Below are positions 1-64,000 of a DNA stretch of 64,000 nt, one piece after another. The position numbers and the translations under genes were made by a program. Origin of the DNA: Aquisphaera giovannonii (GTDB taxonomy: Bacteria; Planctomycetota; Planctomycetia; Isosphaerales; Isosphaeraceae). The notes under the pieces were generated by a model. The model did not search any database and was not told the DNA's origin. It saw only the letters and a program-made list of their open reading frames with translations. The stretch's first letter is position 1. Every line of letters begins with the position of its first letter. The stretch spans positions 868,001 to 932,000 of the forward strand of contig NZ_CP042997.1 of the NCBI RefSeq assembly GCF_008087625.1. The letters run 5' to 3'.

Positions 1-1
1 C

Positions 2-154
2 GAGACCTTCCCGGTGAACGCCAACGAGGCGGAGGCCCGCCGGCACAACCGGTTCTTCCCGTTCGGGCACACGCCCGGCGAGATGGAGGTCCCGCCGCCG
101 GAGCGCCACCCGGTCGCGCCGCTCACGCTGGACCTGCGCCGCCCGCCGCGATGA
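2..154 (+). CDS. C-terminal fragment of a DUF2126/transglutaminase-like protein
   Basis: The last 50 codons of a gene entering from the left edge are open in this frame and end in TGA at 152-154. The visible tail contains FPVNANEAEARR, FGHTPG and LTLDLRR, which resembles the C-terminus of the long DUF2126 proteins (about 1,100 residues) that accompany transglutaminase and ATP-grasp/alpha-E genes. The next two genes are exactly those partners, so context and tail agree. The N-terminal transglutaminase region lies outside the window and cannot be checked. The role is inferred from gene clusters of this type (peptide or amide-bond metabolism); the reaction is not known from this sequence. Confidence 0.7.
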   Translation, partial: ETFPVNANEAEARRHNRFFPFGHTPGEMEVPPPERHPVAPLTLDLRRPPR

Positions 155-306
155 GGGCCGTCCCGGCCGGGGGGCGGCCCGCCGGCGACGCGGGAGCGGG
201 CTCCCATGCGTCCCCGGTTTGTGGTATGACGTTTGCCTTGGCAGTCCCCCCGAGGCCCCCTCAGCCATCCCAGCCCGCCTCGTCTCACGTTGTCGCGAGT
301 ACCACG

Positions 307-3045
307 ATGCCAGCCCTTTCGACCGGAGCCGACGTGCAGGAGGAGTGGGCCTGGGCCGGCCCCGGGGCCTCGCCGTGGGCCTCCTACCGGGGGCTCGAGG
401 GCTCCTACGACGAGGTGAAGGGGGCCGGCGGCGGGGCCCGCGCCCACTGGCGATCCTACATCGAGGCCGTGGAGAACCTCGGGGCCGGCGAGGTCCATCG
501 CCGCTGGGAGGAGTCGCAGGACCTGATCCGGCAGAACGGGGTCACGTACAACGTCTACGGCGACCCCAGGGGCATGGACCGGCCCTGGCAGCTCGACCCG
601 ATCCCGCTGGTGATCGCCCCCGAGGAATGGGCCCGGCTGGGGGACGGCCTGGTCCAGCGGGCCCGGCTCCTGGACCGGATCCTCTCGGACATCTACGGCC
701 CGCAGCGGCTGCTCGCCCGCGGCTTCCTGCCCCCGGAGCTCGTCTTCGGCAACCCGGCGTTCCTGCACCCCTGCCACGGGCTCCAGGTCCCCGCCGACCG
801 CCGGCTGCACCTGTACGCCGCGGAGCTCGGCCGCGCCGCGGACGGGTCGATCCTCATCCTGGGCGACCGCACCCAGGCCCCCTCCGGGGCCGGCTACGCG
901 CTCGAGAACCGGCTCGTCCTCTCGCGGATGCTCCCGGACGTCATCCGCGACTGCCGCGTGGACCGCCTGGCGCCGTACTTCCAGTCGGTCCGCGACCTGC
1001 TCCAGTCGATCGCCCCCCACAACCGCGACAACCCTCGGATCGTCCTGCTGACCCCCGGCCCGTACAACGAGACGTACTTCGAGCACGCCTTCCTCGCCGG
1101 CTACCTCGGCTACACGCTCGTCGAGGGGGGCGACCTGATGGTCCGGGGGAACCGCGTCTACCTGAAGCTGCTGGGGGGCCTCCAGCCGGTGGACGTGATC
1201 CTCCGCCGCCTGGACGACGACTACTGCGATCCCCTGGAGCTGCGCGGGCAGTCGTTCCTGGGCGTGCCGGGGCTGCTCCAGGTCCTCCGCGCCGGGAACG
1301 TGGCGATGGCCAACGCCCTGGGCAGCGGCGTGGTGGAGACGCCCGCGATCCTCGCCTACCTGCCGGCGATCTGCCGCGAGATGCTCGGCGAGGAGCTGAA
1401 GCTGCCGTGGGCGGAGTCGTGGTGGTGCGGCGAGCCCGTCGGGATGGGCCACGTCCTCTCCAAGCTGCACCGCCTGGTCATCAAGCCGGCCTTCGCCCAC
1501 CGCAGCTTCGAGCCGGTCTTCGGCGACCGCCTGGCCCCCGCGCAGCTCCGCGAGCTGGCGGACCGGATCCGGGCCCGGCCGGGGGACTTCGTGGGCCAGG
1601 CGCAGGTCGAGCTCTCGTCGGTCCCGGTCATGGCCGGGGACCGGCTGGAGCCCCGCTACCAGACCCTCCGGGCCTTCCTCGCGGCGCGCGACGACGGCTA
1701 CGCGATCATGCCGGGCGGGCTCACCCGGGTCGCCTCGTCGGCCGACAGCAAGGTCGTGACGATGCAGCGGGGCGGCGGCAGCAAGGACACGTGGATCGTC
1801 GCCGACCACCCCGTGACCACGTTCAGCCTCCTGCCGTCGCCGCACCGGGCGGTCCGCCTCAGCCGCGCCGGCGGGGACCTGTCGAGCCGCCACGCCGACA
1901 ACTTCTACTGGCTGGGCCGCTACGTGGAGCGGGCCGAGCAGGTCGTCCGCCTGCTCCGGGCCATCCTCGCCCGCCTCACCGAGAAGGCCGGCATGGCGGA
2001 GGCCCCGGAACTGCCCGCGCTCCTGCGGGCCCTGACCGCCCAGACGCAGACCTTCCCCGGGTTCCTGGAGGAGGGCGAGGCCCCCCTGGACCGCCCCGAG
2101 GAGGAGCTCCTCTCGGTGATCTTCGACCGCGAGCGGCCCGGCAGCCTGGCGTCCACGCTGGTCATGCTCCAGCGGGTCGCCTCCAAGGTCCGCGACCGGA
2201 TCTCCGTGGACATGTGGCGGACCCTCAGCCACCTGATGGTGGACCTGATCGCCGACCTCAACGCCATGGCCGCCGCCGCCGACCCCGGCGGAGGCGAGGC
2301 CGCGGGCGACGCCGAGCGGCCGGCCGCGGCCCGCACCGACGCCCGCGCCGTGCTCAGCGAGGTGATGGAGGTCCTCGACGCCGGCATCAGCCGGCTGGCG
2401 GCCTTCAGCGGCCTGGTCGCGGAGAACCTCACGCGCGGCCAGTCCTGGACGTTCCTGGACATGGGCCGCCGCCTCGAGCGGTCGCTCCAGACCTGCGGCC
2501 TGCTCCGCGGCACCCTGGCCGTCCAGGGCCGGGCCGAGGGCGGCATCCTGGAGGCGCTCCTGGAGATCGCCGACAGCACGATGACCTACCGCCGGCGGTA
2601 CCTCAGCACGGTCCAGGCCGCGCCGGTGCTGGACCTCCTGCTGGCCGACGAGACGAACCCGCGGTCGCTGGCCTTCCAGCTCGCGGCCCTCGCGGACAGC
2701 ATCGACCGCCTCCCCCGCGACCCCGCCCTGCCGGGCCGGAGCGCCGAGCAGCGGATCGTCCTGGCGAGCCTGACCTCCGTCCGCCTGGCCGAGCTGGACG
2801 CCCTGGCGGCCGCCGGCGAGGGCGGCCCGCGCCCCCGCCTGGAGGCCCTCCTCCGCAAGGTCGAGGGGGACCTGCCGATCCTCTCCGAGGTCCTCGCCGC
2901 CAGCTACTTCAGCCACCTCCAGACCTCGCGTCACCTGGGGAACCACGCCGCCGGGCACCCCCCGCCGGGGCCGGGGCCGTCGGGCGGCCCCCCGCCCGGC
3001 GACGACACCGCCGCGACCGCGCCCGAACCGGCGCAAGGCCCATGA
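307..3045 (+). CDS. Circularly permuted ATP-grasp (DUF404/DUF407) fused to alpha-E (DUF403) protein
   Basis: A 912-residue fusion. Residues about 40-520 match the circularly permuted ATP-grasp family (motifs YNVYGDP, LTPGPYNETYFEHAFLA, DVILRRLDDDYCDPLE, FVGQAQVELSSVPVM). Residues from about 525 are the helical alpha-E domain (ADNFYWLGRYVERAEQ, then a second DMGRRLERS-type repeat). Family members are predicted amidoligases that join amino or carboxyl groups using ATP; the substrate is unknown. In many bacteria the two domains are separate genes, so the fusion is notable but not unique. The ATG at 307 was chosen because the extra 52 residues of the longer frame from 151 look like translated spacer; the 151 start overlaps the upstream stop and cannot be excluded. 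The stop overlaps the transglutaminase start (ATGA), which indicates translational coupling. The tail after about residue 880 is Pro/Gly-rich. Confidence 0.85.
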   Translation: MPALSTGADVQEEWAWAGPGASPWASYRGLEGSYDEVKGAGGGARAHWRSYIEAVENLGAGEVHRRWEESQDLIRQNGVTYNVYGDPRGMDRPWQLDPIPLVIAPEEWARLGDGLVQRARLLDRILSDIYGPQRLLARGFLPPELVFGNPAFLHPCHGLQVPADRRLHLYAAELGRAADGSILILGDRTQAPSGAGYALENRLVLSRMLPDVIRDCRVDRLAPYFQSVRDLLQSIAPHNRDNPRIVLLTPGPYNETYFEHAFLAGYLGYTLVEGGDLMVRGNRVYLKLLGGLQPVDVILRRLDDDYCDPLELRGQSFLGVPGLLQVLRAGNVAMANALGSGVVETPAILAYLPAICREMLGEELKLPWAESWWCGEPVGMGHVLSKLHRLVIKPAFAHRSFEPVFGDRLAPAQLRELADRIRARPGDFVGQAQVELSSVPVMAGDRLEPRYQTLRAFLAARDDGYAIMPGGLTRVASSADSKVVTMQRGGGSKDTWIVADHPVTTFSLLPSPHRAVRLSRAGGDLSSRHADNFYWLGRYVERAEQVVRLLRAILARLTEKAGMAEAPELPALLRALTAQTQTFPGFLEEGEAPLDRPEEELLSVIFDRERPGSLASTLVMLQRVASKVRDRISVDMWRTLSHLMVDLIADLNAMAAAADPGGGEAAGDAERPAAARTDARAVLSEVMEVLDAGISRLAAFSGLVAENLTRGQSWTFLDMGRRLERSLQTCGLLRGTLAVQGRAEGGILEALLEIADSTMTYRRRYLSTVQAAPVLDLLLADETNPRSLAFQLAALADSIDRLPRDPALPGRSAEQRIVLASLTSVRLAELDALAAAGEGGPRPRLEALLRKVEGDLPILSEVLAASYFSHLQTSRHLGNHAAGHPPPGPGPSGGPPPGDDTAATAPEPAQGP

Positions 3046-3962
3046 TCTACCGAGCCATTCATACGACCATCTATGAATACGTCGAGCCCGTCTCGCTCTG
3101 CCACAACGTGGTCCACCTGACCGCGCGGGGCGGGCCCTGGCAGGCGAAGCTCTCGGGCGAGCTGCGGATCAGCCCCGCGCCCTCGGTGATGACCGAGCGG
3201 ATCGACTACTTCGGCAACACCGCGACGTTCGCGACGATCGGCGAGCCGCATCGGGAGCTGAGCGTGACGGCGATCAACGTGGTCGACGTGACGCCGGAGG
3301 ACCACCCGGACCCCGACCGCACGCCGCCGTGGGAGGCCGTCCGCGACCTGCTGCGGGCCCCGGCCTCCGCCGACGCCCTGGCCGCCAGCCAGTTCGCGTT
3401 CGACTCGCCGTACGTCCCCACCGGGCCGGGCCTGGCGGAGTACGCCGCGAGGTCCTTCCCGCCCGGCCGGCCGATCTTCGAGGCCGCCCTCGACCTCACC
3501 CGCCGGATCCACGCCGAGTTCCGCTACGACCCGACCGCCACGACGATCGCCACGCCGATCCGGGAGGTCCTGGAGCGCCGGCACGGCGTCTGCCAGGACT
3601 TCGCCCACCTCCAGATCGGCTGCCTGCGGTCGCTGGGCCTCGCCGCCCGGTACGTCAGCGGCTACCTCGTGACGCGGCCCGTCGCCCCGGCCGGCCGCCC
3701 CGACGTCGTCGGCGCGGAGGCCTCCCACGCCTGGCTCTCGTTCTTCTGCCCCGGATTCGGCTGGATCGACATCGACCCCACCAACAACCAGGTCCCCCAC
3801 GACCGCCACATCGTCCTGGCCTGGGGCCGCGACTACGACGACGTCAGCCCCATCAAGGGCGTCATCCTCGGCGGCGGCAACCACACCGTCAAGGTCACCG
3901 TGGACATCGTCGCCCTGCCCGACGGCGACGCGGACCTGCCGGTCACGATCGCGGACGATTAG
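3042..3962 (+). CDS. Transglutaminase-like (papain-fold) protein
   Basis: A 306-residue protein with the N-terminal beta region typical of bacterial transglutaminase-like proteins (IHTTIYEYVEPVSLCHN, the usual start of this group) and a C-terminal papain-like core. The predicted triad is Cys184 in HGVCQDFAH, His229 in ASHAWLSFF and Asp245 in DIDPTNN. No signal peptide is visible, so it is probably cytoplasmic. Its ATG overlaps the stop of the ATP-grasp/alpha-E gene by four bases, so it is the last gene of the operon that begins with the DUF2126 gene. In such clusters the transglutaminase-like protein is thought to hydrolyse or transfer the amide bonds made by the ligase; that role is inference. 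Confidence 0.9.
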   Translation: MIYRAIHTTIYEYVEPVSLCHNVVHLTARGGPWQAKLSGELRISPAPSVMTERIDYFGNTATFATIGEPHRELSVTAINVVDVTPEDHPDPDRTPPWEAVRDLLRAPASADALAASQFAFDSPYVPTGPGLAEYAARSFPPGRPIFEAALDLTRRIHAEFRYDPTATTIATPIREVLERRHGVCQDFAHLQIGCLRSLGLAARYVSGYLVTRPVAPAGRPDVVGAEASHAWLSFFCPGFGWIDIDPTNNQVPHDRHIVLAWGRDYDDVSPIKGVILGGGNHTVKVTVDIVALPDGDADLPVTIADD

Positions 3963-3965
3963 GTC

Positions 3966-4013
3966 GTGCCGGAGCCCGGCCCTCCGACCGGGCGAACCCG
4001 AGCCCTCCGGCAC
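3966..4013 (+). terminator. Stem-loop after the transglutaminase operon
   Basis: Four bases after the stop, GTGCCGGAG (3966-3974) pairs with CTCCGGCAC (4005-4013). A second stem, CCCGG with CCGGG, lies in the loop. There is no U-tract, so factor-independent termination is uncertain, but the position between two unrelated transcription units fits an end-of-operon hairpin. Confidence 0.45.
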
Positions 4014-4038
4014 GCCCGCCGTCCCGCGGTGTCGAAGT

Positions 4039-4067
4039 TTGACAAGCATTGACACCGGGCGTAGCAT
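4039..4067 (+). promoter_or_regulatory. Sigma-70-type promoter of the toxin-antitoxin operon
   Basis: TTGACA at 4039-4044 and TAGCAT at 4062-4067 are separated by exactly 17 bases, close to the bacterial housekeeping consensus. A second TTGACA lies at 4049-4054, so the -35 region holds a direct repeat with a 10-base period. This could be an operator for the antitoxin, because ParD-type antitoxins usually repress their own promoter. The predicted start of transcription is near 4074, about 30 bases before the antitoxin ATG. Confidence 0.65.
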
Positions 4068-4105
4068 CGAGGGGAGGAGCCAGGATCTCTCACGCGAGGC
4101 CTCCG

Positions 4106-4375
4106 ATGAACGTATCACTCACCCCGGAACTTGAGCAGCTCGTCCACAAGAAGGTTGAGTCGGGCCTTTATCTCTCCGCGAGCGAGGTCGTCCGCGAAGC
4201 CCTCCGCCTCCTCGAGGAGCGGGACAGGCTCCAGGCGATGAAGTTCGAGGAGCTCAGGCAGGCCATCCAGGTGGGCATCGGCGAGGCCGACCGGGGCGAG
4301 GTCGAAGCCCTTGACGTCCAGGGCACGCTCGCCAGGGTCCGCGATCGCCGCCGGAAGGGCGGCAAGGGATCCTGA
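4106..4375 (+). CDS. ParD-like antitoxin (ribbon-helix-helix)
   Basis: An 89-residue protein beginning MNVSLTPELEQLVHKKV, then SGLYLSASEVVREALRLLEE. This is the ribbon-helix-helix pattern of ParD/CopG antitoxins: a short DNA-binding beta strand, then two helices. The charged C-terminus (from about residue 45) would wrap the toxin. The start is supported by GAGG at 4096-4099, six bases ahead of the ATG. The stop overlaps the toxin start by one base (TGATG), so the two are translationally coupled. It should neutralise the downstream ParE-like toxin and, by family precedent, repress the operon. Confidence 0.85.
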   Translation: MNVSLTPELEQLVHKKVESGLYLSASEVVREALRLLEERDRLQAMKFEELRQAIQVGIGEADRGEVEALDVQGTLARVRDRRRKGGKGS

Positions 4376-4668
4376 TGCGCCGGGTCACGCGCACGCGGCA
4401 GGCCCAGCAGGATCTGGAAGGCATCCTCGACTATCTCGACGGCCAGGGCTCCGAGGCTGCGGACCGCTTCGCCGCCAGGTTCGACGACGCCTGTGAACTC
4501 TACGCGGCTCATCCCCAGATGGGGACGAGTGCGCGGGAGTATGCGCCGGACCTTCGCCACTTCGCGGTGATGAACTACGCGGTCTTCTATCGCCCCGCGC
4601 CGGGCGGCATCGAGATCATCCGCATCCTCCACGGTGCCCGCGATATCCCGACGCTCTTCGAGTCATGA
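4375..4668 (+). CDS. ParE/RelE-family toxin
   Basis: A 97-residue protein with the ParE fold signature: an N-terminal strand and helix (RRVTRTRQAQQDLEGILDYL), a middle YAAHPQMGTSAREYAPDLR segment and the C-terminal strands YAVFYRP and IEIIRILHGARD. ParE toxins generally target DNA gyrase, and the related RelE toxins cleave mRNA at the ribosome; sequence alone cannot decide, though pairing with a ribbon-helix-helix antitoxin favours ParE. It starts one base inside the antitoxin gene. The next gene is convergent and starts within 20 bases, so the module is a compact two-gene insert. Confidence 0.87.
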   Translation: MRRVTRTRQAQQDLEGILDYLDGQGSEAADRFAARFDDACELYAAHPQMGTSAREYAPDLRHFAVMNYAVFYRPAPGGIEIIRILHGARDIPTLFES

Positions 4669-4686
4669 GGGCGTCGGCCGCCCCCC

Positions 4687-5760
4687 TCACCGGATCGTCA
4701 CCCGCGCCGGGAGGCCCGGGTCGTCGGGCTCGTCGATGGCGATCTCCCGGTCGAGGAAGAGGCGGACGGTGGCGGCGTTGGTGCGGAGGTGCTCGGTGAC
4801 GACGCTCACGGAGTAGCTCGAGGGCCCTTCGGCCAGCGCCAGGGGGAGGAGGACCTGGTCGGCGGAGTGCGGATCGACGGCGGCGGGCTCGACGGCCTCG
4901 AAGCCGAGGAGATCCTCGACGGCCTCGTCGGCGACGGCCTCCGCGGGCTTGCCGCGCTCGCCCAGGCCGACGAACGTGGCGGGGGCGGCGTCCTCGTGCT
5001 CGGCCCAGATGGCCACCGCGGCCCCCTGGCCGGGGCCCGGCCATCGCACGGCGTCGATCTCGATGTCGGAGTTCAGGCCGGAGTCCTCGAGCTGCTGGAG
5101 CGCCCGGTCCCGCATCCTCGCGGCGATGCCCTCGCCGAGGTTGCAGACGCCGGCCACGCCGCGGATCCGCCGCAGCCGCCCGCGGTCCGGGAGGGCCCTC
5201 GCCGCGGGCCGGCCCGGCTCGATCCAGGCCTCCAGCCGGCCGCCGCCGCGGGGGTAGAAGCCCGCCGCCGGCATCGCCAGCGCGACCGACAGGCCCAGCC
5301 GAGACAGGTGCGCCCGCCAGGTCTCCTCCAGGAACGGGAAGGCCGGAGCCTTGGGGTTGAACGTGCCCCCGGTGATCACCACCCGCACGGCCGTCTCCGC
5401 CCGCATCGCCAGCGGCAGGTGGAGCGTCTGGAGCACCAGCGCGGCGGACCCCGCGGTGCCGATGTCCAGCTTCAGGTCGCGGGGCTCATAGGGCCTCGGC
5501 CGGAAGACCAGCTCCCTGGAGCCGACCTCGGCGCCCGAGGCCTCGCCCCCGAGCAGGGCGGCGGCCTCCACCGCCTTCAGGTGCTGCGGCCGGAGCCCCG
5601 GCTTGTCGCGGTTGGCCCGGATCTTCGTCATCCGGAAGGCGCGGCCCGTCAGGAGCGACAGCGTCAGCGCGGTGCGGAGGATCTGGCCCCCCCCCTCGCC
5701 GCGCGAGCCGTCGATGACGACCGGCGCCTCGCCCCTCGATGGTTCCCCTGCGCTGGACAC
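4687..5760 (-). CDS. rtcA: RNA 3'-terminal phosphate cyclase
   Basis: A 357-residue enzyme converting an RNA 3'-phosphate to a 2',3'-cyclic phosphate with ATP. Signatures are IDGSRGEGGGQILR at the N-terminus, the middle GTFNPKAPAFPFLEE and PRGGGRLEA, and HSADQVLLPLALA, whose His (about residue 298) corresponds to the adenylylated His of E. coli RtcA. The ORF is open further upstream, but those residues are not conserved. The GTG at 5760 is preceded by GGGAGG ten bases away and places the IDGSRGEGGGQ motif near the N-terminus, as in the family. The usual partners rtcB and rtcR are not in the window, so it stands alone here. Confidence 0.9.
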   Translation of the reverse strand: MSSAGEPSRGEAPVVIDGSRGEGGGQILRTALTLSLLTGRAFRMTKIRANRDKPGLRPQHLKAVEAAALLGGEASGAEVGSRELVFRPRPYEPRDLKLDIGTAGSAALVLQTLHLPLAMRAETAVRVVITGGTFNPKAPAFPFLEETWRAHLSRLGLSVALAMPAAGFYPRGGGRLEAWIEPGRPAARALPDRGRLRRIRGVAGVCNLGEGIAARMRDRALQQLEDSGLNSDIEIDAVRWPGPGQGAAVAIWAEHEDAAPATFVGLGERGKPAEAVADEAVEDLLGFEAVEPAAVDPHSADQVLLPLALAEGPSSYSVSVVTEHLRTNAATVRLFLDREIAIDEPDDPGLPARVTIR

Positions 5761-5770
5761 GGGCGCTGGA

Positions 5771-5776
5771 CCTCCC
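5771..5776 (-). promoter_or_regulatory. Ribosome binding site selecting the GTG start of rtcA
   Basis: GGGAGG read on the minus strand, ten bases before the GTG at 5760. It supports an internal start over the distal ATG at 5925. Confidence 0.6.
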
Positions 5777-6001
5777 GGCCGGCCGGACCTCGGCCGCCGG
5801 AGCCATGATACCCGAACCGGCGCCGGAAGGGGCGCATGTCCCCCGTGCGTGAACCACCGCCGCGGCTCGCGGCTGGGCCCGGGCAGGATGATGTCCGCCT
5901 CGTCACGCTCTCGCTGCCCGTCCATGGCGCATGCCTCCTCGAGTCGCTCGCCTCGTCGCCCGCGATCCGCGGCCCGCCTCGTCGCCGCGCCCGGCCCCGA
6001 T

Positions 6002-7051
6002 TCAACGGGCCGGCCCCGAGCCCCCGCCGGCCCGGATCACCGCCGCGTCCTTCGTCGCGTCCCCGCCGCCCGACTTGGCGATCGCGGTCGCGCCCGCAGC
6101 CCCGGCCGGATTCCCCGCCTTGCCCGCCCGTCCCGCCAGCCGGCCCAGGAGCCCGCCGGGCTGGGGCCGGTCGCTCTGGCCGACCTTCTCGCCGAGCGTG
6201 CCGACGTGGTTCCGCGAGGCCCGGATGAGGATCAGCTTCTGCCTCCTCACGTCCGAGTGGGCCTCGGAGCGGGTGAAGAAGAAGCCGCCGAGGCTCCGCT
6301 CCTGCTCCGGGAAGCAGCCCACGACCACGACCTGGTCGGGGCCCAGGTCCACGGTGGCGGACAGGTCCTGGAGCGTCTCCTCCTCCTGGCCGTCGGCGAT
6401 CCTGAACTCCTGGGGCGCATACGACCCGCCGTTGGCGATCGCCTGGAACGACCTCCGGGGCGGGCCGTGGTGCAGCTCCGGCGTGAACCGCAGCGAGACC
6501 CGATCGGTCCCGTGGTGGGTCGCGGTCACGCGGAAGAAGCCGCTGGCCGACTGGTAGTCCTTCCCGTAGGGGTGCCCCTCGCGGTTCAGGAGGAGGGTGA
6601 TCTGCTCCGCGTTCTCGGCCACGCTGATGAGGGTCTGGTCGCCGTCGTCCAGGAGGAAGGTGGCCGGCTCGACCTTGTGCGGGGGCGGCGCGTTCCGGAT
6701 CGCGTCGATCGCCGGCGGGAGCTCGCCGGTGATCCGGCCGATCCGCAGCCCGTTGACCTCCAGCGCCCGGCGGGCCTCCGGGGCGACGGACTGCTCGTCG
6801 ACGGCCTTCCAGGCGGCGGCGTTCAGGGCCTCGTCCTTGAAGGGCCGGTCGAGGATCGCCACCTCGATCGCGCACTTCTTGGGCTCGATGATCTGACCCT
6901 GCTGGCCACCGCCGATCCGGCCGAACAGGTCCTGCGGGCGGAGCTGGTCCTTGTTCGAGTTGCAGCCCGCCAGCCCGATGAGGGCGCAGGCCGCCACCAG
7001 GGCGGAGGCCGAGAGGCCGGCGGCGAGCCAGTTTGGCCGCTTCGAGCACAT
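6002..7051 (-). CDS. Predicted lipoprotein of unknown function
   Basis: A 349-residue protein with a lipoprotein signal peptide: RPNW, a hydrophobic stretch at residues 9-29 and the lipobox LAGC with Cys30. The mature part contains several beta-rich segments (QITLLLNREGHPYG, GFFRVTATHHGTDRVSLRFTPELHH, DQVVVVGCFPEQERSLGGFFFT) and ends in a Gly/Ala-rich low-complexity tail from about residue 300. I do not recognise the family. The ATG at 7051 places the signal peptide at the N-terminus and has AAAGGA a short distance upstream; the long upstream extension of the frame is spacer. It lies downstream of a large spacer and shares no operon with rtcA that I can support. Confidence 0.7.
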   Translation of the reverse strand: MCSKRPNWLAAGLSASALVAACALIGLAGCNSNKDQLRPQDLFGRIGGGQQGQIIEPKKCAIEVAILDRPFKDEALNAAAWKAVDEQSVAPEARRALEVNGLRIGRITGELPPAIDAIRNAPPPHKVEPATFLLDDGDQTLISVAENAEQITLLLNREGHPYGKDYQSASGFFRVTATHHGTDRVSLRFTPELHHGPPRRSFQAIANGGSYAPQEFRIADGQEEETLQDLSATVDLGPDQVVVVGCFPEQERSLGGFFFTRSEAHSDVRRQKLILIRASRNHVGTLGEKVGQSDRPQPGGLLGRLAGRAGKAGNPAGAAGATAIAKSGGGDATKDAAVIRAGGGSGPAR

Positions 7052-8574
7052 GGGGCGGAGTCCTTTCCGCGGCAACTCGAAGGGACGCGATCCCGTCACG
7101 TCCGTGGATGATCGATCGAGGGCGGATGTGCGGGGGAGTCTAGGCGAGCCCCGCCCCCTCGTCAACGCGAACCCGGACGCCCGTGACCCGATCCGGACGA
7201 CCATGTGTGCGCTCCCCCGGAGGCGTTCCCCGGCCAACTCCCCACACCCGGCCCGGCGGCCCCGCCTCGGCGTGGGTCTGGTTGTCGGCACGACCTGTTT
7301 CGAAGGCGTCGCCGCAAGTTCCCATGAGGGAACGCCTTGACCGCGGTTTTCGAACGGCTTCGCCACCCCCACGCCGCAGCCTTTTCGCCCTTCGCTCGCG
7401 TGCCGGAACCCGGTCAGGCCCCGGGCCGGAATGACCTCGGCGGATACCTCATCTGGGCGGCTGGGGCAGGGCGCAGCGATGCCCAGGACCCCCGGACTCG
7501 GCACCGGGGCATGGCCGCGCCCTGCCCCAGCCACCCACGACCTTGCTCGCCGGACAACTCGATGGTCCTGTTCCTGCCCATCCGGTGGACGGGGCCGCAC
7601 GACATGCAACACCCGGCACGACGCGGGACCGCATTTCCTGCGTCGCGTGGGTCCACTCGTTGCGCGGGTTGTCGCGGCGTTCTCGACGCTTCTTGATGAT
7701 TCATTAGGACTTGCGGCCAGAAAAAAATGGGTTCGTCGCCGGCCCCGCGAACAAGAACCGCCGGCTCGCATGCCCCGCGCGGGCCGGCGGCGACCTGCTC
7801 GCCACACCAACGATCGAATTGCCAAAGAAGTCTCGCGCCTTTCGGTCGCCGGATTCCCGAGACACCCCCCGATACGCTCCACGCGACGGCGTCCCGAATT
7901 TCGGGGGCGGAAGGAAGAAGGATCGAGGCCCGCTTCCTTCGCCTTCAGCAATCGGCGATCCTCACCCGGACGAGCATGGCGGACCGCGTCCCCTCTATAA
8001 GGGACTAGCGCCATGTTTGCCCGTTTTCGCGGTGCGACCGGCGGATTTCTCGGATTTCGTAGGGATGGAACCGTGGCTCGCGGCGTGATCCGGCCGATCC
8101 GCTATCCTTGCCGCTTGCTTCGAGGCGACTCATCGGAGGACGCCGACGAGCTCCGGAGGACCTCGCGGGCACTCGACGCAGACGACCGGGATTCATCGCC
8201 TTCGAGCCGAGCGCGCGAAAGCGATCCGGGCCAAAGCCATCCGGGTCATCAAGCCATCCGGGTCAGGTCATGTTGTTGGTGCCCTTGACGGAAGGCCGGG
8301 TCAGAATTCTTGTTGTGAGTATGTCCAGACGACTGCGCATCCGGTATCCAATGGCGATCAACCGCGTCATGTGGCGCGGCGCGGCCGGTTGGCGATTGAC
8401 GTGGCAGGGCGGCGGGCCGGACCGTTTGGGAGGTGCTGGCCTTCGTCCGGATGAGCAACCAACGGCATCGGGTGGTCCGCACGCCGCGGCCCAACCTGGC
8501 CACCGGGATACGACACCTCTTCTCGACGCACGCGACCGGGCCCGGCCGGCGCGGCGTCTCTGCGCGGGGATCTC
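7052..8574. other. 1.5 kb spacer without a supportable gene
   Basis: Several short open frames cross this region on both strands, but none has a recognisable motif, a good ribosome binding site or planctomycete-like codon choice. GC is lower and more uneven than in the neighbours, especially from about 7,690 to 8,360. Visible structures are a small perfect hairpin GTTCCC-ATGA-GGGAAC (7318-7333), a 74-base palindrome (listed separately) and a direct repeat of AAGCCATCCGGGTCA near 8,231-8,265. It could hold a decayed gene or mobile element, but nothing identifies one. Confidence 0.5.
7459..7532. repeat. 74-base imperfect palindrome
   Basis: The arms GGCTGGGGCAGGGCGC (7459-7474) and GCGCCCTGCCCCAGCC (7517-7532) are perfect inverse complements of 16 bases. 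Inside, ATGCCC (7479-7484) pairs with GGGCAT (7507-7512), and CCG/CGG stretches allow a longer imperfect stem. It lies in a spacer and could be a REP-type element, a transposon remnant or a bidirectional terminator. It differs in sequence from the REP hairpins found elsewhere in the window. Confidence 0.6.
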
Positions 8575-10380
8575 ATGTCCGATGATGCCGCATCCGCGGG
8601 GCCTCTGGTCCGCGGCCTCGATCTCGTGCGCGAGATCGCCGAGCTGGCCCGCAAGCACGACCGGTTCCTCTGGGGCGAGCCCGAGACGGGGGACGAGGAC
8701 GGGCCCGCGGAGTTGACCGAGCGGGACCTTGCGGAGGTCAGGGCCGCCTTGGAGGGCTTCCAGGAATCCCTCCGGATGGCCTGGGAGTCCGATCGTCGCC
8801 CGCTCCGCGCCTGGCGCCGGGGAAGTGGCGGGCCGCCGGAGAGGTTGGTGCCGCTGGAACACGCGGGGTCGGCGTGGCCCCCGCCCTGCCGCGCCGACGA
8901 GGCGGTCCAGCTCCTGCTCGACTTCGACGCGAAGCTCCGCGCCCTGGTCCCCGCGGTGGACGACGACGAGCCGTTCGATGTGGACGACTTCCTGGAGGGC
9001 TGGGACACGGACGCGGAGGCCGTGGCGAAGGCCGCCCCCGACCCGGAGGACCTGGCGAGGCTGAAGGCCGAGGTGCTCGAGGAGTTTCGGGCCGCCCCCG
9101 AGGGGCCGCCGGCCGGCCCGGCCTCGCCCCCGGCGCCCGGCGTCGATCCCGAGGCGGCGGGCGCCGCGGTCCTGGGCCTGCTGGAGGCGATCGCGGGGCT
9201 CCTCGAGCTCGCCCGTGGGGCGGGCCTCGCCGCGGAGCCCTCGTCGGTCCTCCTCGCCAAGGGGCGGCTCCGGGCCGCCTTCCCGGCGGCGATCGATGCG
9301 CCCGTCATGGCCGCCCGCCTGCTGCATCGAAACCGGGGTGGCGTTCGCATGAAATGGTATAAAGGTATGGCGACAAGTTGCTCGGATGCCGTGCTGGACG
9401 TCGGCGCCGACCTGATGGATCGCCTCTTCGACGCGACGGCGGCCGAGGGCGAGGACGGGCCGGGCGGCTGGAGGCAGGACCTCTCGGAGTGGAAGGAGAC
9501 CGTCGAGTGGATGGGGGAGCAGCTCGACGAGGTGCCGCCCGGCTTCGGCGACCTCGCGGACCGCGTCCGCGACGAGCACGGCCGGTCCGGGTCGATCGAG
9601 CTCCCCCTGGCGTATACGTATGTGTTCGAGGATCAGGACGAGCCGGTGGTCGTGAATCGGCGTGCCGAGTCGATCGCGCTGCTCGACCAGTTCCGGATCC
9701 CGACCGAGGCCGCCCCCGGGGCGAAGCTCATGGCCGGCGAGTCGGCCGTCGAGCAGATCTTCTACGTCCCGGGCGAGGCGCCCCATCGGTTCCTGACGAA
9801 GATCGGGGGGCTTCCCTACCGGCTGGCGCACGAGGCATGGCCCGCGGGCCGGGACGGCCGGCCCCTGACCTTCGTGGCCCAATTCTGCGTCCCCGCGGCG
9901 TACGACCTGTTCCCGGACGGGCTGTACGAGGAGGTGCTGCTGATCTTCGCCCGATCGGAGTCGGACCTCCTCTCGGTCAATCCCTACCAGGACGGGCTGC
10001 ACTTCGAGTGGTGGCCGCTGGGGGCCTCGCCCGCGAAGCTCGTCCAGGCCGGGGACGTCCCCAAGACCGGCTGGCGGATCAAGCCGTACTTCGGGGTCCA
10101 CCTGCGGACCGGCGATCTTCATCTGGTCGGCCCGTCCCCCCACGTCAAGATCGGAGGCTGGCCCGACTTCCTCCAGGGCGGACCGCGCCGCGGCTACTAC
10201 GGCGGCGAATTCCTCCTCCAGCTGGGCCGGCCCGGCCCCGTGCCGCCGGGCCTCGACCGCTGGGCCCACCAGGCCGATCCCGCCGCCAAGGGCCGCGAGA
10301 TCACCATCGGCGACGACGGCTATCTCTACCTCTTCATGCGTGCGGACCAGACGATCGACGCCTACCCCGAGTGTTACTGA
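8575..10380 (+). CDS. DUF1963/YwqG-like protein with a long N-terminal extension
   Basis: A 601-residue protein with no signal peptide. The C-terminal half has features of the DUF1963 (YwqG) family: FLTKIGGLPYRL, WPAGRDGRPLTFVAQF, a LPDGLYEEVLLIF-like strand and the end GDDGYLYLF. DUF1963 proteins are of uncertain function and often lie near immunity or self-defence genes. The N-terminal half (to about residue 255) is acidic and Ala-rich with no recognisable domain. A short patch at about 9,330-9,375, encoding HRNRGGVRMKWYKGMATSC, has lower GC than its surroundings and may mark an old junction. An overlapping minus-strand frame of similar length is treated as a shadow because only the plus frame shows a family motif. 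The gene is followed by a strong hairpin. Confidence 0.65.
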   Translation: MSDDAASAGPLVRGLDLVREIAELARKHDRFLWGEPETGDEDGPAELTERDLAEVRAALEGFQESLRMAWESDRRPLRAWRRGSGGPPERLVPLEHAGSAWPPPCRADEAVQLLLDFDAKLRALVPAVDDDEPFDVDDFLEGWDTDAEAVAKAAPDPEDLARLKAEVLEEFRAAPEGPPAGPASPPAPGVDPEAAGAAVLGLLEAIAGLLELARGAGLAAEPSSVLLAKGRLRAAFPAAIDAPVMAARLLHRNRGGVRMKWYKGMATSCSDAVLDVGADLMDRLFDATAAEGEDGPGGWRQDLSEWKETVEWMGEQLDEVPPGFGDLADRVRDEHGRSGSIELPLAYTYVFEDQDEPVVVNRRAESIALLDQFRIPTEAAPGAKLMAGESAVEQIFYVPGEAPHRFLTKIGGLPYRLAHEAWPAGRDGRPLTFVAQFCVPAAYDLFPDGLYEEVLLIFARSESDLLSVNPYQDGLHFEWWPLGASPAKLVQAGDVPKTGWRIKPYFGVHLRTGDLHLVGPSPHVKIGGWPDFLQGGPRRGYYGGEFLLQLGRPGPVPPGLDRWAHQADPAAKGREITIGDDGYLYLFMRADQTIDAYPECY

Positions 10381-10431
10381 GTGTCCGTCCGATGAGCCGC
10401 TCGGAGGACGCAGGGCGGGCGGGACCCGGCA

Positions 10432-10464
10432 CCGCAAGCCCCGGCACGGCCAGGGGACTTGCGG
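10432..10464 (+). terminator. Strong hairpin after the DUF1963-like gene
   Basis: CCGCAAGCCCC (10432-10442) pairs with GGGG-A-CTTGCGG (10453-10464), an 11-pair stem with one bulged A and a ten-base loop, about 50 bases after the stop. The following GGGTTTCACCC has only a short T run, so it is a candidate transcription terminator rather than a textbook one. Confidence 0.5.
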
Positions 10465-10571
10465 GTTTCACCCGCCGTACGAGAGCGACGATCCGGGCCC
10501 TCGAGGCGGACCCAGAGCCCGGTCCGGAGTGGGGCGGGCGCCAGCCGAAATGTCGCGGGCCCCTTCCCGCG

Positions 10572-11192
10572 TCAGCCCTCGCGCGCGGCCTCGCCGGGCG
10601 CGGCCGGCGGGGATCCGCCGGGGCCCTTTGAGGCGGTCGGCAGGATGGCGCCGAGCGGCAGGCGGAAGCCGGGGATGACGTGCTCGCCCGGCAGGTCCTC
10701 ATCCTCGCGGACGCGACTCATCGAGCCGTCGGAGCGGTAGACCATCGCGGAGCGCGAGTCGGGGTAGATCACCCAGGCGAGCGGGATGTTCGCCGCCCGG
10801 TAGTCGTCGAGCTTCTCCTCGAGCTCCGACGCCAGGTCGCGAGGCGAGACCACTTCGACGGCGAGGTCCGGTGGGACGATCGAGAACCCCTCGGGGAGCT
10901 CGCCGCCGGGCGGCCGGTCCTTCCGCACGAAGGAGATGTCCGGCCGTCGCACGCGGCCCGCGGCATGCGAGAAGCAGCGGTAGTCGGTGGTCCCGGGCAG
11001 GACCCAGCCGAGGTCGTGGGCCTCGCAGAAGGCCAGGGGCGCGGCGCCCAGCTTCAACTCGACCCAGCCCGATCGCGCCCCCGCGGCCTTCTCCACCAGC
11101 CGCCCGCGGATCGGCTCGTGGCGCTCGCCGTCCGGCATCGACAGCAAGTCCTCGGTCGCGTATGCCGCCGTCTTCCTGATCGCGACCGCCAT
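10572..11192 (-). CDS. Uma2-family (DUF820) putative restriction-endonuclease-like protein
   Basis: A 206-residue protein of the Uma2/DUF820 family, which has a PD-(D/E)XK nuclease-like fold and is expanded in planctomycetes and cyanobacteria. Visible signatures are YATEDLLSMPDGERHEPIRG at the N-terminus, RRPDISFV with the presumed catalytic Asp, PPDLAVEVVSPRD with the acidic residue, then EEKLDDYRAANIPLAWVIYP. No restriction or methylation partner is adjacent, so the physiological role is open. The C-terminal 25 residues are Pro/Gly/Ala-rich and appear dispensable. It is convergent with the DUF1963-like gene. Confidence 0.85.
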   Translation of the reverse strand: MAVAIRKTAAYATEDLLSMPDGERHEPIRGRLVEKAAGARSGWVELKLGAAPLAFCEAHDLGWVLPGTTDYRCFSHAAGRVRRPDISFVRKDRPPGGELPEGFSIVPPDLAVEVVSPRDLASELEEKLDDYRAANIPLAWVIYPDSRSAMVYRSDGSMSRVREDEDLPGEHVIPGFRLPLGAILPTASKGPGGSPPAAPGEAAREG

Positions 11193-11533
11193 GCTCCTGG
11201 CACAGCCCCCGGGGCCCGTTCCTTCACGAGAGATCCGCGAAGATCATTCTAGCGACGGAGGCCCGTCCCGGCGAGGTGGGGTAGCCTGGGCAGCGTCAGG
11301 GGCGTATGCCGGGCGGCCAACCTGGGGCGGCTGGGGGAGCGGGCGGGGGCGGGGCCCCTCGCGCCGCGGTTGTGTTCGCCGCCCGGAGGCAAGACGGCTT
11401 GAGAACGGCGCGCGGGCATTGTATAGGAGGGTGTCGGCGACGGCGAGAGTCGCCGGGAGTATGACGGGCGGGTGCCGGGCATTATGCCCCGTCGATCCGC
11501 GGCTCGCGAGGCACAACAAGGAAGGTCACCGCC
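11193..11533. other. Spacer between divergent genes
   Basis: 341 bases separate the Uma2 gene (leftward) from the histidine kinase (rightward). Both promoters should be here, but I cannot pick a convincing -35/-10 pair. A 91-codon minus-strand frame (11244-11519) lacks any motif and is not called. The only clear signal is the ribosome binding site of the kinase at 11518-11525. Confidence 0.5.
11518..11525 (+). promoter_or_regulatory. Ribosome binding site selecting a TTG start
   Basis: AAGGAAGG lies eight bases before the TTG at 11534 and 14 bases before the next in-frame ATG at 11540. It favours TTG as the initiation codon of the hybrid histidine kinase. Confidence 0.55.
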
Positions 11534-14500
11534 TTGAATATGCTCGACGCCTGGTCCGGCGGTAAGACGCCGGCAGGAGCCGTGATGTCCCTTTGCTCCC
11601 CGGCGGTCGCCCTCGGGACGATCGACCCGGAGCAGCTCGGGGCGGCCTTGATGGCGGGGACATGCCTGGCCTTCGCCGCCTACCTGGCCGTCCGCTTCCT
11701 CCGGCCGGGGGGGAGCAAGGTCCCCTATCCGGAGGCGCTCTGGGCGCTCGCCGGGTTCTTCCTCGCGTCCGGGCTGTCCCGGCTCCTCGACGCGATGGCG
11801 ACGCGGGGCGGGGCCCCCGGGGTGTTGGCCCTGCCGTTGCCGTTGTCGGCCGGGTTGCTCTCGCTGGGGATGACGGTGCTCTCGTGCGCGGCGGCGTTCG
11901 CGCTGGCGGGGCTGCTCCACGTGCGGCGGCCCCCCTGCGACCCGCGGCAGCTCGACCGGGAGGCGGCCGCGCGGCGGGCCGCGGAGGAGGCGCTGCGGCG
12001 GTCCGAGGCCGTGGGCCGGAAGCTCGAGCTGGTGGCCAGCCGGACCGACGACGCGGTCGTCGTCACGGACCTGCACGGCCGGATCGAGTGGGCCAACGAC
12101 AGCTTCGCCAGGATGACGGGCTACGGGCCCGACGAGGTGCTCGGCCGGTCGCCCGGGGGGCTGCTCCAGGGGCCCGAGACGAGCCCGGCCACGGTGGCGT
12201 TCATGAGGGCCAGGCGCCGGGCGGGGCAGGGCTTCCGCGCGGAGGTCGTGAACTACGCGAAGGGGGGGCGGAAATACTGGCTGTCGCTGGGCGTGCAGCC
12301 GATCCGGGACGAGGACGGGCGGCTCACGCACTTCCTGGGCGTCGGCCGCGACGTCACGGAGCGGAAGGCGGCCGAGCGGCGGATGCAGGTGCAGCACGCG
12401 ACGACGCAGCTCCTGGCCGGCGGCGGGCGGCTCGACGAGACGATGCCGAAGATCCTGTCGACCATCGGCGGCATGCTCGACTTCGACGCGGCCGGTTTCT
12501 GGGTCGCCGACGGCGGCGACGGCGGCCGGCTCCGCGCCGGGGCCGACCCGTGGGTCTCGCCGCGGATGAGGGCCGACGGCGCGGGGCCGCGGTCGCTCCC
12601 CGGCGAGGCCCTGGCGGCGCGGGTCCGGGCGACGGGCGGATCCGCCTGGGTCGCGGACCTCGCGGCCGAGCCGGAGGGCTCGGCGTCCCGCCCCGATCCG
12701 CCCCTCCGCAACGCCCTCGTCGTGCCCGTGACGGCGGGCGAGGGGGGCGCGACGCTCGGCGTCATGATCTTCTTCTCCCGGGGGCCGTTCCGCTGCGACG
12801 GCGCCTTGCTCCAGGCGATGACGACCCTGGGCCGCCAGGTCGGCATCTTCCTGGAGCGGGACCGGACCCAGGCGGAGCTGCGCCGGGTCAACGCCCGGCT
12901 CCGGGCCGTGCTCGACGCCTCGGGGCAGGTCTCCATCATCGCCACCGACTCCGACGGCGTGATCACGGTCTTCAACGCCGGGGCGGAGCGGATGCTCGGC
13001 TACGAGGCGTCCGAGGTCGTCGGCAAGGCCACCCCCCTGCTCTACCACGACGAGCGGGAGGTCCGCGAGCACGCGGCGCGGCTCTCCGCGGAGCTCGGCA
13101 CGCCCGTCGAGGGCTTCGGCGCCTTCGTGGCACGGGCCCGCCGCGGCGGCCGCGAGGTCGGCGAGTGGACCTACATCCGCAAGGACGGCACGAGGCTCCG
13201 GGTGCTCCTCTCGGTCGCCGCCGTCATGGACTCCGAGGGGCAGGTCTCCGGGTACCTCGGCGCGGCGATCGACCTCTCCGACCGCCAGCGCGCCGAGACC
13301 CAGCTTCGCTCCAGCGAGTCGCGGTTCCGCCGCCTCGTCGAGGCGAACATCCTGGGCGTGGTCGTCGGCGGCATCGAGGGGCAGATCACCGACGCCAACG
13401 ACGCGTTCCTGGAGATGGTCGGCTACACGAGGGCGGAGATGGACGCCGGCCTGCTCCCCTGGGACGCGATCATCCCGGAGAGCTCCGCCTTGCGGCTGCA
13501 CCTCTGCCGGGCGGAGCTCTGGAGTCGCGGCCGATGCGAGCCGGTCGAGCTGGAGTGCCGCCACAGGGACGGCCGGCTGATCCCGCTGCTCGTCGGCGCC
13601 GCGATGCTCGACGAGGCCCGCACCCCGTGCCGGGGCGCGCCGGTCGTGGCCTTCTGCCTGGACGTCACCGAGCGGCGGCGGCTGGAGGACGAGCTGCGCC
13701 GCCAGGCCGGCGAGCTCTCCGAGGCCGCCGCCCGCAAGAACGAGTTCCTCGCCATGCTCGGCCACGAGCTCCGCAACCCCCTGGCGCCGATCCGCAACGC
13801 CGTGCGGATCATGAAGCGGCGGGGGATGGACGACCCGACCCTCGTCGAGGCCCGCGAGGTCATCGACCACCAGGTCCGCCAGCTCGCCCAGCTCGTGGAC
13901 GACCTGCTGGAGGTGTCCCGCGTGGCGGGCGGCAAGGTCCGCCTCCACCGGGAGGTCGTGGACGTCGCCACGGTCGTCGCCTTCGCGCTGGAGACCAGCC
14001 GGCCGGCCATCGACGAGGGGCGGCACAGGCTCTCCATCGCCATGCCGCCGGAGCCGCTGCGGGTCGACGCCGACCCGGTCCGCATGGCCCAGGTGCTCGC
14101 CAACCTCCTGATCAACGCCGCCAAGTACACGCCCGAGGGGGGCTCCATCCGGCTCTCGGTCCGCGCCGAGGACGGGCACGTCGCCTTCCGGGTCCGCGAC
14201 AACGGGATCGGCATCCCGCCGGAGATGCTCTCCCGGGTCTTCGACCTGTTCGCCCAGGTGGACCAGTCGCTGGACCGCTCGCAGGGCGGCCTCGGGCTGG
14301 GCCTGACGCTGGTCAAGACCCTGGTGGAGATGCACGGCGGCGACGTCTGCGCCTTCAGCCAGGGCCTGGGCACCGGCAGCGAGCTGGTCGTGCGGCTCCC
14401 CCTGTGGACCGCCCCCCCGGCCGAGGGCGACGTGCCCGGCGCCGGGGGCCGATCCGATGCGGGGGCCGCCGGCGGCGAGGCGGGCGCGTCGGCGTCCCCG

Positions 14501-14983
14501 AGCGGCGCCGCGGGGGCCCAGGCGGCGCCCCGCCCGCGGCGGGTCCTCGTGGTGGACGACAACGTCTCCTCGGCCGAGACGCTCAAGATCCTGCTGACGA
14601 TGGAAGGGCACGAGGCCGAGTCGGTCCACGACGGCCCCTCGGCGCTGCGGGCCCTCGAGGATCGCCGCCACGAGGTGGTCCTCATGGACATCGGCCTGCC
14701 GGAGATGGACGGCTACGAGGTCGCGCGCCGGATCCGCGCCCGCGACGGATCCGGCCGGCCCCTGCTCGTCGCCGTCACCGGCTACGCCGAGGACGAGGCC
14801 CGGCGGAGGTCCCGCGAGGCCGGCTTCGACCACCACCTGGTCAAGCCCGTCGACCCCGACATCATCCTCGCCCTGGTCTCCTCGATGGAATGGTCCGACG
14901 CACCCCTGCCCCCCTGGGACATGACCCGAAGCGCCGAGGACTTCGCGGTCGAGGAGCTCGAGGAGATCCGCCGGGGCCGGTGA
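11534..14983 (+). CDS. Membrane hybrid histidine kinase (PAS-GAF-PAS-PAS-HisKA-HATPase-REC)
   Basis: An 1,149-residue sensor. Residues about 30-130 hold three hydrophobic membrane segments. A PAS domain follows at about 158-290 (DAVVVTDLHGRIEWANDSF, ending VGRDVTERK), then a GAF-like region at about 300-450, a second PAS at about 455-580 (VSIIATDSDGVITVFNAG) and a third at about 590-725. HisKA carries the phospho-acceptor His744 in MLGHELRNPLAPIRNA. The ATPase shows NLLINAAKYTPEGG, DNGIGIPPEML and GLGLGLTLVK. The C-terminal receiver (about 1,000-1,125) has the phosphorylatable Asp1052 in VLMDIGLPEMDGYE and the Lys of LVKPVD. No output regulator is adjacent, so the receiver probably passes phosphate to an unlinked protein. 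The start is TTG, supported by AAGGAAGG eight bases upstream. Confidence 0.93.
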   Translation: MNMLDAWSGGKTPAGAVMSLCSPAVALGTIDPEQLGAALMAGTCLAFAAYLAVRFLRPGGSKVPYPEALWALAGFFLASGLSRLLDAMATRGGAPGVLALPLPLSAGLLSLGMTVLSCAAAFALAGLLHVRRPPCDPRQLDREAAARRAAEEALRRSEAVGRKLELVASRTDDAVVVTDLHGRIEWANDSFARMTGYGPDEVLGRSPGGLLQGPETSPATVAFMRARRRAGQGFRAEVVNYAKGGRKYWLSLGVQPIRDEDGRLTHFLGVGRDVTERKAAERRMQVQHATTQLLAGGGRLDETMPKILSTIGGMLDFDAAGFWVADGGDGGRLRAGADPWVSPRMRADGAGPRSLPGEALAARVRATGGSAWVADLAAEPEGSASRPDPPLRNALVVPVTAGEGGATLGVMIFFSRGPFRCDGALLQAMTTLGRQVGIFLERDRTQAELRRVNARLRAVLDASGQVSIIATDSDGVITVFNAGAERMLGYEASEVVGKATPLLYHDEREVREHAARLSAELGTPVEGFGAFVARARRGGREVGEWTYIRKDGTRLRVLLSVAAVMDSEGQVSGYLGAAIDLSDRQRAETQLRSSESRFRRLVEANILGVVVGGIEGQITDANDAFLEMVGYTRAEMDAGLLPWDAIIPESSALRLHLCRAELWSRGRCEPVELECRHRDGRLIPLLVGAAMLDEARTPCRGAPVVAFCLDVTERRRLEDELRRQAGELSEAAARKNEFLAMLGHELRNPLAPIRNAVRIMKRRGMDDPTLVEAREVIDHQVRQLAQLVDDLLEVSRVAGGKVRLHREVVDVATVVAFALETSRPAIDEGRHRLSIAMPPEPLRVDADPVRMAQVLANLLINAAKYTPEGGSIRLSVRAEDGHVAFRVRDNGIGIPPEMLSRVFDLFAQVDQSLDRSQGGLGLGLTLVKTLVEMHGGDVCAFSQGLGTGSELVVRLPLWTAPPAEGDVPGAGGRSDAGAAGGEAGASASPSGAAGAQAAPRPRRVLVVDDNVSSAETLKILLTMEGHEAESVHDGPSALRALEDRRHEVVLMDIGLPEMDGYEVARRIRARDGSGRPLLVAVTGYAEDEARRRSREAGFDHHLVKPVDPDIILALVSSMEWSDAPLPPWDMTRSAEDFAVEELEEIRRGR

Positions 14984-15432
14984 GCCGGGGGCGGGCCCCC
15001 CGTCCCATGCCGGCCTCGCCCGCGACGGCTCGCCCCTCCGCCGGCCCCGGCGGGGCACCTCCCGACGGCCGTGGCGGTCCTGCGGCGTCGCCTTCGGCTC
15101 TGCCGCGGCCACCCGGAGGGCCGGCGACCCTCCCCGGCTGGTGCGGGCGAGATCCGGGTGGCCGTTGTGGAAGCGCAGCGACACCACGGGATCGCCGCGG
15201 CGAGGGGCCGGGCCAGGTTCACGGGCCGTGGCGGTCCCGCGGCATCGCCTTCGGCTCTGCCGCAGCCGCCCGCCGGGGCCCGCCGGCACCCGAGATCGCG
15301 CGAGCAAGGCATGGGCGGCCGCGGCGGGGCGCGGCGACGCCACGGGCGGTCGGGCCGTCGCCGGTCCGAGGGCCGTTCCGCCGGTCGAGGCGTCCCTGGA
15401 GGGCCCAAGAGCCGGGCGCAGGACCGGCCCGC
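14984..15432. repeat. Convergent spacer packed with four REP-like hairpins
   Basis: Between two convergent genes lie four copies of the roughly 43-base hairpin: plus orientation at 15073-15116, minus at 15154-15196, plus at 15230-15272 and a diverged minus copy at about 15313-15351. Plus copies carry GCGGC(A/G)-TC-GCC-TTC-GGC-TC-TGCCGC; the minus copies carry related hairpins with GCGCAGC cores. They form face-to-face pairs like bacterial interspersed mosaic elements. No coding sequence is supported here. Confidence 0.75.
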
Positions 15433-16551
15433 TCACGCGCCCGGCCGGGTCGCCGTCTTCGGGGCCTCGAGGGCGGGGACCTCGACGTCGTCCGTGGCGG
15501 GCGTCGGGGTCGAGGGGCGGGGCTTCGGCTTCTTGCCGGCGGAGGCGGCGGGGACGTCGCTGTCGATCGCGGGCCCGGGCGCGGCCTCGGGGAGGTCCTC
15601 GTCGTTGGGCCTGGCCGGCGCCGGCCGCTTCGTCGGCCGCGGGGTCGAGGGGATCGCGTCGAGGTCGTCCGGGGAATCCGCCGGCGCGGCCGGCCTCGCC
15701 CGGGGCTTCGGCGCCTGGCGAGGGGGCGCCGGGCGGGCGGCGGAGGCCGGGGCCTCGGGCTCGAGGCGGATCGTGGCGTCCTCGTCGTCGAGGATGGTGT
15801 CGCCGCCGCTGACGATCACCGGCGACGCCTTGGGCCGGACGGCGATGCGGGCGGGCATCGCGGTCTTCTCCGCCAGCAACTCCTTCAGGGGGAGGGCGGA
15901 GGCCGGGACCGGGAGCGTGCTGTTGATGGCGAGGATCGCGCCGGGCGAGGCGGGCTGGCCGTAGTAGAGGGTGTTGGCCTTCCAGTCCACCTGGAGCGTG
16001 CCCCCCTCCGCCGAGACGCCCGCGAAGATGCCCCGGCTGTTCGAGTACGACAGGATCTCGGACTTCAGGGCCACGTCGGTGGCCGCCTCGAACCGCTTGC
16101 CGGTCGGGCCGGCGGCCACGCCGACGTCCATGCCGAGGGTCATCTTCCCCTTGCCCTTGAGGAACCGCTCCAGGCCCCGCGGGCTCTGGAAGACCAGCAC
16201 GAGGTCCGTGGACTGCGCCCCGGCCTGGGCGCCGAAGCTGCCGCCGAACAGGTGCAGGAACACCGGGCTGCTCCACGAGCCGTCGGGCTGCCTCACCAGC
16301 AGCACGCCCCGGCCGCCCCGCACGCCGAAGATGAAGCCCATCTTGAACATGTCGGGGAAGACCGCGATGGCGTGGGCCTTCCGCATCACGAGCTGCGGCA
16401 TGCCCGTCCTCGCGTCGCGCGTGATGTCGCTGAGCGCCAGGACCGACTTCGAGACGGTGGTCTCGGGCGAGGGCTTCTGCGCCATGGCCGGCGCGGCGAG
16501 TGTCGCCGGGAGGCAGGCCAGGGCGACGTACAGGGTCGTCGATCTCCTCAC
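15433..16551 (-). CDS. Exported SYLF-domain (Ysc84-like) lipid-binding protein
   Basis: A 372-residue protein with a clear signal peptide (MRRSTTLYVALACLPATLAA, cleavage near APAMA-Q). The mature N-terminal part (about 35-230) is a SYLF/Ysc84 domain: AHAIAVFPDMFKMGFIFGVRGGRGVLLVR, then WSSPVFLHLFGGSFGAQAGAQSTDLVLVF and FEAATDVALKSEILSYSNSRGIFAGVSAEGG. SYLF domains bind phosphoinositides in eukaryotes; bacterial ones are exported with unclear roles. The last 120 residues are a Pro/Ala-rich, charged linker with repeated PKPRP-like and DD motifs, probably disordered. It is convergent with the histidine kinase across a repeat-rich spacer and has no operon partner. Confidence 0.88.
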   Translation of the reverse strand: MRRSTTLYVALACLPATLAAPAMAQKPSPETTVSKSVLALSDITRDARTGMPQLVMRKAHAIAVFPDMFKMGFIFGVRGGRGVLLVRQPDGSWSSPVFLHLFGGSFGAQAGAQSTDLVLVFQSPRGLERFLKGKGKMTLGMDVGVAAGPTGKRFEAATDVALKSEILSYSNSRGIFAGVSAEGGTLQVDWKANTLYYGQPASPGAILAINSTLPVPASALPLKELLAEKTAMPARIAVRPKASPVIVSGGDTILDDEDATIRLEPEAPASAARPAPPRQAPKPRARPAAPADSPDDLDAIPSTPRPTKRPAPARPNDEDLPEAAPGPAIDSDVPAASAGKKPKPRPSTPTPATDDVEVPALEAPKTATRPGA

Positions 16552-16896
16552 GATGGTTGACTCCTCCGAGGTCCCGGGAAGGATGGGCCGGCGGTCCGCG
16601 CCGGGACGAGCCGGCGCGCGAGGCTCCGCGCGGGGCCCGGCGACGGGATCGGTCCTCGGGGCTTCTACCGGCTTTCCGCGGAACGGTCAACGCCGACATC
16701 GATGGCGGCGTCAAGGAGTCGAGGACCCTTCGCAGCGTCGCGTCGGGGCGTCATCGCCGTCGGGGCATCGTCGCGCAGGAGGGGGCGTCGTCGCCGTCTG
16801 GGCGTCGTCGCGCAGCAGGCCACTTGGCGTCTCGGGCGTCATCGCCGGGGCGCGGCCCTGGATCGCCGCGGGGTCTTCGAGCCCCTGACGGCGGGC
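16552..16896. repeat. Spacer with a degenerate 37-base tandem repeat
   Basis: No gene is supported. At 16745-16817 two units of about 37 bases follow each other, each made of a half of the type GGGGCGTCATCGCCGTC and a half of the type GGGGCATCGTCGCGCAG. A further partial half lies at 16833-16848 (CGGGCGTCATCGCC). The region upstream of the SYLF gene (towards 16,552) should hold its promoter, but none is obvious. Confidence 0.5.
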
Positions 16897-17166
16897 TCAA
16901 ATCTTGATGAACGGGATGCCGAACAGGGTCTCGGCCTTGTGCGGGGCGGGCTTGCCGAAGGCGCTCCTCGTCGGCCGGGCCGCGTGCTGCTGGTGGAACA
17001 GGCCGGCGACCGTGTCCTGGACCTTGTCGGCGGCGTGCATCACGGTCCGGTTGAACGACCGGACGTGGGCCCTGTCGGCCGGCGAGAGATTCAGGCTGAC
17101 GGCGCTGGGGACGACGCGGTCCTCGATCGCCTCGAGCCTGGGGGTCGTGGAACGTCGCGGTCGCAT
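16897..17166 (-). CDS. Small protein with the planctomycetal LExxEDRxxPS motif
   Basis: An 89-residue protein. The N-terminus, RRSTTPRLEAIEDRVVPSAV, matches the basic-LExLExRxxPS motif found at the start of many planctomycete extracellular and autotransported proteins, where it is thought to act in sorting or export. What follows is short, about 65 residues: LNLSPADRAHVRSFNRTVMHAADKVQDTVAGLFHQQ and a tail ending GIPFIKI. No catalytic or repeat domain is present, unlike the large repeat proteins that usually carry the motif. It may be a small surface protein or a remnant of a larger one. Function unknown. Confidence 0.6.
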   Translation of the reverse strand: MRPRRSTTPRLEAIEDRVVPSAVSLNLSPADRAHVRSFNRTVMHAADKVQDTVAGLFHQQHAARPTRSAFGKPAPHKAETLFGIPFIKI

Positions 17167-17288
17167 CGGCCGAAGTCCTCCCGGGGCCCTGGATGCCGCC
17201 TGCCCTGCCTGCTGTTCTTATCGGCACCCGGCCTGGTCGGGCTGAGGGAATTCCGCGGATTGTCGGGGTTTTCCCGGGCGGTCCGGTT

Positions 17289-19298
17289 TCAGCGGATGAT
17301 CCGGAGGTCCAGGGGGACGCCCCCCTTGCCGCCGGTGATCACGCGCGTGGACGGGTCGCGCATCGAGGGGTCGCCGAGGGCGCGGCGGACCGGCGTGGAG
17401 CCGCCGGGGCGCGTGGGCGCCGGGGTCGGCCGCTCGCCGGCGGCGAGCGCGGACCGCTCCGCGTCGTACTCCTCGAGGTGCTGGACCAGGATCCGGCGCA
17501 TCTCGCGGATGGCATCCTCCGTCTCCTGCGAGGAATGGCCGCTGGAGACGATGAGCTCCGACATCGCGCCGTCCAGGTGGGCGCTCAGGTACGGGACGAC
17601 GCCGTCGCCGCCGGCGGGGAGCGGCGTCTTGCCGTCGAAGCCGACGATCGAGTGGTAGGCCACGGCCTCGCTCATCGGGATGGAGTTGATGGCCTTGATC
17701 ACCGGGTTCCCGATGCTGAGCTGGGCGACGCTGGTGGCGTACCGGTTGCCGCGGAACTCCGCCGCGACGTCGCCGCCGTTCGACTCCAGGAGCGCCCGGC
17801 GGACCTGGATGACGTCGCTGGGGACGGTGATCAGCCGCGACGCGATCCGGCCGATCGGCTCGTCGCCGAGCGGGCTCCCCTTGTGGGGCGTGGCGACGAA
17901 GATGACGCGGCGGACGGCGGGCACCGGCTCGAAGATGAGCGACGAGACGAGCAGCTCCTTCAGCCCCGGCTCCACCTTGACGGCGTCCGGGGGCACCTTC
18001 GAGGCGGTGTCCCAGAGCTGCTGGCCGCTGCGGCTGATCGCCAGCCGGGAGAGCAGCCCGCCCATGCTGTGGCCGATGAGCACCATGCGGTCGAAGGCCG
18101 GGTCGCGGCGCGTCGGGTCCAGCTCGTCGCGGAGCTCGTTGAGGGCCTTGCGGAACCGGGCGCCGGAGGCCAGGATCGGGTTGCCCGTGGAGTAGAAGAA
18201 CAGCCAGAACTGGTAGCGGGCCCGCAGCTCGGGGTCGCCGCGGAGCTCGTTCATGGCGTTGTCCCACGCCTCGGGGCTGGACATGAGCCCGTGGACGAGC
18301 ACGACCGGGATCTTGCCGGGCTCGTAGGGATCCACCATGTAGATCCCCGTGTTGCCGTTGTACTGCGAGGGGTAGAGGACGCCGAGGGCGCCCAGGAGGT
18401 TGAGGTTGTTGACGTGGAACTGCTTGGCCAGCGGGATGGTCATGTCGTAGGCGAGCGGCAGGTCCGGGCCGCCGGGGTCGATCCGCCAGGCCGGCGTGCA
18501 CTCGCGGACGGGATCCCGGATCTCGAGCACGGCCGGCGGCTCCCCCGCGCCGCCGGGGCGGAGGATGGCGGATCCCGCGTAGAAGAGCGACTTGGGGAAG
18601 TGCCGCTCGCAGGGCGCGGCGAAGACGGCCTTGACCTCCGGGTCCGGCTCGCCCAGCCTCGCCGCCCTGGCCACCTGCTCGGCCACGGCGGAGTTCTGGC
18701 CCCAGGTCCCGGCCCGCGTCACGTGGGCGACGACCGGCGCCCCGACGCCCCCCGCTCCGACCTCGTGGCGGAAGCCGGTGACCTCGTAGCGCCGGGTGGG
18801 CAGGACGTCGTCGCATCGGGTCGCGTCGTAGAGGCTGATCCGCCCCTGCACGCCGATCCCGGCGCGGGCCAGGACCTCGGTCCATCGCAGGCCTTCGGCC
18901 GCGGCCTCGCGGTGCGCCGCCTCCAGCGCGTACTCGATGGCCCGCCGATACGTCCCCTGGGCACCGCGTGCGGCCGCGATGTCGATCCGCGTCGAGACCC
19001 CCTCCTCCGCCACCCGGGGCAGCGCCGCCAGCGCCGCGTCGCGGAACGAGACGATCGCCAATCCGGGATGGCGGCGGTCCTGCTCCATGCCCCGCTGCAG
19101 GAGCGACTCGGCGTCGCCCGGCGAGGCGCCGCCGGGGGGAACCGGCCCGCGGTCCCGGGCCGACCGGTCCAGGACCGGCCGCTCGTGGATCACGATCGAG
19201 GCGCAGCCGCCGAGGGAGGCCGTCGCCACGCCGACCGCGAGCGACAGCGCGAGTCGCAGGCGCGCGGGATGTCTCTGGCGGCGATCGGTGCCCGGCAT
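17289..19298 (-). CDS. Lipoprotein alpha/beta hydrolase (lipase/esterase-like)
   Basis: A 669-residue predicted lipoprotein. The ATG at 19298 follows GGAGGGGAG directly and gives a signal peptide ending in the lipobox LGGC; the frame is open further upstream but those residues look like spacer. The N-terminal half (to about 300) has no recognised domain. The C-terminal half is an alpha/beta hydrolase: IPVVLVHGLMSSPEAW (oxyanion region), VLIGHSMGGLLSRL with the nucleophile Ser near residue 411, FVATPHKGSPLGD, GGDGVVPYLSAHLDGA and the candidate catalytic His in SSGHSSQETEDAI. This resembles PGAP1/DUF676-type lipases. It probably acts at the cell envelope on an ester substrate that cannot be named from sequence. 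Confidence 0.85.
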   Translation of the reverse strand: MPGTDRRQRHPARLRLALSLAVGVATASLGGCASIVIHERPVLDRSARDRGPVPPGGASPGDAESLLQRGMEQDRRHPGLAIVSFRDAALAALPRVAEEGVSTRIDIAAARGAQGTYRRAIEYALEAAHREAAAEGLRWTEVLARAGIGVQGRISLYDATRCDDVLPTRRYEVTGFRHEVGAGGVGAPVVAHVTRAGTWGQNSAVAEQVARAARLGEPDPEVKAVFAAPCERHFPKSLFYAGSAILRPGGAGEPPAVLEIRDPVRECTPAWRIDPGGPDLPLAYDMTIPLAKQFHVNNLNLLGALGVLYPSQYNGNTGIYMVDPYEPGKIPVVLVHGLMSSPEAWDNAMNELRGDPELRARYQFWLFFYSTGNPILASGARFRKALNELRDELDPTRRDPAFDRMVLIGHSMGGLLSRLAISRSGQQLWDTASKVPPDAVKVEPGLKELLVSSLIFEPVPAVRRVIFVATPHKGSPLGDEPIGRIASRLITVPSDVIQVRRALLESNGGDVAAEFRGNRYATSVAQLSIGNPVIKAINSIPMSEAVAYHSIVGFDGKTPLPAGGDGVVPYLSAHLDGAMSELIVSSGHSSQETEDAIREMRRILVQHLEEYDAERSALAAGERPTPAPTRPGGSTPVRRALGDPSMRDPSTRVITGGKGGVPLDLRIIR

Positions 19299-19520
19299 CT
19301 CCCCTCCCCGGCGACGTGACTGAAGGGCTGCTGGCGAGGTGCGCGGGGCGGACGCCGGCGCGCGGCACCCCGCCCGGATGCCGGGCATCGTACGGAGATC
19401 GCTCGGGCCGTCAAGCCGGAGTCGTCGTGCCGTTGCCGGCTTGCCGGCCGCGGGGAGGCCGCGCGGGCCGGGGCATTCGTCGGCCGCGGGCGGCGAGGCG
19501 CCCATCCGCGTCCGGGCCGC

Positions 19521-20591
19521 TCAGTACGAATCGCTGCTGACCGCGTCGCCGAGGTTGCGGGTGGCGAGCTTCTGGAGGACGCCGACCTTGGCGCCGGGGT
19601 TGATCGTGATCCGGCCGGTGCCGTCGGCGTTGAAGGGGACGCCGAGGGCCACGTTCGTGGCGGGGTCGATGGGCCAGCAGTCGATCGAATCCTTGAGGAA
19701 GCGGACGCTGCCGTCGCAGAAGGCGACGTTGGCGCCGCCTGGGTGGCGGCTCTCCAGGCTCATGGCGATGTAGTCGCGGGCGGTGGCGTCGGTCAGCTTG
19801 AGGAGCCTGGACGAGGCGTTCACCGGGTAGTAGGCGTCGATCATCGTGTCGGTCCAGTACCCGGAGTTCCAGGCGTGGTACTGGGCCTGGCCGGCGGCGT
19901 CGTAGATGCCGTGCAGGTGCTCCCCGTAGATCATCGTGTTGCTGGTCCCGTCGGTGATCTCCGAGAGCCTCGTGGAGCTGTGGGCATAGATCACGCCGGT
20001 CTGGTTGGCCTTGCGGAGGGCGAACGTCGCGTCGTCGACGTGCAGCCTCAGGCTCCACGCGCCCACGATGCCGCCGTAGCTGCTGTAGGCCTGCATCCAG
20101 CCGACGCCGGCGGGCGCCCCCGGGTAGTTGGCCGCGACGATCGCCCCCGGCTGGGAGGCGGCGGCGTCGCTCGGGCACCAGAACGCGGACAGGCCGATCC
20201 CCGCGATCGTGACGTTCGCCCCGGCCCAGAGGCCCCAGTCGTAATTCAGGGCGTTGAAGACGGCCGGCTGCTCGAGCTGGGGGAGGACGTAGGTGAGCGT
20301 GCCGATGTTCCACTTCGAACCCGGCCAGGTCGCGCGCCGGGTGAAGCCCCCCGGCGGGAGCGTCGAATGGGCGGACTCGTAGTTCATCGCCGCGAGGGCG
20401 AGCTGCTTGAGGTTGTTCGTGCACTGGGCGCGGCGGGCGGCCTCCCGGGCGCTCTGCACCGCCGGGAGGAGCAGCGCGATGAGGACGGCGATGATGGCGA
20501 TGACGACCAGCAGCTCGATCAGCGTGAAGGCCCGCGGGCGGGGCAGGATCGCCCTCGGGTTATACGCGCGCAATTTCAAATGATTCTTCAT
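19521..20591 (-). CDS. DUF1559 protein with prepilin-like N-terminus
   Basis: A 356-residue member of the DUF1559 (SBP_bac_10) family, which is expanded to dozens or hundreds of copies in planctomycetes. The N-terminus carries the type IV prepilin-like signal [18 protein letters not shown] followed by the family-specific [18 protein letters not shown]. The C-terminus shows the H-x-GG/DG box ([22 protein letters not shown]) and ends AVSSDSY. The function of the family is not established; a pseudopilin-like or surface structural role is often suggested. It is divergent from the GH116 gene, sharing a spacer of about 245 bases. Confidence 0.92.
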   Translation of the reverse strand: MKNHLKLRAYNPRAILPRPRAFTLIELLVVIAIIAVLIALLLPAVQSAREAARRAQCTNNLKQLALAAMNYESAHSTLPPGGFTRRATWPGSKWNIGTLTYVLPQLEQPAVFNALNYDWGLWAGANVTIAGIGLSAFWCPSDAAASQPGAIVAANYPGAPAGVGWMQAYSSYGGIVGAWSLRLHVDDATFALRKANQTGVIYAHSSTRLSEITDGTSNTMIYGEHLHGIYDAAGQAQYHAWNSGYWTDTMIDAYYPVNASSRLLKLTDATARDYIAMSLESRHPGGANVAFCDGSVRFLKDSIDCWPIDPATNVALGVPFNADGTGRITINPGAKVGVLQKLATRNLGDAVSSDSY

Positions 20592-20822
20592 GATGATTTC
20601 TTGCTTTCGACGCTCTTGGCTCGTGGCCGGTGGCCGGTGGGTACGGGGCGGCGTCGCCGTCCTTCGAGGATACAGGCGGGGTCCGCCCTGGACAAGCGGC
20701 GGCCCGGCGCGAGATCATCGCCGGTCGTGCGCCGCCGACCGACGCCGAGGGCCCGCGCACGGCCCCGCGTCGCGTCCGGATGACCCCCCCCGCCTCGCAT
20801 CCATCCCGCCGTCCCCCGGACC

Positions 20823-20829
20823 GGAGGAG
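20823..20829 (+). promoter_or_regulatory. Ribosome binding site selecting a GTG start
   Basis: GGAGGAG lies seven bases before the GTG at 20837, a near-ideal Shine-Dalgarno arrangement. It decides the start of the GH116 gene over upstream in-frame candidates (20630, 20780). Confidence 0.7.
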
Positions 20830-20836
20830 AACGCCC

Positions 20837-23800
20837 GTGGAACCTCGTGAGCCAGCCCCGTCGCGCGGACCGTCGCCCTGCACCTCGCCTTCGTGCGGCT
20901 GCGGCCCCGGGGCGGGTGCCGGCCCGGCCCCGATCGGGCGACGCGACTTCCTCGGGATCGCCGGCCTGGGCGTGGCGTCCGCCGCCGCGGCGTCGATCCC
21001 GGGCTGGCCGGCGGTCGCCGGGCCGTTCGCGGCGGAGGACTTCGAGGACCTGGTCCCGCGCGACAAGAAGCTCAACCCCGACTGGCTGCGCAGCCTCACG
21101 CGGCGGGGCGAGCCGGAGGTCTATCGCGGCAAGGAGCTCGCCTTCGTCGGCATGCCGGTCGGCGGCATCGGCTGCGGCCAGCTCTACCTCGCCGGCGACG
21201 GCCGGCTCTGGTACTGGGACATCTTCACCTCGCTCACGCCCATCCGCCGCGAGGGCGTGATCTATCAGGGGCCGAACTACGAGAAGCCGCTCCGGCCGAA
21301 GTCGGTCGTCGAGCAGGGCTTCGCGATCCGCGTCCGGAAGGGGGACGCGGCCATCGTCCGCCCGCTCGACTCCCGCGGCTTCCGCGACGTCGCCTTCCGC
21401 GGCGAGTACCCGATCGGCCGGGTGACGTACCGCGACGAGGCCGTGCCCGTGGAGGCCTCGCTCGAGGCCTTCTCCCCGTTCATCCCGATGGACCTGGCCG
21501 ACTCGTCCCTGCCGGCGACGATCATGGCCTTCACCGTCAAGAACACGGGCGACGCGCCGGTCGAAGTCTCGCTGGCCGGCTGGCTGGAGAACGCGACCGT
21601 GCGGGACGGCGACGGCGGCCTGAACCTCCGCCGGGCCCTCGCCGTCGAGCCGAGGCCCGGCGGCGCGGCGACGCTGGTGGGCACCGTCGAGCCGGGCCCC
21701 GCGAGGTCCGCGTCGCGGCCGGACATCGTCCTCGCCGACTTCGAGGGGGCCGATTACGGCGGCTGGAAGGCCGAGGGCACGGCCTTCGGCGAGAAGCCCT
21801 ATCGCGAGGACGAGCGGAAGTTCTACACGGCGCTCGTCGGCTACGAGGGCAAGGGATTCGTCAATTCCCACATGATGCGGCACGGCGAGGACCCCGCCGC
21901 GGCCGACGCCCACAGGGGGACCCTCACGAGCCCCGAGTTCGCGATCGAGCGCGACTTCATCCACTTCCGGATCGGGGGCGGCGAGGACGCGAACCGGCTG
22001 GGCCTGCGGCTGCTGGTGGACGGCAAGGCCGTCCGCCGCGCCGCGGGCAAGGGCGGCGGCGCGATGCGGCACGCCTCGTTCGACGTCCGCGACCTGAAGG
22101 GGAAGACCGCCAGGTTGCAGGTCGTGGACGACGCCGACGGCGGCTGGGGCCACACCACGGTCGATCAGATCGTCCTCTCCGACAGCCCGATGTACGCCTC
22201 GATCCGGGAGGTCCCCGGCGTCGGCTCGATGGCGCTGGGCCTCCTGGAGGGGCCCGGAGAGGCGCTCGCCGCCGCGGACCTCGCCGCGGCGACGACCGCG
22301 GAGGGCCTCGATCCGGCGAAGCTCTTCGACGCGCTCCGCCCCGCGGCGGCGGCCTCGGCGAGCGGGCCCGCGGAGAAGGCGCTCGTCGGCGGGCTCGGCC
22401 GGACGACGACGATCGCGCCGGGGCAGTCGGCCGCGTTCACGTTCGCGATCGCCTGGTTCTTCCCGGACTACGGCGAGAACAGGGGCGAGATGTCGGCCAT
22501 CGCCGGCATGGAGAAGGCCCGGCGGGCCTACGCCTCGCGGTTCGACGGCGCGAAGGCCGTGGCCGATCACGTCGCGAAGGACTTCGACCGGCTCGCCGGG
22601 CAGACGCGGCTCTGGGTGAAGACCTGGTACGACTCGTCGCTGCCGCACTGGTTCCTGGACCGCACGATGATCCCAGTGAACACGCTGGCGACGCAGACCT
22701 TCCACGCGTTCGACAGCGGACGGTTCTGGGCCTGGGAGGGCGTGGACTGCTGCGCCGGGACCTGCCAGCACGTCTGGCAGTACGCCCAGTCGGTGGGCCG
22801 CCTCTTCCCGGCGATCGAGCGCGACCTCCGCGAGCGCGTGGACTTCGGACTCGCCTGGCACGACGACGGCGCCATGGACTTCCGCTCCGAGAACGACCGG
22901 AGCGTCGCGCACGACGGCTTCTGCGGGACGATCATCCGGGCATACCGCGAGCACCAGATGTCCCCGGACTCGGCCTTCCTGAAGCGCCTCTGGCCGCGGA
23001 TCAAGAGGTCGCTCGAGTTCATCGGCGCCCAGGACGCGGACGGCGACGGCCTGCTCGAGGGCAAGCAGATGAACACGCTGGACTCGGCCTGGTACGGGCC
23101 GATGGCGTGGATCAGCTCGCTCTACCTCGCCGCGATGGCCGCCGGCGCCGCGATGGCTGACGAGATGGGCGACGCCCCGTTCGCCTCTCGCTGCCGGAGG
23201 ATCGTCGAGGCCGGCAAGCGGAGCCTCGTGGAGAAGCTGTACGACGGCGAGTACTTCATCCACAAGCCGCCGGACTACACCCGGAACAACACCAACATCG
23301 GCTGCCACTCCGACCAGATGCTCGGCCAGAGCATGGCCTTCCAGGTGGGCCTGCCCCGGGTCGTCCCGGAGCCGGAGGCCCGCGCCGCGTTGCGGTCGAT
23401 CTGGCGGTACAACTTCACGCCGGACGTCGGCCCCTACCGCGAGAAGTTCAAGACCATCAAGGGGGGCCGCTGGTACGCGATGCCCGGCGAGGGGGGCCTC
23501 CTGATGACGACCTTCCCGAAGGGAGGCGCCGACAAGGCCACCGGATCGAGCTCCAACTTCGCGTATTACTTCAACGAGTGCTGGACCGGCTTCGAGTACC
23601 AGGTCGCCTCGCAGATGTTCTGGGAGGGGATGACGACCGAGGCCCTGGCGATCGTCCGGATGGTCCACGACCGGTACCACCCCGCGCGGCGGAACCCGTA
23701 CAACGAGGTCGAGTGCTCGGACCACTACTCGCGGGCGATGGCCAGCCACGGCGCGTTCCTCGCCGCGTGCGGGTATGAGCATCACGGGCCGAAGGGCCAC

Positions 23801-24115
23801 CTGGGCTTCGCCCCTCGCGTCACGCCCGAGGACTTCCGCGCCCCCTTCACCGCCGCCGACGCCTGGGGCACATTCGCCCAGAAGCGCGAGGGCGAAGGCC
23901 AGTCGGGCAAGGTCGAGGTCCGCTGGGGCTCGCTCCGCCTGAAGACGCTGGCCTTCGAGGCGCCCGAAGGCAAGCGGTTCTCCGCCGCGAAGGTCACCGC
24001 CGCCGGCAAGTCCGTCGCCGCGGCCGTCTCGCAGGATGGCCGCCGCGCGACCGTCACGCTCGGCGAGGATGTCAACCTGGCCGCGGGAGAGGCCCTGGAA
24101 GTCGTCCTGTCGTGA
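20837..24115 (+). CDS. Exported GH116 glycosidase (glucosylceramidase-like) with an inserted beta domain
   Basis: A 1,092-residue protein. The N-terminus has a Tat-type signal, GRRDFLGIAGLGVASAAAA, after a 45-residue basic/Pro-rich leader. The GBA2-type N-terminal domain (GMPVGGIGCGQLYLAGDGRLWYWD) is interrupted at about 295-450 by a beta-sandwich-like module (LADFEGADYGGWKAEGTAFG, GKGFVNSHMM, GTLTSPEF, GGWGHTTVDQI) of the kind also seen attached to GH32 enzymes. The catalytic DUF608 part follows; AWEGVDCC may hold the nucleophile Glu, and MNTLDSAWYGPMAW the acid/base Asp, by analogy with characterised GH116 enzymes. These assignments are inferred. It probably removes glucose or xylose from glycolipids or glycans outside the cytoplasm. 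The stop is followed by a hairpin and REP elements. Confidence 0.85.
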   Translation: MEPREPAPSRGPSPCTSPSCGCGPGAGAGPAPIGRRDFLGIAGLGVASAAAASIPGWPAVAGPFAAEDFEDLVPRDKKLNPDWLRSLTRRGEPEVYRGKELAFVGMPVGGIGCGQLYLAGDGRLWYWDIFTSLTPIRREGVIYQGPNYEKPLRPKSVVEQGFAIRVRKGDAAIVRPLDSRGFRDVAFRGEYPIGRVTYRDEAVPVEASLEAFSPFIPMDLADSSLPATIMAFTVKNTGDAPVEVSLAGWLENATVRDGDGGLNLRRALAVEPRPGGAATLVGTVEPGPARSASRPDIVLADFEGADYGGWKAEGTAFGEKPYREDERKFYTALVGYEGKGFVNSHMMRHGEDPAAADAHRGTLTSPEFAIERDFIHFRIGGGEDANRLGLRLLVDGKAVRRAAGKGGGAMRHASFDVRDLKGKTARLQVVDDADGGWGHTTVDQIVLSDSPMYASIREVPGVGSMALGLLEGPGEALAAADLAAATTAEGLDPAKLFDALRPAAAASASGPAEKALVGGLGRTTTIAPGQSAAFTFAIAWFFPDYGENRGEMSAIAGMEKARRAYASRFDGAKAVADHVAKDFDRLAGQTRLWVKTWYDSSLPHWFLDRTMIPVNTLATQTFHAFDSGRFWAWEGVDCCAGTCQHVWQYAQSVGRLFPAIERDLRERVDFGLAWHDDGAMDFRSENDRSVAHDGFCGTIIRAYREHQMSPDSAFLKRLWPRIKRSLEFIGAQDADGDGLLEGKQMNTLDSAWYGPMAWISSLYLAAMAAGAAMADEMGDAPFASRCRRIVEAGKRSLVEKLYDGEYFIHKPPDYTRNNTNIGCHSDQMLGQSMAFQVGLPRVVPEPEARAALRSIWRYNFTPDVGPYREKFKTIKGGRWYAMPGEGGLLMTTFPKGGADKATGSSSNFAYYFNECWTGFEYQVASQMFWEGMTTEALAIVRMVHDRYHPARRNPYNEVECSDHYSRAMASHGAFLAACGYEHHGPKGHLGFAPRVTPEDFRAPFTAADAWGTFAQKREGEGQSGKVEVRWGSLRLKTLAFEAPEGKRFSAAKVTAAGKSVAAAVSQDGRRATVTLGEDVNLAAGEALEVVLS

Positions 24116-24436
24116 CGAGCCTCGGATCGGATCGCAGCCGGCTCACGCCCCACCCCGTGGGAGCCGGCTCCGTCCGGGGAACCGGCGAGCTGAAGCCTGC
24201 GCGGTCCGGGTGGCTGTGGGGGAGCTCGGCGACAACACAGTCGGGAAGGCCCGCGCAACGATCGGGGCGTTGCTCGTGGCCCCGGCGATCCCGCGGCATC
24301 GCCTTCGGCTCTGCCGCAGCCACCCGGAGGGGCGCGCTCGTTCCTCGATCGGATCCGCAGGCCATGCGTGGCCGTAGTGGAGCGCAGCGACACCACGGCC
24401 GGGGCCGGAGGAGTGGGGAGAGCGATCGCTGCTCAA
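24116..24436. repeat. Convergent spacer with a face-to-face REP pair
   Basis: A plus-oriented REP hairpin lies at 24284-24327 and a minus-oriented one of the variant stem type at 24368-24400. Their outer stems differ at several pairs yet each still folds around the constant bases GA (or TC). Together with the terminator-like hairpin at 24136-24169 they fill the gap between two convergent genes. No coding sequence is supported. Confidence 0.7.
24136..24169. terminator. Hairpin at the convergent gene ends
   Basis: AGCCGGCTC (24136-24144) pairs with GAGCCGGCT (24161-24169), and ACG/CGT extends the stem, 20 bases after the GH116 stop. With no U-tract it may serve either strand; the Ser/Thr kinase gene converges from the other side. 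Confidence 0.5.
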
Positions 24437-26488
24437 TCAGGGGACGTTCCGCCGCACCGCCGCCTCGACGAGTTGCCGGGCCTCGGCGTCGTCGGGGTGC
24501 CATTCCGCGAGCTGGCGGGCGAGGCGGAGGGCCGCCCCGGCATCCTCGGGCGTCGCGTCGGGGGCCTTCAGCAGGTCCTGCACCAGGCCGCGGAGGGCCG
24601 GGGCGAGGGCGAGCTGATAGCACGACGCGCCGGCGTTCCGATCCCCGACGAGCGACCCGGCCACGGCCACGGCGCGGCGGATGGCGGCCGAGGACTCCTC
24701 GCGGTCGCCCGGCGCGTCGAGGAGGCCCGCGTACTCGCGGAGGGTCTCGATCAGCCGTGTGCGGAGCCAGATGTAGTCCGGGTGCTCCGCGGCGAGCTGC
24801 TCGTAGAGCGCGATCGACCGGCGATAGTCGTCACGCCCCTTCGCCCGGCCGAGGGCCATGCGGCAGTAGCCGGCCTGGCGGGCCGCGCCCGCGATCGTCT
24901 CCCGGACGGCCCTCGTGTCGGTGAAGAGGCCGGGGATCCGGTCGTCGTACGCGATCGCCAGGCCGAGGATCCGCGCGGCCTCCGGGTCGCCGGCGAGCGG
25001 CCGGGGCTTCCCCTCGACGAGCGGGCGGACGAGCTGGTCGAACGACCCGAGCGCGTATTCGATCCCCAGCCGCTGGCGGGTCAGGGCCTGGTCCTGGGTC
25101 TTCACCGCCCTCCACAGGATGAGCGAGACGGCGGACAGGCCGAGCAGCAGGCCGGCGACCGAGGCGAGCACGGCCGAGCGGTGCCGGCGGGCCCACTTGG
25201 CCGCCCGGCCCAGGGGGCCGGGCCTCCGGGCGCGGATCGGCAGGTCGTCGAGGAACCGCCCCAGGTCCGCGGCCAGGTCCCCGGCCGTGGCGTACCGCGC
25301 CGCGGGGTCCTTCTCCATCGCCTTCAGGATGATCGTCTCCAGGTCCCTCGGGATGCTCGGGTCGATCGACCGCGCGGGGGCCGGCTCGTCGTGGAGGATC
25401 CTCCGGAGCAGCTCCTGGCGGTCCGGGGCCCGGAACGCGGGCCGGAGCGTGGCCAGCTCGTAGAGCGTGACGCCCAGCGAGTAGACGTCCGTCGCCGGCC
25501 CGACCCCGGCCCGCTCGGCGCGGGCCTGCTCCGGGCTCATGTAGCGCAGGGTGCCCACGAGGTCGCCGGTCTGCGTGAGGTCGCGTCCCTCGCCGGGAAG
25601 CCGGGCCAGTCCGAAGTCCGCCACCCAGAGCTTGCCCCGGCCGTCCACGAGGAGGTTCGACGGCTTGACGTCGCGGTGGATCACCCCGAGCTGGTGCGCG
25701 TGCTCGAGCGCCTCGGCGGCCTGGAGCCCCAGCCGGGCCGCCTCGCGGCCGCGGGCGCGGGCGAGCGCGTCGTGGACCGAGCGCGGCGTCGCGGCCGTCG
25801 CCGCCGAGGGGGCGGCCCGCCCGTCCGTCCGGTCATCGACGGGCCTCGCGTCCGCGTCCGCGTCCGGCGCCGACCCCGCGCGGCCGGGCCGCGGGGACGC
25901 CGCCAGCTCCTCGATGACCCGGGCCAGGGAGGGCCCGTCGATCAGCTGCATCGCGAAGTAGGGCGTGCCCCGGTCCTCGCCGACGGCGTACACCGGGACG
26001 ATGTGCTCGTGGTGCAGCAGGCCCGCGGCCTGGGCCTCCATCTGGAACCGTCGGCAATGGCGGGCGTCCATCGACGCGGGCCCGGGCAGGACCTTGAGCG
26101 CGACGCGGCGGCCCAGGGTGACCTGCTCCGCCTCGTAGACGACCCCCATGCCCCCGCGGCCGATCTCGCGGATCAGGCGGAACTCCCCCAGCGACCCGTG
26201 GCCCTCCGGCCCGTCGAGCGCGACCGCCTCGCCCGCCGATCGGCACGGCGAGAAGTCGAAGGCCGCGGCCTGCACCATCTCCAGCCCGTCCAGGCACTCG
26301 CCCAGCGCCTCCGCGATCTCGGGGTACTTCGCCAGGAACTCCGCGCGGCCCGGCCGGCGGCCGCGGCGGAGCAGCCGGGAATACTCCTCCAGCGCCCCGG
26401 CCACCCCGGAATCCGACGCCGCGAGCAGGCTCGTCGTCGAGCCCTCGAGGAGGGCCGTCCCACCGACTTCGCGGTTGATTGGGGGCAT
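24437..26488 (-). CDS. Membrane Ser/Thr protein kinase with C-terminal TPR-like region
   Basis: A 683-residue kinase. The domain (about 103-405) has the glycine loop EIGRGGMGVVYEAE, Lys132 in RVALKVL, catalytic HRDVKPSNLL with Asp273, the DFGLAR motif and the GTLRYMSPEQAR activation region. A 45-residue Ala/Asp-rich insert sits at about 197-240 inside the kinase fold. One membrane segment lies at about 438-458, and the remaining 220 residues form helical TPR-like repeats outside the kinase, a common planctomycete architecture. The start at 26488 follows GAGGTGG five bases upstream; the frame is open much further upstream, but that overlaps msrA. The N-terminal 100 residues (EEYSRLLRRGRRPGRAEFL) are a typical planctomycete pre-kinase region. 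It is divergent from msrA. Confidence 0.92.
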   Translation of the reverse strand: MPPINREVGGTALLEGSTTSLLAASDSGVAGALEEYSRLLRRGRRPGRAEFLAKYPEIAEALGECLDGLEMVQAAAFDFSPCRSAGEAVALDGPEGHGSLGEFRLIREIGRGGMGVVYEAEQVTLGRRVALKVLPGPASMDARHCRRFQMEAQAAGLLHHEHIVPVYAVGEDRGTPYFAMQLIDGPSLARVIEELAASPRPGRAGSAPDADADARPVDDRTDGRAAPSAATAATPRSVHDALARARGREAARLGLQAAEALEHAHQLGVIHRDVKPSNLLVDGRGKLWVADFGLARLPGEGRDLTQTGDLVGTLRYMSPEQARAERAGVGPATDVYSLGVTLYELATLRPAFRAPDRQELLRRILHDEPAPARSIDPSIPRDLETIILKAMEKDPAARYATAGDLAADLGRFLDDLPIRARRPGPLGRAAKWARRHRSAVLASVAGLLLGLSAVSLILWRAVKTQDQALTRQRLGIEYALGSFDQLVRPLVEGKPRPLAGDPEAARILGLAIAYDDRIPGLFTDTRAVRETIAGAARQAGYCRMALGRAKGRDDYRRSIALYEQLAAEHPDYIWLRTRLIETLREYAGLLDAPGDREESSAAIRRAVAVAGSLVGDRNAGASCYQLALAPALRGLVQDLLKAPDATPEDAGAALRLARQLAEWHPDDAEARQLVEAAVRRNVP

Positions 26489-26650
26489 GCTGGCCACCTC
26501 GATGGGGTTCACGCCGCAACGCGCGCCGGGCGCCCACGAGGGCCCCGGAGCCGATGCGGTACGTGTAGAGTCACCGATCCGCCCGCCCTGGCGCCGCGGC
26601 CCGCCCGGAAAATCGGCCCTTCCCATGGTCCACGGCGTTCGCCCGGGGCC

Positions 26651-26656
26651 TATAAT
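26651..26656 (+). promoter_or_regulatory. Perfect TATAAT box upstream of msrA
   Basis: TATAAT at 26651-26656 lies 42 bases before the msrA ATG. Seventeen bases upstream only a weak -35 (GTCCAC) is seen. In DNA of this GC content a perfect TATAAT in the right place is suggestive, but the missing -35 keeps the call tentative. Confidence 0.45.
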
Positions 26657-26698
26657 GCATCGCGACAGATGGCCGCCCACCTTCGGAGGAACCCACCC

Positions 26699-27463
26699 AT
26701 GACCCGGCGACTCCTGGTCCCGTCCCTCGTCCTCGTCTCCGGCCTGCTGGGCATGACCCAGGACGACGGGTCCGCGAAGAAGCAAGGCGACAAGCCGTCC
26801 GCCGACGCGGCCAAGGCGTCCCCGAACCGGCCCGCCGCGGCGAGGCGGAAGAAGCCGGAGCTGGCCACCTTCGGCGGGGGCTGCTTCTGGTGCACGGAGG
26901 CCGTCTTCGAGAGGATCCCCGGGGTGAGGTCGGTCGTCTCCGGCTACTCCGGGGGCAGCGTCCCCAACCCGACGTACCAGCAGGTCTCCTCCGGCCTGAC
27001 GGGCCATGCCGAGGTCATTCAGGTCGAGTACGACCCGGAGGTCCTCCCCTTCGGCAAGCTCCTCCACTACTTCTGGACCGCGCACGACCCGACGACGCTG
27101 AACAGCCAGGGGCCCGACTTCGGGACCCAGTACCGGTCGATCATCCTCTACCACGACGAGGCGCAGAAGGAGGAGGCCCTGAAGCAGCTCGAGGAGTTCA
27201 ACGCCCGCCGGGCCCGGCGGTCGCCGGCGGTGACGCAGATCGTCCCGTTCGAGGCGTTCTACCCCGCGGAGCCCTACCACCAGGACTACTACCGGAACCA
27301 TCCCGAGGCCGACTACAGCCAGGCCATCATCGAGCCCAAGGTCTACAAGATCCGCCAGAAGCTCAAGCAGGAGGCCGCCGCCGAGGCCCGGTCCGAGAGG
27401 GCGAAGGGCGGGTCGAAGGAGAAGGAGGCCGCGAAGGGGAAGGCGAAGGCCGGCTCGCAATGA
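26699..27463 (+). CDS. msrA: Peptide-methionine (S)-S-oxide reductase, exported
   Basis: A 254-residue MsrA that reduces methionine-S-sulfoxide in proteins. The core begins LATFGGGCFWCTEAVFERIPGV, with catalytic Cys62 in GCFWC, and continues through GYSGGSVPNPTYQQVSSGLTGHAEVI, LHYFWTAHDPTTLNSQG, QYRSIILYHDE and AEPYHQDYY. The N-terminus RRLLVPSLVLVSGLLGM is a hydrophobic signal, so the enzyme is probably periplasmic or membrane-anchored. The last 35 residues are Lys/Ala-rich and absent from the usual MsrA of about 180 residues. GGAGGA precedes the ATG by ten bases. It would repair oxidised envelope proteins; no msrB is adjacent. Confidence 0.93.
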   Translation: MTRRLLVPSLVLVSGLLGMTQDDGSAKKQGDKPSADAAKASPNRPAAARRKKPELATFGGGCFWCTEAVFERIPGVRSVVSGYSGGSVPNPTYQQVSSGLTGHAEVIQVEYDPEVLPFGKLLHYFWTAHDPTTLNSQGPDFGTQYRSIILYHDEAQKEEALKQLEEFNARRARRSPAVTQIVPFEAFYPAEPYHQDYYRNHPEADYSQAIIEPKVYKIRQKLKQEAAAEARSERAKGGSKEKEAAKGKAKAGSQ

Positions 27464-27626
27464 GCGGCGGCGGCCCTCCCCCTCGGATCCGCGTCGATGA
27501 CGAGGTTGGTTCGCCCCGCGCCGGGTGATATCCTGGACCGCCGCGATGAGCGCGCGTCGCGCCGCGTCGGCGCCCCCTGAATGGCCCGGCAATGCTGTCC
27601 GGCCGCTTCGTAGTCGAGGTCTGCCA

Positions 27627-28634
27627 ATGATTCGCGTCGGGATCGTCGGGCTGGGGTACATGGGCCGGATGCACTACCGGTGCTGGAACGGCCTGCTGGG
27701 GGCGAAGGTCACGGCCGTCTGCGAGGCGAATCCCAAGGTGCTGGCCGCCGCCGGCGAGCCCACGAAGGGGAACGTCGGGGGCGCCGCGGATCACATCGAC
27801 CTGGACAGCCTGAAGGTCTTCTCGGACCTGGACGCGCTCCTGGCCGCCCGCGAGGTGGACGCCCTGTCGATCACCCTGCCGACGTTCCTCCACGCCGACA
27901 CCACCATCAAGGCGCTGGAGGCCGGCGTGCATGTCCTTTGCGAGAAGCCGATGGCCCTGTCCGTGGCCGATTGCGACCGGATGGTCGCGGCGGCGGATCG
28001 GTCCGGAAAGACCCTCCAGATCGGCCACTGCATCCGCTTCTGGCCGGAGTACGAGGCGGCCCGCGAGCTGATCCGGGGCGGCACCTTCGGCAGGCCGATC
28101 GCCGCGTCGTTCCGACGCTACTCGGCGATGCCGTCGTGGAGCCCGGACAGCTGGTTCGCCGACGAGCAGCGCAGCGGCGGCCAGCCGCTGGACCTGCACA
28201 TCCACGACACGGACTACGTGCACCACCTCTTCGGCATGCCCGCCTCGGTGAGCAGCGTGGCGGACGTGCCGCAGAGCTACATCGCGACCCAGTACCGCTA
28301 CCCGGGCGGGCCGGCCGTCGTCGCCGAGAGCACCTGGCGGATGGCCGGGTCGTTCGCCTTCGAGATGAGCTTCGTGATCGTCCTGGAGGGCGCGACGATC
28401 CTCTACGACAACAACGCCAGCCCCGCCTTCCGCGTCCTCGCCTCCGACGGCACCTCCCCCGACCTGAGGATCCCGGTCAGCGACGGCTACGCCCGCGAGG
28501 TCGAGCACTTCTCCCGGATCATCTCCGGCGAGCCGCTCCAGCCGGTCATCACCCCGACCGACGCGAGGGAGACCATCCGCCTGGTCCTCGCCGAGAAGCA
28601 ATCCGCCCGCGAGGGGCGGCCGGTGACGCTCTGA
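27627..28634 (+). CDS. Gfo/Idh/MocA-family oxidoreductase
   Basis: A 335-residue NAD(P)-dependent oxidoreductase. The Rossmann start is IRVGIVGLGYMGRMHYRC, the conserved CEKPMAL motif follows near residue 110, and QIGHCIRFWPEY and LDLHIHDTDYVHHLFG are in the C-terminal substrate domain; the His/Asp residues there are the usual catalytic and sugar-contacting positions. Members act on sugars, inositols or glycosides, and the substrate cannot be read from sequence. The ATG at 27627 is preceded by GAGGT seven bases upstream. No signal peptide is seen, although many planctomycete members are Tat-exported. It is convergent with the DUF4276 gene, with only 13 bases between stops. Confidence 0.93.
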   Translation: MIRVGIVGLGYMGRMHYRCWNGLLGAKVTAVCEANPKVLAAAGEPTKGNVGGAADHIDLDSLKVFSDLDALLAAREVDALSITLPTFLHADTTIKALEAGVHVLCEKPMALSVADCDRMVAAADRSGKTLQIGHCIRFWPEYEAARELIRGGTFGRPIAASFRRYSAMPSWSPDSWFADEQRSGGQPLDLHIHDTDYVHHLFGMPASVSSVADVPQSYIATQYRYPGGPAVVAESTWRMAGSFAFEMSFVIVLEGATILYDNNASPAFRVLASDGTSPDLRIPVSDGYAREVEHFSRIISGEPLQPVITPTDARETIRLVLAEKQSAREGRPVTL

Positions 28635-28647
28635 GCGGGGGTGGCGA

Positions 28648-29265
28648 TCAGTCCCGGGACGCGGTCAGCCGACGTTCCAGCTCCCGACAGAGCTTGTCGA
28701 ACGACGGCGACCGCGCCCGGCACTGCGCGAGGTCCATCCTCGCGGCGAATCGTGGCTGATCCACGGGCTCGCTGTACTTCCTCGGGAGCTGCCGCCTCAA
28801 CCAGGACTTGCCGAAGCTCTGACCCTCGGGATCGTCAGGGGCGGGGAGGTTTGCGGGCAGGCCATTCACGCCGGCGAGTGATGCCGCAGCGGCCGCGAAC
28901 CACGTTTCGAACATGGGATGCGGCAAGACGCAGGCGATATCGGCGTCGGTGCGGGCTTCCTTGGCCCACGCAAGCAGACGCGGGGCCAGTTCCCTCGGGC
29001 ACTTGCCTTCGGAATCGAGCAGGATCAGGATGAGTGCCCGAATTCCGCCGGGCGAATCCGGCCCGAGTTTGATCCTCACGGTGTCAACCGCTTGCTTGAG
29101 CCCCTCTTCCTTGAGCAGTGTGCCTTGGGGGAAACGGAAAGGCCGAGCCACGTCGAGCGAGTCGCCGCCGAGGAGTTCATACCAGATACGTTGCAGGAGC
29201 ATCCGGACGGCCTCATACTCCCCGTGCCCTTCCACAATGAGGCCGATTCTCAGGGGCACGCTCAT
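28648..29265 (-). CDS. DUF4276 (TOPRIM-like) protein paired with an AAA ATPase
   Basis: A 205-residue DUF4276-type protein. The N-terminal LRIGLIVEGHGEYEAVRML holds the Glu of a TOPRIM-like first motif (VEGHGE), and ALILILLDSEGKCP is the second acidic motif (LLDSEG, D-x-E rather than the common D-x-D). PHPMFETWFAAAAASL is a further conserved block. Its ATG overlaps the TGA of the ATPase gene (ATGA at 29262-29265), so the two are translationally coupled. An ATPase of RecF/OLD type plus a TOPRIM-like partner suggests a split OLD-like nuclease and a possible anti-phage role; this is inference. GC here is visibly lower than in flanking genes, which fits horizontal acquisition. Confidence 0.8.
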   Translation of the reverse strand: MSVPLRIGLIVEGHGEYEAVRMLLQRIWYELLGGDSLDVARPFRFPQGTLLKEEGLKQAVDTVRIKLGPDSPGGIRALILILLDSEGKCPRELAPRLLAWAKEARTDADIACVLPHPMFETWFAAAAASLAGVNGLPANLPAPDDPEGQSFGKSWLRRQLPRKYSEPVDQPRFAARMDLAQCRARSPSFDKLCRELERRLTASRD

Positions 29266-30527
29266 CTCCCCCCTTCCGCAGCATTCTCGGCGGCCTGTCT
29301 TCGCAAGTCCTCCTCATCGAGATCGAGTTGGTCCTGTCGCTGAAGTTCGGCGAGCGAGTAAAGCTCCTTCGCGATGATGTCCCTGCTCGCGACGTCCACA
29401 GGCGTGATGAGGGTCCGGCCCTGGCGACTCCGGACGACCAGGACCTGCGAAGGCCGGACTATCGGGTCGGAGAGGAGATCGGCACTGTGCGTCGTGAGCA
29501 AGATCTGCGTGTTCGCGGTCGCCTCGTCGAGCGCATGGATCAGCGCGTGCATCGCGGCCGGGTGAAGCGCCGTCTCAGGCTCCTCGATGCCGATGACGCC
29601 GGGGCCGTAGGGCAGCACGGCTTGGAACGCAGCAACGAGTGCTGCTATAGCTCGGAGGGTTCCATCGGACATGCAGGCGGCGTCAAACGCCTGCGGCTTC
29701 TTCTCCGTTGATCGAACCAGGAACCTGACGGTCTCGAAATCGCCATAATGCACGACCCTGATCGCCTGAATATCCTCGACGATGACCGAGAGATATGCCT
29801 GGATGCGACCCGCTACGTCGCTATCGAACTCTTCGATACTCGCAAGGACGCTAGCGAGATTTCGCCCGTCCCGTTCCAGGAGATTCCCCGGCGTCGGCTT
29901 CCTCAACTCGCGGATCGCATCGGGAGCGAACTTGAAGAATCGAGCGAGGAGGAGGCCGGGACTCCATTCGGGAAGCTGGGGGAATCGGTACAGGCTCAAT
30001 GCCAGACGATCGCGGCGGCACCAGGGCGGGGGCGCCTCGTCCTCGCCGCGGAATCCCGTCCAGTCTATTCGCTCCTTCTTGCGGCTGAATCCAACCAGAC
30101 TGTGATCCCGCCGATTTCTGATCTGGATTTGCTCGGATAGGACATGAGGTTTGGCGCGAGCCGGCAATCGGATCGCGATGTCATACACCGCCTCGAAGCT
30201 GTTCCCGGTCTCTCGATCTCTGAAACCCGCTTCGAGGGAGAGCGAGACCGTCGTCCCTCGACCCGGGCGATGAAGAATCGCCTCGCGGCCTCCATGTCGT
30301 CGGACAGCCTCGTCCGTCCCTCCTTCAAGCGCGTCCGCCAGGAATGCCAGGGCGCCCAGGAAGTTGCTCTTGCCCGATGCATTCCGACCGACGAGGACCG
30401 TCAGCGGCTGGAGCGCAACGTCGCAGAATTCGATGCTCTTGTATCCCCGGATCCGCACGCGACGGAGGAAGGGCGGCTTCGTCCATCGGTCGTCAGTTTC
30501 GATTTCATCATCCGCCGCGGTAGCCAT
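29262..30527 (-). CDS. AAA (AAA_21/OLD-like) ATPase, partner of the DUF4276 protein
   Basis: A 421-residue ABC/SMC-like ATPase with no membrane segment. It shows RIRGYKSIEFCDVAL before the Walker A GRNASGKS (residues 47-54), an ABC-like signature region ACMSDGTLRAIAALVA, Walker B GVIGIEEPETALHP and the H-loop LLTTHSADLL. The arrangement is that of the RecF/OLD-type AAA_21 group, whose members often work with nuclease subunits in phage defence. It is the first gene of a two-gene operon and overlaps DUF4276 by four bases. AGGTGA lies seven bases before the ATG. GC content is lower than that of neighbours on both sides. Confidence 0.88.
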   Translation of the reverse strand: MATAADDEIETDDRWTKPPFLRRVRIRGYKSIEFCDVALQPLTVLVGRNASGKSNFLGALAFLADALEGGTDEAVRRHGGREAILHRPGRGTTVSLSLEAGFRDRETGNSFEAVYDIAIRLPARAKPHVLSEQIQIRNRRDHSLVGFSRKKERIDWTGFRGEDEAPPPWCRRDRLALSLYRFPQLPEWSPGLLLARFFKFAPDAIRELRKPTPGNLLERDGRNLASVLASIEEFDSDVAGRIQAYLSVIVEDIQAIRVVHYGDFETVRFLVRSTEKKPQAFDAACMSDGTLRAIAALVAAFQAVLPYGPGVIGIEEPETALHPAAMHALIHALDEATANTQILLTTHSADLLSDPIVRPSQVLVVRSRQGRTLITPVDVASRDIIAKELYSLAELQRQDQLDLDEEDLRRQAAENAAEGGR

Positions 30528-30746
30528 CGGGTTTCACCTGGCTTGAGTCGACCTGTGTCGATTCGGAACGGGCCGACGAGGCGTGCAGGCCCTCCCGTGG
30601 ACAGCATATCCGACCCATCGTCGCTCGTCGAATGGCCGCGATCGTGAGGAGACGGTCACCCCGCGACCGGCTTGCGTGTCGCGTGCGAGTCGGCCATCCT
30701 CGATGGCGAGACCGGCATCGATGGACGCCCACGCAGGAGCATGACC

Positions 30747-32294
30747 ATGACGCGCTTCCCTTCGGCCGGGTTCGGCCTGCTGGCGGTGCTCGCCCCCCTG
30801 CTCGTCTCGCCGGGGCTGCGAGCCGACCCGCCCGCTTTCCGGGCGGGGTTCGCGGAGAGGGACGTCTCGCCGAGCGTCGGCATGGAGCAGCCGGGGGGGT
30901 ACGGGAAGGCGGTCCATCGGGCCTTCCACGACCCGTGCAAGGCCCGCGCGGCGGTGTTCGACGACGGGGCGAGGCGCGTGGCGATCGTCGGGCTCGATGC
31001 GCTGTTCATCCGGGGGAGGACCGTGCGATCCGTCCGCGAGGCCATCCGGAAGGCGTGCGGGATCGAGCCGGGGTCCATCCTCATCGCCGCGTCGCACACG
31101 CATTCCGGCGGGCCGATCGGGTACACGCTGCCCGGGGAGCTCGACGGGGACGGCACCCCGCCGCTGGTGCGGTCGCTGGCGTATGACCGCTCGGTCGTCG
31201 CCGACGCGAAGTACCTGGAGAAGGTGGAGGCCGGGATCGTCGAGGCGGTCAAGGAGGCGGACTCCCGCCTCGCGCCCGCCAGGGCCGCGGCCGGGTTCGG
31301 CGTGGAGGACCGGGTCGCGTTCAACCGCCGATTCCGGATGAAGCAGGGTCACGCCATGACCCACCCCGGCCAGGGCAACCCGGACATCATCGAGCCGGCG
31401 GGGCCGACGGATCCCCAGGTCGGCGTGATCGGATGCTGGGATCCGGACGGGAAGCTGAAGGGCTGCGTCGTCAACTTCGCCTGCCACTGCACGACCGGGC
31501 CGCCGGGGATCTCGGCCGACTACGTGGCGTACGTCGAGAAGGCCGTCCGCGGCGTCTTCGGCGAGCACGCGGTCGTCGTCTTCGTGCCCGGAGCCGCGGG
31601 GGACGTCACCCAGGTCGATAACCGGGCCCCCCGCAAGATCGCCCAGTTCGGCGAGGTCTCGGCCCGGTTCGTCGGCGGCCGCGTCGGCGCCGAGGCGGTG
31701 AAGGTCCTGCTGGCGATGGAGCAGTCGGCCGGGCCGCTCTCGCCGGTCGCGGCGGCGGGGAAGGTCCTGAAGATCGAACGCCGGAAGCCGAGCCCCGCGC
31801 ACCTGGCCGAGGCGATGGCACTCGTCCGGAAGGATCCGGAGGACGCCGACGCCACCGACTGGACGTTCGCCAAGGAGACCGTCGTGCTGGCCGCGAGGAT
31901 CGCCCGCGAGCCGGTCGCGGACGTCGAGGTCCAGGCGGTCCAGGTGGGCCCGGCGGTCCTCCTCGCCTGCCCGGCGGAGTACTTCTGCGCCTTCGGGCTG
32001 GAGCTGAAGGCCCGCAGCAAGTTCCCCTTCACGTTCCCGGTCTCGCTCGCGAACGATTGCGTCGGTTACGTCCCCACCGAGGAGGCCCTGACGCCGGGCC
32101 CGCTCGGCGGCGGCTACGAGACCCGCCTGACCAGCTACAGCAACCTCGCCCCGGACGCCGGCCGGCGCATGGCCGACGCGCTGATTGAGCTCTCCGCGGC
32201 CCTCCGGCCCGGGGCCGCTCCCGAGCCCCCTACCCTGCCCCCGTTCGCGGGCCGGCCCTGGGCGTACGGCAGCCTGCCCCCGCAGCGAGATTGA
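30747..32294 (+). CDS. Neutral/alkaline ceramidase-like exported hydrolase
   Basis: A 515-residue protein with a signal peptide (FGLLAVLAPLLVSPGLRA). The mature part starts FRAGFAERDVSPSVG, then GYGKAVHRAFHDP and VAIVGLDALFI, with ASHTHSGGP as the metal-binding type motif and NFACHCTTGPPGISADY as the next conserved block, followed by VVVFVPGAAGDVTQVD. These match the neutral ceramidase N-terminal domain. The short length and absence of the usual C-terminal domain are common in planctomycete homologues, which may act on other amides. Two in-frame ATGs (30741, 30747) exist; the second has AGGAG seven bases upstream and is preferred. It ends 12 bases from the convergent zinc-ribbon gene. Confidence 0.85.
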   Translation: MTRFPSAGFGLLAVLAPLLVSPGLRADPPAFRAGFAERDVSPSVGMEQPGGYGKAVHRAFHDPCKARAAVFDDGARRVAIVGLDALFIRGRTVRSVREAIRKACGIEPGSILIAASHTHSGGPIGYTLPGELDGDGTPPLVRSLAYDRSVVADAKYLEKVEAGIVEAVKEADSRLAPARAAAGFGVEDRVAFNRRFRMKQGHAMTHPGQGNPDIIEPAGPTDPQVGVIGCWDPDGKLKGCVVNFACHCTTGPPGISADYVAYVEKAVRGVFGEHAVVVFVPGAAGDVTQVDNRAPRKIAQFGEVSARFVGGRVGAEAVKVLLAMEQSAGPLSPVAAAGKVLKIERRKPSPAHLAEAMALVRKDPEDADATDWTFAKETVVLAARIAREPVADVEVQAVQVGPAVLLACPAEYFCAFGLELKARSKFPFTFPVSLANDCVGYVPTEEALTPGPLGGGYETRLTSYSNLAPDAGRRMADALIELSAALRPGAAPEPPTLPPFAGRPWAYGSLPPQRD

Positions 32295-32306
32295 GCCGGC
32301 CGCCGG

Positions 32307-34109
32307 TCAGGGGCGATGGCACCGGGCCTGGAGGGTGCGGCGGTCGCCGTTCACCGAGACCACGACCTCGACCTTGAAGTCCGTCCCGGGGCCGCTCCCC
32401 TCGCCGCCGTTGCCGTACAGGTCGAACGCCTGCTCCCCGGAGAAGTCGCCCACCCGGTCCTGGAACGATCGGGTGATCACGTCATCACCCTTGTGCACGG
32501 CGATCGGCCAGTGGTGGCCGTCGCGCCTCGTCACCCAGCGATCCGGGCCGGCGCCGGCGAGCGTGATCTGCTCGAGGGAGGAACCCTCGGGCAGGTGCAT
32601 CTCCAGCAGGAAGTGCTGGTCCCTGGTGCCGTCCGCGTGCCCCGGATCCTCGTCGCCTCGGATCGGCCCGACGAAGTCGCCGGCGGCGTCCACCCAGCGG
32701 AAGGCCGTGATCGCGGGCGAGGACGGATCCCGCGCGGCCTGGCCGGCGGCCGTGCCCCCCGGGGGCCTCGGCGCCGTGGCGGCGGGCGAGGGCGCCGGCG
32801 CGGGCTGCGGGGCCGGCCCCGGGTCGGGCCGGGGGGCGTGGCGCGCGATCTCCTCGGCCGACGGCATGTCCACGTCGAGCTCGATCCGACGGCCCTTGAC
32901 GCGGCGGACCTTGCCGAAGTCGATCCTGTCCGCGAAATCCCGGGCGCTGAGGACCGGGGAGATCCTCAGCTCGGACCGGTCGCCCTCGGTCCTCCAGCCC
33001 ACGTTGACGCTGGTCGCCCCCTCGAGGAGGGCCCTGGCCTTCTCGGAGATGACCCTCGAGGCGTCGCCGGGGACCTTCCCCATCACGACGATGGCGGTGG
33101 GCCTCGGGGCGTCGCTCGGATACTCCCGGCCGAGCTGTCGGATCGTCTGGCCGATCGCCTGCCGCATCGCCCCGAAGTCGCCCCGGATGCCCGGCGTGCC
33201 CATGAGCGCGTTGACCTGCTGGACGGCCTGGCTCGCGGCCCGCACCACGCGCTCGTTGACGAAGAGGCCGAGCGCGGCCTGCTCCTCGGGCCTGAGCTTC
33301 GCCAGCCCGGCCCCGCGGCGGGCCGCGTCCTCGAGCTTCCTGGAAGCGGCGAGCAGGCCATCCCGGCCCGATTCGAACCGGGGGGGGCTGCGCATCTCGG
33401 TGCAGGCGATGGCCATGGCGACGTAGGCGTCGGCCAGCTCGCCGAGGACCCGCTGGTGCTGGCGGACCAGCTCGAGCCGGTCCGGGGCGACGTCCGGCAT
33501 GTCGGCCTGCGGGTCGCCGGGCGCGGGGTCGTTCGGCCCCCCCCCGGCCCCGGTGAGGCCCTCGAAGGCGTCGCGGGCGCGGGGGTACAGCGCACACAGG
33601 GCCAGGCCGAGCGCCGCGGCCGCCGCGGCCAGGACGATGCTGCGGGCCCGGGACGGCGCACCGGGCTCCGCCGCGACCTGCGCGGGCCAGTCCGCGGATG
33701 CCTCCGCCGCCCAGTCGGAGGCGATCATCGGCGGTGCGGGGGCGGCCGGGCGCGGGGCTCCCTCCTCGGGGGCATGGCCGGGATCGCCCGCCTCGGCCGC
33801 CCCGGCCGCCGCCGAAGCCCCCTCGGCCGGGATGCGGAAGACCTCGCCGCACTTCCTGCACCGCGCCCGCTTGCCCGCGGCCCCCGCGGAGAGCCGGAAG
33901 CCGTGCCCGCAGTTGGGGCAGGCGAAGCTCAGCCCGCGGCGGCTCGCCGGGGCGGTCGCCTCGTCGTCACGGCGAGGCTCGTCGCCACGCGCCGCATCCA
34001 CCGTCGCGACCCGTGAGCATCCCTTGCAGCGGACCTTCCTGCCGGCGAGGCCCGCGTCGACCCGATAGGACCGCCCGCACGAGGGGCACGAGAATTCGAT
34101 CTCGCCCAT
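32307..34109 (-). CDS. Membrane protein with two N-terminal zinc ribbons
   Basis: A 600-residue protein. Two zinc-ribbon motifs of the MJ0042 type open it: EFSCPSCGRSYRVDAGLAG with KVRCKGCSR, and FACPNCGHGFRLSAGAAG with ARCRKCGEVFRIP. A Pro/Ala-rich linker leads to one membrane segment (IVLAAAAAALGLALCAL, about residue 180). The C-terminal 400 residues, presumably outside the cytoplasm, have a helical region (VRQHQRVLGELADAYVAMAI) and a beta-rich end and match no domain I recognise. Proteins with paired ribbons, a membrane segment and a variable tail are common in planctomycetes; their function is unknown. The start places the first ribbon at the N-terminus. It is convergent with the ceramidase gene. 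Confidence 0.8.
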   Translation of the reverse strand: MGEIEFSCPSCGRSYRVDAGLAGRKVRCKGCSRVATVDAARGDEPRRDDEATAPASRRGLSFACPNCGHGFRLSAGAAGKRARCRKCGEVFRIPAEGASAAAGAAEAGDPGHAPEEGAPRPAAPAPPMIASDWAAEASADWPAQVAAEPGAPSRARSIVLAAAAAALGLALCALYPRARDAFEGLTGAGGGPNDPAPGDPQADMPDVAPDRLELVRQHQRVLGELADAYVAMAIACTEMRSPPRFESGRDGLLAASRKLEDAARRGAGLAKLRPEEQAALGLFVNERVVRAASQAVQQVNALMGTPGIRGDFGAMRQAIGQTIRQLGREYPSDAPRPTAIVVMGKVPGDASRVISEKARALLEGATSVNVGWRTEGDRSELRISPVLSARDFADRIDFGKVRRVKGRRIELDVDMPSAEEIARHAPRPDPGPAPQPAPAPSPAATAPRPPGGTAAGQAARDPSSPAITAFRWVDAAGDFVGPIRGDEDPGHADGTRDQHFLLEMHLPEGSSLEQITLAGAGPDRWVTRRDGHHWPIAVHKGDDVITRSFQDRVGDFSGEQAFDLYGNGGEGSGPGTDFKVEVVVSVNGDRRTLQARCHRP

Positions 34110-34740
34110 GTTGCCGATCCCCGAAGCTCGCGAGACGGGAAGACGTCCGAGCCCGGCGCCGTTGAGGATGCCGGGTATTATGTGACCTCCCGGCACGTCA
34201 TGGCAAGATCCCGCGACGGCCTCCGAACCGAGGCGATTCGATCCAATCCGCCGGCGTCGGGGCGGATCGTAATGGGCGCGGAAGGGCGACGATTTGCGGC
34301 CCGGGGAGGCCCGATGCGATCCGGCAAAAAAATGTAGGGAGAAAGATTGAACTGTCAGGCTGCCTTTCGTAGCATCACCCCCGATTCCCCCAATCCGCCC
34401 CTCGCTCGACGACCCACGAGCGACGAACCAGCCTCAAGTGGCCGAAGAATCCGCCCTGGCTTCTCCCGCGCGAATTGCCTAGTAAGAGAATACCTGGTAA
34501 GCGTTGATCCGCTCGAAGGGGGCGGGACCGCTCCGTGCGGGCCTGTCCCCCGCGGGGGTATCCCCGCGCGCCCGCCTCCCGTCTGGTTGCCGCGCGGGCA
34601 ATCGGACCGGCGGGGGCGTCGAGCCGGTCCCCGATGAGCCGGGGATGACCGCCCGGGGCCTCTCGGCACGGGCCCAGGCCGGAATTCGCCGGCGTCGACA
34701 AGGAGGGCCCCTCCAAACCCGGGGCCGCGTCGCGACTCCC
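34110..34740. other. Spacer with a promoter-like site and a highly structured segment
   Basis: No protein-coding frame is convincing. The first 200 bases have lower GC and hold the promoter-like site at 34347-34375. From about 34,500 to 34,680 there are many self-complementary runs, such as CCCCCGCGGGGG near 34,550 and GGTCCCC/GGGGATGACC around 34,626-34,652, suggesting a folded leader or a non-coding RNA. This is a visual impression only. Confidence 0.4.
34347..34375 (+). promoter_or_regulatory. Promoter-like site 365 bases ahead of the small membrane protein
   Basis: TTGAAC at 34347-34352 and TAGCAT at 34370-34375 are 17 bases apart, with the same -10 sequence as the toxin-antitoxin promoter. 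The patch is A/T-rich against its surroundings, with an A run at 34325-34331. If active, it would give a transcript with a 360-base leader before the ATG at 34741, or a separate RNA. Confidence 0.5.
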
Positions 34741-35232
34741 ATGGAAGCCACCGAACCGCCCGCCCCCCGGAGCCCGAACGCCAGGCTCGGGACGCTGTCC
34801 CTCGCGCTCAACCTCATCCTGCTCGGCTGGCTGCTGTATGGCGCCTTCGGGCGCCACCTCACGCCGGGCGGGGGCGTGTCGCTGATCATCGCCAACGACC
34901 TGCCCTGGCAGATCACGGAGCTCTCGCTGAGCCACCCGGGCGGCTCGTTCGCCCTGCCGGTGCTGGACGCGGATCAGTCCGTCGGGACGTCGATCCCCGT
35001 CGGCACCGCCTTCGACGCGACCGTGACGTTCAAGGGCCCCGACGGCGTCGCCTGCAAGGAGGCCGTCAAGGTGAAGCCCGTCGGCGAGCTGCTGGTCGTC
35101 GTCCGCATCCTCCCGAAGCTGGAGGAGGCGACCCTGAAGTCCCCGTCGGGGGCGGAGGAGAAGGTGTTCAAGGCCGCCCCGGGCCGCGCCCGGCTCGTCG
35201 CCTCGTACCAGGGGCCCGTGCAATACAACTGA
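34741..35232 (+). CDS. Small single-pass membrane protein, unknown
   Basis: A 163-residue protein. A short Pro-rich N-terminus precedes one membrane segment (LGTLSLALNLILLGWLLYG, about 17-36). The rest is a beta-rich outside domain with strands VSLIIANDLPWQITELSL, FDATVTFKGPDG and GELLVVVRILPKL. I do not recognise the family. It lies 57 bases ahead of a small lipoprotein gene on the same strand, so the two may be cotranscribed and act together at the envelope. No good ribosome binding site precedes the ATG. Confidence 0.6.
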   Translation: MEATEPPAPRSPNARLGTLSLALNLILLGWLLYGAFGRHLTPGGGVSLIIANDLPWQITELSLSHPGGSFALPVLDADQSVGTSIPVGTAFDATVTFKGPDGVACKEAVKVKPVGELLVVVRILPKLEEATLKSPSGAEEKVFKAAPGRARLVASYQGPVQYN

Positions 35233-35289
35233 CCGGCCCGGACGGCCGCGCCGCATTCCGCCCGCAAGCTTTCGGAACGGAGGTTCTGC

Positions 35290-35496
35290 ATGATTACACG
35301 AAGGCGTGTGATGGAGGGTTTATTGCCCGCCGCGGCCGTCGCGGCCCTGCCCTTGGTCGCGACCTGCCTGGCCGGGTGCGGCAACGAGGGCGCCCGGATG
35401 ATCCCGATGGAGAAGAAGCGGGATGAAATGACGAGGGATTCGGAGCAGCTCCCCGGCATCCCGGTCAAGGACGCCCCCAAGTCGAAGCGGAGGTAG
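35290..35496 (+). CDS. Small predicted lipoprotein
   Basis: A 68-residue protein with RRR, a hydrophobic segment (LLPAAAVAALPLVATC) and the lipobox LAGC, so the mature peptide is only about 38 residues and rich in charged residues (MEKKRDEMTRDSEQL). GGAGG at 35279-35283 lies six bases ahead of the ATG, supporting a real gene despite its size. It follows a small membrane protein and precedes a DUF1559 gene on the same strand; planctomycete DUF1559 genes are often accompanied by such tiny lipoproteins. Function unknown. Confidence 0.7.
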   Translation: MITRRRVMEGLLPAAAVAALPLVATCLAGCGNEGARMIPMEKKRDEMTRDSEQLPGIPVKDAPKSKRR

Positions 35497-35622
35497 GAGG
35501 CCGGGGGCGGGCCCTCCGCGGCGAGGGCCGGCCGCCCGGCGCAGCCGGCGGGGCGGACGGCCGTCCCGTTCCTCGATCCATCCCATCCTTGCCAGCGCGG
35601 GGTGATCCCCCGGGAGACTCAC

Positions 35623-36696
<1,074 letters not shown>

Positions 36697-36845
36697 TCCG
36701 GGCGGCCGCCGCCCGAGACGTCGTCGTCATCGCGCGGCCGGCGCAGGGATCCGAAAGGGCCCCGGCGCCGGCCGCCGTCGTCGCCTCTCGCACCCGACCC
36801 ATCTCCTCCACGGGGCGGACGGCCCCGAACCGGGATCGACCCACC

Positions 36846-37883
36846 ATGACTCCGAACCTGAATCGCCGGCAGTTCACCTCCCTGGGCGCGGCCAGCCTCG
36901 CCGCCCTCTCCATCGGCGCGGCGCCGCAGAAGCCGACCGGGAAGCGGAGGCCGGTCGTCGTGGCCAGCGGCAACGTCAAGACCGCCGAGATCGCCATGGA
37001 CCTCCTGACCAAGGGGGCCGACCCGCTCGACGCGGCGATCGCCGGCGTGGCCATCGTCGAGGCCGACCCCAACGAGCACAGCGTGGGCCTCGGCGGGACG
37101 CCCAACGAGGAGGGCGTCGTGGAGCTGGACGCCTCCGTGATGCACGGGCCGACCCACGGCGGGGCCGGAGTCGCGGGCCTGCGGAACATCGTCCACCCCG
37201 CGGCCGTCGCCCGCTGCATCCTCAAGCGGACGCGGCACGTCCTGATGGTCGGCGACAACGCCCTGAAATTCGCCAGGGAGCACGGGTTCCCCGAGCAGGA
37301 CCTGCTCACCGAGGACACCCGGAAGGCGTGGATCGCCTGGAAGGAGGCGCGGCTCCGCGGCGCCCGGATCCCGGAGAACCTGGCCTTCGCGGACCCGGTC
37401 GTCCGCGAGCTCGTGCAGCGGCCGGTCCACGGCACGATCCACTGCTCCTGCCTGGACACCCACGGGGACCTGGGCTGCGTCACCACCACCTCCGGCCTCG
37501 GCTACAAGGTCCCCGGCCGCGTCGGCGACTCCCCCATCCTGGGCGCCGGCATCTGGCTGGACAACGGCGTCGGCTCGTGCGGCTCGGTCGGGCTGGGCGA
37601 GGTGAACCTCCTGAACTGCGCCTCGTTCCTCGTCGTCGAGAACCTCCGCCGCGGCCTCAAGCCGAAGGACGCCCTGGTCGCCACCACCAGGCAGGTCGTG
37701 GAGACCTCCACCCGCGACCCGCGGTTCCGCGACGAGAAGGGCAAGCCGGCCTTCGACGTCGTCTTCTACCTGCTGACCAAGGACGGCAAGTACGCCGCCG
37801 CGAACATCCACGGCCCCGCCCGGCTCGTCGTCGCCGACGGCGACGGCATCCGCGAGGTGGACTCCGCCGCCCTCCTCGACTGA
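36846..37883 (+). CDS. Exported glycosylasparaginase-like Ntn hydrolase
   Basis: A 345-residue N4-(beta-N-acetylglucosaminyl)-L-asparaginase-type protein. The N-terminus NRRQFTSLGAASLAALSIGAA is a Tat-type signal. The family start VVVASGN...KTAEIAMDLL is followed by DPLDAAIAGVAIVEADP and GLGGTPNEEGVVELDASVM. Autocleavage should occur before Thr197 in the motif HGTIHCSCLD, which would become the N-terminal nucleophile. The beta subunit continues GLGYKVPGRVGDSPILGAG and GVGSCGSVGLGE. It would cleave the amide between GlcNAc and Asn, an exported activity fitting use of glycoproteins. The HGT motif differs from the HDT of many homologues. Confidence 0.88.
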   Translation: MTPNLNRRQFTSLGAASLAALSIGAAPQKPTGKRRPVVVASGNVKTAEIAMDLLTKGADPLDAAIAGVAIVEADPNEHSVGLGGTPNEEGVVELDASVMHGPTHGGAGVAGLRNIVHPAAVARCILKRTRHVLMVGDNALKFAREHGFPEQDLLTEDTRKAWIAWKEARLRGARIPENLAFADPVVRELVQRPVHGTIHCSCLDTHGDLGCVTTTSGLGYKVPGRVGDSPILGAGIWLDNGVGSCGSVGLGEVNLLNCASFLVVENLRRGLKPKDALVATTRQVVETSTRDPRFRDEKGKPAFDVVFYLLTKDGKYAAANIHGPARLVVADGDGIREVDSAALLD

Positions 37884-37899
37884 CCGCCCGCCCGCCCGC

Positions 37900-37933
37900 G
37901 CCCGGCGGTCCCGCGCCGGGCATCGATTTTGCA
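37900..37933 (+). terminator. Intrinsic terminator after the glycosylasparaginase gene
   Basis: GCCCGGCG (37900-37907) and CGCCGGGC (37914-37921) form an eight-pair stem with a six-base loop, followed by ATCGATTTTGCATTT. The T-rich tail makes this the most convincing intrinsic terminator in the window. Confidence 0.65.
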
Positions 37934-38003
37934 TTTCCATCGGATCCATGCGGCCGGCCCCCCGCCCGGGGTCGCCGAGGTCCTCCACAGGGAGTCGCCA
38001 CGC

Positions 38004-38624
38004 ATGGACCCGATCACCCGTTCGATTGACAAGGTTGAGGAGCTGCTGGGACACAGCCCGCACCCGGCGATCGTCGCGGTCCCCCTGGGGGCCTGGACGG
38101 TGAGCAACGTGGCCGACGCGCTCTACATGGTCTCGGGCAACGAGGCGCTGGACGACGCGGCCCAGGTGAGCATGGCCGTCGGGCTCGTCGGCGCGGCGGG
38201 CGCGGCCGTCACCGGCCTGCGCGACTACGGGTACATCCCGAAGGACCGCCAGCCGAACCACTCGATCGCCACGACCCACGCCATCGGCAACGCGGTCGTC
38301 GGCTCGCTCTTCGTGACGAGCTACGTGATGCGCGCCCGCTGCCGCGCGGCCGGACATCGGGCGGGCCTCCTCCCGCGGCTCCTGGCCCTTGCCGGCGGGG
38401 CCCTCTCCGTCTACACCGGCTACCTGGGCGGCAAGCTCGTGGAGGAATACGGCGAGGCCGTCAAGCCCGTCATGGAGGGGCAGGACGCGGGGCGGGAGGG
38501 CCGGAGGCTCGAGTCCGGCACCTCCGGGCAGGGCCGCGAGATCCCGCTCGGCCCGCAGGAGACGCGGGAGCCGGCCCCGGAATCGGCGGGCCGCCGCAAC
38601 GGGGGACCTCGCCGGACCCGCTGA
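38004..38624 (+). CDS. DUF2231-like membrane protein
   Basis: A 206-residue protein with about four hydrophobic segments in the first 150 residues. HSPHPAIVAVPLGAWTVSNV is the typical DUF2231 opening, where the His/Pro pair is conserved, and the second segment contains VGLVGAAGAAVTGLRDYGYI. DUF2231 proteins are small membrane proteins of unknown function, sometimes fused to ferredoxin or haem-binding modules, none of which is present here. The last 55 residues are hydrophilic and rich in Gly, Arg and Pro. GGGAG nine bases before the ATG supports the start. The next gene is convergent 13 bases away. Confidence 0.8.
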   Translation: MDPITRSIDKVEELLGHSPHPAIVAVPLGAWTVSNVADALYMVSGNEALDDAAQVSMAVGLVGAAGAAVTGLRDYGYIPKDRQPNHSIATTHAIGNAVVGSLFVTSYVMRARCRAAGHRAGLLPRLLALAGGALSVYTGYLGGKLVEEYGEAVKPVMEGQDAGREGRRLESGTSGQGREIPLGPQETREPAPESAGRRNGGPRRTR

Positions 38625-38637
38625 GGCCGGCATCCGC

Positions 38638-40614
38638 TCACGGGGCCGCCGGCCGACTGCGCCACGGTCGCTCGCGGCGGAACGGCCCGGGGCCGGCTTG
38701 CTCGGCGCGGAGCCACGTGCGATAGGGCGAGCCGTCGGCCCCGGCGCTCGCGAAGTCGCAGAGGAGGATCGGGCCGGCCGTCGTCGACGCCTCGACAAGG
38801 AGGACAGGCGTCGGCGAGGCCGACCAATCGACGAGCTTGCCGAGGGTGATCGACTTGCCCAGGCTCGGCGGATCGGCCGGCTTCCCGGGATTGAACCGCT
38901 GGTCGAAGGCCAGCAGGATCGGCCCGCGATAGATCGAGACGCGGCCCGCGGCCTCCCGCTCGCCGGCCCACAGGTGCGGGGCCATGTCGAGTTCCAGCGC
39001 GACCTCATCGCCGGCCTTCCACTCCCGGTCCAGCTCCAGGTACGTCGCCGGCTTCACCGCGCCAACGGGCTCGCCGTTGACCGCGACCCTCGTTTTCGAG
39101 GACCAGTGGGGGATCCGCAGCCTCAGGGCGAATCGCCCGGGCTGCTCGGGGCGGACGCGGACCTTGACCAGGCCCGATCGGGGATAGTCGGAGGCCGTCT
39201 CGAGCCGGAGCTTCTCCCCCGAGGGCGTCTCCGCGGCGTAGCTGCCGGGCCCGTACCAGTTGAGCGTGATGCGGCCGTCCGGGCTTTCCATGAGGGCCCA
39301 CTCGGGCAGCATGCCCAGGCCCCGGGCGGCGTTGACGCTGCAGCAGTTGAGCTCGGGGGAGCCCGGCCTGGCCTGGAAGACGATCTCGTGCGAGTTCGCC
39401 CTCCGGTCGCCGTCCATCGGCGTGTTGTAGGTGCTCCACCGCCCGGAGGGGGAATACATGCCCATGGCCGAATTGAACGTCGAGAGCTCCAGCTCGTCGG
39501 CCGCGATCGGGTCGCCGGTCATCTCGAGCATGGCGACGGTGTCCGCCATCCAGGCGATCGTGCAGCAGGTCTCGATGGGCCTGGGGTCGTAGGGGTTGCC
39601 CTGCGCCTGCTCGCCGGAGGAGAAGCCGCCGTTGTTGTGGCGGTCGAGCCTGGCGATGCTCCACCAGAGGTTCGCGAACGCCTTGCCGGCGTCGGCGGCC
39701 TCGGGCGCCCCGCCGGCGGCGGCCAGCTCCGCGAGGGCCAGGATCGGGTGCAGGCTCTCCCATCGCGGCCTCGGCAGTTGATAATACTCCGATCCCGCGA
39801 GGCCGCGGCGGAGGTAGTCGCCCGCGAGCGGCTTGCCGTCGGGGCCGACGGCCGCGAACTCGGCGACGAGCTGCCGGGCGAGTTCCAGGTGGCGCGGGTC
39901 CTTCGTCCTGGCGTAAAGGATCGCCATCCCGTGGGCCGGGGCGAGGTTCGTCTCGGTCGAGCCCGTGTCCACCAGCCGCGGCGACTTCGCGCCGAGGAAC
40001 TTCGCGACGAACAGGTCGCCGATCCGCCGCGCGGCGTCGAGCGCCTTCGCGTCGCCGGTCAGGTCGTGCCAGGCGAGGAGCCCGACGATGGCGTGATAGT
40101 GCCCCCACGCGTCCCAGGTGGGGCCGGGCTTGCCGTCCACGTTGGGGGCCTGCCCGGTCAGCCTGGAGCCCTTCGGGAAGGGGCCGAGGTAGCCGTCGGC
40201 GTCCTGGAGCGCGACGAACTCCGCCACGAACCGCTCGAGGTGGGCCCGGAGCCGCGGGTCGTTCGTGGCCCGAAGCACGGCCGTGGCGCCGGTGAGGTAC
40301 TTGCCGGCGAACTCGCCCGACCAGGGGAGCAGGTTGCGATACGGCGGGCGGTCGCGGTCGGCGAACATCGCGAGGATGGCCGGGTTGCCGGCCGTCGCGG
40401 GGATCAGCCAGTTCTCGGTGATCCGGTCGAGGTATCCGCGGACGGGCCCCTCGAGCGTCATCTTCAGCGGCTCCGCGGGCCGGAGGGCCGGGCGCGGGGC
40501 GTCATTCGCGAGGGCGTTCACCCCGACGGCCGGCGCGAAGAGGGCGGCGAGCATCGTCGTCGCGATCGCGGCCGCGCCGCGGCGTCGCGGGCGCGCGAAG
40601 TGGTTTGCAGTCAT
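38638..40614 (-). CDS. Exported GH127 (DUF1680) glycosidase, beta-L-arabinofuranosidase-like
   Basis: A 658-residue protein with a signal peptide (AAAIATTMLAALFAPAVGVNALA). The catalytic (alpha/alpha)6 domain shows GYLDRITENWLIPA, WDAWGHYHAIVGLLAW, ETCCTIAWMADTVAML and ELNCCSVNAARGLGML. The Glu and the two Cys pairs correspond to the zinc-coordinating Glu/Cys cluster of characterised GH127 enzymes, in which one Cys is the proposed nucleophile. The C-terminal third is beta-rich (FALRLRIPHWSS). It would release beta-L-arabinofuranose or related sugars outside the cytoplasm. GGAGGG lies 11 bases before the ATG. It is convergent with the DUF2231-like gene. Confidence 0.9.
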   Translation of the reverse strand: MTANHFARPRRRGAAAIATTMLAALFAPAVGVNALANDAPRPALRPAEPLKMTLEGPVRGYLDRITENWLIPATAGNPAILAMFADRDRPPYRNLLPWSGEFAGKYLTGATAVLRATNDPRLRAHLERFVAEFVALQDADGYLGPFPKGSRLTGQAPNVDGKPGPTWDAWGHYHAIVGLLAWHDLTGDAKALDAARRIGDLFVAKFLGAKSPRLVDTGSTETNLAPAHGMAILYARTKDPRHLELARQLVAEFAAVGPDGKPLAGDYLRRGLAGSEYYQLPRPRWESLHPILALAELAAAGGAPEAADAGKAFANLWWSIARLDRHNNGGFSSGEQAQGNPYDPRPIETCCTIAWMADTVAMLEMTGDPIAADELELSTFNSAMGMYSPSGRWSTYNTPMDGDRRANSHEIVFQARPGSPELNCCSVNAARGLGMLPEWALMESPDGRITLNWYGPGSYAAETPSGEKLRLETASDYPRSGLVKVRVRPEQPGRFALRLRIPHWSSKTRVAVNGEPVGAVKPATYLELDREWKAGDEVALELDMAPHLWAGEREAAGRVSIYRGPILLAFDQRFNPGKPADPPSLGKSITLGKLVDWSASPTPVLLVEASTTAGPILLCDFASAGADGSPYRTWLRAEQAGPGPFRRERPWRSRPAAP

Positions 40615-41320
40615 GGCGGTTCATTCCCTCCGTCGCGGTGTGTGAGGATCCGTCGATTCGACGACGAACATACGGGACGCGGCGGGGCGTTTCAACGCGG
40701 CGGAGGCGACAGGCGACGGCGCGGATTCGCTGCGACGTCGCAGTGATCCGCGGTCGATGCGTACGCTCCCGGCCGTCTCTCGGCGATGGCGATCCCGTGG
40801 TGCCGCTCCGCTCCACGACGGCCACCCGGCGCGGGCGTGAGCCGGGCGGGCGGGCTTCTCCCCCCGGGTGGCCGTGGCAGGGCCGAAAGTCTGACGCGAC
40901 GCGGTAGTGTGCCGCGAATTCGGGCGGCCGTCTTCGCCACGGAGGGCGCCGGCCGGTTCATGGAGAGGGCCGTCCCGGTTCTCCCCCTTACCAAGGGGGA
41001 GTTAGAGGGGGTGGATGGCGCGGGCCGGGGGAATCGAATCCACCCCCCTGTATCCCCCCTTGGTAAGGGGGGAAGCGTGCGGGGCGGCGAAGACGGCCGT
41101 CCGAATTCGCGGCACACTACCGCGTCGCGTCACACCGAAGGCGATGCCACGGGATCGCCTCGTCTTGCGAGTCGGCCATCGAGCCCCTCGCCGGCTCGAT
41201 GGCCGTGGCGTCGCCGCGCTCGCACCACGGCCACCCGCGGCCTGTCCCGGCGCCATGGTGAAGGTCCGGGGCCGGAGCCCGGTCCCGGGGCCGCGGCGAG
41301 GAGACTCGCCGACCCGACGA
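40615..41320. repeat. Spacer with a REP pair, one copy split by an inserted element
   Basis: No gene is supported. A plus-oriented REP hairpin of the variant stem type lies at 40788-40829. A minus-oriented copy is split in two: 40864-40887 and 41135-41159, with a 247-base inverted-repeat element between them (listed separately). Further REP-like fragments occur up to about 41,250. The upstream promoter of the GH127 gene should lie in the first 150 bases; a short palindrome CGTCGATTCGACG near 40,650 is visible there. Confidence 0.7.
40888..41134. mobile_element. MITE-like inverted-repeat element inserted in a REP hairpin
   Basis: The element is a long imperfect palindrome. Terminal arms of 47 bases (40892-40938 and 41086-41132) begin TGACGCGACGCGGTAGTGTG and differ at one position. 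A second inner pair of arms contains CCCCTTACCAAGGGGG and CCCCCTTGGTAAGGGG. It has no coding capacity. The flanks carry CCGAA on both sides (40883-40887 and 41135-41139), consistent with a 5-base target duplication, and deleting the element restores a complete REP hairpin with a perfect outer stem (GTGGCA/TGCCAC). It is probably mobilised in trans by a transposase not in this window. Confidence 0.8.
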
Positions 41321-42394
41321 TCAATCGCCCTGCGATTCCGCCGGGACCACCTGCAAGGTCAGGATCTCCGGGCGGCGGAGGATCCGCAGCGGGGTCCTCA
41401 CGCCGACGCGTTCCTCGGTCAGGAGCCGGTGCAGGTCGTCGATGCCGCCGACGGGCTGGCCGTCGAGGCCGAGGATGACGTCGCCCTCCTCCAGGCCGGC
41501 GGCGTCGGCGGGGCCGCCGGGCTCGACGCCCTGGACGAGGACGCCGCCGCGGCCCGCTCCGTTGCGACGCCCGCCGGCGGCCGGGCCCGGGACGTGGACG
41601 GTCTGCACGGCGATGCCGATCCGAGCGCGGCGGACGCGGCCGTCGCGGATGAGGCGGCCGGCGACGAACTTCGCGGTGTTGATGGCGATCGCGAAGCAGA
41701 TGCCCTGCGCCGGGAGGATCATCGCCGTGTTCACGCCGATCACCCGCCCGCGCGAGTCCACGAGCGGACCGCCGGAGTTCCCGGGGTTGAGCGCCGCGTC
41801 CGTCTGGAGGACGTCGTCGATCAGCCGCCCGGATCCCGCCCGCAGCGTCCGGCCCAGCGCGCTGACCACGCCCGCCGTCACCGAGCTCTGGAACCCGTAG
41901 GGGTGGCCGATCGCCAGGGCGATCTGCCCGACGCGGACGGCCTTGGAATCGCCGAGCACCGCGGGCACGAGCTCCCCGGCGTGCACGCGGATCACGGCGA
42001 GGTCCGTCGCCGGGTCGTCGCCGATCAGGTCCGCCGGGTGCGACGTCCCGTCGTGGAGCGTCACCTCGATCGGGCTCGCCCCGTGGACCACGTGGCTGTT
42101 CGTGAGGATATAGCCGCTCGACGTGAAGACGAACCCGGAGCCCGTCCCGCCGCCCGAGCCGCCCCGCCCCCTGCCCGCGAACCGGGCCTCGATGTGGACG
42201 ACCGACGGGCTGACCTTCTCCGCCGCGCCGACGACGGCCCTCGAATACGAGTCGAGCAGGGCGAGGTCGTCCGCCTCCGCCCTGTCCGCGGCCTCGGCCG
42301 CTTGCGGGGCCGGCTCGGCCGCGAGGTTCCCCGCCGTGCCATCGCCCAGGAATTCGAACTCCGCGTCGCTGTCCGTCCAGGCCGTCGCGATCAT
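41321..42394 (-). CDS. HtrA/DegP-like serine protease with one PDZ domain
   Basis: A 357-residue S1C protease. The triad is His101 in LTNSHVVHG, Asp131 in ATDLAVIRV and Ser207 in NPGNSGGPLVDSRG. A single PDZ domain follows (VLVQGVEPGGPADAAGLEEGD, about 275-345). The start at 42394 is chosen because GGGGAGGGG lies four bases before its ATG; upstream ATGs lack this. No signal peptide or membrane segment is present: the N-terminus is acidic (DSDAEFEFLGDG), so the protein may be cytoplasmic, unlike most HtrA proteases. It lies downstream of two sigma-HlyD genes on the same strand, 101 bases after the second, and may be cotranscribed with them. Confidence 0.9.
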   Translation of the reverse strand: MIATAWTDSDAEFEFLGDGTAGNLAAEPAPQAAEAADRAEADDLALLDSYSRAVVGAAEKVSPSVVHIEARFAGRGRGGSGGGTGSGFVFTSSGYILTNSHVVHGASPIEVTLHDGTSHPADLIGDDPATDLAVIRVHAGELVPAVLGDSKAVRVGQIALAIGHPYGFQSSVTAGVVSALGRTLRAGSGRLIDDVLQTDAALNPGNSGGPLVDSRGRVIGVNTAMILPAQGICFAIAINTAKFVAGRLIRDGRVRRARIGIAVQTVHVPGPAAGGRRNGAGRGGVLVQGVEPGGPADAAGLEEGDVILGLDGQPVGGIDDLHRLLTEERVGVRTPLRILRRPEILTLQVVPAESQGD

Positions 42395-42495
42395 CAGACC
42401 CCTCCCCGGCATGGTGCCGGTCTTGCTGAGGAAGTCTAGCGGCCCGGGCAAGGGGCGAGGCGGGCTGGCCCGGGCGGAGGCCCGCGCCGTCGGGG

Positions 42496-44865
42496 TCATC
42501 GGGCCGGCCGGGCTCGCTTGCCTCGTGCGGACTTGGGTCGCGCGGGAGGCGTCGGGGCTCCGAGCCGCACGGACCGCCGCTGCTCGTCGCTCAGCAAATC
42601 GAAGGGCTTCAGGACGACCTCCTCGCCGTCGCGGAGCCCGGCCTTGACCTCCACGCGGATGCTCGACGGGTCGGCATCGGCGGTCGAGTCTCCCAGCTCG
42701 GCCGTCCGGAGCTCGATGCTGCCGTCGGGCCGCTTCACCGCGAGGTGGTCCTTCGCCTCGTAGGTGAGCACGGCCTCGGCCGGGATGGCGAGGGCGTCTT
42801 CCCGCTCGGCGACGAGGACCTCCACGTCGGCCGTCATCCCGGGGACGAGCGGGGCCTGGGTATCCGCGAGGCGGATCCTCGTCGTGTACACCTTCGCCGA
42901 TTGGAAGAATGAGCCCGGGTCGGGCAGCGGGGCCACCTCGACGACCAGGCCCGCGAATCGCCTGTCGGGGAACGCATCGATCCGGACCTGGACCTTCTGC
43001 CCCTCCCGGACGCGATCGATCATCGCCTCGTCGAGCTTGGCGACCACCTGCAGGGGGCCCTCGGCGTCGACGATCGAGAGGAGCTTCTGACGCTCGCGGA
43101 CGGTGGCCCCTTCCTCGATCTGGGCGGTGGGGCTGCCGGACGCCCTCATCGGGTCGTTGGCGTAGACCACGCGCCCGTCCCGGGGGGCGAGCAGCTTGCA
43201 GTGGGTGATCTGGCTCTCGAGCTTGGCCCGCCTGGAGTCCTCCAGCGCGGCCTTCTCCGCCGCGGCCTTCCGGGCGGCCTGGGCCTTCAGGACCTCGGCT
43301 TCCAGGGCAATCGTGGTCTTCCGGGCTTCGAACTGTTCGAGCACCGCGAGCCGGCCCTTGGCGGCCTCGATCGCGGCCCCGGCGCGTTGCAGGTCCACCT
43401 CGGCCCGGTCGCGGGCGTCTTCCAGGATGAAACGGGCCGCGACGTCCGCGGGTGTGGGCGTGTCCGCCTTCCCGGAGGTGGCGCGTTGCATCGCCTCCAG
43501 CCCCTTCCTCGCCCGCTCGATCCGCCTGGCGACGGCCTCTCGCTCCGCGGCCGCGAGGTCGACCTCGCGGCGGCGCTGGTCCCTGTCCCGGGGGAGGATC
43601 CCCTGCTGGTACTCCCGGAGCGCCAGCTCGGCGGTCTGGAGGACGCGGTCGGCGAGATCGACGGCCTTCTGCGCGTCCTGGATCGCGATCCGCTGGTTGA
43701 CGAGCTGATCGCGGAGGGTCGCCGAGTCCAGCTCCGCGACCGGGTCTCCCTTCTTCACGCGTGTCCCCTCGGGCGCGAGGGAGATGATCGTGGTCTTCCC
43801 TTCCACCCCGGAGTAGACGTCGGCCCGGTCGATGGCCTCCAACCTGCCGCGTCCGCGGACGGTCGCGCGGAACGGACCCGGCTGCGCCCGGTAGGTGGCG
43901 AGCTCAACATCGGGCCCCGGCCTCAGGACGACCTTCTCCTCGGCGGCCGGGGGCCGGGCCGACGGCGGATCGGAGGGCTTCGCGGTCGTCGCCTGCCCGG
44001 AGACGAGGCGTGCGCCGGAGACGGTCGCGGCGGCGGCGAGGATCGCGCCACCGACCTTCCACCAGGAGGATCGTGCCATGGCCGTGAGGACTCCCTGTGC
44101 GACGAGGCCGGCGGAGGTGCCGGCGAGTGTCTGAGTCGCGGCGAGCCGCACCGCGGCGGCGGTCGTGGCGCGGATGAGGGCGTCGGGGACCTCGGGGTCG
44201 AGCCCGAGGCGGATCGCCGGGACCAAGGCGGCCGTGGGCGACACGCCGCGGCGGGAGAGCCGCCCCTTCAGCCGTTCGCGGGCCCGGCTCAGCCGGCTCT
44301 TGACCGTGCCGACGGGCCATCCGGCGTGGCGGGCGGCCTGCTCGTGCGTCCGGCCCTCCAGGTCGCAGAGCACGACCGGGATGCGGTAGCGGTCCGGCAG
44401 GCGGCCGATCTCCTCGTGGAGGATGCGGCCGAGGTCGTCGAGGCCCCCGTCGTCGCCGCGGTCCACGGTCGCCTCCGCCGGGCGGGCGCCGGCCGCCTCG
44501 TGCCTCCGCCGCCTCGCCGCGGCCCCGCGGGCGCACGAGGCCGTCCGCAACGCGACCTGGTGCAGCCACGGGCCGATCGAGTCGGCCACCCAGAGCGACC
44601 GGGCCCGCCTCACGAGGACGAGGAACGTCGCCTGGAAGGCGTCCTCCGCGTCCTGCTCGCGCGATCTCCCGAGCACGCCGCGGCAGACCCGCAGGACCAT
44701 CGGCCCGTGCCGCTCCACGATCGCGGCGAAGGCCTGCTCCGCCGCCGGGCCGCCGCGGGTGGAGAACCGCTCCAGGAGCTGGCCGTCGGTCAGCCCGGCG
44801 GCCGTGCCGTCGGCGAGCAGGCCGTCGAGCTGCCTCAGGAAACCGCGCGCCTGTCCCGTCGCCAC
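42496..44865 (-). CDS. ECF sigma factor fused to HlyD-type membrane adaptor (copy A)
   Basis: A 789-residue chimera. Residues about 45-118 are sigma region 2 ([36 protein letters not shown]) and about 145-205 are region 4 ([36 protein letters not shown]). A linker (to 268) leads to one membrane segment at about 270-288. The rest is a HlyD/membrane-fusion-protein periplasmic adaptor: lipoyl half-motifs ([20 protein letters not shown] and [12 protein letters not shown]) flanking a coiled-coil hairpin (about 400-590), then beta-barrel segments ([19 protein letters not shown]). No transport ATPase or permease is adjacent. The GTG at 44865 follows a G-rich ribosome binding site seven bases away and is shared in style with copy B. 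The sigma part could be held at the membrane until a signal or cleavage frees it; that is inference. Confidence 0.9.
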
Positions 44866-44998
44866 GGATGGACCCCCCCTGCGATCGCCCCCATCGCCCG
44901 TGTAATGTCGCGGGGGCCGCGGACGGTTCCGGGTTTCTCCAGATGGAGATTGAACCACGGAATCCAAGGAAAGGCACGGGAGGGGAGTCGATTCGGGA
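44866..44998. repeat. Short spacer with half of an ACCACGG-type repeat
   Basis: TTGAACCACGGAATCCAAGG begins near 44,949, followed by AAAGGCACGGGAGGGGAG. It resembles one arm of the inverted-repeat element at 47377-47636 but has no matching partner arm, so it looks like a partial or decayed copy. It sits between the two sigma-HlyD genes. Confidence 0.45.
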
Positions 44999-47263
44999 TC
45001 AGCGGCCGCCCTGGCCGGCCTCCGTCTCGCCGAGGAGCGATGCCGGCTGGAGGACGACCTGCTCGCCGGGCTTGAGGCCGACCTTGACCTCCACACGCGA
45101 TTCGTCGGCGTCTCCGAGAATGACCTCGCGGATCTCAACCCGACCGTCGGGCTGTTTGACGGCCAGGCGATAAGGGGTGTCCCGGCCGATCACCGCCGCG
45201 TGCGGCACGACCAGGGCGTTCGGGTGGTCGGCGACGAGGACGTCCACTTCCGCGGTCATTCCGGGGCGGAGGGACTCATCCGTGCCCTCGATGCGGATCA
45301 TCGTGGTGTAGACGTGCTTCCCCGGTGCGGTCCGCGTCTCGTCCGGCCCGTTCGGCACCCTCGTGACCGTGCCGGCGAAGCGCTTTTCGGGTAAGGCATC
45401 GACGTGGATGTCGACCTTCTGGCCCTCGGTGACGCGATGGATCGTGGGCTCGAGGAGCCGGGCGGCGACTTCCATGGGCCCTGAGACGTCGACGACCGTG
45501 AAGACATGCTGGCGTGGGCCGACGATCCGGCCCTTCTCGGGCCACGGTCCGGCGGCATGGGTGGCGTAGCTGACGTAGCCATCCAGGGGGGCCAGGAGCT
45601 TGCAATTCCGGAGCTTCGCCGCGAGCCGGGCCTGCTTCTCCTTCTCGAGCCGGAAGGCCGCCTCCTTCACCCGCTCGTTGGAGCGGGCCTTCTCGATCTC
45701 GCCTTGCAGGGCCTTGATCGTCGCGGGCCTGGTATGTTTCTCGAGCCGGTTCAGCTTGTCCTGGGCTACTTCCAGCCCCATCTTCCCGCGAAGCTCGTCC
45801 TGCCCCACCTGGTCAACACGCTCGTCCAGATCGAGCTCGGCCACGATGTCGCCGGCCGTCACCTCGTGATCCTTGCGGGCCATGATCCCTCTCAGCTTCT
45901 GGCGTGCCTGCTGCACGCGGTCGAGCCGGGCATGGGTGCTCGAGAGCCGCCCCTCGGCGAGCTTGATCTCCCCGAATGCCGCCGCCCTGTCCTGGGGATA
46001 GATGCCGCCCGTGTATTCCTCGAGGGCCACCTCGGCGACCTCGCGGGCGGTGCGGGCATTCTGGTGGGCGGCCTCGGCGGTCCTCGTGGCGACCTCCTGG
46101 TTGTTGAACTGGTCGCGGAGCGCGGAGGAGTCGAGTTCCACGACGACGTCCCCCTTCTTGACCCGCGTGCCCTCGGGTTGGAGCGAGACGACGGCGAGGG
46201 GCGAATCGACGTCGGCGGCGACCTTCGCCGGATTCGCGACGGCCACCTGGCCCCGGCCGGAGACGTTGACCCGGAAGTGGACAGGCACCGCCGGGAGAAC
46301 GGCCACCTCGGCCGGCGGCTTCGGCTGGACGCGGGCCTCGCCCCCGCCGCCCGGCCGCTGGGCCGACGCGGCCGCGGGACCCGAGGCCGCCCGGCCCGCG
46401 GCGAGTCCCGCGCCGGATACCGTCGCAGCGACGAAGAAGGCAGCCCCGGCCTTCCACCAGTTGGATCGTGACATGGCGGAGATCACCCCCTGTGCGAGGA
46501 GGCCGGCGGAGGTGCCGGCGAGTGTTCGCAGCGAGGCCGCCCGCAAGGCGGCCGCGGTCGTGGAACGGATCAGCGCGTCGGGGAGGGGGCGGTCGAGGCC
46601 CGGCGGGATCGCATGCAGGGCTGCCCCGGCCGAAGGCGAGATCCCGCGGCCGATCAGCCTGAGCCTCAATCGCTCGCGACCCCGCCTCAGGCGGCTCTTC
46701 ACGGTGCCCAGCGGCAGGCCCGCGTGACGCGCGGCCTGCTCCTGCGTCTGGCCTTCCAGGTCGCAGAGGACCACCGGGACGCGATAGTGATCCGGCAGTC
46801 GGCCGATCTCCTCGTGGAGGATGCGGGCCAGCTCGCGATGGTCCGCGTCCTCGCCATCCGCTCCGCCGCCCGCCGCCTCGGTCCGGGTCGCGAGGGCGTC
46901 CTCGTGACGCCTCCGCCTCGCCGTTGCCACGCGGGCGCCGCGGGCCGTCCGCAGGGCGACCTGGTGCAGCCACGGGCCGATCGAGTCGGCCACCCAGAGC
47001 GACCGGCCCTTCCTCGCGAGCACCAGGAACGTGGCCTGGAAGGCGTCCTCGGCGTCGTGACGGTTGCCCGCCACGGCCTCACACACCCGCAGGACCATCG
47101 CCCCGTGCCGCTCCACGATCGCCGCGAACGCGAGCTCGGCCGCCGGCCCCTCCGCGGTCGCGAACCGCTCCAGGAGCTGCCCGTCGGCCAGCCCTGCGCC
47201 GGCCCCGCCGGCCAGCAGCCCGTCGAGCTGCCACGCGACCCTTTGCTCATGCCCCGTCGCCAC
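44999..47263 (-). CDS. ECF sigma factor fused to HlyD-type membrane adaptor (copy B)
   Basis: A 754-residue tandem paralogue of copy A, with the same order: ECF region 2 ([38 protein letters not shown]), region 4 ([36 protein letters not shown]), the motif [19 protein letters not shown], a membrane segment, then a HlyD adaptor ([53 protein letters not shown]). The GTG start follows CGGGGAGG seven bases away. It lies upstream of copy A on the same strand, 133 bases apart, so the pair arose by tandem duplication and has since diverged, mainly in the adaptor. No ABC transporter partner is present. Regulation is presumably through the extracytoplasmic part; that is inference. Confidence 0.9.
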   Translation of the reverse strand: MATGHEQRVAWQLDGLLAGGAGAGLADGQLLERFATAEGPAAELAFAAIVERHGAMVLRVCEAVAGNRHDAEDAFQATFLVLARKGRSLWVADSIGPWLHQVALRTARGARVATARRRRHEDALATRTEAAGGGADGEDADHRELARILHEEIGRLPDHYRVPVVLCDLEGQTQEQAARHAGLPLGTVKSRLRRGRERLRLRLIGRGISPSAGAALHAIPPGLDRPLPDALIRSTTAAALRAASLRTLAGTSAGLLAQGVISAMSRSNWWKAGAAFFVAATVSGAGLAAGRAASGPAAASAQRPGGGGEARVQPKPPAEVAVLPAVPVHFRVNVSGRGQVAVANPAKVAADVDSPLAVVSLQPEGTRVKKGDVVVELDSSALRDQFNNQEVATRTAEAAHQNARTAREVAEVALEEYTGGIYPQDRAAAFGEIKLAEGRLSSTHARLDRVQQARQKLRGIMARKDHEVTAGDIVAELDLDERVDQVGQDELRGKMGLEVAQDKLNRLEKHTRPATIKALQGEIEKARSNERVKEAAFRLEKEKQARLAAKLRNCKLLAPLDGYVSYATHAAGPWPEKGRIVGPRQHVFTVVDVSGPMEVAARLLEPTIHRVTEGQKVDIHVDALPEKRFAGTVTRVPNGPDETRTAPGKHVYTTMIRIEGTDESLRPGMTAEVDVLVADHPNALVVPHAAVIGRDTPYRLAVKQPDGRVEIREVILGDADESRVEVKVGLKPGEQVVLQPASLLGETEAGQGGR

Positions 47264-47686
47264 GGACCACCCTCCCCGACGGGCCCATCATCCCCGCCGC
47301 AACGGTAATGGCGCGCCGGCCACGGACGGATCCACGGAACCGAGGAGAAAGGAGGCGGAATACCAAGACAAGGAGATTCAACCACGGAAAACACGGAAAG
47401 CACGGAAGGAGAGGAGAGGATTCATGGGAGATGGTGGGCCGCGGCGAGGACCGGGGCTGCACGCGGGCCACGCCGGATCGGTCCCGCCCCCCTCGAGCGA
47501 GCCCGGCCCGGCCCGTATCGCGTAAGCCTACGACTTCCTCCACGACCCGGGCCTTCCGACCGGCCCCAGCCTCGCCTCTCTACGTCCCCTCCCTCTCTCC
47601 TCCCCTTCCGTGCTTTCCGTGTTTTCCGTGGTTCAATGTCTTTGTGTTTGTCTTACGTATCTTGGGGCCTCTTTCCGTGGATGCTT
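47264..47686. repeat. Spacer with an ACCACGGAAAACACGG inverted-repeat element
   Basis: Arms of about 42 bases at 47377-47419 and 47592-47636 are inverse complements with a few mismatches, built from short units ACGGAAA / ACACGGAAAGCACGG. The intervening 170 bases contain no gene. Sequences outside the arms also show weak complementarity (AAAGGAGGCGG against CCTCTTT), so the original element may have been longer. Such elements are frequent in planctomycete spacers. ClpX ends at one side and sigma-HlyD copy B begins at the other. Confidence 0.65.
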
Positions 47687-48961
47687 TCACGCGGCGAAGA
47701 GGGAGCGCGTGCCCTTCACCACGTCGTCCGTGATCGTGTACGTCTGCCCGGGCTCGCGTTCCGGCAATTCGTACATGATGTCGAGCATGAGGCTTTCCAT
47801 GATCGAGCGGAGGGCGCGGGCGCCGGTGCCGCGGGCCTTGGCCCGGCGGGCGATCTCGCGGATGGCGTCCCCGGTGAACTCGAGCCGCGCGCCGTCGTAG
47901 TGGAAGAGCACCTGGTACTGCTTCGTGAGGGCGTCCTTGGGCTCGTTGAGGATCCGCGCGAGGTCCTCCTCCGAGAGCTGGTTCAGCGTGGCGATCACCG
48001 GGAGGCGGCCGATCAGCTCGGGGATCATGCCGTACCGTTCGAGGTCCTCGGGCGTGACCTGGGCGACCAGCTCGTTGCGCTCGAGCTCGCGGTCCTGGGT
48101 CGCCTCGTCGCCGCGGCCGAAGCCGATCATCTTGCGGCCCAGCCGCTTGCCGATGATCTCCTCGAGGTTGACGAACGTGCCGCCGCAGATGAAGAGGATG
48201 TCCTTCGTGTTGACCTGGAGGTACTGCTGCTCGGGGTGCTTGCGGCCCCCCTGGGGCGGGACGTTCGCCACCGTGCCTTCGAGGAGCTTCAGGAGGGCCT
48301 GTTGCACGCCCTCGCCGGAGACGTCCCGGGTGATGCTGACGTTCTGGCTCGTCTTGCCGATCTTGTCGATTTCGTCGATGTAGATGATGCCCTTCTCGGC
48401 GGCCGGGATGTCATAGTCGGCGGCCATGACGAGCTTGAGGATCAGGTTCTCGACGTCCTCGCCGACGTACCCGGCCTCGGTCAGCGTCGTCGCGTCGCCG
48501 ATGGCGAACGGGACGTGCAGGCGGCGGGCCAGCGTCTGGGCGAGCGCGGTCTTGCCGCAGCCGGTGGGGCCGATCAGCAGGACGTTGCTCTTGGAGACCT
48601 CGATGTCCTTCAGGAGCTCGTCCTTCACCTCGCCGCCGAGCACGCGCTTGTAGTGGTTCACCACCGCGACGGCGAGCGTGCGCTTGACGCGGTCCTGGCC
48701 GATGATGTAGTCGTCCAGGTGCGCCACGAGCTCTCGCGGCGTCGGCAGCTTCTCGAGCTTGGCGTTCTTCCGCTCGTGCTGCTCGAAGACCTCCTCGGCG
48801 AGGTCGGTGCAGTGGGCGCAGATGTGGGCGATCGGCCGGCCCGTCCCCATGGGCAGCAGCGCGCGTCCCTCGATCATCGGCCCGGCCTCGCCCGTGTTCC
48901 GGCCGCAGAAATCGCAGAGAACCGGGGCCTGCCCCGGCTTCGAGCTGTCGTCGGTCGCCAA
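47687..48961 (-). CDS. clpX: ATP-dependent Clp protease ATP-binding subunit ClpX
   Basis: A 424-residue AAA+ unfoldase that feeds substrates to ClpP. The N-terminal zinc-binding domain has CDFCGRN and CAHC. The AAA+ core shows Walker A GPTGCGKTAL, the pore loop GYVGEDVEN, Walker B IIYIDEIDKI, FICGGTFVNLEE, MIPELIGRLPVIATL and the sensor-2 region GTGARALRSIMES. The length is typical. The TTG at 48961 is preceded by GGGGGAG eight bases upstream, and no nearby ATG would retain the zinc finger. clpP and tig are not adjacent, so clpX stands alone here, with the repeat-bearing spacer downstream. Confidence 0.97.
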   Translation of the reverse strand: MATDDSSKPGQAPVLCDFCGRNTGEAGPMIEGRALLPMGTGRPIAHICAHCTDLAEEVFEQHERKNAKLEKLPTPRELVAHLDDYIIGQDRVKRTLAVAVVNHYKRVLGGEVKDELLKDIEVSKSNVLLIGPTGCGKTALAQTLARRLHVPFAIGDATTLTEAGYVGEDVENLILKLVMAADYDIPAAEKGIIYIDEIDKIGKTSQNVSITRDVSGEGVQQALLKLLEGTVANVPPQGGRKHPEQQYLQVNTKDILFICGGTFVNLEEIIGKRLGRKMIGFGRGDEATQDRELERNELVAQVTPEDLERYGMIPELIGRLPVIATLNQLSEEDLARILNEPKDALTKQYQVLFHYDGARLEFTGDAIREIARRAKARGTGARALRSIMESLMLDIMYELPEREPGQTYTITDDVVKGTRSLFAA

Positions 48962-49217
48962 GTTCGTCGCTCCCCCTTCCGGACCCTCTCGCGAAAACCC
49001 GATTATCGTGCCATATCGGCGGCATTTTCACCAGCGGAGCGGCCCGCGACGTCCAGGCCATCGGCGCCGGCGGCGACGGCATGGCCGGGCCCGGCGACCC
49101 GACGGGCCTCGCCCGGAAGGGAGAGGACGGGGACGCGCGCGGGCCGGGGCTCGCGCGTCGCCCCCCGGCGAAGCCGGGCCTTCCGGCGGAGGATCCGGGG
49201 CTCGCCCCCGCGGCCCC

Positions 49218-50927
49218 TCAGCGACCCGCCTTCGCCCCTCCGAAGAGCGCATCGTGCATGCCGGGCTCGGGGGCGTTCGCCTTCGGGTCCCAGTAGTTGA
49301 AGCCGGCGTGCCAGTCCCAGAGGGCCCAGCCGATGTTGGCCGCCTCGAGGCGGCGGCGGAATAGGCCGTAGTAGTTCGCCCGCGAGGCCGGGTCGGCCCT
49401 GGTGTAGGCGCCGAACTCGCCGAGGTAGACGGGCCGCCCGTAGTAATCGGACCATTCCTTGATCCGCGTGACGGCCAGGTCCATGACCTCCGGGCCGCAC
49501 GGGTTGGAGCCGGCCGGCTCGGTGTTGTAGGCGTGCAGCCAGTCGCGGAAGCCCCGGCTGAGATCGAGGCTCGAGTCCGGCTCCAGCGGCGTCCTCGGCG
49601 GGCCGGGGAAGACGATGCCGACGACCTTCGAGTCCGGCCCGTTCCCCGTCCAGCTCGCCCCCTGGTGGGTGAACCGGAAGGGGTCGTAGCAGTGGACCGT
49701 GGCGATGAGGTTGCGGTCGTCGTCCGGGAGCATCAGGGCGGGGAGCTCCTCGATGCCGTTCCACTTGCCGGGCCCGTAGACGATCGTCCGGTGCGGGTTG
49801 GTCTTCCGGATCGCTCGCACGGCCTTCGCGAAGATCGGGTTGATCACCTCGGTCGTCGCCGCGTCCTTCGGCTCGTTGAGGAGCTCGAACGCCAGGCCGT
49901 CGGGCGCCTTCGCGTAGTGGGCGGCGACCTGCTCCCAGATGGCCAGGAACCTCGCCGCCTGGCCCTTCGGGTCGGTCGTGAAGTCGTCGAAGTGGTGGAT
50001 GTTGATCAGGACGTTCAGCTTCTCGCGGGCCGCCTCATTCACGAAGAAGTCCACCTTGCGGAAGATCTCCGGGCGGAGCGTGTAGGACGGCGCGGGGCCG
50101 GTGTAGTGATGCCAGCCGATCGGGATCCGGATGTGGTCGAAGCCTTCCGCCTTGATGTGGCGGATGTCCTCCGCCGTGTACTTGACGCCCCAGTCCTGGC
50201 TCGGGGCGACTTCCAGCCCATTGCCGAGGTTGGCGCCGCGGCGGAACTTCAGGGCGGCGCGATGGGCCGGCGTGTCGTGACCGGCGATCCGTTTCATCTC
50301 GCGGAAGCCCTCCGGGGTGACGGCCCGGGCGTGGACGAGGACCGTCACCGGCGTACCGGCCCGGACCGCGAGATTGGCCGTCAGCGTGGCATTGTGCCAG
50401 GTCCGGGCGAGATGCGAGCCCTCCAGGGCCGGGGCGTCCGCAGCCTTACGAATGATCGACCCTCCGCCGCTCTGCCAGGCCGAGGCCGCGGACGGCGGTT
50501 CGAAGCCGCCGCCCTCAAGCGTGGCCCCGTCCACGTTCAGTCCGTCCCAGAAGGCCTCCTCGCGGTAGAGCACGCCCGGCGAGGCCTGCTCCCACGGGCC
50601 CATCAGCGTGACCGAAACATTCCCCGTGCCCTCGGGCGTGAACCGGACGGCGAGCTCCCGCCAGCCGAGCCGCGAGATCGGGAAGTTCACCGAGTAGGCC
50701 GCCGCCTGCTCGCGGCCCTTCAGCCAATTGGGCCGGTCGATCGTCCCGGTGCCCTGCACGACCCGGCCGCCGTCGATCGTCCCGACCGCCGCGTCGGCAC
50801 GGAGGTCGAAGCGGGCGCCCGCCGCCAACTTCGCCGGTCCCGCTCCCCTCGCCGCCAGGGGCAGGGCGAGGATTGCCGCGAGCCCCGCCCATCGGATCGG
50901 CCGTGTCCAGCCGAGAGAGTACGTCAT
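49218..50927 (-). CDS. Exported GH5-family glycoside hydrolase (cellulase-like)
   Basis: A 569-residue protein with a signal peptide (IRWAGLAAILALPLAARGAG). Residues about 30-215 form a beta-rich module without a clear family match, possibly carbohydrate-binding. The GH5 barrel (about 225-560) contains RRGANLGNGLEVA, GFDHIRIPIGWHHY, NVLINIHHFDD, the acid/base Glu352 in FELLNEP and the nucleophile Glu504 in YLGEFGAY. It should cleave beta-linked glucans or mannans outside the cell. It is divergent from the squalene-cyclase-fold gene. GGAG lies three bases before the ATG. Confidence 0.92.
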   Translation of the reverse strand: MTYSLGWTRPIRWAGLAAILALPLAARGAGPAKLAAGARFDLRADAAVGTIDGGRVVQGTGTIDRPNWLKGREQAAAYSVNFPISRLGWRELAVRFTPEGTGNVSVTLMGPWEQASPGVLYREEAFWDGLNVDGATLEGGGFEPPSAASAWQSGGGSIIRKAADAPALEGSHLARTWHNATLTANLAVRAGTPVTVLVHARAVTPEGFREMKRIAGHDTPAHRAALKFRRGANLGNGLEVAPSQDWGVKYTAEDIRHIKAEGFDHIRIPIGWHHYTGPAPSYTLRPEIFRKVDFFVNEAAREKLNVLINIHHFDDFTTDPKGQAARFLAIWEQVAAHYAKAPDGLAFELLNEPKDAATTEVINPIFAKAVRAIRKTNPHRTIVYGPGKWNGIEELPALMLPDDDRNLIATVHCYDPFRFTHQGASWTGNGPDSKVVGIVFPGPPRTPLEPDSSLDLSRGFRDWLHAYNTEPAGSNPCGPEVMDLAVTRIKEWSDYYGRPVYLGEFGAYTRADPASRANYYGLFRRRLEAANIGWALWDWHAGFNYWDPKANAPEPGMHDALFGGAKAGR

Positions 50928-51107
50928 CGTCTCCTACCCTTCCATGAATCGATGATGAGCGTGCCCGGGCCGGGGCCAGTACGGGCCGTGACGTGCCCGG
51001 ACGACGCTCTTTCTCGTATCATAAGACGCGTGGTCCCGCGTTTCAGCAACCGGGCGGGGAGCGAGCCGAGCGTCGGCCCCGCGGAGCAGGAAGGGAGAGG
51101 ATCGGAC

Positions 51108-52334
51108 ATGAGCCCGCAATCGACGTCGCGGCGCGAGTTCCTGGGGCGGGGCCTGGCGGCCTCGGGGCTGGCGGCCGCCGCGGCCGGCCTGGGGCCGTCG
51201 CCGAGGGCCTCGGCCGCCGCGCCGCAGCAGCCCGCCGGCACCGCCGCGCCGGCGGCCGGCCCGCTGATCGACCGCGCGGTCGCCTTCCTGCGGCCGAGGC
51301 AGGACGCCAAGGGGGGCTGGTCCACCCAGCGCGAGCCGGGGGTCACGGCGCTGGTCGCCGCCGCCCTGCTCCGCTCCGGCCAGGTCCCGCCGGCCGACCC
51401 GACCGTCGAGAAGGCGCTCAGGTACCTGGAGGGCTTCCTCACCGACAAGGGCGGGCTCTCCGAGGTCCCGCACGCCAACTACGCCACGGCGATCTCCCTC
51501 ATCGCCTTCAAGTATGCGAACGTAAATGGTCGTTACGACCGGACGATCCGGTCGGGCCAGGAGTTCCTCAAGCGGATGCAGTGGGACGAGTCCGAGGGCA
51601 AGCCGCGGGAGGACGTCTTCTACGGCGGCGCCGGCTACGGCGGGTCGAACAGCCGGCCGGACCTGTCGAACACGGCGTTCTTCATCGACGCCCTGCACGA
51701 CACGGGGCTCCCGCCGGACGACCCCGCCCTGAAGAAGGCGCTGGTGTTCGTCTCGCGTTGCCAGAACCTCAAGAGCGAGTTCAACGACCAGCCCTGGGCC
51801 GGCAAGGTGAACGACGGCGGCTTCATCTACACGGCCGCGCAGGGGGGCACGAGCGTCGCCGGCAAGGACGACTCCGGCGGCCTTCGGTCGTACGCGAGCA
51901 TGACCTACGCCGGGCTCAAGAGCATGATCTACGCGGGGCTCACGAAGGATGACCCGCGGGTGAAGGCGGCGACGGAGTTCATCGCCCGGCACTACTCGCT
52001 GGACGAGAACCCGGGCCTGGGCCAGGTGGGGCTGTACTACTACTACCACACCTTCGCCAAGACGATGAACGCCCTCGACTCCCCCGCCTTCGAGGGCGCC
52101 GCGGCGGATCGCCCCCAACTCCGGCTGCCGAACCAGGCCACCTCCACCTTCACCGACGCCTCCGGGAGGGCCCACGACTGGCGCGCGGAGCTGGTTGCCG
52201 CCCTGGCGAAGCGCCAGCAGCCCGACGGCTCCTGGGTCAACCAGGCCGATCGCTTCATGGAGGGCGACCCGAACCTGGTGACCGCCTACGCGATCCTCGC
52301 CCTGGCCTACACCCGCGCGGGGGCGAAGGGCTGA
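51108..52334 (+). CDS. Tat-exported squalene-cyclase-fold (terpenoid cyclase/prenyltransferase-like) protein
   Basis: A 408-residue protein. The N-terminus TSRREFLGRGLAASGLAAAA is a Tat signal. The mature part has repeated alpha-toroid helices with QW-type motifs (AKGGWSTQREPGVTALVAAALL, QQPDGSWVNQADRF) as in squalene cyclases and prenyltransferase beta subunits. The DxDD catalytic motif of squalene-hopene cyclases is not seen, and an export signal would be odd for a cyclase, so a binding or structural role is likely. GGGAGAGG lies eight bases before the ATG at 51108. It is divergent from the GH5 gene and followed by an inverted-repeat element. Confidence 0.85.
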   Translation: MSPQSTSRREFLGRGLAASGLAAAAAGLGPSPRASAAAPQQPAGTAAPAAGPLIDRAVAFLRPRQDAKGGWSTQREPGVTALVAAALLRSGQVPPADPTVEKALRYLEGFLTDKGGLSEVPHANYATAISLIAFKYANVNGRYDRTIRSGQEFLKRMQWDESEGKPREDVFYGGAGYGGSNSRPDLSNTAFFIDALHDTGLPPDDPALKKALVFVSRCQNLKSEFNDQPWAGKVNDGGFIYTAAQGGTSVAGKDDSGGLRSYASMTYAGLKSMIYAGLTKDDPRVKAATEFIARHYSLDENPGLGQVGLYYYYHTFAKTMNALDSPAFEGAAADRPQLRLPNQATSTFTDASGRAHDWRAELVAALAKRQQPDGSWVNQADRFMEGDPNLVTAYAILALAYTRAGAKG

Positions 52335-52758
52335 GCGCTCCCTGATGAGCACGGGGGAATCAAGTCCTGGTGAGGCGAGGAGCCGGATCGGGCTCTCCTC
52401 CTCGGTAAGCTTGTCATGACCCATAAGTGAAGGGGCAGATACTCCGGTCCCCTCCCCCCACCGTGGGGGAGGGTTAGGGAGAGGGGGTTGACCGCCTCCG
52501 ACGTGCGAGGAAGGCCCCAGGCCGTTATCAAAGCCTGCTCCTGCTCGACGCCTCGCCCTGCGATCGAAGGCTCACCGGCCCCCCTCTCCCCAACCCTCCC
52601 CCACGATGGGGGGAGGGGACGGAAAAGACCATTCGGCTCGAGTTGTAGGGCATGACAAGCTCACCAATAGGGGCCGGGGTCGGAATCCCCGCTCGCCACG
52701 GCGTCGCCACATGCGGCGCAACAACCACAGGCACGTCGGTCCGGTGCATGAGGAATAC
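52335..52758. other. Spacer upstream of the sulfatase gene
   Basis: Nearly two-thirds is taken by the inverted-repeat element at 52404-52665. The last 90 bases have lower GC and should hold the sulfatase ribosome binding site and promoter, but no clear -35/-10 pair is visible. Confidence 0.5.
52404..52665. mobile_element. MITE-like 262-base inverted-repeat element
   Basis: Outer ends GGTAAGCTTGTCATGACC (52404-) and its near-complement GCATGACAAGCTCACC (ending 52665) pair with two mismatches. Inner arms are C/G-rich: CCCCTCCCCCCACCGTGGGG opposed to CCCACGATGGGGGGAGGGG, with GGGTTAGGGAGAGGGGG against CCCCCTCTCCCCAACCC. No coding sequence. It differs in arm sequence from the element at 40888-41134 but has the same nested-palindrome layout. 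It lies between two plus-strand genes in the sulfatase promoter region. Confidence 0.65.
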
Positions 52759-54549
52759 ATGAGGCGAAGCATGACGAACCCGTGTCGGAGGACGGCCCTC
52801 TGGGCCGCGACGATCGCTCGTGCCGCGGTCGCGTGGGCCGCGACGTCGATGGCCGTCGCGGCGGAGCCCGCGAAGTCGAATCGCCCGAACATCGTCATCA
52901 TCATGAGCGACGACATGGGCTATTCGGACCTCGGCTGCTACGGCGGCGAGCACGCGACGCCGAACCTCGACGGGCTGGCGGCGAAGGGGGTGCGGTTCAC
53001 GCAGTTCTACAACACGGCGCGGTGCTGCCCGACGCGGGCCTCGCTGCTGACGGGGCTGTACCCTCACCAGGCCGGGATCGGGCACATGATGGAGGATCGC
53101 GGCCACGACGGCTACCGCGGCGTGCTGAACCGCAACGCGGTCACGATCGCCGAGGTGCTCAAGCCGGCCGGGTACCGCACCTACATGGTGGGCAAGTGGC
53201 ACGTCGCGCCGGGGCTCGGCCCGAAGGCCGATCGCGCGACCTGGCCCCTGGGCCGGGGGTTCGAGAAGTACTACGGCACCATCGCGGGCGCGGGCAGCTA
53301 CTACGACCCCGCCGCACTCGTCCGGCAGGAGACCCTGATCACGCCCGAGAACGACCCGGAGTACCGCCCCGGGTCGTACTACTACACCGACGCGCTCAGC
53401 GACAACGCCGTCCGCTTCCTGCGGCAGCATCGGGAGGAGTCGCCCGAGAAGCCGTTCTTCCTCTACGTCGCCTACACCGCCGCCCACTGGCCGATGCACG
53501 CCCCCGAGGCGGCCGTCGCGAAATACGCGGGGAAGTTCGACGCCGGCTACGCCCCGCTGAGACAGGCCCGCCTCCGCCGCATGAAGGAGATGGGCCTGCT
53601 GCCGGCCGACGCCGAGCTCTCCCCCGGGGCCGAGGACTGGGACGCCGTCCCAGACAAGAGGTGGGAGGCCCGCACCAAGGAAGTCTACGCGGCGATGATC
53701 GAGATCATGGACGCCGGGATCGGCCGGATCGTCGGGGAGCTGAAGGCGTCGAACCGGCTGGACGACACGCTGATCCTTTTCCTCCAGGACAACGGCGCCT
53801 GCGCGGAGAACACCGGCCGGCAGGCGAACAAGCAGCCCGCGCCGGAGGACCTGAAGCCGCTGGGCCGCGACGGCCTCCAGTCGAAGATCCAGCCGCCGAT
53901 GCAGACCCGCGACGGCCGCTGGGTGCGTACCGGCCCGGGCGTGATGGCGGGGCCGGCCGACACCTACATCGCCTACGGCCGGGGCTGGGCGAACGTCAGC
54001 AACGCGCCCTTCCGCGAGTACAAGCACTGGACCCACGAGGGGGGCATCTCGACCCCCCTGATCGCGCACTGGCCCGCCGGGATCCGGCCCGACCGCTCCG
54101 GGGCGTTCGAGCGCCAGCCCGGCCACCTGATCGACCTCATGGCCACCTGCGCGGACCTCGCCGGCGCGAGCTACCCGCTGGAGAAGGACGGCCAGCCGAT
54201 CAAGCCGCGCGAGGGGGTGAGCCTCCGCCCGGCCCTCAACGGCGAGCCCCTGGCGCGGGCCCAGCCCCTCTTCTGGGAGCACGAGGGCAACCGCGCCGTC
54301 CGCGAGGGGGATTGGAAGCTCGTCGCCAAGGAGGGCCGGCCCTGGGAGCTCTACAACATCGCCAACGACCGCGCGGAGCTCCACGACCTGGCCGTGGCGC
54401 ACCCCGACCGCGTGAAGGACCTGGCCGCGAAGTGGACCGCGTATGCCTCCCGCGCCGACGTCCTGCCGCTGGGCGCCTGGCACGCCCAACCGGCGAACCG
54501 CCGCGCCGGGGCGGCCGCGAAGAAGGCCGCGACCCCGGACGATCGCTGA
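52759..54549 (+). CDS. Exported arylsulfatase-type sulfatase
   Basis: A 596-residue sulfatase hydrolysing sulfate esters. After a signal peptide (TALWAATIARAAVAWAATSM) the protein shows NRPNIVIIMSDDMGYSDLGC (metal-binding Asp pair), the C-x-P-x-R motif CCPTRASLLTG, in which Cys89 should be converted to formylglycine, YMVGKWHV, FLYVAYTAAHWPMH, LILFLQDNGAC and FREYKHWTHEGGISTPLIAHWP. Two in-frame ATGs (52759, 52771) both have GAGG-type sites at acceptable spacing; either gives a signal peptide. Planctomycetes encode very many sulfatases for sulfated polysaccharides. No formylglycine-generating enzyme gene is adjacent. A Lys/Ala-rich tail ends the protein. Confidence 0.94.
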   Translation: MRRSMTNPCRRTALWAATIARAAVAWAATSMAVAAEPAKSNRPNIVIIMSDDMGYSDLGCYGGEHATPNLDGLAAKGVRFTQFYNTARCCPTRASLLTGLYPHQAGIGHMMEDRGHDGYRGVLNRNAVTIAEVLKPAGYRTYMVGKWHVAPGLGPKADRATWPLGRGFEKYYGTIAGAGSYYDPAALVRQETLITPENDPEYRPGSYYYTDALSDNAVRFLRQHREESPEKPFFLYVAYTAAHWPMHAPEAAVAKYAGKFDAGYAPLRQARLRRMKEMGLLPADAELSPGAEDWDAVPDKRWEARTKEVYAAMIEIMDAGIGRIVGELKASNRLDDTLILFLQDNGACAENTGRQANKQPAPEDLKPLGRDGLQSKIQPPMQTRDGRWVRTGPGVMAGPADTYIAYGRGWANVSNAPFREYKHWTHEGGISTPLIAHWPAGIRPDRSGAFERQPGHLIDLMATCADLAGASYPLEKDGQPIKPREGVSLRPALNGEPLARAQPLFWEHEGNRAVREGDWKLVAKEGRPWELYNIANDRAELHDLAVAHPDRVKDLAAKWTAYASRADVLPLGAWHAQPANRRAGAAAKKAATPDDR

Positions 54550-55344
54550 TCGGACGAGTGGTGCCCCGCTGGAGGAGCCGGCTCCGCCGGCCGACCGCAG
54601 GAACCCGGCCCACCGCGAATGCCGGAGGCTCGCGACGCGAACGGATGCCGCGCCCCGAGGCAGGCGGAGGCCCCCGCCGCGGAACGCGTCGGCCCCGGCC
54701 TCGCTCCCTGGCCAGGGCGGTCCCGCGGCATCGCCTGCGGCCCTGCCGCAGCCACCCGGCGGGGCTTGCCTGATCGTCCATGCCGCGCCCGGGCGCCGGG
54801 TGGCTGCGGGCCGTCCGGCGCGCGGTTCGAGGGCCGGACCGTTGGACGGGGCCCTCTCGGTCGCGCCAGGCCGTCCGGGTGGCTGTGGCGGACGCGCAGC
54901 GACGCCACGGGACCGCCGACGACGGCGAGAGCGGCGCAGGCCCGCCCGCTTGCCCCGGCGGTCCCGCGGCATCGCCTGCGGCTCTGCCGCAGCCACCCTG
55001 AGGTCGGGCTGACGACGGCCGGCCGACTCGGCGGTAGGAGGCGGCTCCCGCCGCCGAACGCGCCGGGCTGGGGCTGCCCCTTCGGCGGCGGGCGCCACCT
55101 CCTGCCGGGACCGAACCCCATGCTCGACGCTGGCGAGGACCGCCCCTGACAAATCCTTCATGCCGCGGAGGGCGGTCCGCAAGTTGCTGACAGGCAGGGC
55201 CGTTGAAGGTCCTGGCCGCATGGAGAGGCTGCAAGGCTTGAGGATCCATGCGTGTGAAGGTCCCCGCAATTCGGATGTGAGCACGGGTTTGTCGCGACGG
55301 CTCGCGGCGGGTGGTCGGATTGGCGTTCCAGCGTGGAGGTCGCC
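54550..55344. repeat. 800-base spacer with at least three REP-like hairpins
   Basis: Plus-oriented copies lie at 54716-54759 and 54957-55000, a minus-oriented copy at 54875-54917 (outer stem GTGGCG/CGCCAC, fully paired) and a truncated minus copy near 54,795-54,830. No gene is supported. The last 200 bases have no clear features except the strong ribosome binding site of the next gene at 55335-55340. Confidence 0.7.
55335..55340 (+). promoter_or_regulatory. Ribosome binding site selecting a TTG start
   Basis: GGAGGT at 55335-55340 lies four bases before the TTG at 55345. It overlaps the alternative GTG candidate at 55333, which therefore cannot use it, and this decides the start of the GH-A glycosidase gene. 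Confidence 0.65.
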
Positions 55345-56505
55345 TTGATAGGCAGTCCCCTGTTCCGCAGCTTCTTCCTCGGCGGCTTCGAATGCTCGAC
55401 CCATCGGCGGCGATGCGGCCGTCGGCTCGACCAGGTCGCCGCGACGGCGCATGACCGCTTCGCCGCGACGGACTACGCGCTCCTGAAGGCCCACGGGATC
55501 GAGGCCGTCCGCGAGGGGCTGCGCTGGCACCTCATCGAGGCGTCGCCGGGGCGCTATGATTTCGCGAGCGTCCTGCCGATCCTCCGCGCCGCGCGCGAGG
55601 CGGGGATGCAGGTGATCTGGGACCTCTTCCACTTCGGCGTCCCCGACGACCTGGACATCTTCGATCCGCGGTTCGTCGACCGCCTCGCCGGCCTGGCCCG
55701 CGCCTTCGCCGGGCTGCTGGACGGCGAGTCGGACGACGTCCCCTGGATCGCGCCGGTCAACGAGATCTCGTTCGTCTCGTGGGCCGGCGGCGAGGTGGCG
55801 GAGCTCGACCCCTATGCCCGGTCCCGCGGCCGGGAGCTCAAGCGCCAGCTCGTGCGGGCGGCCATCGCGGCGACGGAGGCGGTGTGGGACGTGCTGCCCT
55901 CGGCGCGGATCGCCCACATCGACCCGGTCTTCCACGTCATCGCCCACCCGGACCGCCCGCACGAGGCCCCGGACGCGGAGGCCTACCGGCGGGTGCAGTT
56001 CGAGGCCTGGGACATGCTCTCGGGCCGGGCGGAGCCGTCGCTGGGCGGACGCCCGAAGTATCTCGACGTGATCGGCGTGAACTACTATCCCTGGAACCAG
56101 TGGATCTACAACGGCCCGACGGCCGACGGCACGACGATCCGCCCGGACCACCCGGGCTACCGCCCGTTCCGGCTGATGCTCCACGAGATCGCCCGGCGCT
56201 ACGGCCGCCCGCTGTTCGTCGCCGAGACCGGCACCGAGGGGGACAGGCGGGCCGGCTGGCTGCATTCGGTGTCGCGCGAGGTCCGCGCCGCGATCCTGCG
56301 GGGCGTGCCCGTCGGGGGGATCTGCCTGTACCCGATCGTCAATTTCCCCGGCTGGGACGACGACCGCCACTGCCAGAACGGCCTCTGGGATTACGCCGAC
56401 GAGGCCGGCCGTCGGGCCCCGCACGAGCCCCTGGCGCACGAGCTGCGCAGGCAGGACCGCCGCTTCCGGCGGATCCGACGCGGCTTGCGCGTCCTCGGGG
56501 CGTGA
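55345..56505 (+). CDS. Clan GH-A glycosidase-like protein (beta-glucosidase-like)
   Basis: A 386-residue (beta/alpha)8 barrel protein without a signal peptide. The start LFRSFFLGGFECSTHR is typical of a bacterial group annotated as family 1-like or beta-glucosidase-like. Barrel landmarks are REGLRWHLIEASPGRYDF, QVIWDLFHFGVPDDLD, the acid/base candidate Glu in WIAPVNEISF, VIGVNYYPWNQW and the nucleophile candidate Glu in LFVAETGTEG. Trp and Tyr residues near the active site fit a glycoside substrate. Members of this group often lie near glycosyltransferase genes; here the neighbours are a sulfatase and a sigma/kinase pair. The start is TTG, set by GGAGGT four bases upstream. Confidence 0.82.
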   Translation: MIGSPLFRSFFLGGFECSTHRRRCGRRLDQVAATAHDRFAATDYALLKAHGIEAVREGLRWHLIEASPGRYDFASVLPILRAAREAGMQVIWDLFHFGVPDDLDIFDPRFVDRLAGLARAFAGLLDGESDDVPWIAPVNEISFVSWAGGEVAELDPYARSRGRELKRQLVRAAIAATEAVWDVLPSARIAHIDPVFHVIAHPDRPHEAPDAEAYRRVQFEAWDMLSGRAEPSLGGRPKYLDVIGVNYYPWNQWIYNGPTADGTTIRPDHPGYRPFRLMLHEIARRYGRPLFVAETGTEGDRRAGWLHSVSREVRAAILRGVPVGGICLYPIVNFPGWDDDRHCQNGLWDYADEAGRRAPHEPLAHELRRQDRRFRRIRRGLRVLGA

Positions 56506-56696
56506 GCGGCCCGCCCGTCGTTGGATGATCCGCCAACGCCCCCTCCTCCGCCCCGCAAGAGCCGCGACCCGCCTGGCATGGCACCTGCGGCCGTCGAGAT
56601 CGGGGATCGGGGAGGGAGTCGCGAGTCGTCAAGGGGCCGATCCTGGCGCGGAGACGGGCGGGGCGTCGTCGGCCGTCGTCGGGCGCCTGCGTCTCC

Positions 56697-58946
56697 TCAT
56701 CGGCTCCGGAGCGTCGCGGACTTCGGCTTCGTGCCGCGGACGGACGCAGGCCCGCCGGTGTAATCGAGCTTCGCCCCGGGCTCCAGGCGGTACTCGAGGT
56801 TCCTGTGGACCGCGACCACGGCCGCGGAAGGCCCCTTGAGCTCGACGCGGAGGTCGCCCACGCTCAGGCCGGAGAGGTCCAGGTGGCTCGAGTCCTTCGC
56901 GGCGATCGTGGCGGAGTCGGCCTTGCCCTTCAGGTGCGTGCGGCTCGCGTCGGCGAGCCTCAGGCCCAGCTCCGCCGCGTTCACGGTCCCGGCCAGCTCG
57001 CTCGCGTCGGAGAGGTCCGCCAGGAATCGCCCGGTGGAAGGCACCAGGAGGTCGGCCCGGCTGGCGTCGGACAGCTTGATGCCGAGCTCGCCGATCGGGA
57101 ATTTGGACAGGTCCAGCCGGCTCGCGTCCTCGGCAAGCGCCCGGACGGCCCTGGCCGACCCCGCGAGCCTGAGGCGGCTCGCGTCGTCCAGCCGGAAGTC
57201 CGCGCGATTCAGCTCGATCGACCCGTCGACCCTGCTGGCGTCGGAGACCGAGAGGCGGAAATCCCCCTCGTTCCGGAAGCCGTTCAGGGTCGCCCTCGAC
57301 GCGTCCTTCACGGCGATCCCTTCCAGCGAGGGCATGCTGATCTCGGCCCGCAGCGGCACGTTGTAGCGGTAGTTCCGCCCGGGCTTCAGGCGCAGGCGGA
57401 GCGTGCCGCCCTCGCGGGCGACGTCGAGGAACTCGACGAGCTTCTCGTCCGAGGAGGTCGTGACCTTGAACCGATCCCCCCGGGTGATCACCGCCTGGAA
57501 GGTCGAGCCGACCGCCACCGTCGAGAAGCCGGCGACCTCCCAGGCCTTCTCGGCCGCCCTGCCCGAGCCGACGATCTCGGCGGCCGGGCCGCCCCCGGAC
57601 GAGGCCGTGACGACCGCGTCGCCGGGCCGCGCCGCTTCGGCCTTCGGGGCCGCCGCCGCGGGCTTCGTCGGATCCTGGGGGGCCCCGTCCCGACGCCCCG
57701 GCAGGCCGAAGGCGGCGAGCAGCAGGGCCGCGGGGACGGCGGCGAGCATCGAGGCCCTCCCTCGCGTGATCGGGCCGGAGCGGCGAGCCGTCGGGGTGGC
57801 GGAGGAGCCCGTGCGCTGGACCTCGGCGAGGTGGTGCGTCAGGAGCTCCGCGACCTCGGCGGCCGAGGCGAACCGCCGGCCCGGATCCTTCTCGAGCAGG
57901 CGGTCGACGACCTTCGCCAGCCAGCCCGGTATGTCGGGGTCCACCTGCCGCAGCGGCCTCGGCCGGTCGTCGCAGACCCGTCGCAGCACCGCCGGCGTGG
58001 AGTCCCCACGGAAGGGCGAATGACCCGCGAGCATGAAGTAGAGGACGCCGCCCAGGCTGAACAGGTCGGAGCGATGGTCGATCGCGTCGCCCCGGGCCTG
58101 CTCCGGCGACATGTATTGCGGCGTCCCGGCGACGACCCCGCTCTGCGTCTGGCTGGCGTCGTCCACGGCCCGGGCCAGCCCGAAGTCCGACAGCTTCACC
58201 CGCTCCACCCCGCTCTCCAGCAGGATGTTCGACGGCTTGACGTCGCGGTGGACGAGCCCCTGGTCGTGGGCGGCGGCCAGGGCCCGGGCGGCCTGCATCC
58301 CGACGCGGAGGACCTCCTTCACGTCCATCGGCCCGTCGCCGTCCACGCGGTCCTGGAGCGACCGGCCCGCGATGCAGGGCATGACCAGGTACGGCAGGCC
58401 GTTCCACGAATCGACGGCGTGGATGGCCACCACGTTGTCGTGGACGACCGCGGCGGCGGCCCTCGCCTCCCTCGCGAACCGCGTGCGGGCCTGGGCGCTG
58501 GTGGCGAGCCTCGGGGCGAGGACCTTGATGGCGACGTACCGGCCGAGGGCCGGGTCGTACGCCTTGAGGACGATCCCGAAGGCCCCCCGGCCGAGCATCC
58601 GGGTGACCTCGTACGGCCCGAGCCTCCCGAGGCACCCCGACCTGGGCGAAGGCTCCAGGAAGTCCAGCGTGATCAGCTCCTCGACGTTCGGCGAGTCGCC
58701 GCGATGGAGCCTCGTCGGCCCGGCCGCCTCCGGGCCGACCCTCCCTCGGGGGCCCGCGGCCGGCGAGGCCCCGCGGAGCTCCGCCACGATCCGGCTGCCC
58801 GAGGCCAGCCGGTCCAGCGCGTCCCGGCAGGCCTCGCAGTGGTCCAGGTGCGCCGCGAGCTTTCGGGATTCGTCCTCGCCCAGCTCGTCGTCGAGGAAGG
58901 ACCTCAGGCGCGACTCGCTGCAAGTCTCTCGGGTGAGCGGTGTCAT
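56697..58946 (-). CDS. zf-HC2 / Ser-Thr kinase / DUF2807 fusion
   Basis: A 749-residue protein. Residues 10-45 are a zf-HC2 anti-sigma-type zinc finger (AAHLDHCEACRDAL; His33, Cys37, Cys40). The kinase domain (about 110-380) has MLGRGAFGIVLKAYD, Lys141 in VAIKVLAP, HRDVKPSNILL with Asp235, DFGLAR and GTPQYMSPEQAR. A membrane segment lies at about 398-416. The outside part (about 470-745) is a DUF2807/auto-transporter-adhesin-head beta-helix with a DASR motif recurring about every 17-23 residues. It starts 13 bases after the stop of an ECF sigma gene on the same strand. The zinc finger suggests that it binds that sigma factor, with control by the extracytoplasmic DUF2807 part; this is inference. 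Confidence 0.92.
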   Translation of the reverse strand: MTPLTRETCSESRLRSFLDDELGEDESRKLAAHLDHCEACRDALDRLASGSRIVAELRGASPAAGPRGRVGPEAAGPTRLHRGDSPNVEELITLDFLEPSPRSGCLGRLGPYEVTRMLGRGAFGIVLKAYDPALGRYVAIKVLAPRLATSAQARTRFAREARAAAAVVHDNVVAIHAVDSWNGLPYLVMPCIAGRSLQDRVDGDGPMDVKEVLRVGMQAARALAAAHDQGLVHRDVKPSNILLESGVERVKLSDFGLARAVDDASQTQSGVVAGTPQYMSPEQARGDAIDHRSDLFSLGGVLYFMLAGHSPFRGDSTPAVLRRVCDDRPRPLRQVDPDIPGWLAKVVDRLLEKDPGRRFASAAEVAELLTHHLAEVQRTGSSATPTARRSGPITRGRASMLAAVPAALLLAAFGLPGRRDGAPQDPTKPAAAAPKAEAARPGDAVVTASSGGGPAAEIVGSGRAAEKAWEVAGFSTVAVGSTFQAVITRGDRFKVTTSSDEKLVEFLDVAREGGTLRLRLKPGRNYRYNVPLRAEISMPSLEGIAVKDASRATLNGFRNEGDFRLSVSDASRVDGSIELNRADFRLDDASRLRLAGSARAVRALAEDASRLDLSKFPIGELGIKLSDASRADLLVPSTGRFLADLSDASELAGTVNAAELGLRLADASRTHLKGKADSATIAAKDSSHLDLSGLSVGDLRVELKGPSAAVVAVHRNLEYRLEPGAKLDYTGGPASVRGTKPKSATLRSR

Positions 58947-58959
58947 GATCGGCGTGCCC

Positions 58960-59571
58960 CTACGGGTGATCGGTAGATTCCCAATCGAACTGCTCGAGCT
59001 CGCGTCGGATCCGGACCACGGCGCGGCTCTTGTACTGGTAGACGGTCCCCAGGCTCATGCCCAGGGCCTCCGCGACCTCCCTCGGCGGCCTCCCGTCCAC
59101 GCCCGCCAGCCGGAAGGCCTGCCAGGCGACGTCGGAGAACTCGTGCCGCACGCGATCGGCCGCCCAGAGGACCAGGCCGCGCCGTCGCTCCGCGTCGAAC
59201 TCGGCCGAGTCCTCCGAGGACGGGTCGGGCCGCTGCTCCAGGAGGCGGAGGACGTCCGTGTCCCCGGAGCCGAGCGGCTGATGACGACGGGCGGCGAGGA
59301 GGTTGATGATCAGGTTGCGCGCGATCCGCGAGAGCCATCCCCGGAACGAGCCCCGACGCGGGTCGGGGTCGTACCGATCGATGGCCCGGGCGACCGCGCG
59401 GAAGACCTCCTGGGCGAGGTCCTCCGCGTCGGCCTCCTGGAGCCCCCGGCCCCGCGCGATCCGGCGGACGACGGGCCCGTAGATCGCCACGAACTGGGAC
59501 CAGGCCCGCTCGTCCTCCGGGTCGCGGAGCCGGATCACGAGGCTGGCGTGCGTGCTCGGCGACTCGGCCAT
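58960..59571 (-). CDS. ECF-type RNA polymerase sigma factor
   Basis: A 203-residue ECF sigma. Region 2 shows VIRLRDPEDERAWSQFVAIY and DAEDLAQEVFRAVARAIDRY, then FRGWLSRIARNLIINLLAAR; region 4 shows WQAFRLAGVDGRPPREVAEA and GMSLGTVYQYKSRAVVRIRR. The length is usual for the family. The ATG at 59571 has GGAGG eight bases upstream; the frame is open further upstream but runs through a repeat element. The kinase fusion gene begins 13 bases after its stop, so the two form an operon in which the kinase protein carries an anti-sigma-type zinc finger. It probably directs transcription of a small regulon, including this operon by analogy with other ECF systems. Confidence 0.93.
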   Translation of the reverse strand: MAESPSTHASLVIRLRDPEDERAWSQFVAIYGPVVRRIARGRGLQEADAEDLAQEVFRAVARAIDRYDPDPRRGSFRGWLSRIARNLIINLLAARRHQPLGSGDTDVLRLLEQRPDPSSEDSAEFDAERRRGLVLWAADRVRHEFSDVAWQAFRLAGVDGRPPREVAEALGMSLGTVYQYKSRAVVRIRRELEQFDWESTDHP

Positions 59572-59639
59572 CGATCGTGCCTCCGGGGACTTACACCGCC
59601 GTCGTGCGGGGCCTTGAACGGAATCGGGCCGAGGTCGGA

Positions 59640-59842
59640 TCGGTGCGGGGGAAGCCGGCCTGCTCGCCGAGGGCGGGCCAATCCGGCTCTCCCCCTCACG
59701 AAGGGGGAGTCGGGGGGGGTGGATGGCGCGGGCCGAGGCGAGCGAATCTACCCCCCCTGTATCCCCCCTTGGTAAGGGGAGAAGTGTGCGAGGTGGCGAA
59801 GGCGACCGTCCCGATCCGTGGCATGCAACGTCGTCGCGTGAC
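59640..59842. mobile_element. Degenerate copy of the 40.9 kb inverted-repeat element
   Basis: From about 59,690 to 59,840 the sequence follows the element at 40888-41134: CTCCCCCTCACGAAGGGGGA, then GGGGTGGATGGCGCGGGCCG, CCCCTGTATCCCCCCTTGGT, GAAGTGTGCGAGG and the end GTCGTCGCGTGACAC. The right arm is clear but the left terminal arm (about 59,640-59,690) is barely recognisable, so the copy is old. It fills the gap between the sigma factor start and the stop of the CBM9/beta-lactamase gene, and thus lies in the promoter region of the sigma/kinase operon. Confidence 0.7.
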
Positions 59843-59848
59843 ACCCGC

Positions 59849-62125
59849 CTAATCGCCCTTGAGCCGCCTGGCCGTGGAGTCGTGCCCATCCTCGTGGAGC
59901 GTGATGTGGGTGACCGTCCCCTTCTCGTCCTTGACGAACGTGAGCGAGCTCCGCGACGTCGGCTTCGTGAAGAAGTCCGCCTCGGATTCGGGATAGAGCT
60001 CGACCTTGCCCTCGTGCGTGGACTGGGCCATCAGGCGGTCCCCCTCGCGGGTGACGGTGACGATCTCGTCCGGGCGGACCTCGTAGCGCCCGGCGTAGGC
60101 GTCGAAGAGCTTCGGATCGACCTTCACGGCCCTGTGTGCGATGGGCGCCGGCGCCTTCAGCCCGGCGAGGCCGGTGATCAGGTAGGCTCCCAGCACGTCG
60201 TCGAACTTCTCGGCGTCGTCATTGTTGACGAGGAACACATATCCGAACCCGTAGTCTCGATAGAGGATCGATCGGCTCGTGAAGCCGGTATTCCTCCCCC
60301 CGTGGCCGTAGGATAGGCCCAGCGGGGTCTCCTCGATCGAGATGCCGAGCCCCCACGAACTCCGCGGCCTCTCCGGGCCGACGGCCACCTGCGGCCGGAG
60401 CATCTCCCTCGCCGTGGCCTCCGCGAGCCCCTTCCCCCGCACGACGCCGATCAGGAACTTCGCATATTCCCCGGCGCTCACGTGGAGGCTGGCCGCCGTG
60501 TTGGGCTCGGTGGGCTTCCACTTCGGCAGGGGCGATGCCCCAGCGTGCCCCGTGGCGGTGAGGCGGGCGACGTCGTCGTTGAAGATGAGCGACGCGTGCT
60601 CGACGCCCAGGGGGCCCAGGACCTCCGCCTGGATCAGGCCCTCCAGCTTCTTGCCCGTCCGCTTCTCGACGACCTTGCCGAGGTACACGAACCCCTCGCC
60701 CGAGTAGGAGACCCGCGTGCCGGGCGCGAACAGCATCTCCAGCTTCCCCGTCCGCCAGTTGGGGAAGCCCGACCTGTGGGTCAGCACCATCCTGGCCGTG
60801 ATCTGCTTGTAGCGCTCGTCGTGCGCGATGTCCTCGTAGGGGAGATAGGTATACAGCGGGGCGTCGAGCTCGATCACCCCGCGATCGACGAGCCGGAGGA
60901 CCAGGTCCGCGAAGACGGGCTTGGTCATCGAGGCCGCCTCGAAGACCGTGTCATCCGCCACCGGCTGGCGCGTCGCCGCGTCCTTGACGCCGAGGCCGCG
61001 GCGGTAGACCACCTTCCAGTCCTTGATGACCGCGAGGGAGATGCCGGGCGTCTTGAAGTAGTCGAGATAGGCCCTCGCGAAGCGGTCGATCGCCGCGGCG
61101 TCCACCGGCCCGTCGCCGCGGAGGATGCCCCGCGCCTCGATGAGCCCCGGCGGGGGGATCGGCGTGACCCGGAGGGGCTCCGCCGTCGCGAGGCGGCCGG
61201 GCTCGACGCGGACCTCGACGGTCGCGTCCTCCCGGACGCGGACGTCCGGGGTGTCGACCGGGCGGACCGTGTAGGCGCCTTCGGGGAGCATCGCCACCCG
61301 GTACGAGCCGTAGGGGTCGACGGGCGCGTCGCGCCAGAGTCGCGACGACGACGCCGATCGGACCCGGACCCGCGACGGCGGCGCCAGCTTCGACGACTCC
61401 TCCCAGTCCGCCCGGCCCTCGAGCTCCCCGAATCGGGTCTCGGGCCGCGCGAGGAGGAGCTCGCCGCACCGGTCGGCCCCCTGGATCTTCTGCGTGCCTT
61501 GCCCCCAGGCGACCCACGAGAACGATCCGTCCTCGTCCTTGTCCGCCACGGAGACGTCGAAGCCGATCGCGCGATCGGGATCCAGCGGGGGATCCACCTC
61601 GATCCGCCATTCGTAGGTGATCCGGGACCCGGCCCGCTCCACCGCGACCTTCCGCCTCGCCTCGGGCACCTCGGCCGGCCCGACGGTCCGGCTCTGGTTG
61701 CCGTACCGGGCATACTGCGTGAAAGGCGAGCCCCCTTCGGAATGGGCCGCGTCGAGGAACAGCTCGCAGCCGTCCTGCCCGTCCCAGGCCGGCTCCCCCG
61801 GCCCGTCGAGCACGATCGAATCGTCGTCGACCACGACCGCGAAGAAGAGCGCGTGAGCGCCCGGGTCGTAGGCGACCCGGAAGCTGGCCTTCAGGTCCTT
61901 CGGGTCCCGGCGCTTGTCGCCGGCCTCGACCCGCTCGATGGGGTAAGTTTGCCGGCCTTCCGGCCAGTCGTCCAATCGACCGTCGATCGTGATGCCGGAC
62001 GCCGGATAGGCCACTCCCACGGCGCCATTCTGCCCGCGGGCGGCCGACGCGCCGATGAGGAGTGCGGCCGCGAAGCCGGCGAGGGATTTCCAACGTGCGG
62101 ACCGTCCGGCGAGCTCTTGTCTCAC
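59849..62125 (-). CDS. Exported CBM9-like / beta-lactamase-fold serine hydrolase fusion
   Basis: A 758-residue multidomain protein with a signal peptide (SLAGFAAALLIGASAARG). Residues about 38-250 are a carbohydrate-family-9-like domain (ASGITIDGRLDDWPEG, ELFLDAAHSEGG, YEWRIEVDPPLDP). A short carboxypeptidase-regulatory-like strand region follows (YRVAMLPEGAYTV). Residues about 345-650 are a class C beta-lactamase/DD-peptidase fold with SxxK in EAASMTKPVF (Ser about residue 396), the Tyr motif VSYSGEGF and HGG in SYGHGGRNTGF. A DUF3471-type C-terminus follows (DAYAGRYEVRPDEIVTV). It probably acts on an ester, amide or D-peptide in the envelope; antibiotic resistance is unlikely. GTG start, with GGAG nine bases upstream. 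Confidence 0.88.
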   Translation of the reverse strand: MRQELAGRSARWKSLAGFAAALLIGASAARGQNGAVGVAYPASGITIDGRLDDWPEGRQTYPIERVEAGDKRRDPKDLKASFRVAYDPGAHALFFAVVVDDDSIVLDGPGEPAWDGQDGCELFLDAAHSEGGSPFTQYARYGNQSRTVGPAEVPEARRKVAVERAGSRITYEWRIEVDPPLDPDRAIGFDVSVADKDEDGSFSWVAWGQGTQKIQGADRCGELLLARPETRFGELEGRADWEESSKLAPPSRVRVRSASSSRLWRDAPVDPYGSYRVAMLPEGAYTVRPVDTPDVRVREDATVEVRVEPGRLATAEPLRVTPIPPPGLIEARGILRGDGPVDAAAIDRFARAYLDYFKTPGISLAVIKDWKVVYRRGLGVKDAATRQPVADDTVFEAASMTKPVFADLVLRLVDRGVIELDAPLYTYLPYEDIAHDERYKQITARMVLTHRSGFPNWRTGKLEMLFAPGTRVSYSGEGFVYLGKVVEKRTGKKLEGLIQAEVLGPLGVEHASLIFNDDVARLTATGHAGASPLPKWKPTEPNTAASLHVSAGEYAKFLIGVVRGKGLAEATAREMLRPQVAVGPERPRSSWGLGISIEETPLGLSYGHGGRNTGFTSRSILYRDYGFGYVFLVNNDDAEKFDDVLGAYLITGLAGLKAPAPIAHRAVKVDPKLFDAYAGRYEVRPDEIVTVTREGDRLMAQSTHEGKVELYPESEADFFTKPTSRSSLTFVKDEKGTVTHITLHEDGHDSTARRLKGD

Positions 62126-62473
62126 GATCAGTCACTCCTGCGTGCAGTCGGGGTTGGCGGGTCGTCGGCGACGTCGGAGTAGGGTTGATGCTACTCCTTA
62201 CACAGGCCAACCTCGGAGGCTTGAATTGGTCTCTTCGTCCCGCCGCCAAGATTCTTGGGGGCGTCGGGCCGAACCCGCCCAGGCAGGCGGCCGCCCGCCG
62301 CCCTCGGAGCCGCCGCCTCGGGCACCCCTTGGGAGGCACGATCGGCGTCCGGCCGGGCGAGGTCTCCGCTCGAGCGCAGGCCGCCCGGACGTGGCTTCGC
62401 GCCGGGCGGGATGGTATCGTCTGGGCCATGGCGCGACGGGCCTCGCGCCGGGGTTCCTCGCGGGAGGTCGGCG
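62126..62473. other. Divergent spacer
   Basis: 348 bases between the leftward CBM9/beta-lactamase gene and the rightward esterase gene. The first 100 bases, beside the hydrolase start, are lower in GC and should contain its promoter, but no clear boxes are seen. The ribosome binding site GGGAGGT at 62462-62468 marks the esterase start. Frames crossing the region have no motifs. Confidence 0.5.
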
Positions 62474-63736
62474 ATGGCGGCAACGGCAGAGGATCGGAGT
62501 CGGGAGATCAACTACGACGAGTCGAAGGTCGGGACGTACGTCCTGCCCGATCCCCTGGCCTTCGCCGACGGGACGCCGGTGAAGTCGCCGGAGGACTGGA
62601 CGGCCCGCCGCAGGCCCGAGCTGGCCAAGCTCTTCGAGTCGCAGATGTTCGGCCGGCTGCCCGAGGCGGCCCGGGCGGTCAAGCCGCGCTGCGTCGTGAC
62701 CTCCGAGGCGAAGGACGCGCTCTCCGGCAAGGCGGCGCGGCGGCTGGTCGACATCCACGTCGGCGATGACCCCGCCGCGCCGGCGATCCACCTGCTGGTC
62801 TACCTGCCGGCGAACCTCGAGCCGGGCCGGCGCGTCCCGACGTTCCTCTGCCTGAACTTCTGGGCGAACCACGCCATCGCCGACGAGCCGGGCATCCCGC
62901 TCTCGACGCGATGGATCGGCTCGGGCGCCCCGGCGGGCGTGGTCGACAATCGGGCCACCGAGAAGGCCCGCGGCAGCGACCACATGATCCCGGTGGAGCG
63001 GATCCTGGCCCGCGGCTACGCGGTGGCCACGGCGTACTACGGCGACATCGAGGAGGACCACGCCGGCGCGATGAAAAATGGCGTGCGCGGACTCTTCCTC
63101 CGCCCCGGCCAGGTCGAGCCGGCGGCCGACGAGTGGGGCGCGATCGCCGCGTGGGCCTGGGGCCTCAGCCGGGCGATGGATTACCTGGAGGCCGCGCCGG
63201 ACGTCGACGCCCGCCGCGTCGCCCTGATGGGCCACTCCCGACTGGGCAAGACCGCGCTCTGGGCCGGCGTGAACGACCCCCGGTTCGCGATCGTCATCTC
63301 GAACAACTCCGGTGAGGGGGGCGCGGCGCTCTCGAAGCGGAACTACGGCGAGACGATCGAGCACCTGAACACGTCCTTCCCTCACTGGTTCTGCGGCAAT
63401 TACAAGGCCTACACCGGCCGCCCGGACGCCCTGCCCTTCGATCAGCACGAGGAGATCGCCCTGATCGCCCCGCGGCCCGTGCTGGTCGTCAGCGCCGAGG
63501 AGGACCGCTGGGCCGATCCGAAGGGCGAGTTCCTCGCCGCCAAGGCCGCCGAGCCCGTCTACAAGCTGCTCGGCACGGACGGCCTGGGCCTGGACACCTG
63601 GCCGACCCCGGCGATCGACTCCCTCTCCAGGGGCACGATCGGCTATCGCTACCGGCCCGGCAAGCACGACGTCACCGTGGACGACTGGGTCGCGTACATG
63701 GACTTCGCGGATCATCACTGGAACATCCGCCGCTGA
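62474..63736 (+). CDS. CE15 glucuronoyl-esterase-like alpha/beta hydrolase
   Basis: A 420-residue protein resembling bacterial carbohydrate esterase family 15. The nucleophile is Ser255 in MGHSRLGKTALWAG, the characteristic G-x-S-R-x-G-K motif. Other landmarks are CLNFWANHA, VISNNSGEGGAALSKRNYGE, FPHWFCGNYKAY and LPFDQHEEIALIAPRPVLVV with His325 as the likely catalytic His; Glu281 could be the acidic member. CE15 enzymes cleave lignin-carbohydrate esters of glucuronic acid, and related enzymes act on other esters. The ATG at 62474 is set by GGGAGGT five bases upstream, and this form has no signal peptide, which is unusual for the family. It is divergent from the CBM9/beta-lactamase gene. Confidence 0.85.
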   Translation: MAATAEDRSREINYDESKVGTYVLPDPLAFADGTPVKSPEDWTARRRPELAKLFESQMFGRLPEAARAVKPRCVVTSEAKDALSGKAARRLVDIHVGDDPAAPAIHLLVYLPANLEPGRRVPTFLCLNFWANHAIADEPGIPLSTRWIGSGAPAGVVDNRATEKARGSDHMIPVERILARGYAVATAYYGDIEEDHAGAMKNGVRGLFLRPGQVEPAADEWGAIAAWAWGLSRAMDYLEAAPDVDARRVALMGHSRLGKTALWAGVNDPRFAIVISNNSGEGGAALSKRNYGETIEHLNTSFPHWFCGNYKAYTGRPDALPFDQHEEIALIAPRPVLVVSAEEDRWADPKGEFLAAKAAEPVYKLLGTDGLGLDTWPTPAIDSLSRGTIGYRYRPGKHDVTVDDWVAYMDFADHHWNIRR

Positions 63737-63784
63737 GGGGAAGGACCCGGCCGGCTCGTTCATCCCTTGTCAATGCTGTGGATG

Positions 63785-63960
63785 TGATTTTCTTTTGTAG
63801 GGTGCGTCAAGCGCAGCGCGGACGCACCGGACCGCCGTCGCATCAGAGATGAGCCACGTCGAGGTGACCCCTGGCCACAAATAGGACGAGCCGGGGCCGT
63901 GTGCGAAGCCGATTCGGTGCGTCCGCGCCGCGCTTGACGCACCCACAAAAGATTGTGATA
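63785..63960. repeat. Inverted-repeat element with GGGTGCGTC arms
   Basis: The left arm at 63785-63830 (TTTTGTAGGGTGCGTCAAGC onward) and the right arm at 63916-63960 (ending TTGACGCACCCACAAAAGAT) are inverse complements over about 45 bases with a few mismatches. Each arm is itself a hairpin, GGTGCGTC opposed to GACGCACC. A gap of 85 bases without coding separates them. Similar GTGCGTC hairpin repeats occur in other bacterial spacers. The rest of the last 260 bases holds no gene. Confidence 0.65.
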
Positions 63961-64000
63961 TCAGTACAGTGATGCCGCGTCGTGGGTCGGCCCTCGGACC

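Follow-up and report, generated by a model that had tools for sequence, protein, structure and literature searches.

The hairpin repeats found in this stretch of the Aquisphaera giovannonii chromosome are, with high confidence, a family of REP elements arranged in BIME-like pairs and arrays and spread by a RAYT (TnpAREP, a Y1 HUH nuclease) that the genome itself encodes. The GTGG head, the compensatory stems, the alternating orientation, the intergenic placement, the high copy number and the RAYT genes flanked by the hairpin are read from the DNA itself; the movement of the hairpins is what we infer.

The Repeat Unit and Its Copies in the Window

The window is the whole 64-kb stretch analyzed, positions 868001-932000 of contig C1 (NZ_CP042997.1), in a genome of 10.53 Mb on 3 contigs. 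The repeat unit is 40-42 nt long and reads, on the strand that carries the GA dinucleotides (the GA strand), GGGTGGCY-[6 nt]-GA-[7-9 nt]-GA-[6 nt]-GGGAYCGCC. At least ten copies in four clusters had been announced in the original prediction, and all four clusters are real and lie where it placed them, with 11 copies of the reported type and one split copy. An extra pair is present at 7.45-7.54 kb. The copies, with their scores, are as follows (window positions):

7455-7493, plus strand, REP copy absent from the original prediction, 36.6 bits
7500-7536, minus strand, partner of 7455-7493, also absent from the original prediction, 31.6 bits
15073-15114, minus strand, REP copy, long-inner-stem subtype (GCGGCA..CGCCGC), 56.8 bits
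15156-15196, plus strand, REP copy, short-inner-stem subtype (GTTGTG..CACCAC), 60.6 bits
15230-15271, minus strand, REP copy, long subtype (GCGGCA..TGCCGC), 60.3 bits
15313-15352, plus strand, degenerate REP copy, short subtype, 38.1 bits
24284-24325, minus strand, REP copy, long subtype, 62.1 bits
24366-24405, plus strand, REP copy, short subtype with diverged tail, 46.3 bits
40788-40827, minus strand, REP copy, short subtype, 54 bits
40866-41159, plus strand, REP copy with its loop split by a MITE-like element, halves 17.6 and 23.9 bits
41196-41236, minus strand, diverged REP copy, 49.3 bits
54716-54757, minus strand, REP copy, long subtype, 61.9 bits
54877-54917, plus strand, REP copy, short subtype, 64.4 bits
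54957-54998, minus strand, REP copy, long subtype, 63.8 bits

The MITE-like element inside the split copy (window 40872-41152) has inverted-repeat arms of 67 nt (40872-40938 and 41086-41152) plus an inner repeat, and GAA (or CCGAA) is repeated at both of its junctions with the REP loop. A related copy lies at window 59675-59845, outside any REP. REPs are already described as insertion targets in PMC1525189.

Copy Number and Orientation across the Genome

A pattern search in which only the head and tail were fixed, while stem, GA and loop were left free, gave 135 matches in the genome versus 6 for the reversed control. A hairpin is formed by 97 of 100 places taken from these 135 matches; the three non-hairpins were left out of the covariation counts (n = 97). 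A covariance-model search of the genome, as proposed in the original prediction, returned at least 150 matches, those listed all with E <0.005, although these E-values are rough. In sixty evenly spaced 20-kb tiles (1.2 Mb), 37 matches at E ≤0.01 were found, or about 320 when extrapolated to the whole chromosome. The family thus runs to hundreds of copies, mostly in alternating orientation.

Among the 150 matches listed, 56 of 60 neighbors no more than 400 bp apart face in opposite directions (30 plus-minus, 26 minus-plus, 3 plus-plus and 1 minus-minus), as the original prediction had described for the window. Their spacing, start to start, is mostly 64-90 nt. The matches listed hence display the alternating units and regular spacing of a BIME or REPIN.

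Cognate RAYT Genes

A search of the genome with Pfam Y1_Tnp identified six Y1 genes, none of them cognate to this hairpin; two of the six sit among other REP families. The cognate RAYTs were instead found via a gene-sized gap between hairpin copies, followed by a protein search. The gap, at C1:4.8905-4.8912 Mb, holds a RAYT at C1:4890779-4891165(+) with four hairpin copies upstream and three downstream, representing both major subtypes. Its frame is broken just before the HUH motif (locus L027). An intact RAYT, 67% identical to the frameshifted one over the searched stretch, is located at C1:135862-136242(-), with a hairpin on both sides, here of the minor subtype GCGGTA/TACCGC (1 of the 97 examined copies). 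Both genes are thus flanked by inverted REPs, as in a REPtron (loci L018/L028 and L007/L027), and a RAYT bordered by the same hairpin was the decisive check put forward in the original prediction.

The intact RAYT matches the NCBIfam family NF047646 (REP_Tyr_transpos) at 80.4 bits, for a cut-off of 80, and stays below the Pfam Y1_Tnp cut-off (E 0.1). The profile of the RAYT family matches E. coli TnpAREP (4er8) with an E-value of 2.7e-9. The motifs PEH.H, FWQ and Y.H.NP are conserved in the RAYT alignment, so that the HUH motif, the catalytic tyrosine and the WQ are all present. The EHxH variant of the HUH motif was rejected as a clade marker, as the aligned 4er8 sequence is also PEHMH-like.

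The broken frame in the RAYT that sits amid the two major subtypes raises the question of whether the hairpins are inert remnants of a REP family once spread by this gene and now decaying. Some copies are indeed degenerate, and 32 of the 97 examined stems contain at least one position that is not a Watson-Crick pair. Nevertheless, exact subtype sequences recur far apart, the identical GCGGCA/TGCCGC stem being shared by 30 of the 97 examined copies at distant sites, and an intact paralogous RAYT is present. We consider such decay possible, though less likely than not. It overlaps with our preferred reading, a REP family spread by a RAYT, because the timing and not the identity of the elements is at issue. 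Because the RAYT beside the dominant subtypes is broken, hairpins that still move would have to rely on the intact RAYT in trans; otherwise their mobility would have stopped.

In the family set, three RAYTs (L027, L037 and L039) are broken at nearly one place just before the HUH motif, in one case by a frameshift, in another by TGA and in the third by TAG at the tryptophan codon; L057 has the same TAG. Recoding at this shared spot is not claimed, as other broken RAYT relatives break elsewhere. On the downstream side of the intact RAYT (L018, 698-785), three tandem hairpins follow one another with a 23-nt period, which looks like growth by slippage.

The genome also carries other repeats of this kind. 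A separate, GTAG-headed REP family has 80 exact-pattern copies, often paired about 110-130 nt apart. It occurs at window 63800-63944 and at C1:510896-511065, and flanks a yafM-like RAYT at C1:511168. A third REP family (GTGGGAGCCGGCTCC...) is found at 280 places at ≤3 mismatches, and another RAYT (L006, C1:5139000-5140600) is bordered on either side by its arrays. Two further Y1 genes (L001 and L002, C1:8353100-8355200) lie 1.5 kb apart; between them, GACAGAGAAAGGGTG-like units follow each other in tandem, and 175-nt repeats are also present.

Placement between Genes

With a home-made, crude gene model based on codon usage (82.5% coding), 47 of 50 copies fall between genes (34 of the 37 from the tiles and all 13 from the window). 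The high copy number and extragenic location known from REPs are therefore both found here. The same crude model agrees that two of the four spacers named in the original prediction lie between convergent genes. In the wider set of 21 REP-bearing spacers, 8 are convergent, 7 are tandem and 6 are divergent; the corresponding figures for all 540 predicted spacers no shorter than 100 nt are 76, 316 and 148. REP spacers are hence richer in the convergent type (8/21 vs. 76/540, Fisher p 0.005).

This enrichment would be expected if the hairpins were transcription terminators or stabilizers of mRNA 3' ends, kept for the host, with an incidental link to the transposase. Avoidance of promoters, however, would enrich convergent spacers too, and 13 of the 21 REP spacers are tandem or divergent. 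Moreover, the hairpin is followed by the 3' tail GGGAYCGCC and not by a run of T, and the copies alternate as pairs or arrays (among the matches listed) and flank RAYT genes. A host function of this sort is, in our judgment, quite improbable.

Among the matches listed, two deserts without this REP extend over C1 1.75-3.89 Mb and 6.54-8.04 Mb (2.15 and 1.50 Mb), a size reached by 0 of 5000 uniform placements. The GTAG-headed family is also sparse in both: of its 80 copies, the first desert has 3 and the second 1.

Covariation of the Stem

The two sides of the outer stem change together, as had been predicted from the window. At stem position 2, the 97 copies have CG in 40, TA in 36, GC in 11, TG in 9 and CA in 1. 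CG (73) and TA (11) prevail at position 5, as do GC (46) and AT (44) at position 6. Over all copies, 546 of 582 cells are Watson-Crick pairs. When the 3' arms were re-dealt inside the inner-loop classes, 486 cells paired on average and 504 at most, and none of 5000 shuffles reached 546. The result is the same for the 66 distinct sequences alone, in which 364 of 396 cells pair against a shuffle maximum of 334, and in slid registers just 123-198 of the 582 cells pair. Position-2 CG, TA and GC are each present in both loop classes. The stem cells are not independent events, because the copies share descent.

The unit is thus, as is typical of REPs (20-40 nt), an imperfect palindrome kept palindromic by compensatory changes. 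From this covariation, we infer, as did the original prediction, that the folded form is selected or required for spread. The covariation fits selection by the host as well as the transposase's own need for a substrate, and the counts do not separate the two.

Shape of the Folded Strand

The GTGG head precedes a C, a Y and the stem, and the C and Y face GG on the 3' side. The tetranucleotide at the foot of the hairpin is hence GTGG, of the GT[AG]G type of REPs. The GA...GA said in the original prediction to be constant is nearly so: the 3' GA is found in 96 of 97 copies, and the 5' GA in 79, with GG in its place in 17. By automatic parse, 88 of 97 copies have a GNA loop of three bases, with all four bases occurring at N.

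In single-stranded DNA, unusual stability is a property of tandem GA/GA mismatches and of GNA triloops. With DNA energy parameters, 96 of 97 copies fold more stably as the GA strand than as its complement. The conserved GA/GA mismatch and the GNA triloop favor one strand as the folded substrate. The folding energies of single copies improve only modestly on those of shuffles (z -1.9 to -0.1 for the GA strand), and this weak signal was set aside as proof of structure.

Sister Species, Family and Phylum

In a survey of 45 genomes of the family, 141 matches of the unit were counted in the A. giovannonii genome and 47 in a sister species; of the other 43 genomes, one has a single match and 42 have none. 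A RAYT at E ≤1e-15 is encoded in 12 of the 45 genomes, and the unit is present only where close RAYT copies are present. One RAYT of the sister species has the same kind of hairpin in its flanks. The other is 72% identical to the intact A. giovannonii RAYT but is flanked by a different hairpin, GTGGTG-GAA-CACCAC, of which the sister species has 93 copies and A. giovannonii 0.

That the copy number tracks the presence of the RAYT also makes it very improbable that the repeats are genome-wide copies of a structured non-coding RNA or of a riboswitch-like element: although the stem covaries and the internal GA/GA is conserved, a search of the 64-kb window against Rfam returned no family at gathering score, and the copies have no fixed orientation to genes, both strands being used within one spacer.

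At the level of the phylum, 80 of 454 RAYT loci from public genomes were retained, nearly all of Planctomycetota. The top 7-mer of their flanks is GGGTGGC, found near the gene at 59 of 80 loci and far from it at 9. The near and far windows are unequal in length for tag counts, and densities were compared instead: GGGTGSC lies within 450 nt of the RAYT at 69 of the 80 loci (245 tags), at 8.8 times the far density, and was not found within this distance at the other 11. When hairpins were sought without an assumed head, GTGG was in front at 20 loci near and 4 far, and GTGC at 16 near and 1 far. The nearest tags are inverted at 35 of the 58 relative loci carrying tags on both sides. The fourth base of the head switches between G and C about 15-16 times on the RAYT tree; this base was hence rejected as a clade marker.

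A Putative Route of Spread

For a REP family spread by its RAYT, the following course can be proposed. Once the DNA is single-stranded, for instance as the lagging-strand template, the GA strand would fold into an outer stem, the GA/GA mismatch, an inner stem and the GNA triloop. The RAYT would recognize the head and the irregularity in mid-stem, and would cut and join near the hairpin, by which units or pairs could be copied to new sites. The compensatory changes could then have arisen because only copies still able to fold act as substrates.

A broader reading is put forward more tentatively, with chances close to even but short of it. The elements would belong to a mainly planctomycetal RAYT lineage that uses GGGTG[G/C] and not GTAG as guide head, with a fourth guide base that has switched between G and C many times. 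In A. giovannonii, the hairpin would be built on non-canonical G-A geometry, with GA/GA in mid-stem and a GNA triloop; this geometry would leave only one DNA strand a good substrate and replace the bulge of E. coli. If this is true, the cleavage dinucleotides should switch with the head: CC/CA for GTGG and GC/GA for GTGC. This prediction is based on experiments with REPMb, described in PMC8266576, in which cleavage took place at CC once GTAG had been changed to GTGG, with CA still cut.

Comparison with Known Systems

The E. coli REP/BIME system and its RAYT TnpAREP (yafM) are alike in that several hairpin subtypes alternate between genes, an array flanks the RAYT, the head is of the GT[AG]G type and the stem is irregular in the middle. 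In Aquisphaera, however, the head is GTGG, the mid-stem has GA/GA and not AA/GC, and the loop is GNA. The AA/GC mismatch of the E. coli REP is reported as required (PMC8266576); the GA/GA is plausibly its counterpart, because the E. coli REP needs a mismatch in mid-stem. The proteins differ as well: the Aquisphaera RAYT reads WQ.GGGYDRN where 4er8 reads WQPRFWEH.

The GTGG head is within the GT[AG]G rule published for REPs, as given in PMC6006769. The GT[AG]G REPs of gammaproteobacteria described by Nunvar et al. (2010, PMC2817692) resemble the present ones in the inverted REPs flanking the RAYT, the co-evolution of RAYT and REP, the abundance of cognate REPs tracking the RAYT and the point changes that keep palindromicity. 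That study reported suitable RAYTs only in gammaproteobacteria, whereas the host here is a planctomycete and its relatives also bear a GTGC head. Closer in host range are the GTAG- and CGTC-tagged repeats of PMC3733652, which are likewise tagged palindromes forming dimers. Planctomycetes, with R. baltica, are named there as carriers, and a GTGG variant in O. terrae and unpaired GA residues in elements of P. aeruginosa are reported. In its main-text passages, no member of the Isosphaeraceae is named, and neither the GNA loop nor the GTGC tag is described.

Our literature searches found no paper describing this Aquisphaera REP family. For annotation, the family accounts for several hundred repeats between genes of this genome, and it provides a clean REP-RAYT system in a phylum with RAYTs little described. 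The 72%-identical RAYTs of the two Aquisphaera species with their unlike hairpins, and the GTGG and GTGC relatives, are natural pairs in which the joint change of transposase and hairpin specificity can be studied, and testable predictions are offered on guide-directed cleavage and strand choice. The class of system is already known, and the Aquisphaera family is a well-formed further example; new here are the host lineage, the GA/GA and GNA fold, and the GTGC heads of the relatives.

Follow-up and report, generated by a model that had tools for sequence, protein, structure and literature searches.

Tandem ECF sigma factor-HlyD fusions of Aquisphaera giovannonii as candidate membrane-tethered sensors

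Two consecutive fusion genes and their surroundings

The window, a stretch of 64,000 nucleotides from the Aquisphaera giovannonii genome (10.5 Mb), contains two consecutive open reading frames on the minus strand, each of which joins an ECF sigma factor through a membrane segment to a HlyD/MFP adaptor. Copy B (44999-47263, minus strand) is 754 aa long and starts with GTG. Copy A (42496-44865, minus strand) is 789 aa long. The mechanical ORF list runs it out to the TTG at 45138, within copy B; alignment with copy B and the orthologs places its start, likely, at GTG 44865, in parallel to copy B ('VATG...').

The domain order is the same in both copies: sigma2, sigma4, linker (~70 residues), one hydrophobic helix, disordered stretch and full HlyD/MFP. 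The sigma2-sigma4 region lies at 46640-47185 (minus strand) in copy B (residues ~27-208, including Cys61 and Cys167) and at 44236-44787 (minus strand) in copy A (residues ~27-210). It is assigned to the ECF sigma factors by Sigma70_r2, Sigma70_r4_2 and sigma70-ECF (TIGR02937), all above cut-off in A and B. The predicted membrane helix follows ~78 residues past sigma4 (minus strand 46388-46456, residues ~270-292 in B; 43993-44061, residues ~269-291 in A). This topology comes from the hydrophobicity scan, where the segment scores KD 1.53 in B and a marginal 1.45 in the weakly hydrophobic helix of A; in the structure model of copy B it is a low-confidence helix. The adaptor occupies 45029-46309 in copy B (residues ~319-745) and 42556-43905 in copy A (residues ~321-770), both on the minus strand. 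HlyD_D23 and HlyD_3 exceed the Pfam cut-offs and RND_mfp its NCBIfam cut-off in both proteins, and no anti-sigma domain is recognisable in either. The tandem chimera described by the sequence-only reading, with an ECF sigma, one membrane helix and a complete HlyD adaptor, is thus borne out in both copies by profile matches and the hydrophobic segment.

On the same strand, 101 bases past copy A, lies an HtrA-type trypsin-PDZ protease gene (41321-42394, minus strand). Its start at ATG 42394 is conserved ('MIA[AT]AWTD', common to Aquisphaera insulae). The gene may share the copy A transcript, possibly as the last gene of the operon. The proximity had been taken as a hint at a protease acting on the fusion. 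The position holds, but the link is weakened: neither a signal peptide nor a membrane helix is detectable in the A. giovannonii or the A. insulae protein, and among the fusion loci compared HtrA adjoins the fusion only in Aquisphaera. That this protease liberates the sigma by cutting the fusion on its periplasmic side, in the manner of DegS acting on RseA, would fit its strand, its distance and its retention in A. insulae. However, both proteins are predicted to be cytoplasmic from the missing export signal, and the fusions of other genera have no adjoining HtrA. A periplasmic cleavage role is therefore unlikely, and we give this route only a very small chance.

The immediate upstream neighbour of copy B is a ClpX-type gene that shares its strand (47687-48961, minus strand), and a genome of the same genus (G001, locus L095) has this neighbour too. 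Two Aquisphaera-type genomes share ClpX, HtrA and a GH127 gene beside the fusions, and beyond these two no partner gene is conserved across genera among the fusion loci compared. Between ClpX and copy B there is an inverted repeat (47356-47418 / 47595-47657, 63-nt arms, 87% complementary, containing CCACGGAAAACACGGA), which resembles mobile or REP-like elements.

The adaptor domain and its distribution

HlyD/MacA adaptors normally belong to drug-efflux pumps. The closest solved structures to the adaptor of the fusions are those of MacA (E 1e-34), and the structure predicted for copy B, with a mean pLDDT of 77.7 and values mostly >90 in the adaptor, aligns with MacA over 331 residues in the span 315-744 with Z 20.9 and rmsd 4.9. 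The lipoyl (barrel-sandwich), alpha-hairpin, beta-barrel and membrane-proximal domains are all present in this model, and together with the HlyD_D23, HlyD_3 and RND_mfp matches they place the domain among the HlyD/MacA adaptors. Unlike MacA of MacAB-TolC, copy B is fused to a sigma factor, has no transporter among its scanned neighbours and carries a long alpha-hairpin (45608-46126, minus strand, residues 380-552) of two helices, ~83 residues each, with a replaced tip. In MacA and AcrA adaptors the hairpin tip docks to TolC. The stand-alone tip pattern R..WS.RM..KGYVSK is retained in 9/10 stand-alone relatives; it is replaced in A, in B and, overall, in 22 of the 25 fusion rows, with a MacA-like tip still present in a few (L105, L109, L113). 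Counts of hairpin tips by regular expression over distant HlyD proteins were too noisy and were excluded.

The HlyD part diverges faster than the sigma part. Between A and B the sigma parts are 72% identical and the HlyD parts 41%; between congeners the sigma is 79-87% identical versus 47-51% for HlyD.

The sequence-only reading had noted that no pump gene lies nearby, and we agree: no ABC, permease or other transporter gene occurs among the scanned neighbours of A and B (part of the window's genes), and no transporter neighbour is conserved across the fusion loci. A single exception was seen in G032 (L106), where 56 bases separate an ECF-HlyD fusion (8961-11324) from an upstream ABC exporter gene (6971-8905). 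The adaptor could still be a working pump part that assembles with a transporter of MacB or ABC type from another locus, with the sigma reporting on the pump or co-regulating it. The complete fold (lipoyl, barrel and proximal domains), the exporter gene of L106 and the tips retained in L105, L109 and L113 speak for such a pump; the unconserved transporter neighbour, the tip replacement in most fusions and the rapid divergence of the HlyD part speak against it, and we regard it as doubtful, though deserving some weight. Within the same genome, the closest stand-alone homolog belongs to a MacA-ABC-MacB operon, alongside ABC_tran and MacB_PCD/FtsX genes, and the fusion adaptor probably derives from an efflux operon.

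HlyD fusions of the A/B type are found in 16 of 45 Isosphaeraceae genomes (three broken by contig ends or frameshift), or in 18 if a short form, which has neither barrel nor proximal domains, is included. Tandem pairs occur also in G001 (same genus), G016, G021 and G022. Outside Isosphaeraceae no fusion was found among 398 genomes of the class (strict threshold of E 1e-72, two candidates scored per genome). This survey, proposed by the sequence-only reading, also upholds its view that the fusion is a single polypeptide: since the same open frame recurs in many genomes, a sequencing or assembly error joining two genes is ruled out. The chimera is real and conserved, and in the literature searched no ECF-HlyD fusion is described.

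In the ECF tree most of the full-length fusions group together, with a few other paralogs among them. A single origin of the HlyD fusion was considered and is disfavoured: the HlyD tree, in which long branches are present, rejects a single clade of fusions with p-AU 2.7e-5. Repeated recruitment of HlyD, or loss of the sigma part, would be possible explanations. In L101 271-2460, itself a fusion and the tandem partner of another, the HlyD is of a different, distant kind with weak similarity to copy B, which would point to more than one recruitment. The stand-alone HlyD at L116:8829-10580 has a membrane segment and a hairpin tip of the fusion type but no sigma, and is perhaps a fusion that has lost its sigma part. 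Such proteins would also suit a reading in which each gene yields two proteins, because translation also starts internally or the product is cleaved early, with the HlyD part acting alone; stand-alone HlyD relatives do exist, L116 among them. Against this, the single open frame is kept in many genomes and a helix lies between both parts, so we consider two proteins per gene extremely improbable.

The paralog family and its candidate promoters

In planctomycetes, ECF sigma factors that extend far beyond sigma4 at the C-terminus number in the dozens. Copies A and B belong to a family of ~51 paralogs in the same genome (51 aligned), built of sigma2-sigma4, one helix and a variable C-terminus, which extends the sequence-only reading by a family with varying C-termini, conservation of the chimera across Isosphaeraceae and a conserved ECF-type promoter. 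The single helix is found at ~residue 255-300 in nearly all paralogs, ~78 residues past sigma4, and the charge bias around it, averaged over family members, favours an N-in orientation. The C-terminal modules include CarboxypepD_reg, WD40/PD40, DUF1559, redoxin, HlyD and others. Hence, HlyD is one among many modules of this family. C61 and C167, one in sigma2 and one in sigma4, are at least 90% conserved across the 51 paralogs, and long extensions are family-wide, with WD40 or PD40 in some paralogs and HlyD in A and B.

The group ECF57 is described as having two conserved cysteines (sigma2, sigma4) and a C-terminal extension, often with WD40-like repeats (PMC8999054). The two near-invariant cysteines agree with ECF57, and the long extension, with WD40 modules in some same-genome paralogs, may do so as well, a likeness by description rather than by group profile or tree. 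HlyD and TolC-like modules, however, go unmentioned in the ECF57 review (PMC8999054).

A TolC-like module is found in a sister fusion. In the same-genome paralog L013 (G000:C1:8046024-8051286) a sigma of this type is fused with a TolC/OEP-like domain, as it is in the orthologs L127, L227, L228 and L230 of four other genomes. The four orthologs exceed the Pfam cut-off (E to 2e-14) and L013 falls just under it. Some homolog of the domain is present in 44 of 45 Isosphaeraceae genomes, in most cases an OEP protein that is larger and stands alone.

A conserved motif, GGAAC-N18-CATTAC, precedes the fusion genes. The candidate autoregulated ECF promoter of copy A (44902-44930, minus strand) consists of GGAAC (44930-44926), an 18-base spacer and CATTAC (44907-44902); that of copy B (47305-47333, minus strand) consists of GGATC (47333-47329), the same spacer and CATTAC (47310-47305). 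With spacers of 14-20 allowed, the strict form precedes 13/18 HlyD fusions (shuffled mean 0.02), all five TolC-type fusions as GCAAC-N18-CATTAC (shuffled mean 0.004) and 1/43 other paralogs (shuffled mean 0.04). The relaxed form with a spacer of exactly 18 is found at 16/18 HlyD fusions, where shuffles give 0.12 on average; a spacer of 15-17 or 19-21 yields 0-1 matches, and at spacer 18 it precedes 9/43 other paralogs versus 0.29 in shuffles. The pattern was derived from the same sequences that were counted, so these counts show how consistent it is and do not test it independently; the shuffles and the controls with other spacings argue against a chance origin. The motif is degenerate in the L103 and L108 fusions, and no good motif was found upstream of the short-form fusion.

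In the whole genome GSAAC-N18-CATTAY occurs at four sites: copy A, the TolC-type paralog and two positions inside genes. The strict form is thus intergenic only at copy A and the TolC-type gene, and the exact pattern reveals no wider regulon among its four genomic sites. Since the intergenic sites are confined to these two genes, the fusion sigmas likely autoregulate through the predicted GGAAC-N18-CATTAC sites. The -10 element tracks the sigma clade, with CTTTAY in 5/5 members of one starred clade and CATTAY in neighbouring ones. Such co-variation speaks for recognition by each sigma of its own promoter, although it may reflect a single change. Sites of the form GG[AT]NN-N18-CNNTA[CT], with differing middle bases, lie upstream of the same-genome paralogs L015, L016, L018, L023, L024, L029, L035, L040 and L046, hinting at paralog-specific promoters there as well. 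A search for a k-mer common to the upstream regions of all paralogs returned only GC-rich words.

We tentatively suggest, as a possibility with somewhat less than an even chance, that a self-inducing, membrane-anchored ECF branch of Isosphaeraceae recruited both a MacA-like adaptor and a TolC-like channel as sensors, with a distinguishable autoregulatory promoter for each sub-branch. If true, turning the folds of pump adaptors and channels to signalling would be an evolutionary route undescribed in the literature searched, where we also found no experimental study on the control of planctomycete ECF sigmas with C-terminal extensions. The anatomy of the proteins, the matching promoter motif and the clade-specific -10 elements together offer a testable entry to such control.

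Proposed mechanism

We suggest, as a moderately probable reading, that A and B are membrane-tethered, self-inducing one-protein sensors, in which the adaptor is the sensing or partner-binding domain and the sigma is most likely released by proteolysis. The sequence-only reading had likewise seen the HlyD domain as a sensor or anchor, and the domain probably does act in this way rather than as a pump part. In related bacteria the fusion is likewise preceded by a matching promoter that is probably self-activated, suggesting the conversion of an efflux-pump component into a sensor.

The sigma2-sigma4 part would reside in the cytoplasm, with one helix passing through the inner membrane. On the periplasmic side, the MacA-type adaptor with its altered hairpin tip would sense a signal or bind a partner. 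Some event there, such as a ligand or a change in the state of the envelope or of efflux, would free the sigma part or unmask it; regulated proteolysis is the most likely means, with a conformational route also possible. The freed sigma would then drive mainly its own promoter, GGAAC-N18-CATTAC, with positive feedback.

Proteolytic release is favoured by analogy with two known fusions. IutY (ECF243) is a membrane-anchored sigma fusion whose sigma is released by proteolysis, and SCO4117 (ECF52) is thought to be activated in the same way (PMC8999054). Like A and B, both combine sigma, membrane segment and extracytoplasmic domain in one protein. However, they carry a fused anti-sigma part, whereas A and B have no recognisable one and their outer domain is an efflux adaptor.

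Alternatively, the sigma may be active while membrane-bound, with the C-terminal part being only an anchor or docking platform and no signal-driven release. In another planctomycete, detergent-soluble fractions yielded some of the ECF sigma factors (PMC8567305), and the wide variety of C-terminal modules among the paralogs also fits a plain anchor. The conserved promoters nevertheless suggest regulated positive feedback, and IutY, the sole membrane-anchored fusion studied in detail, frees its sigma by proteolysis (PMC8999054). We hold activity at the membrane to be unlikely.

Returning to the released sensor, its proposed membrane gating of an ECF sigma resembles the DegS-RseP-RseA-RpoE envelope stress pathway, and the A. 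giovannonii genome encodes M50 proteases. In contrast to that pathway, A and B have no separate anti-sigma factor, and the HtrA beside copy A lacks an export signal.
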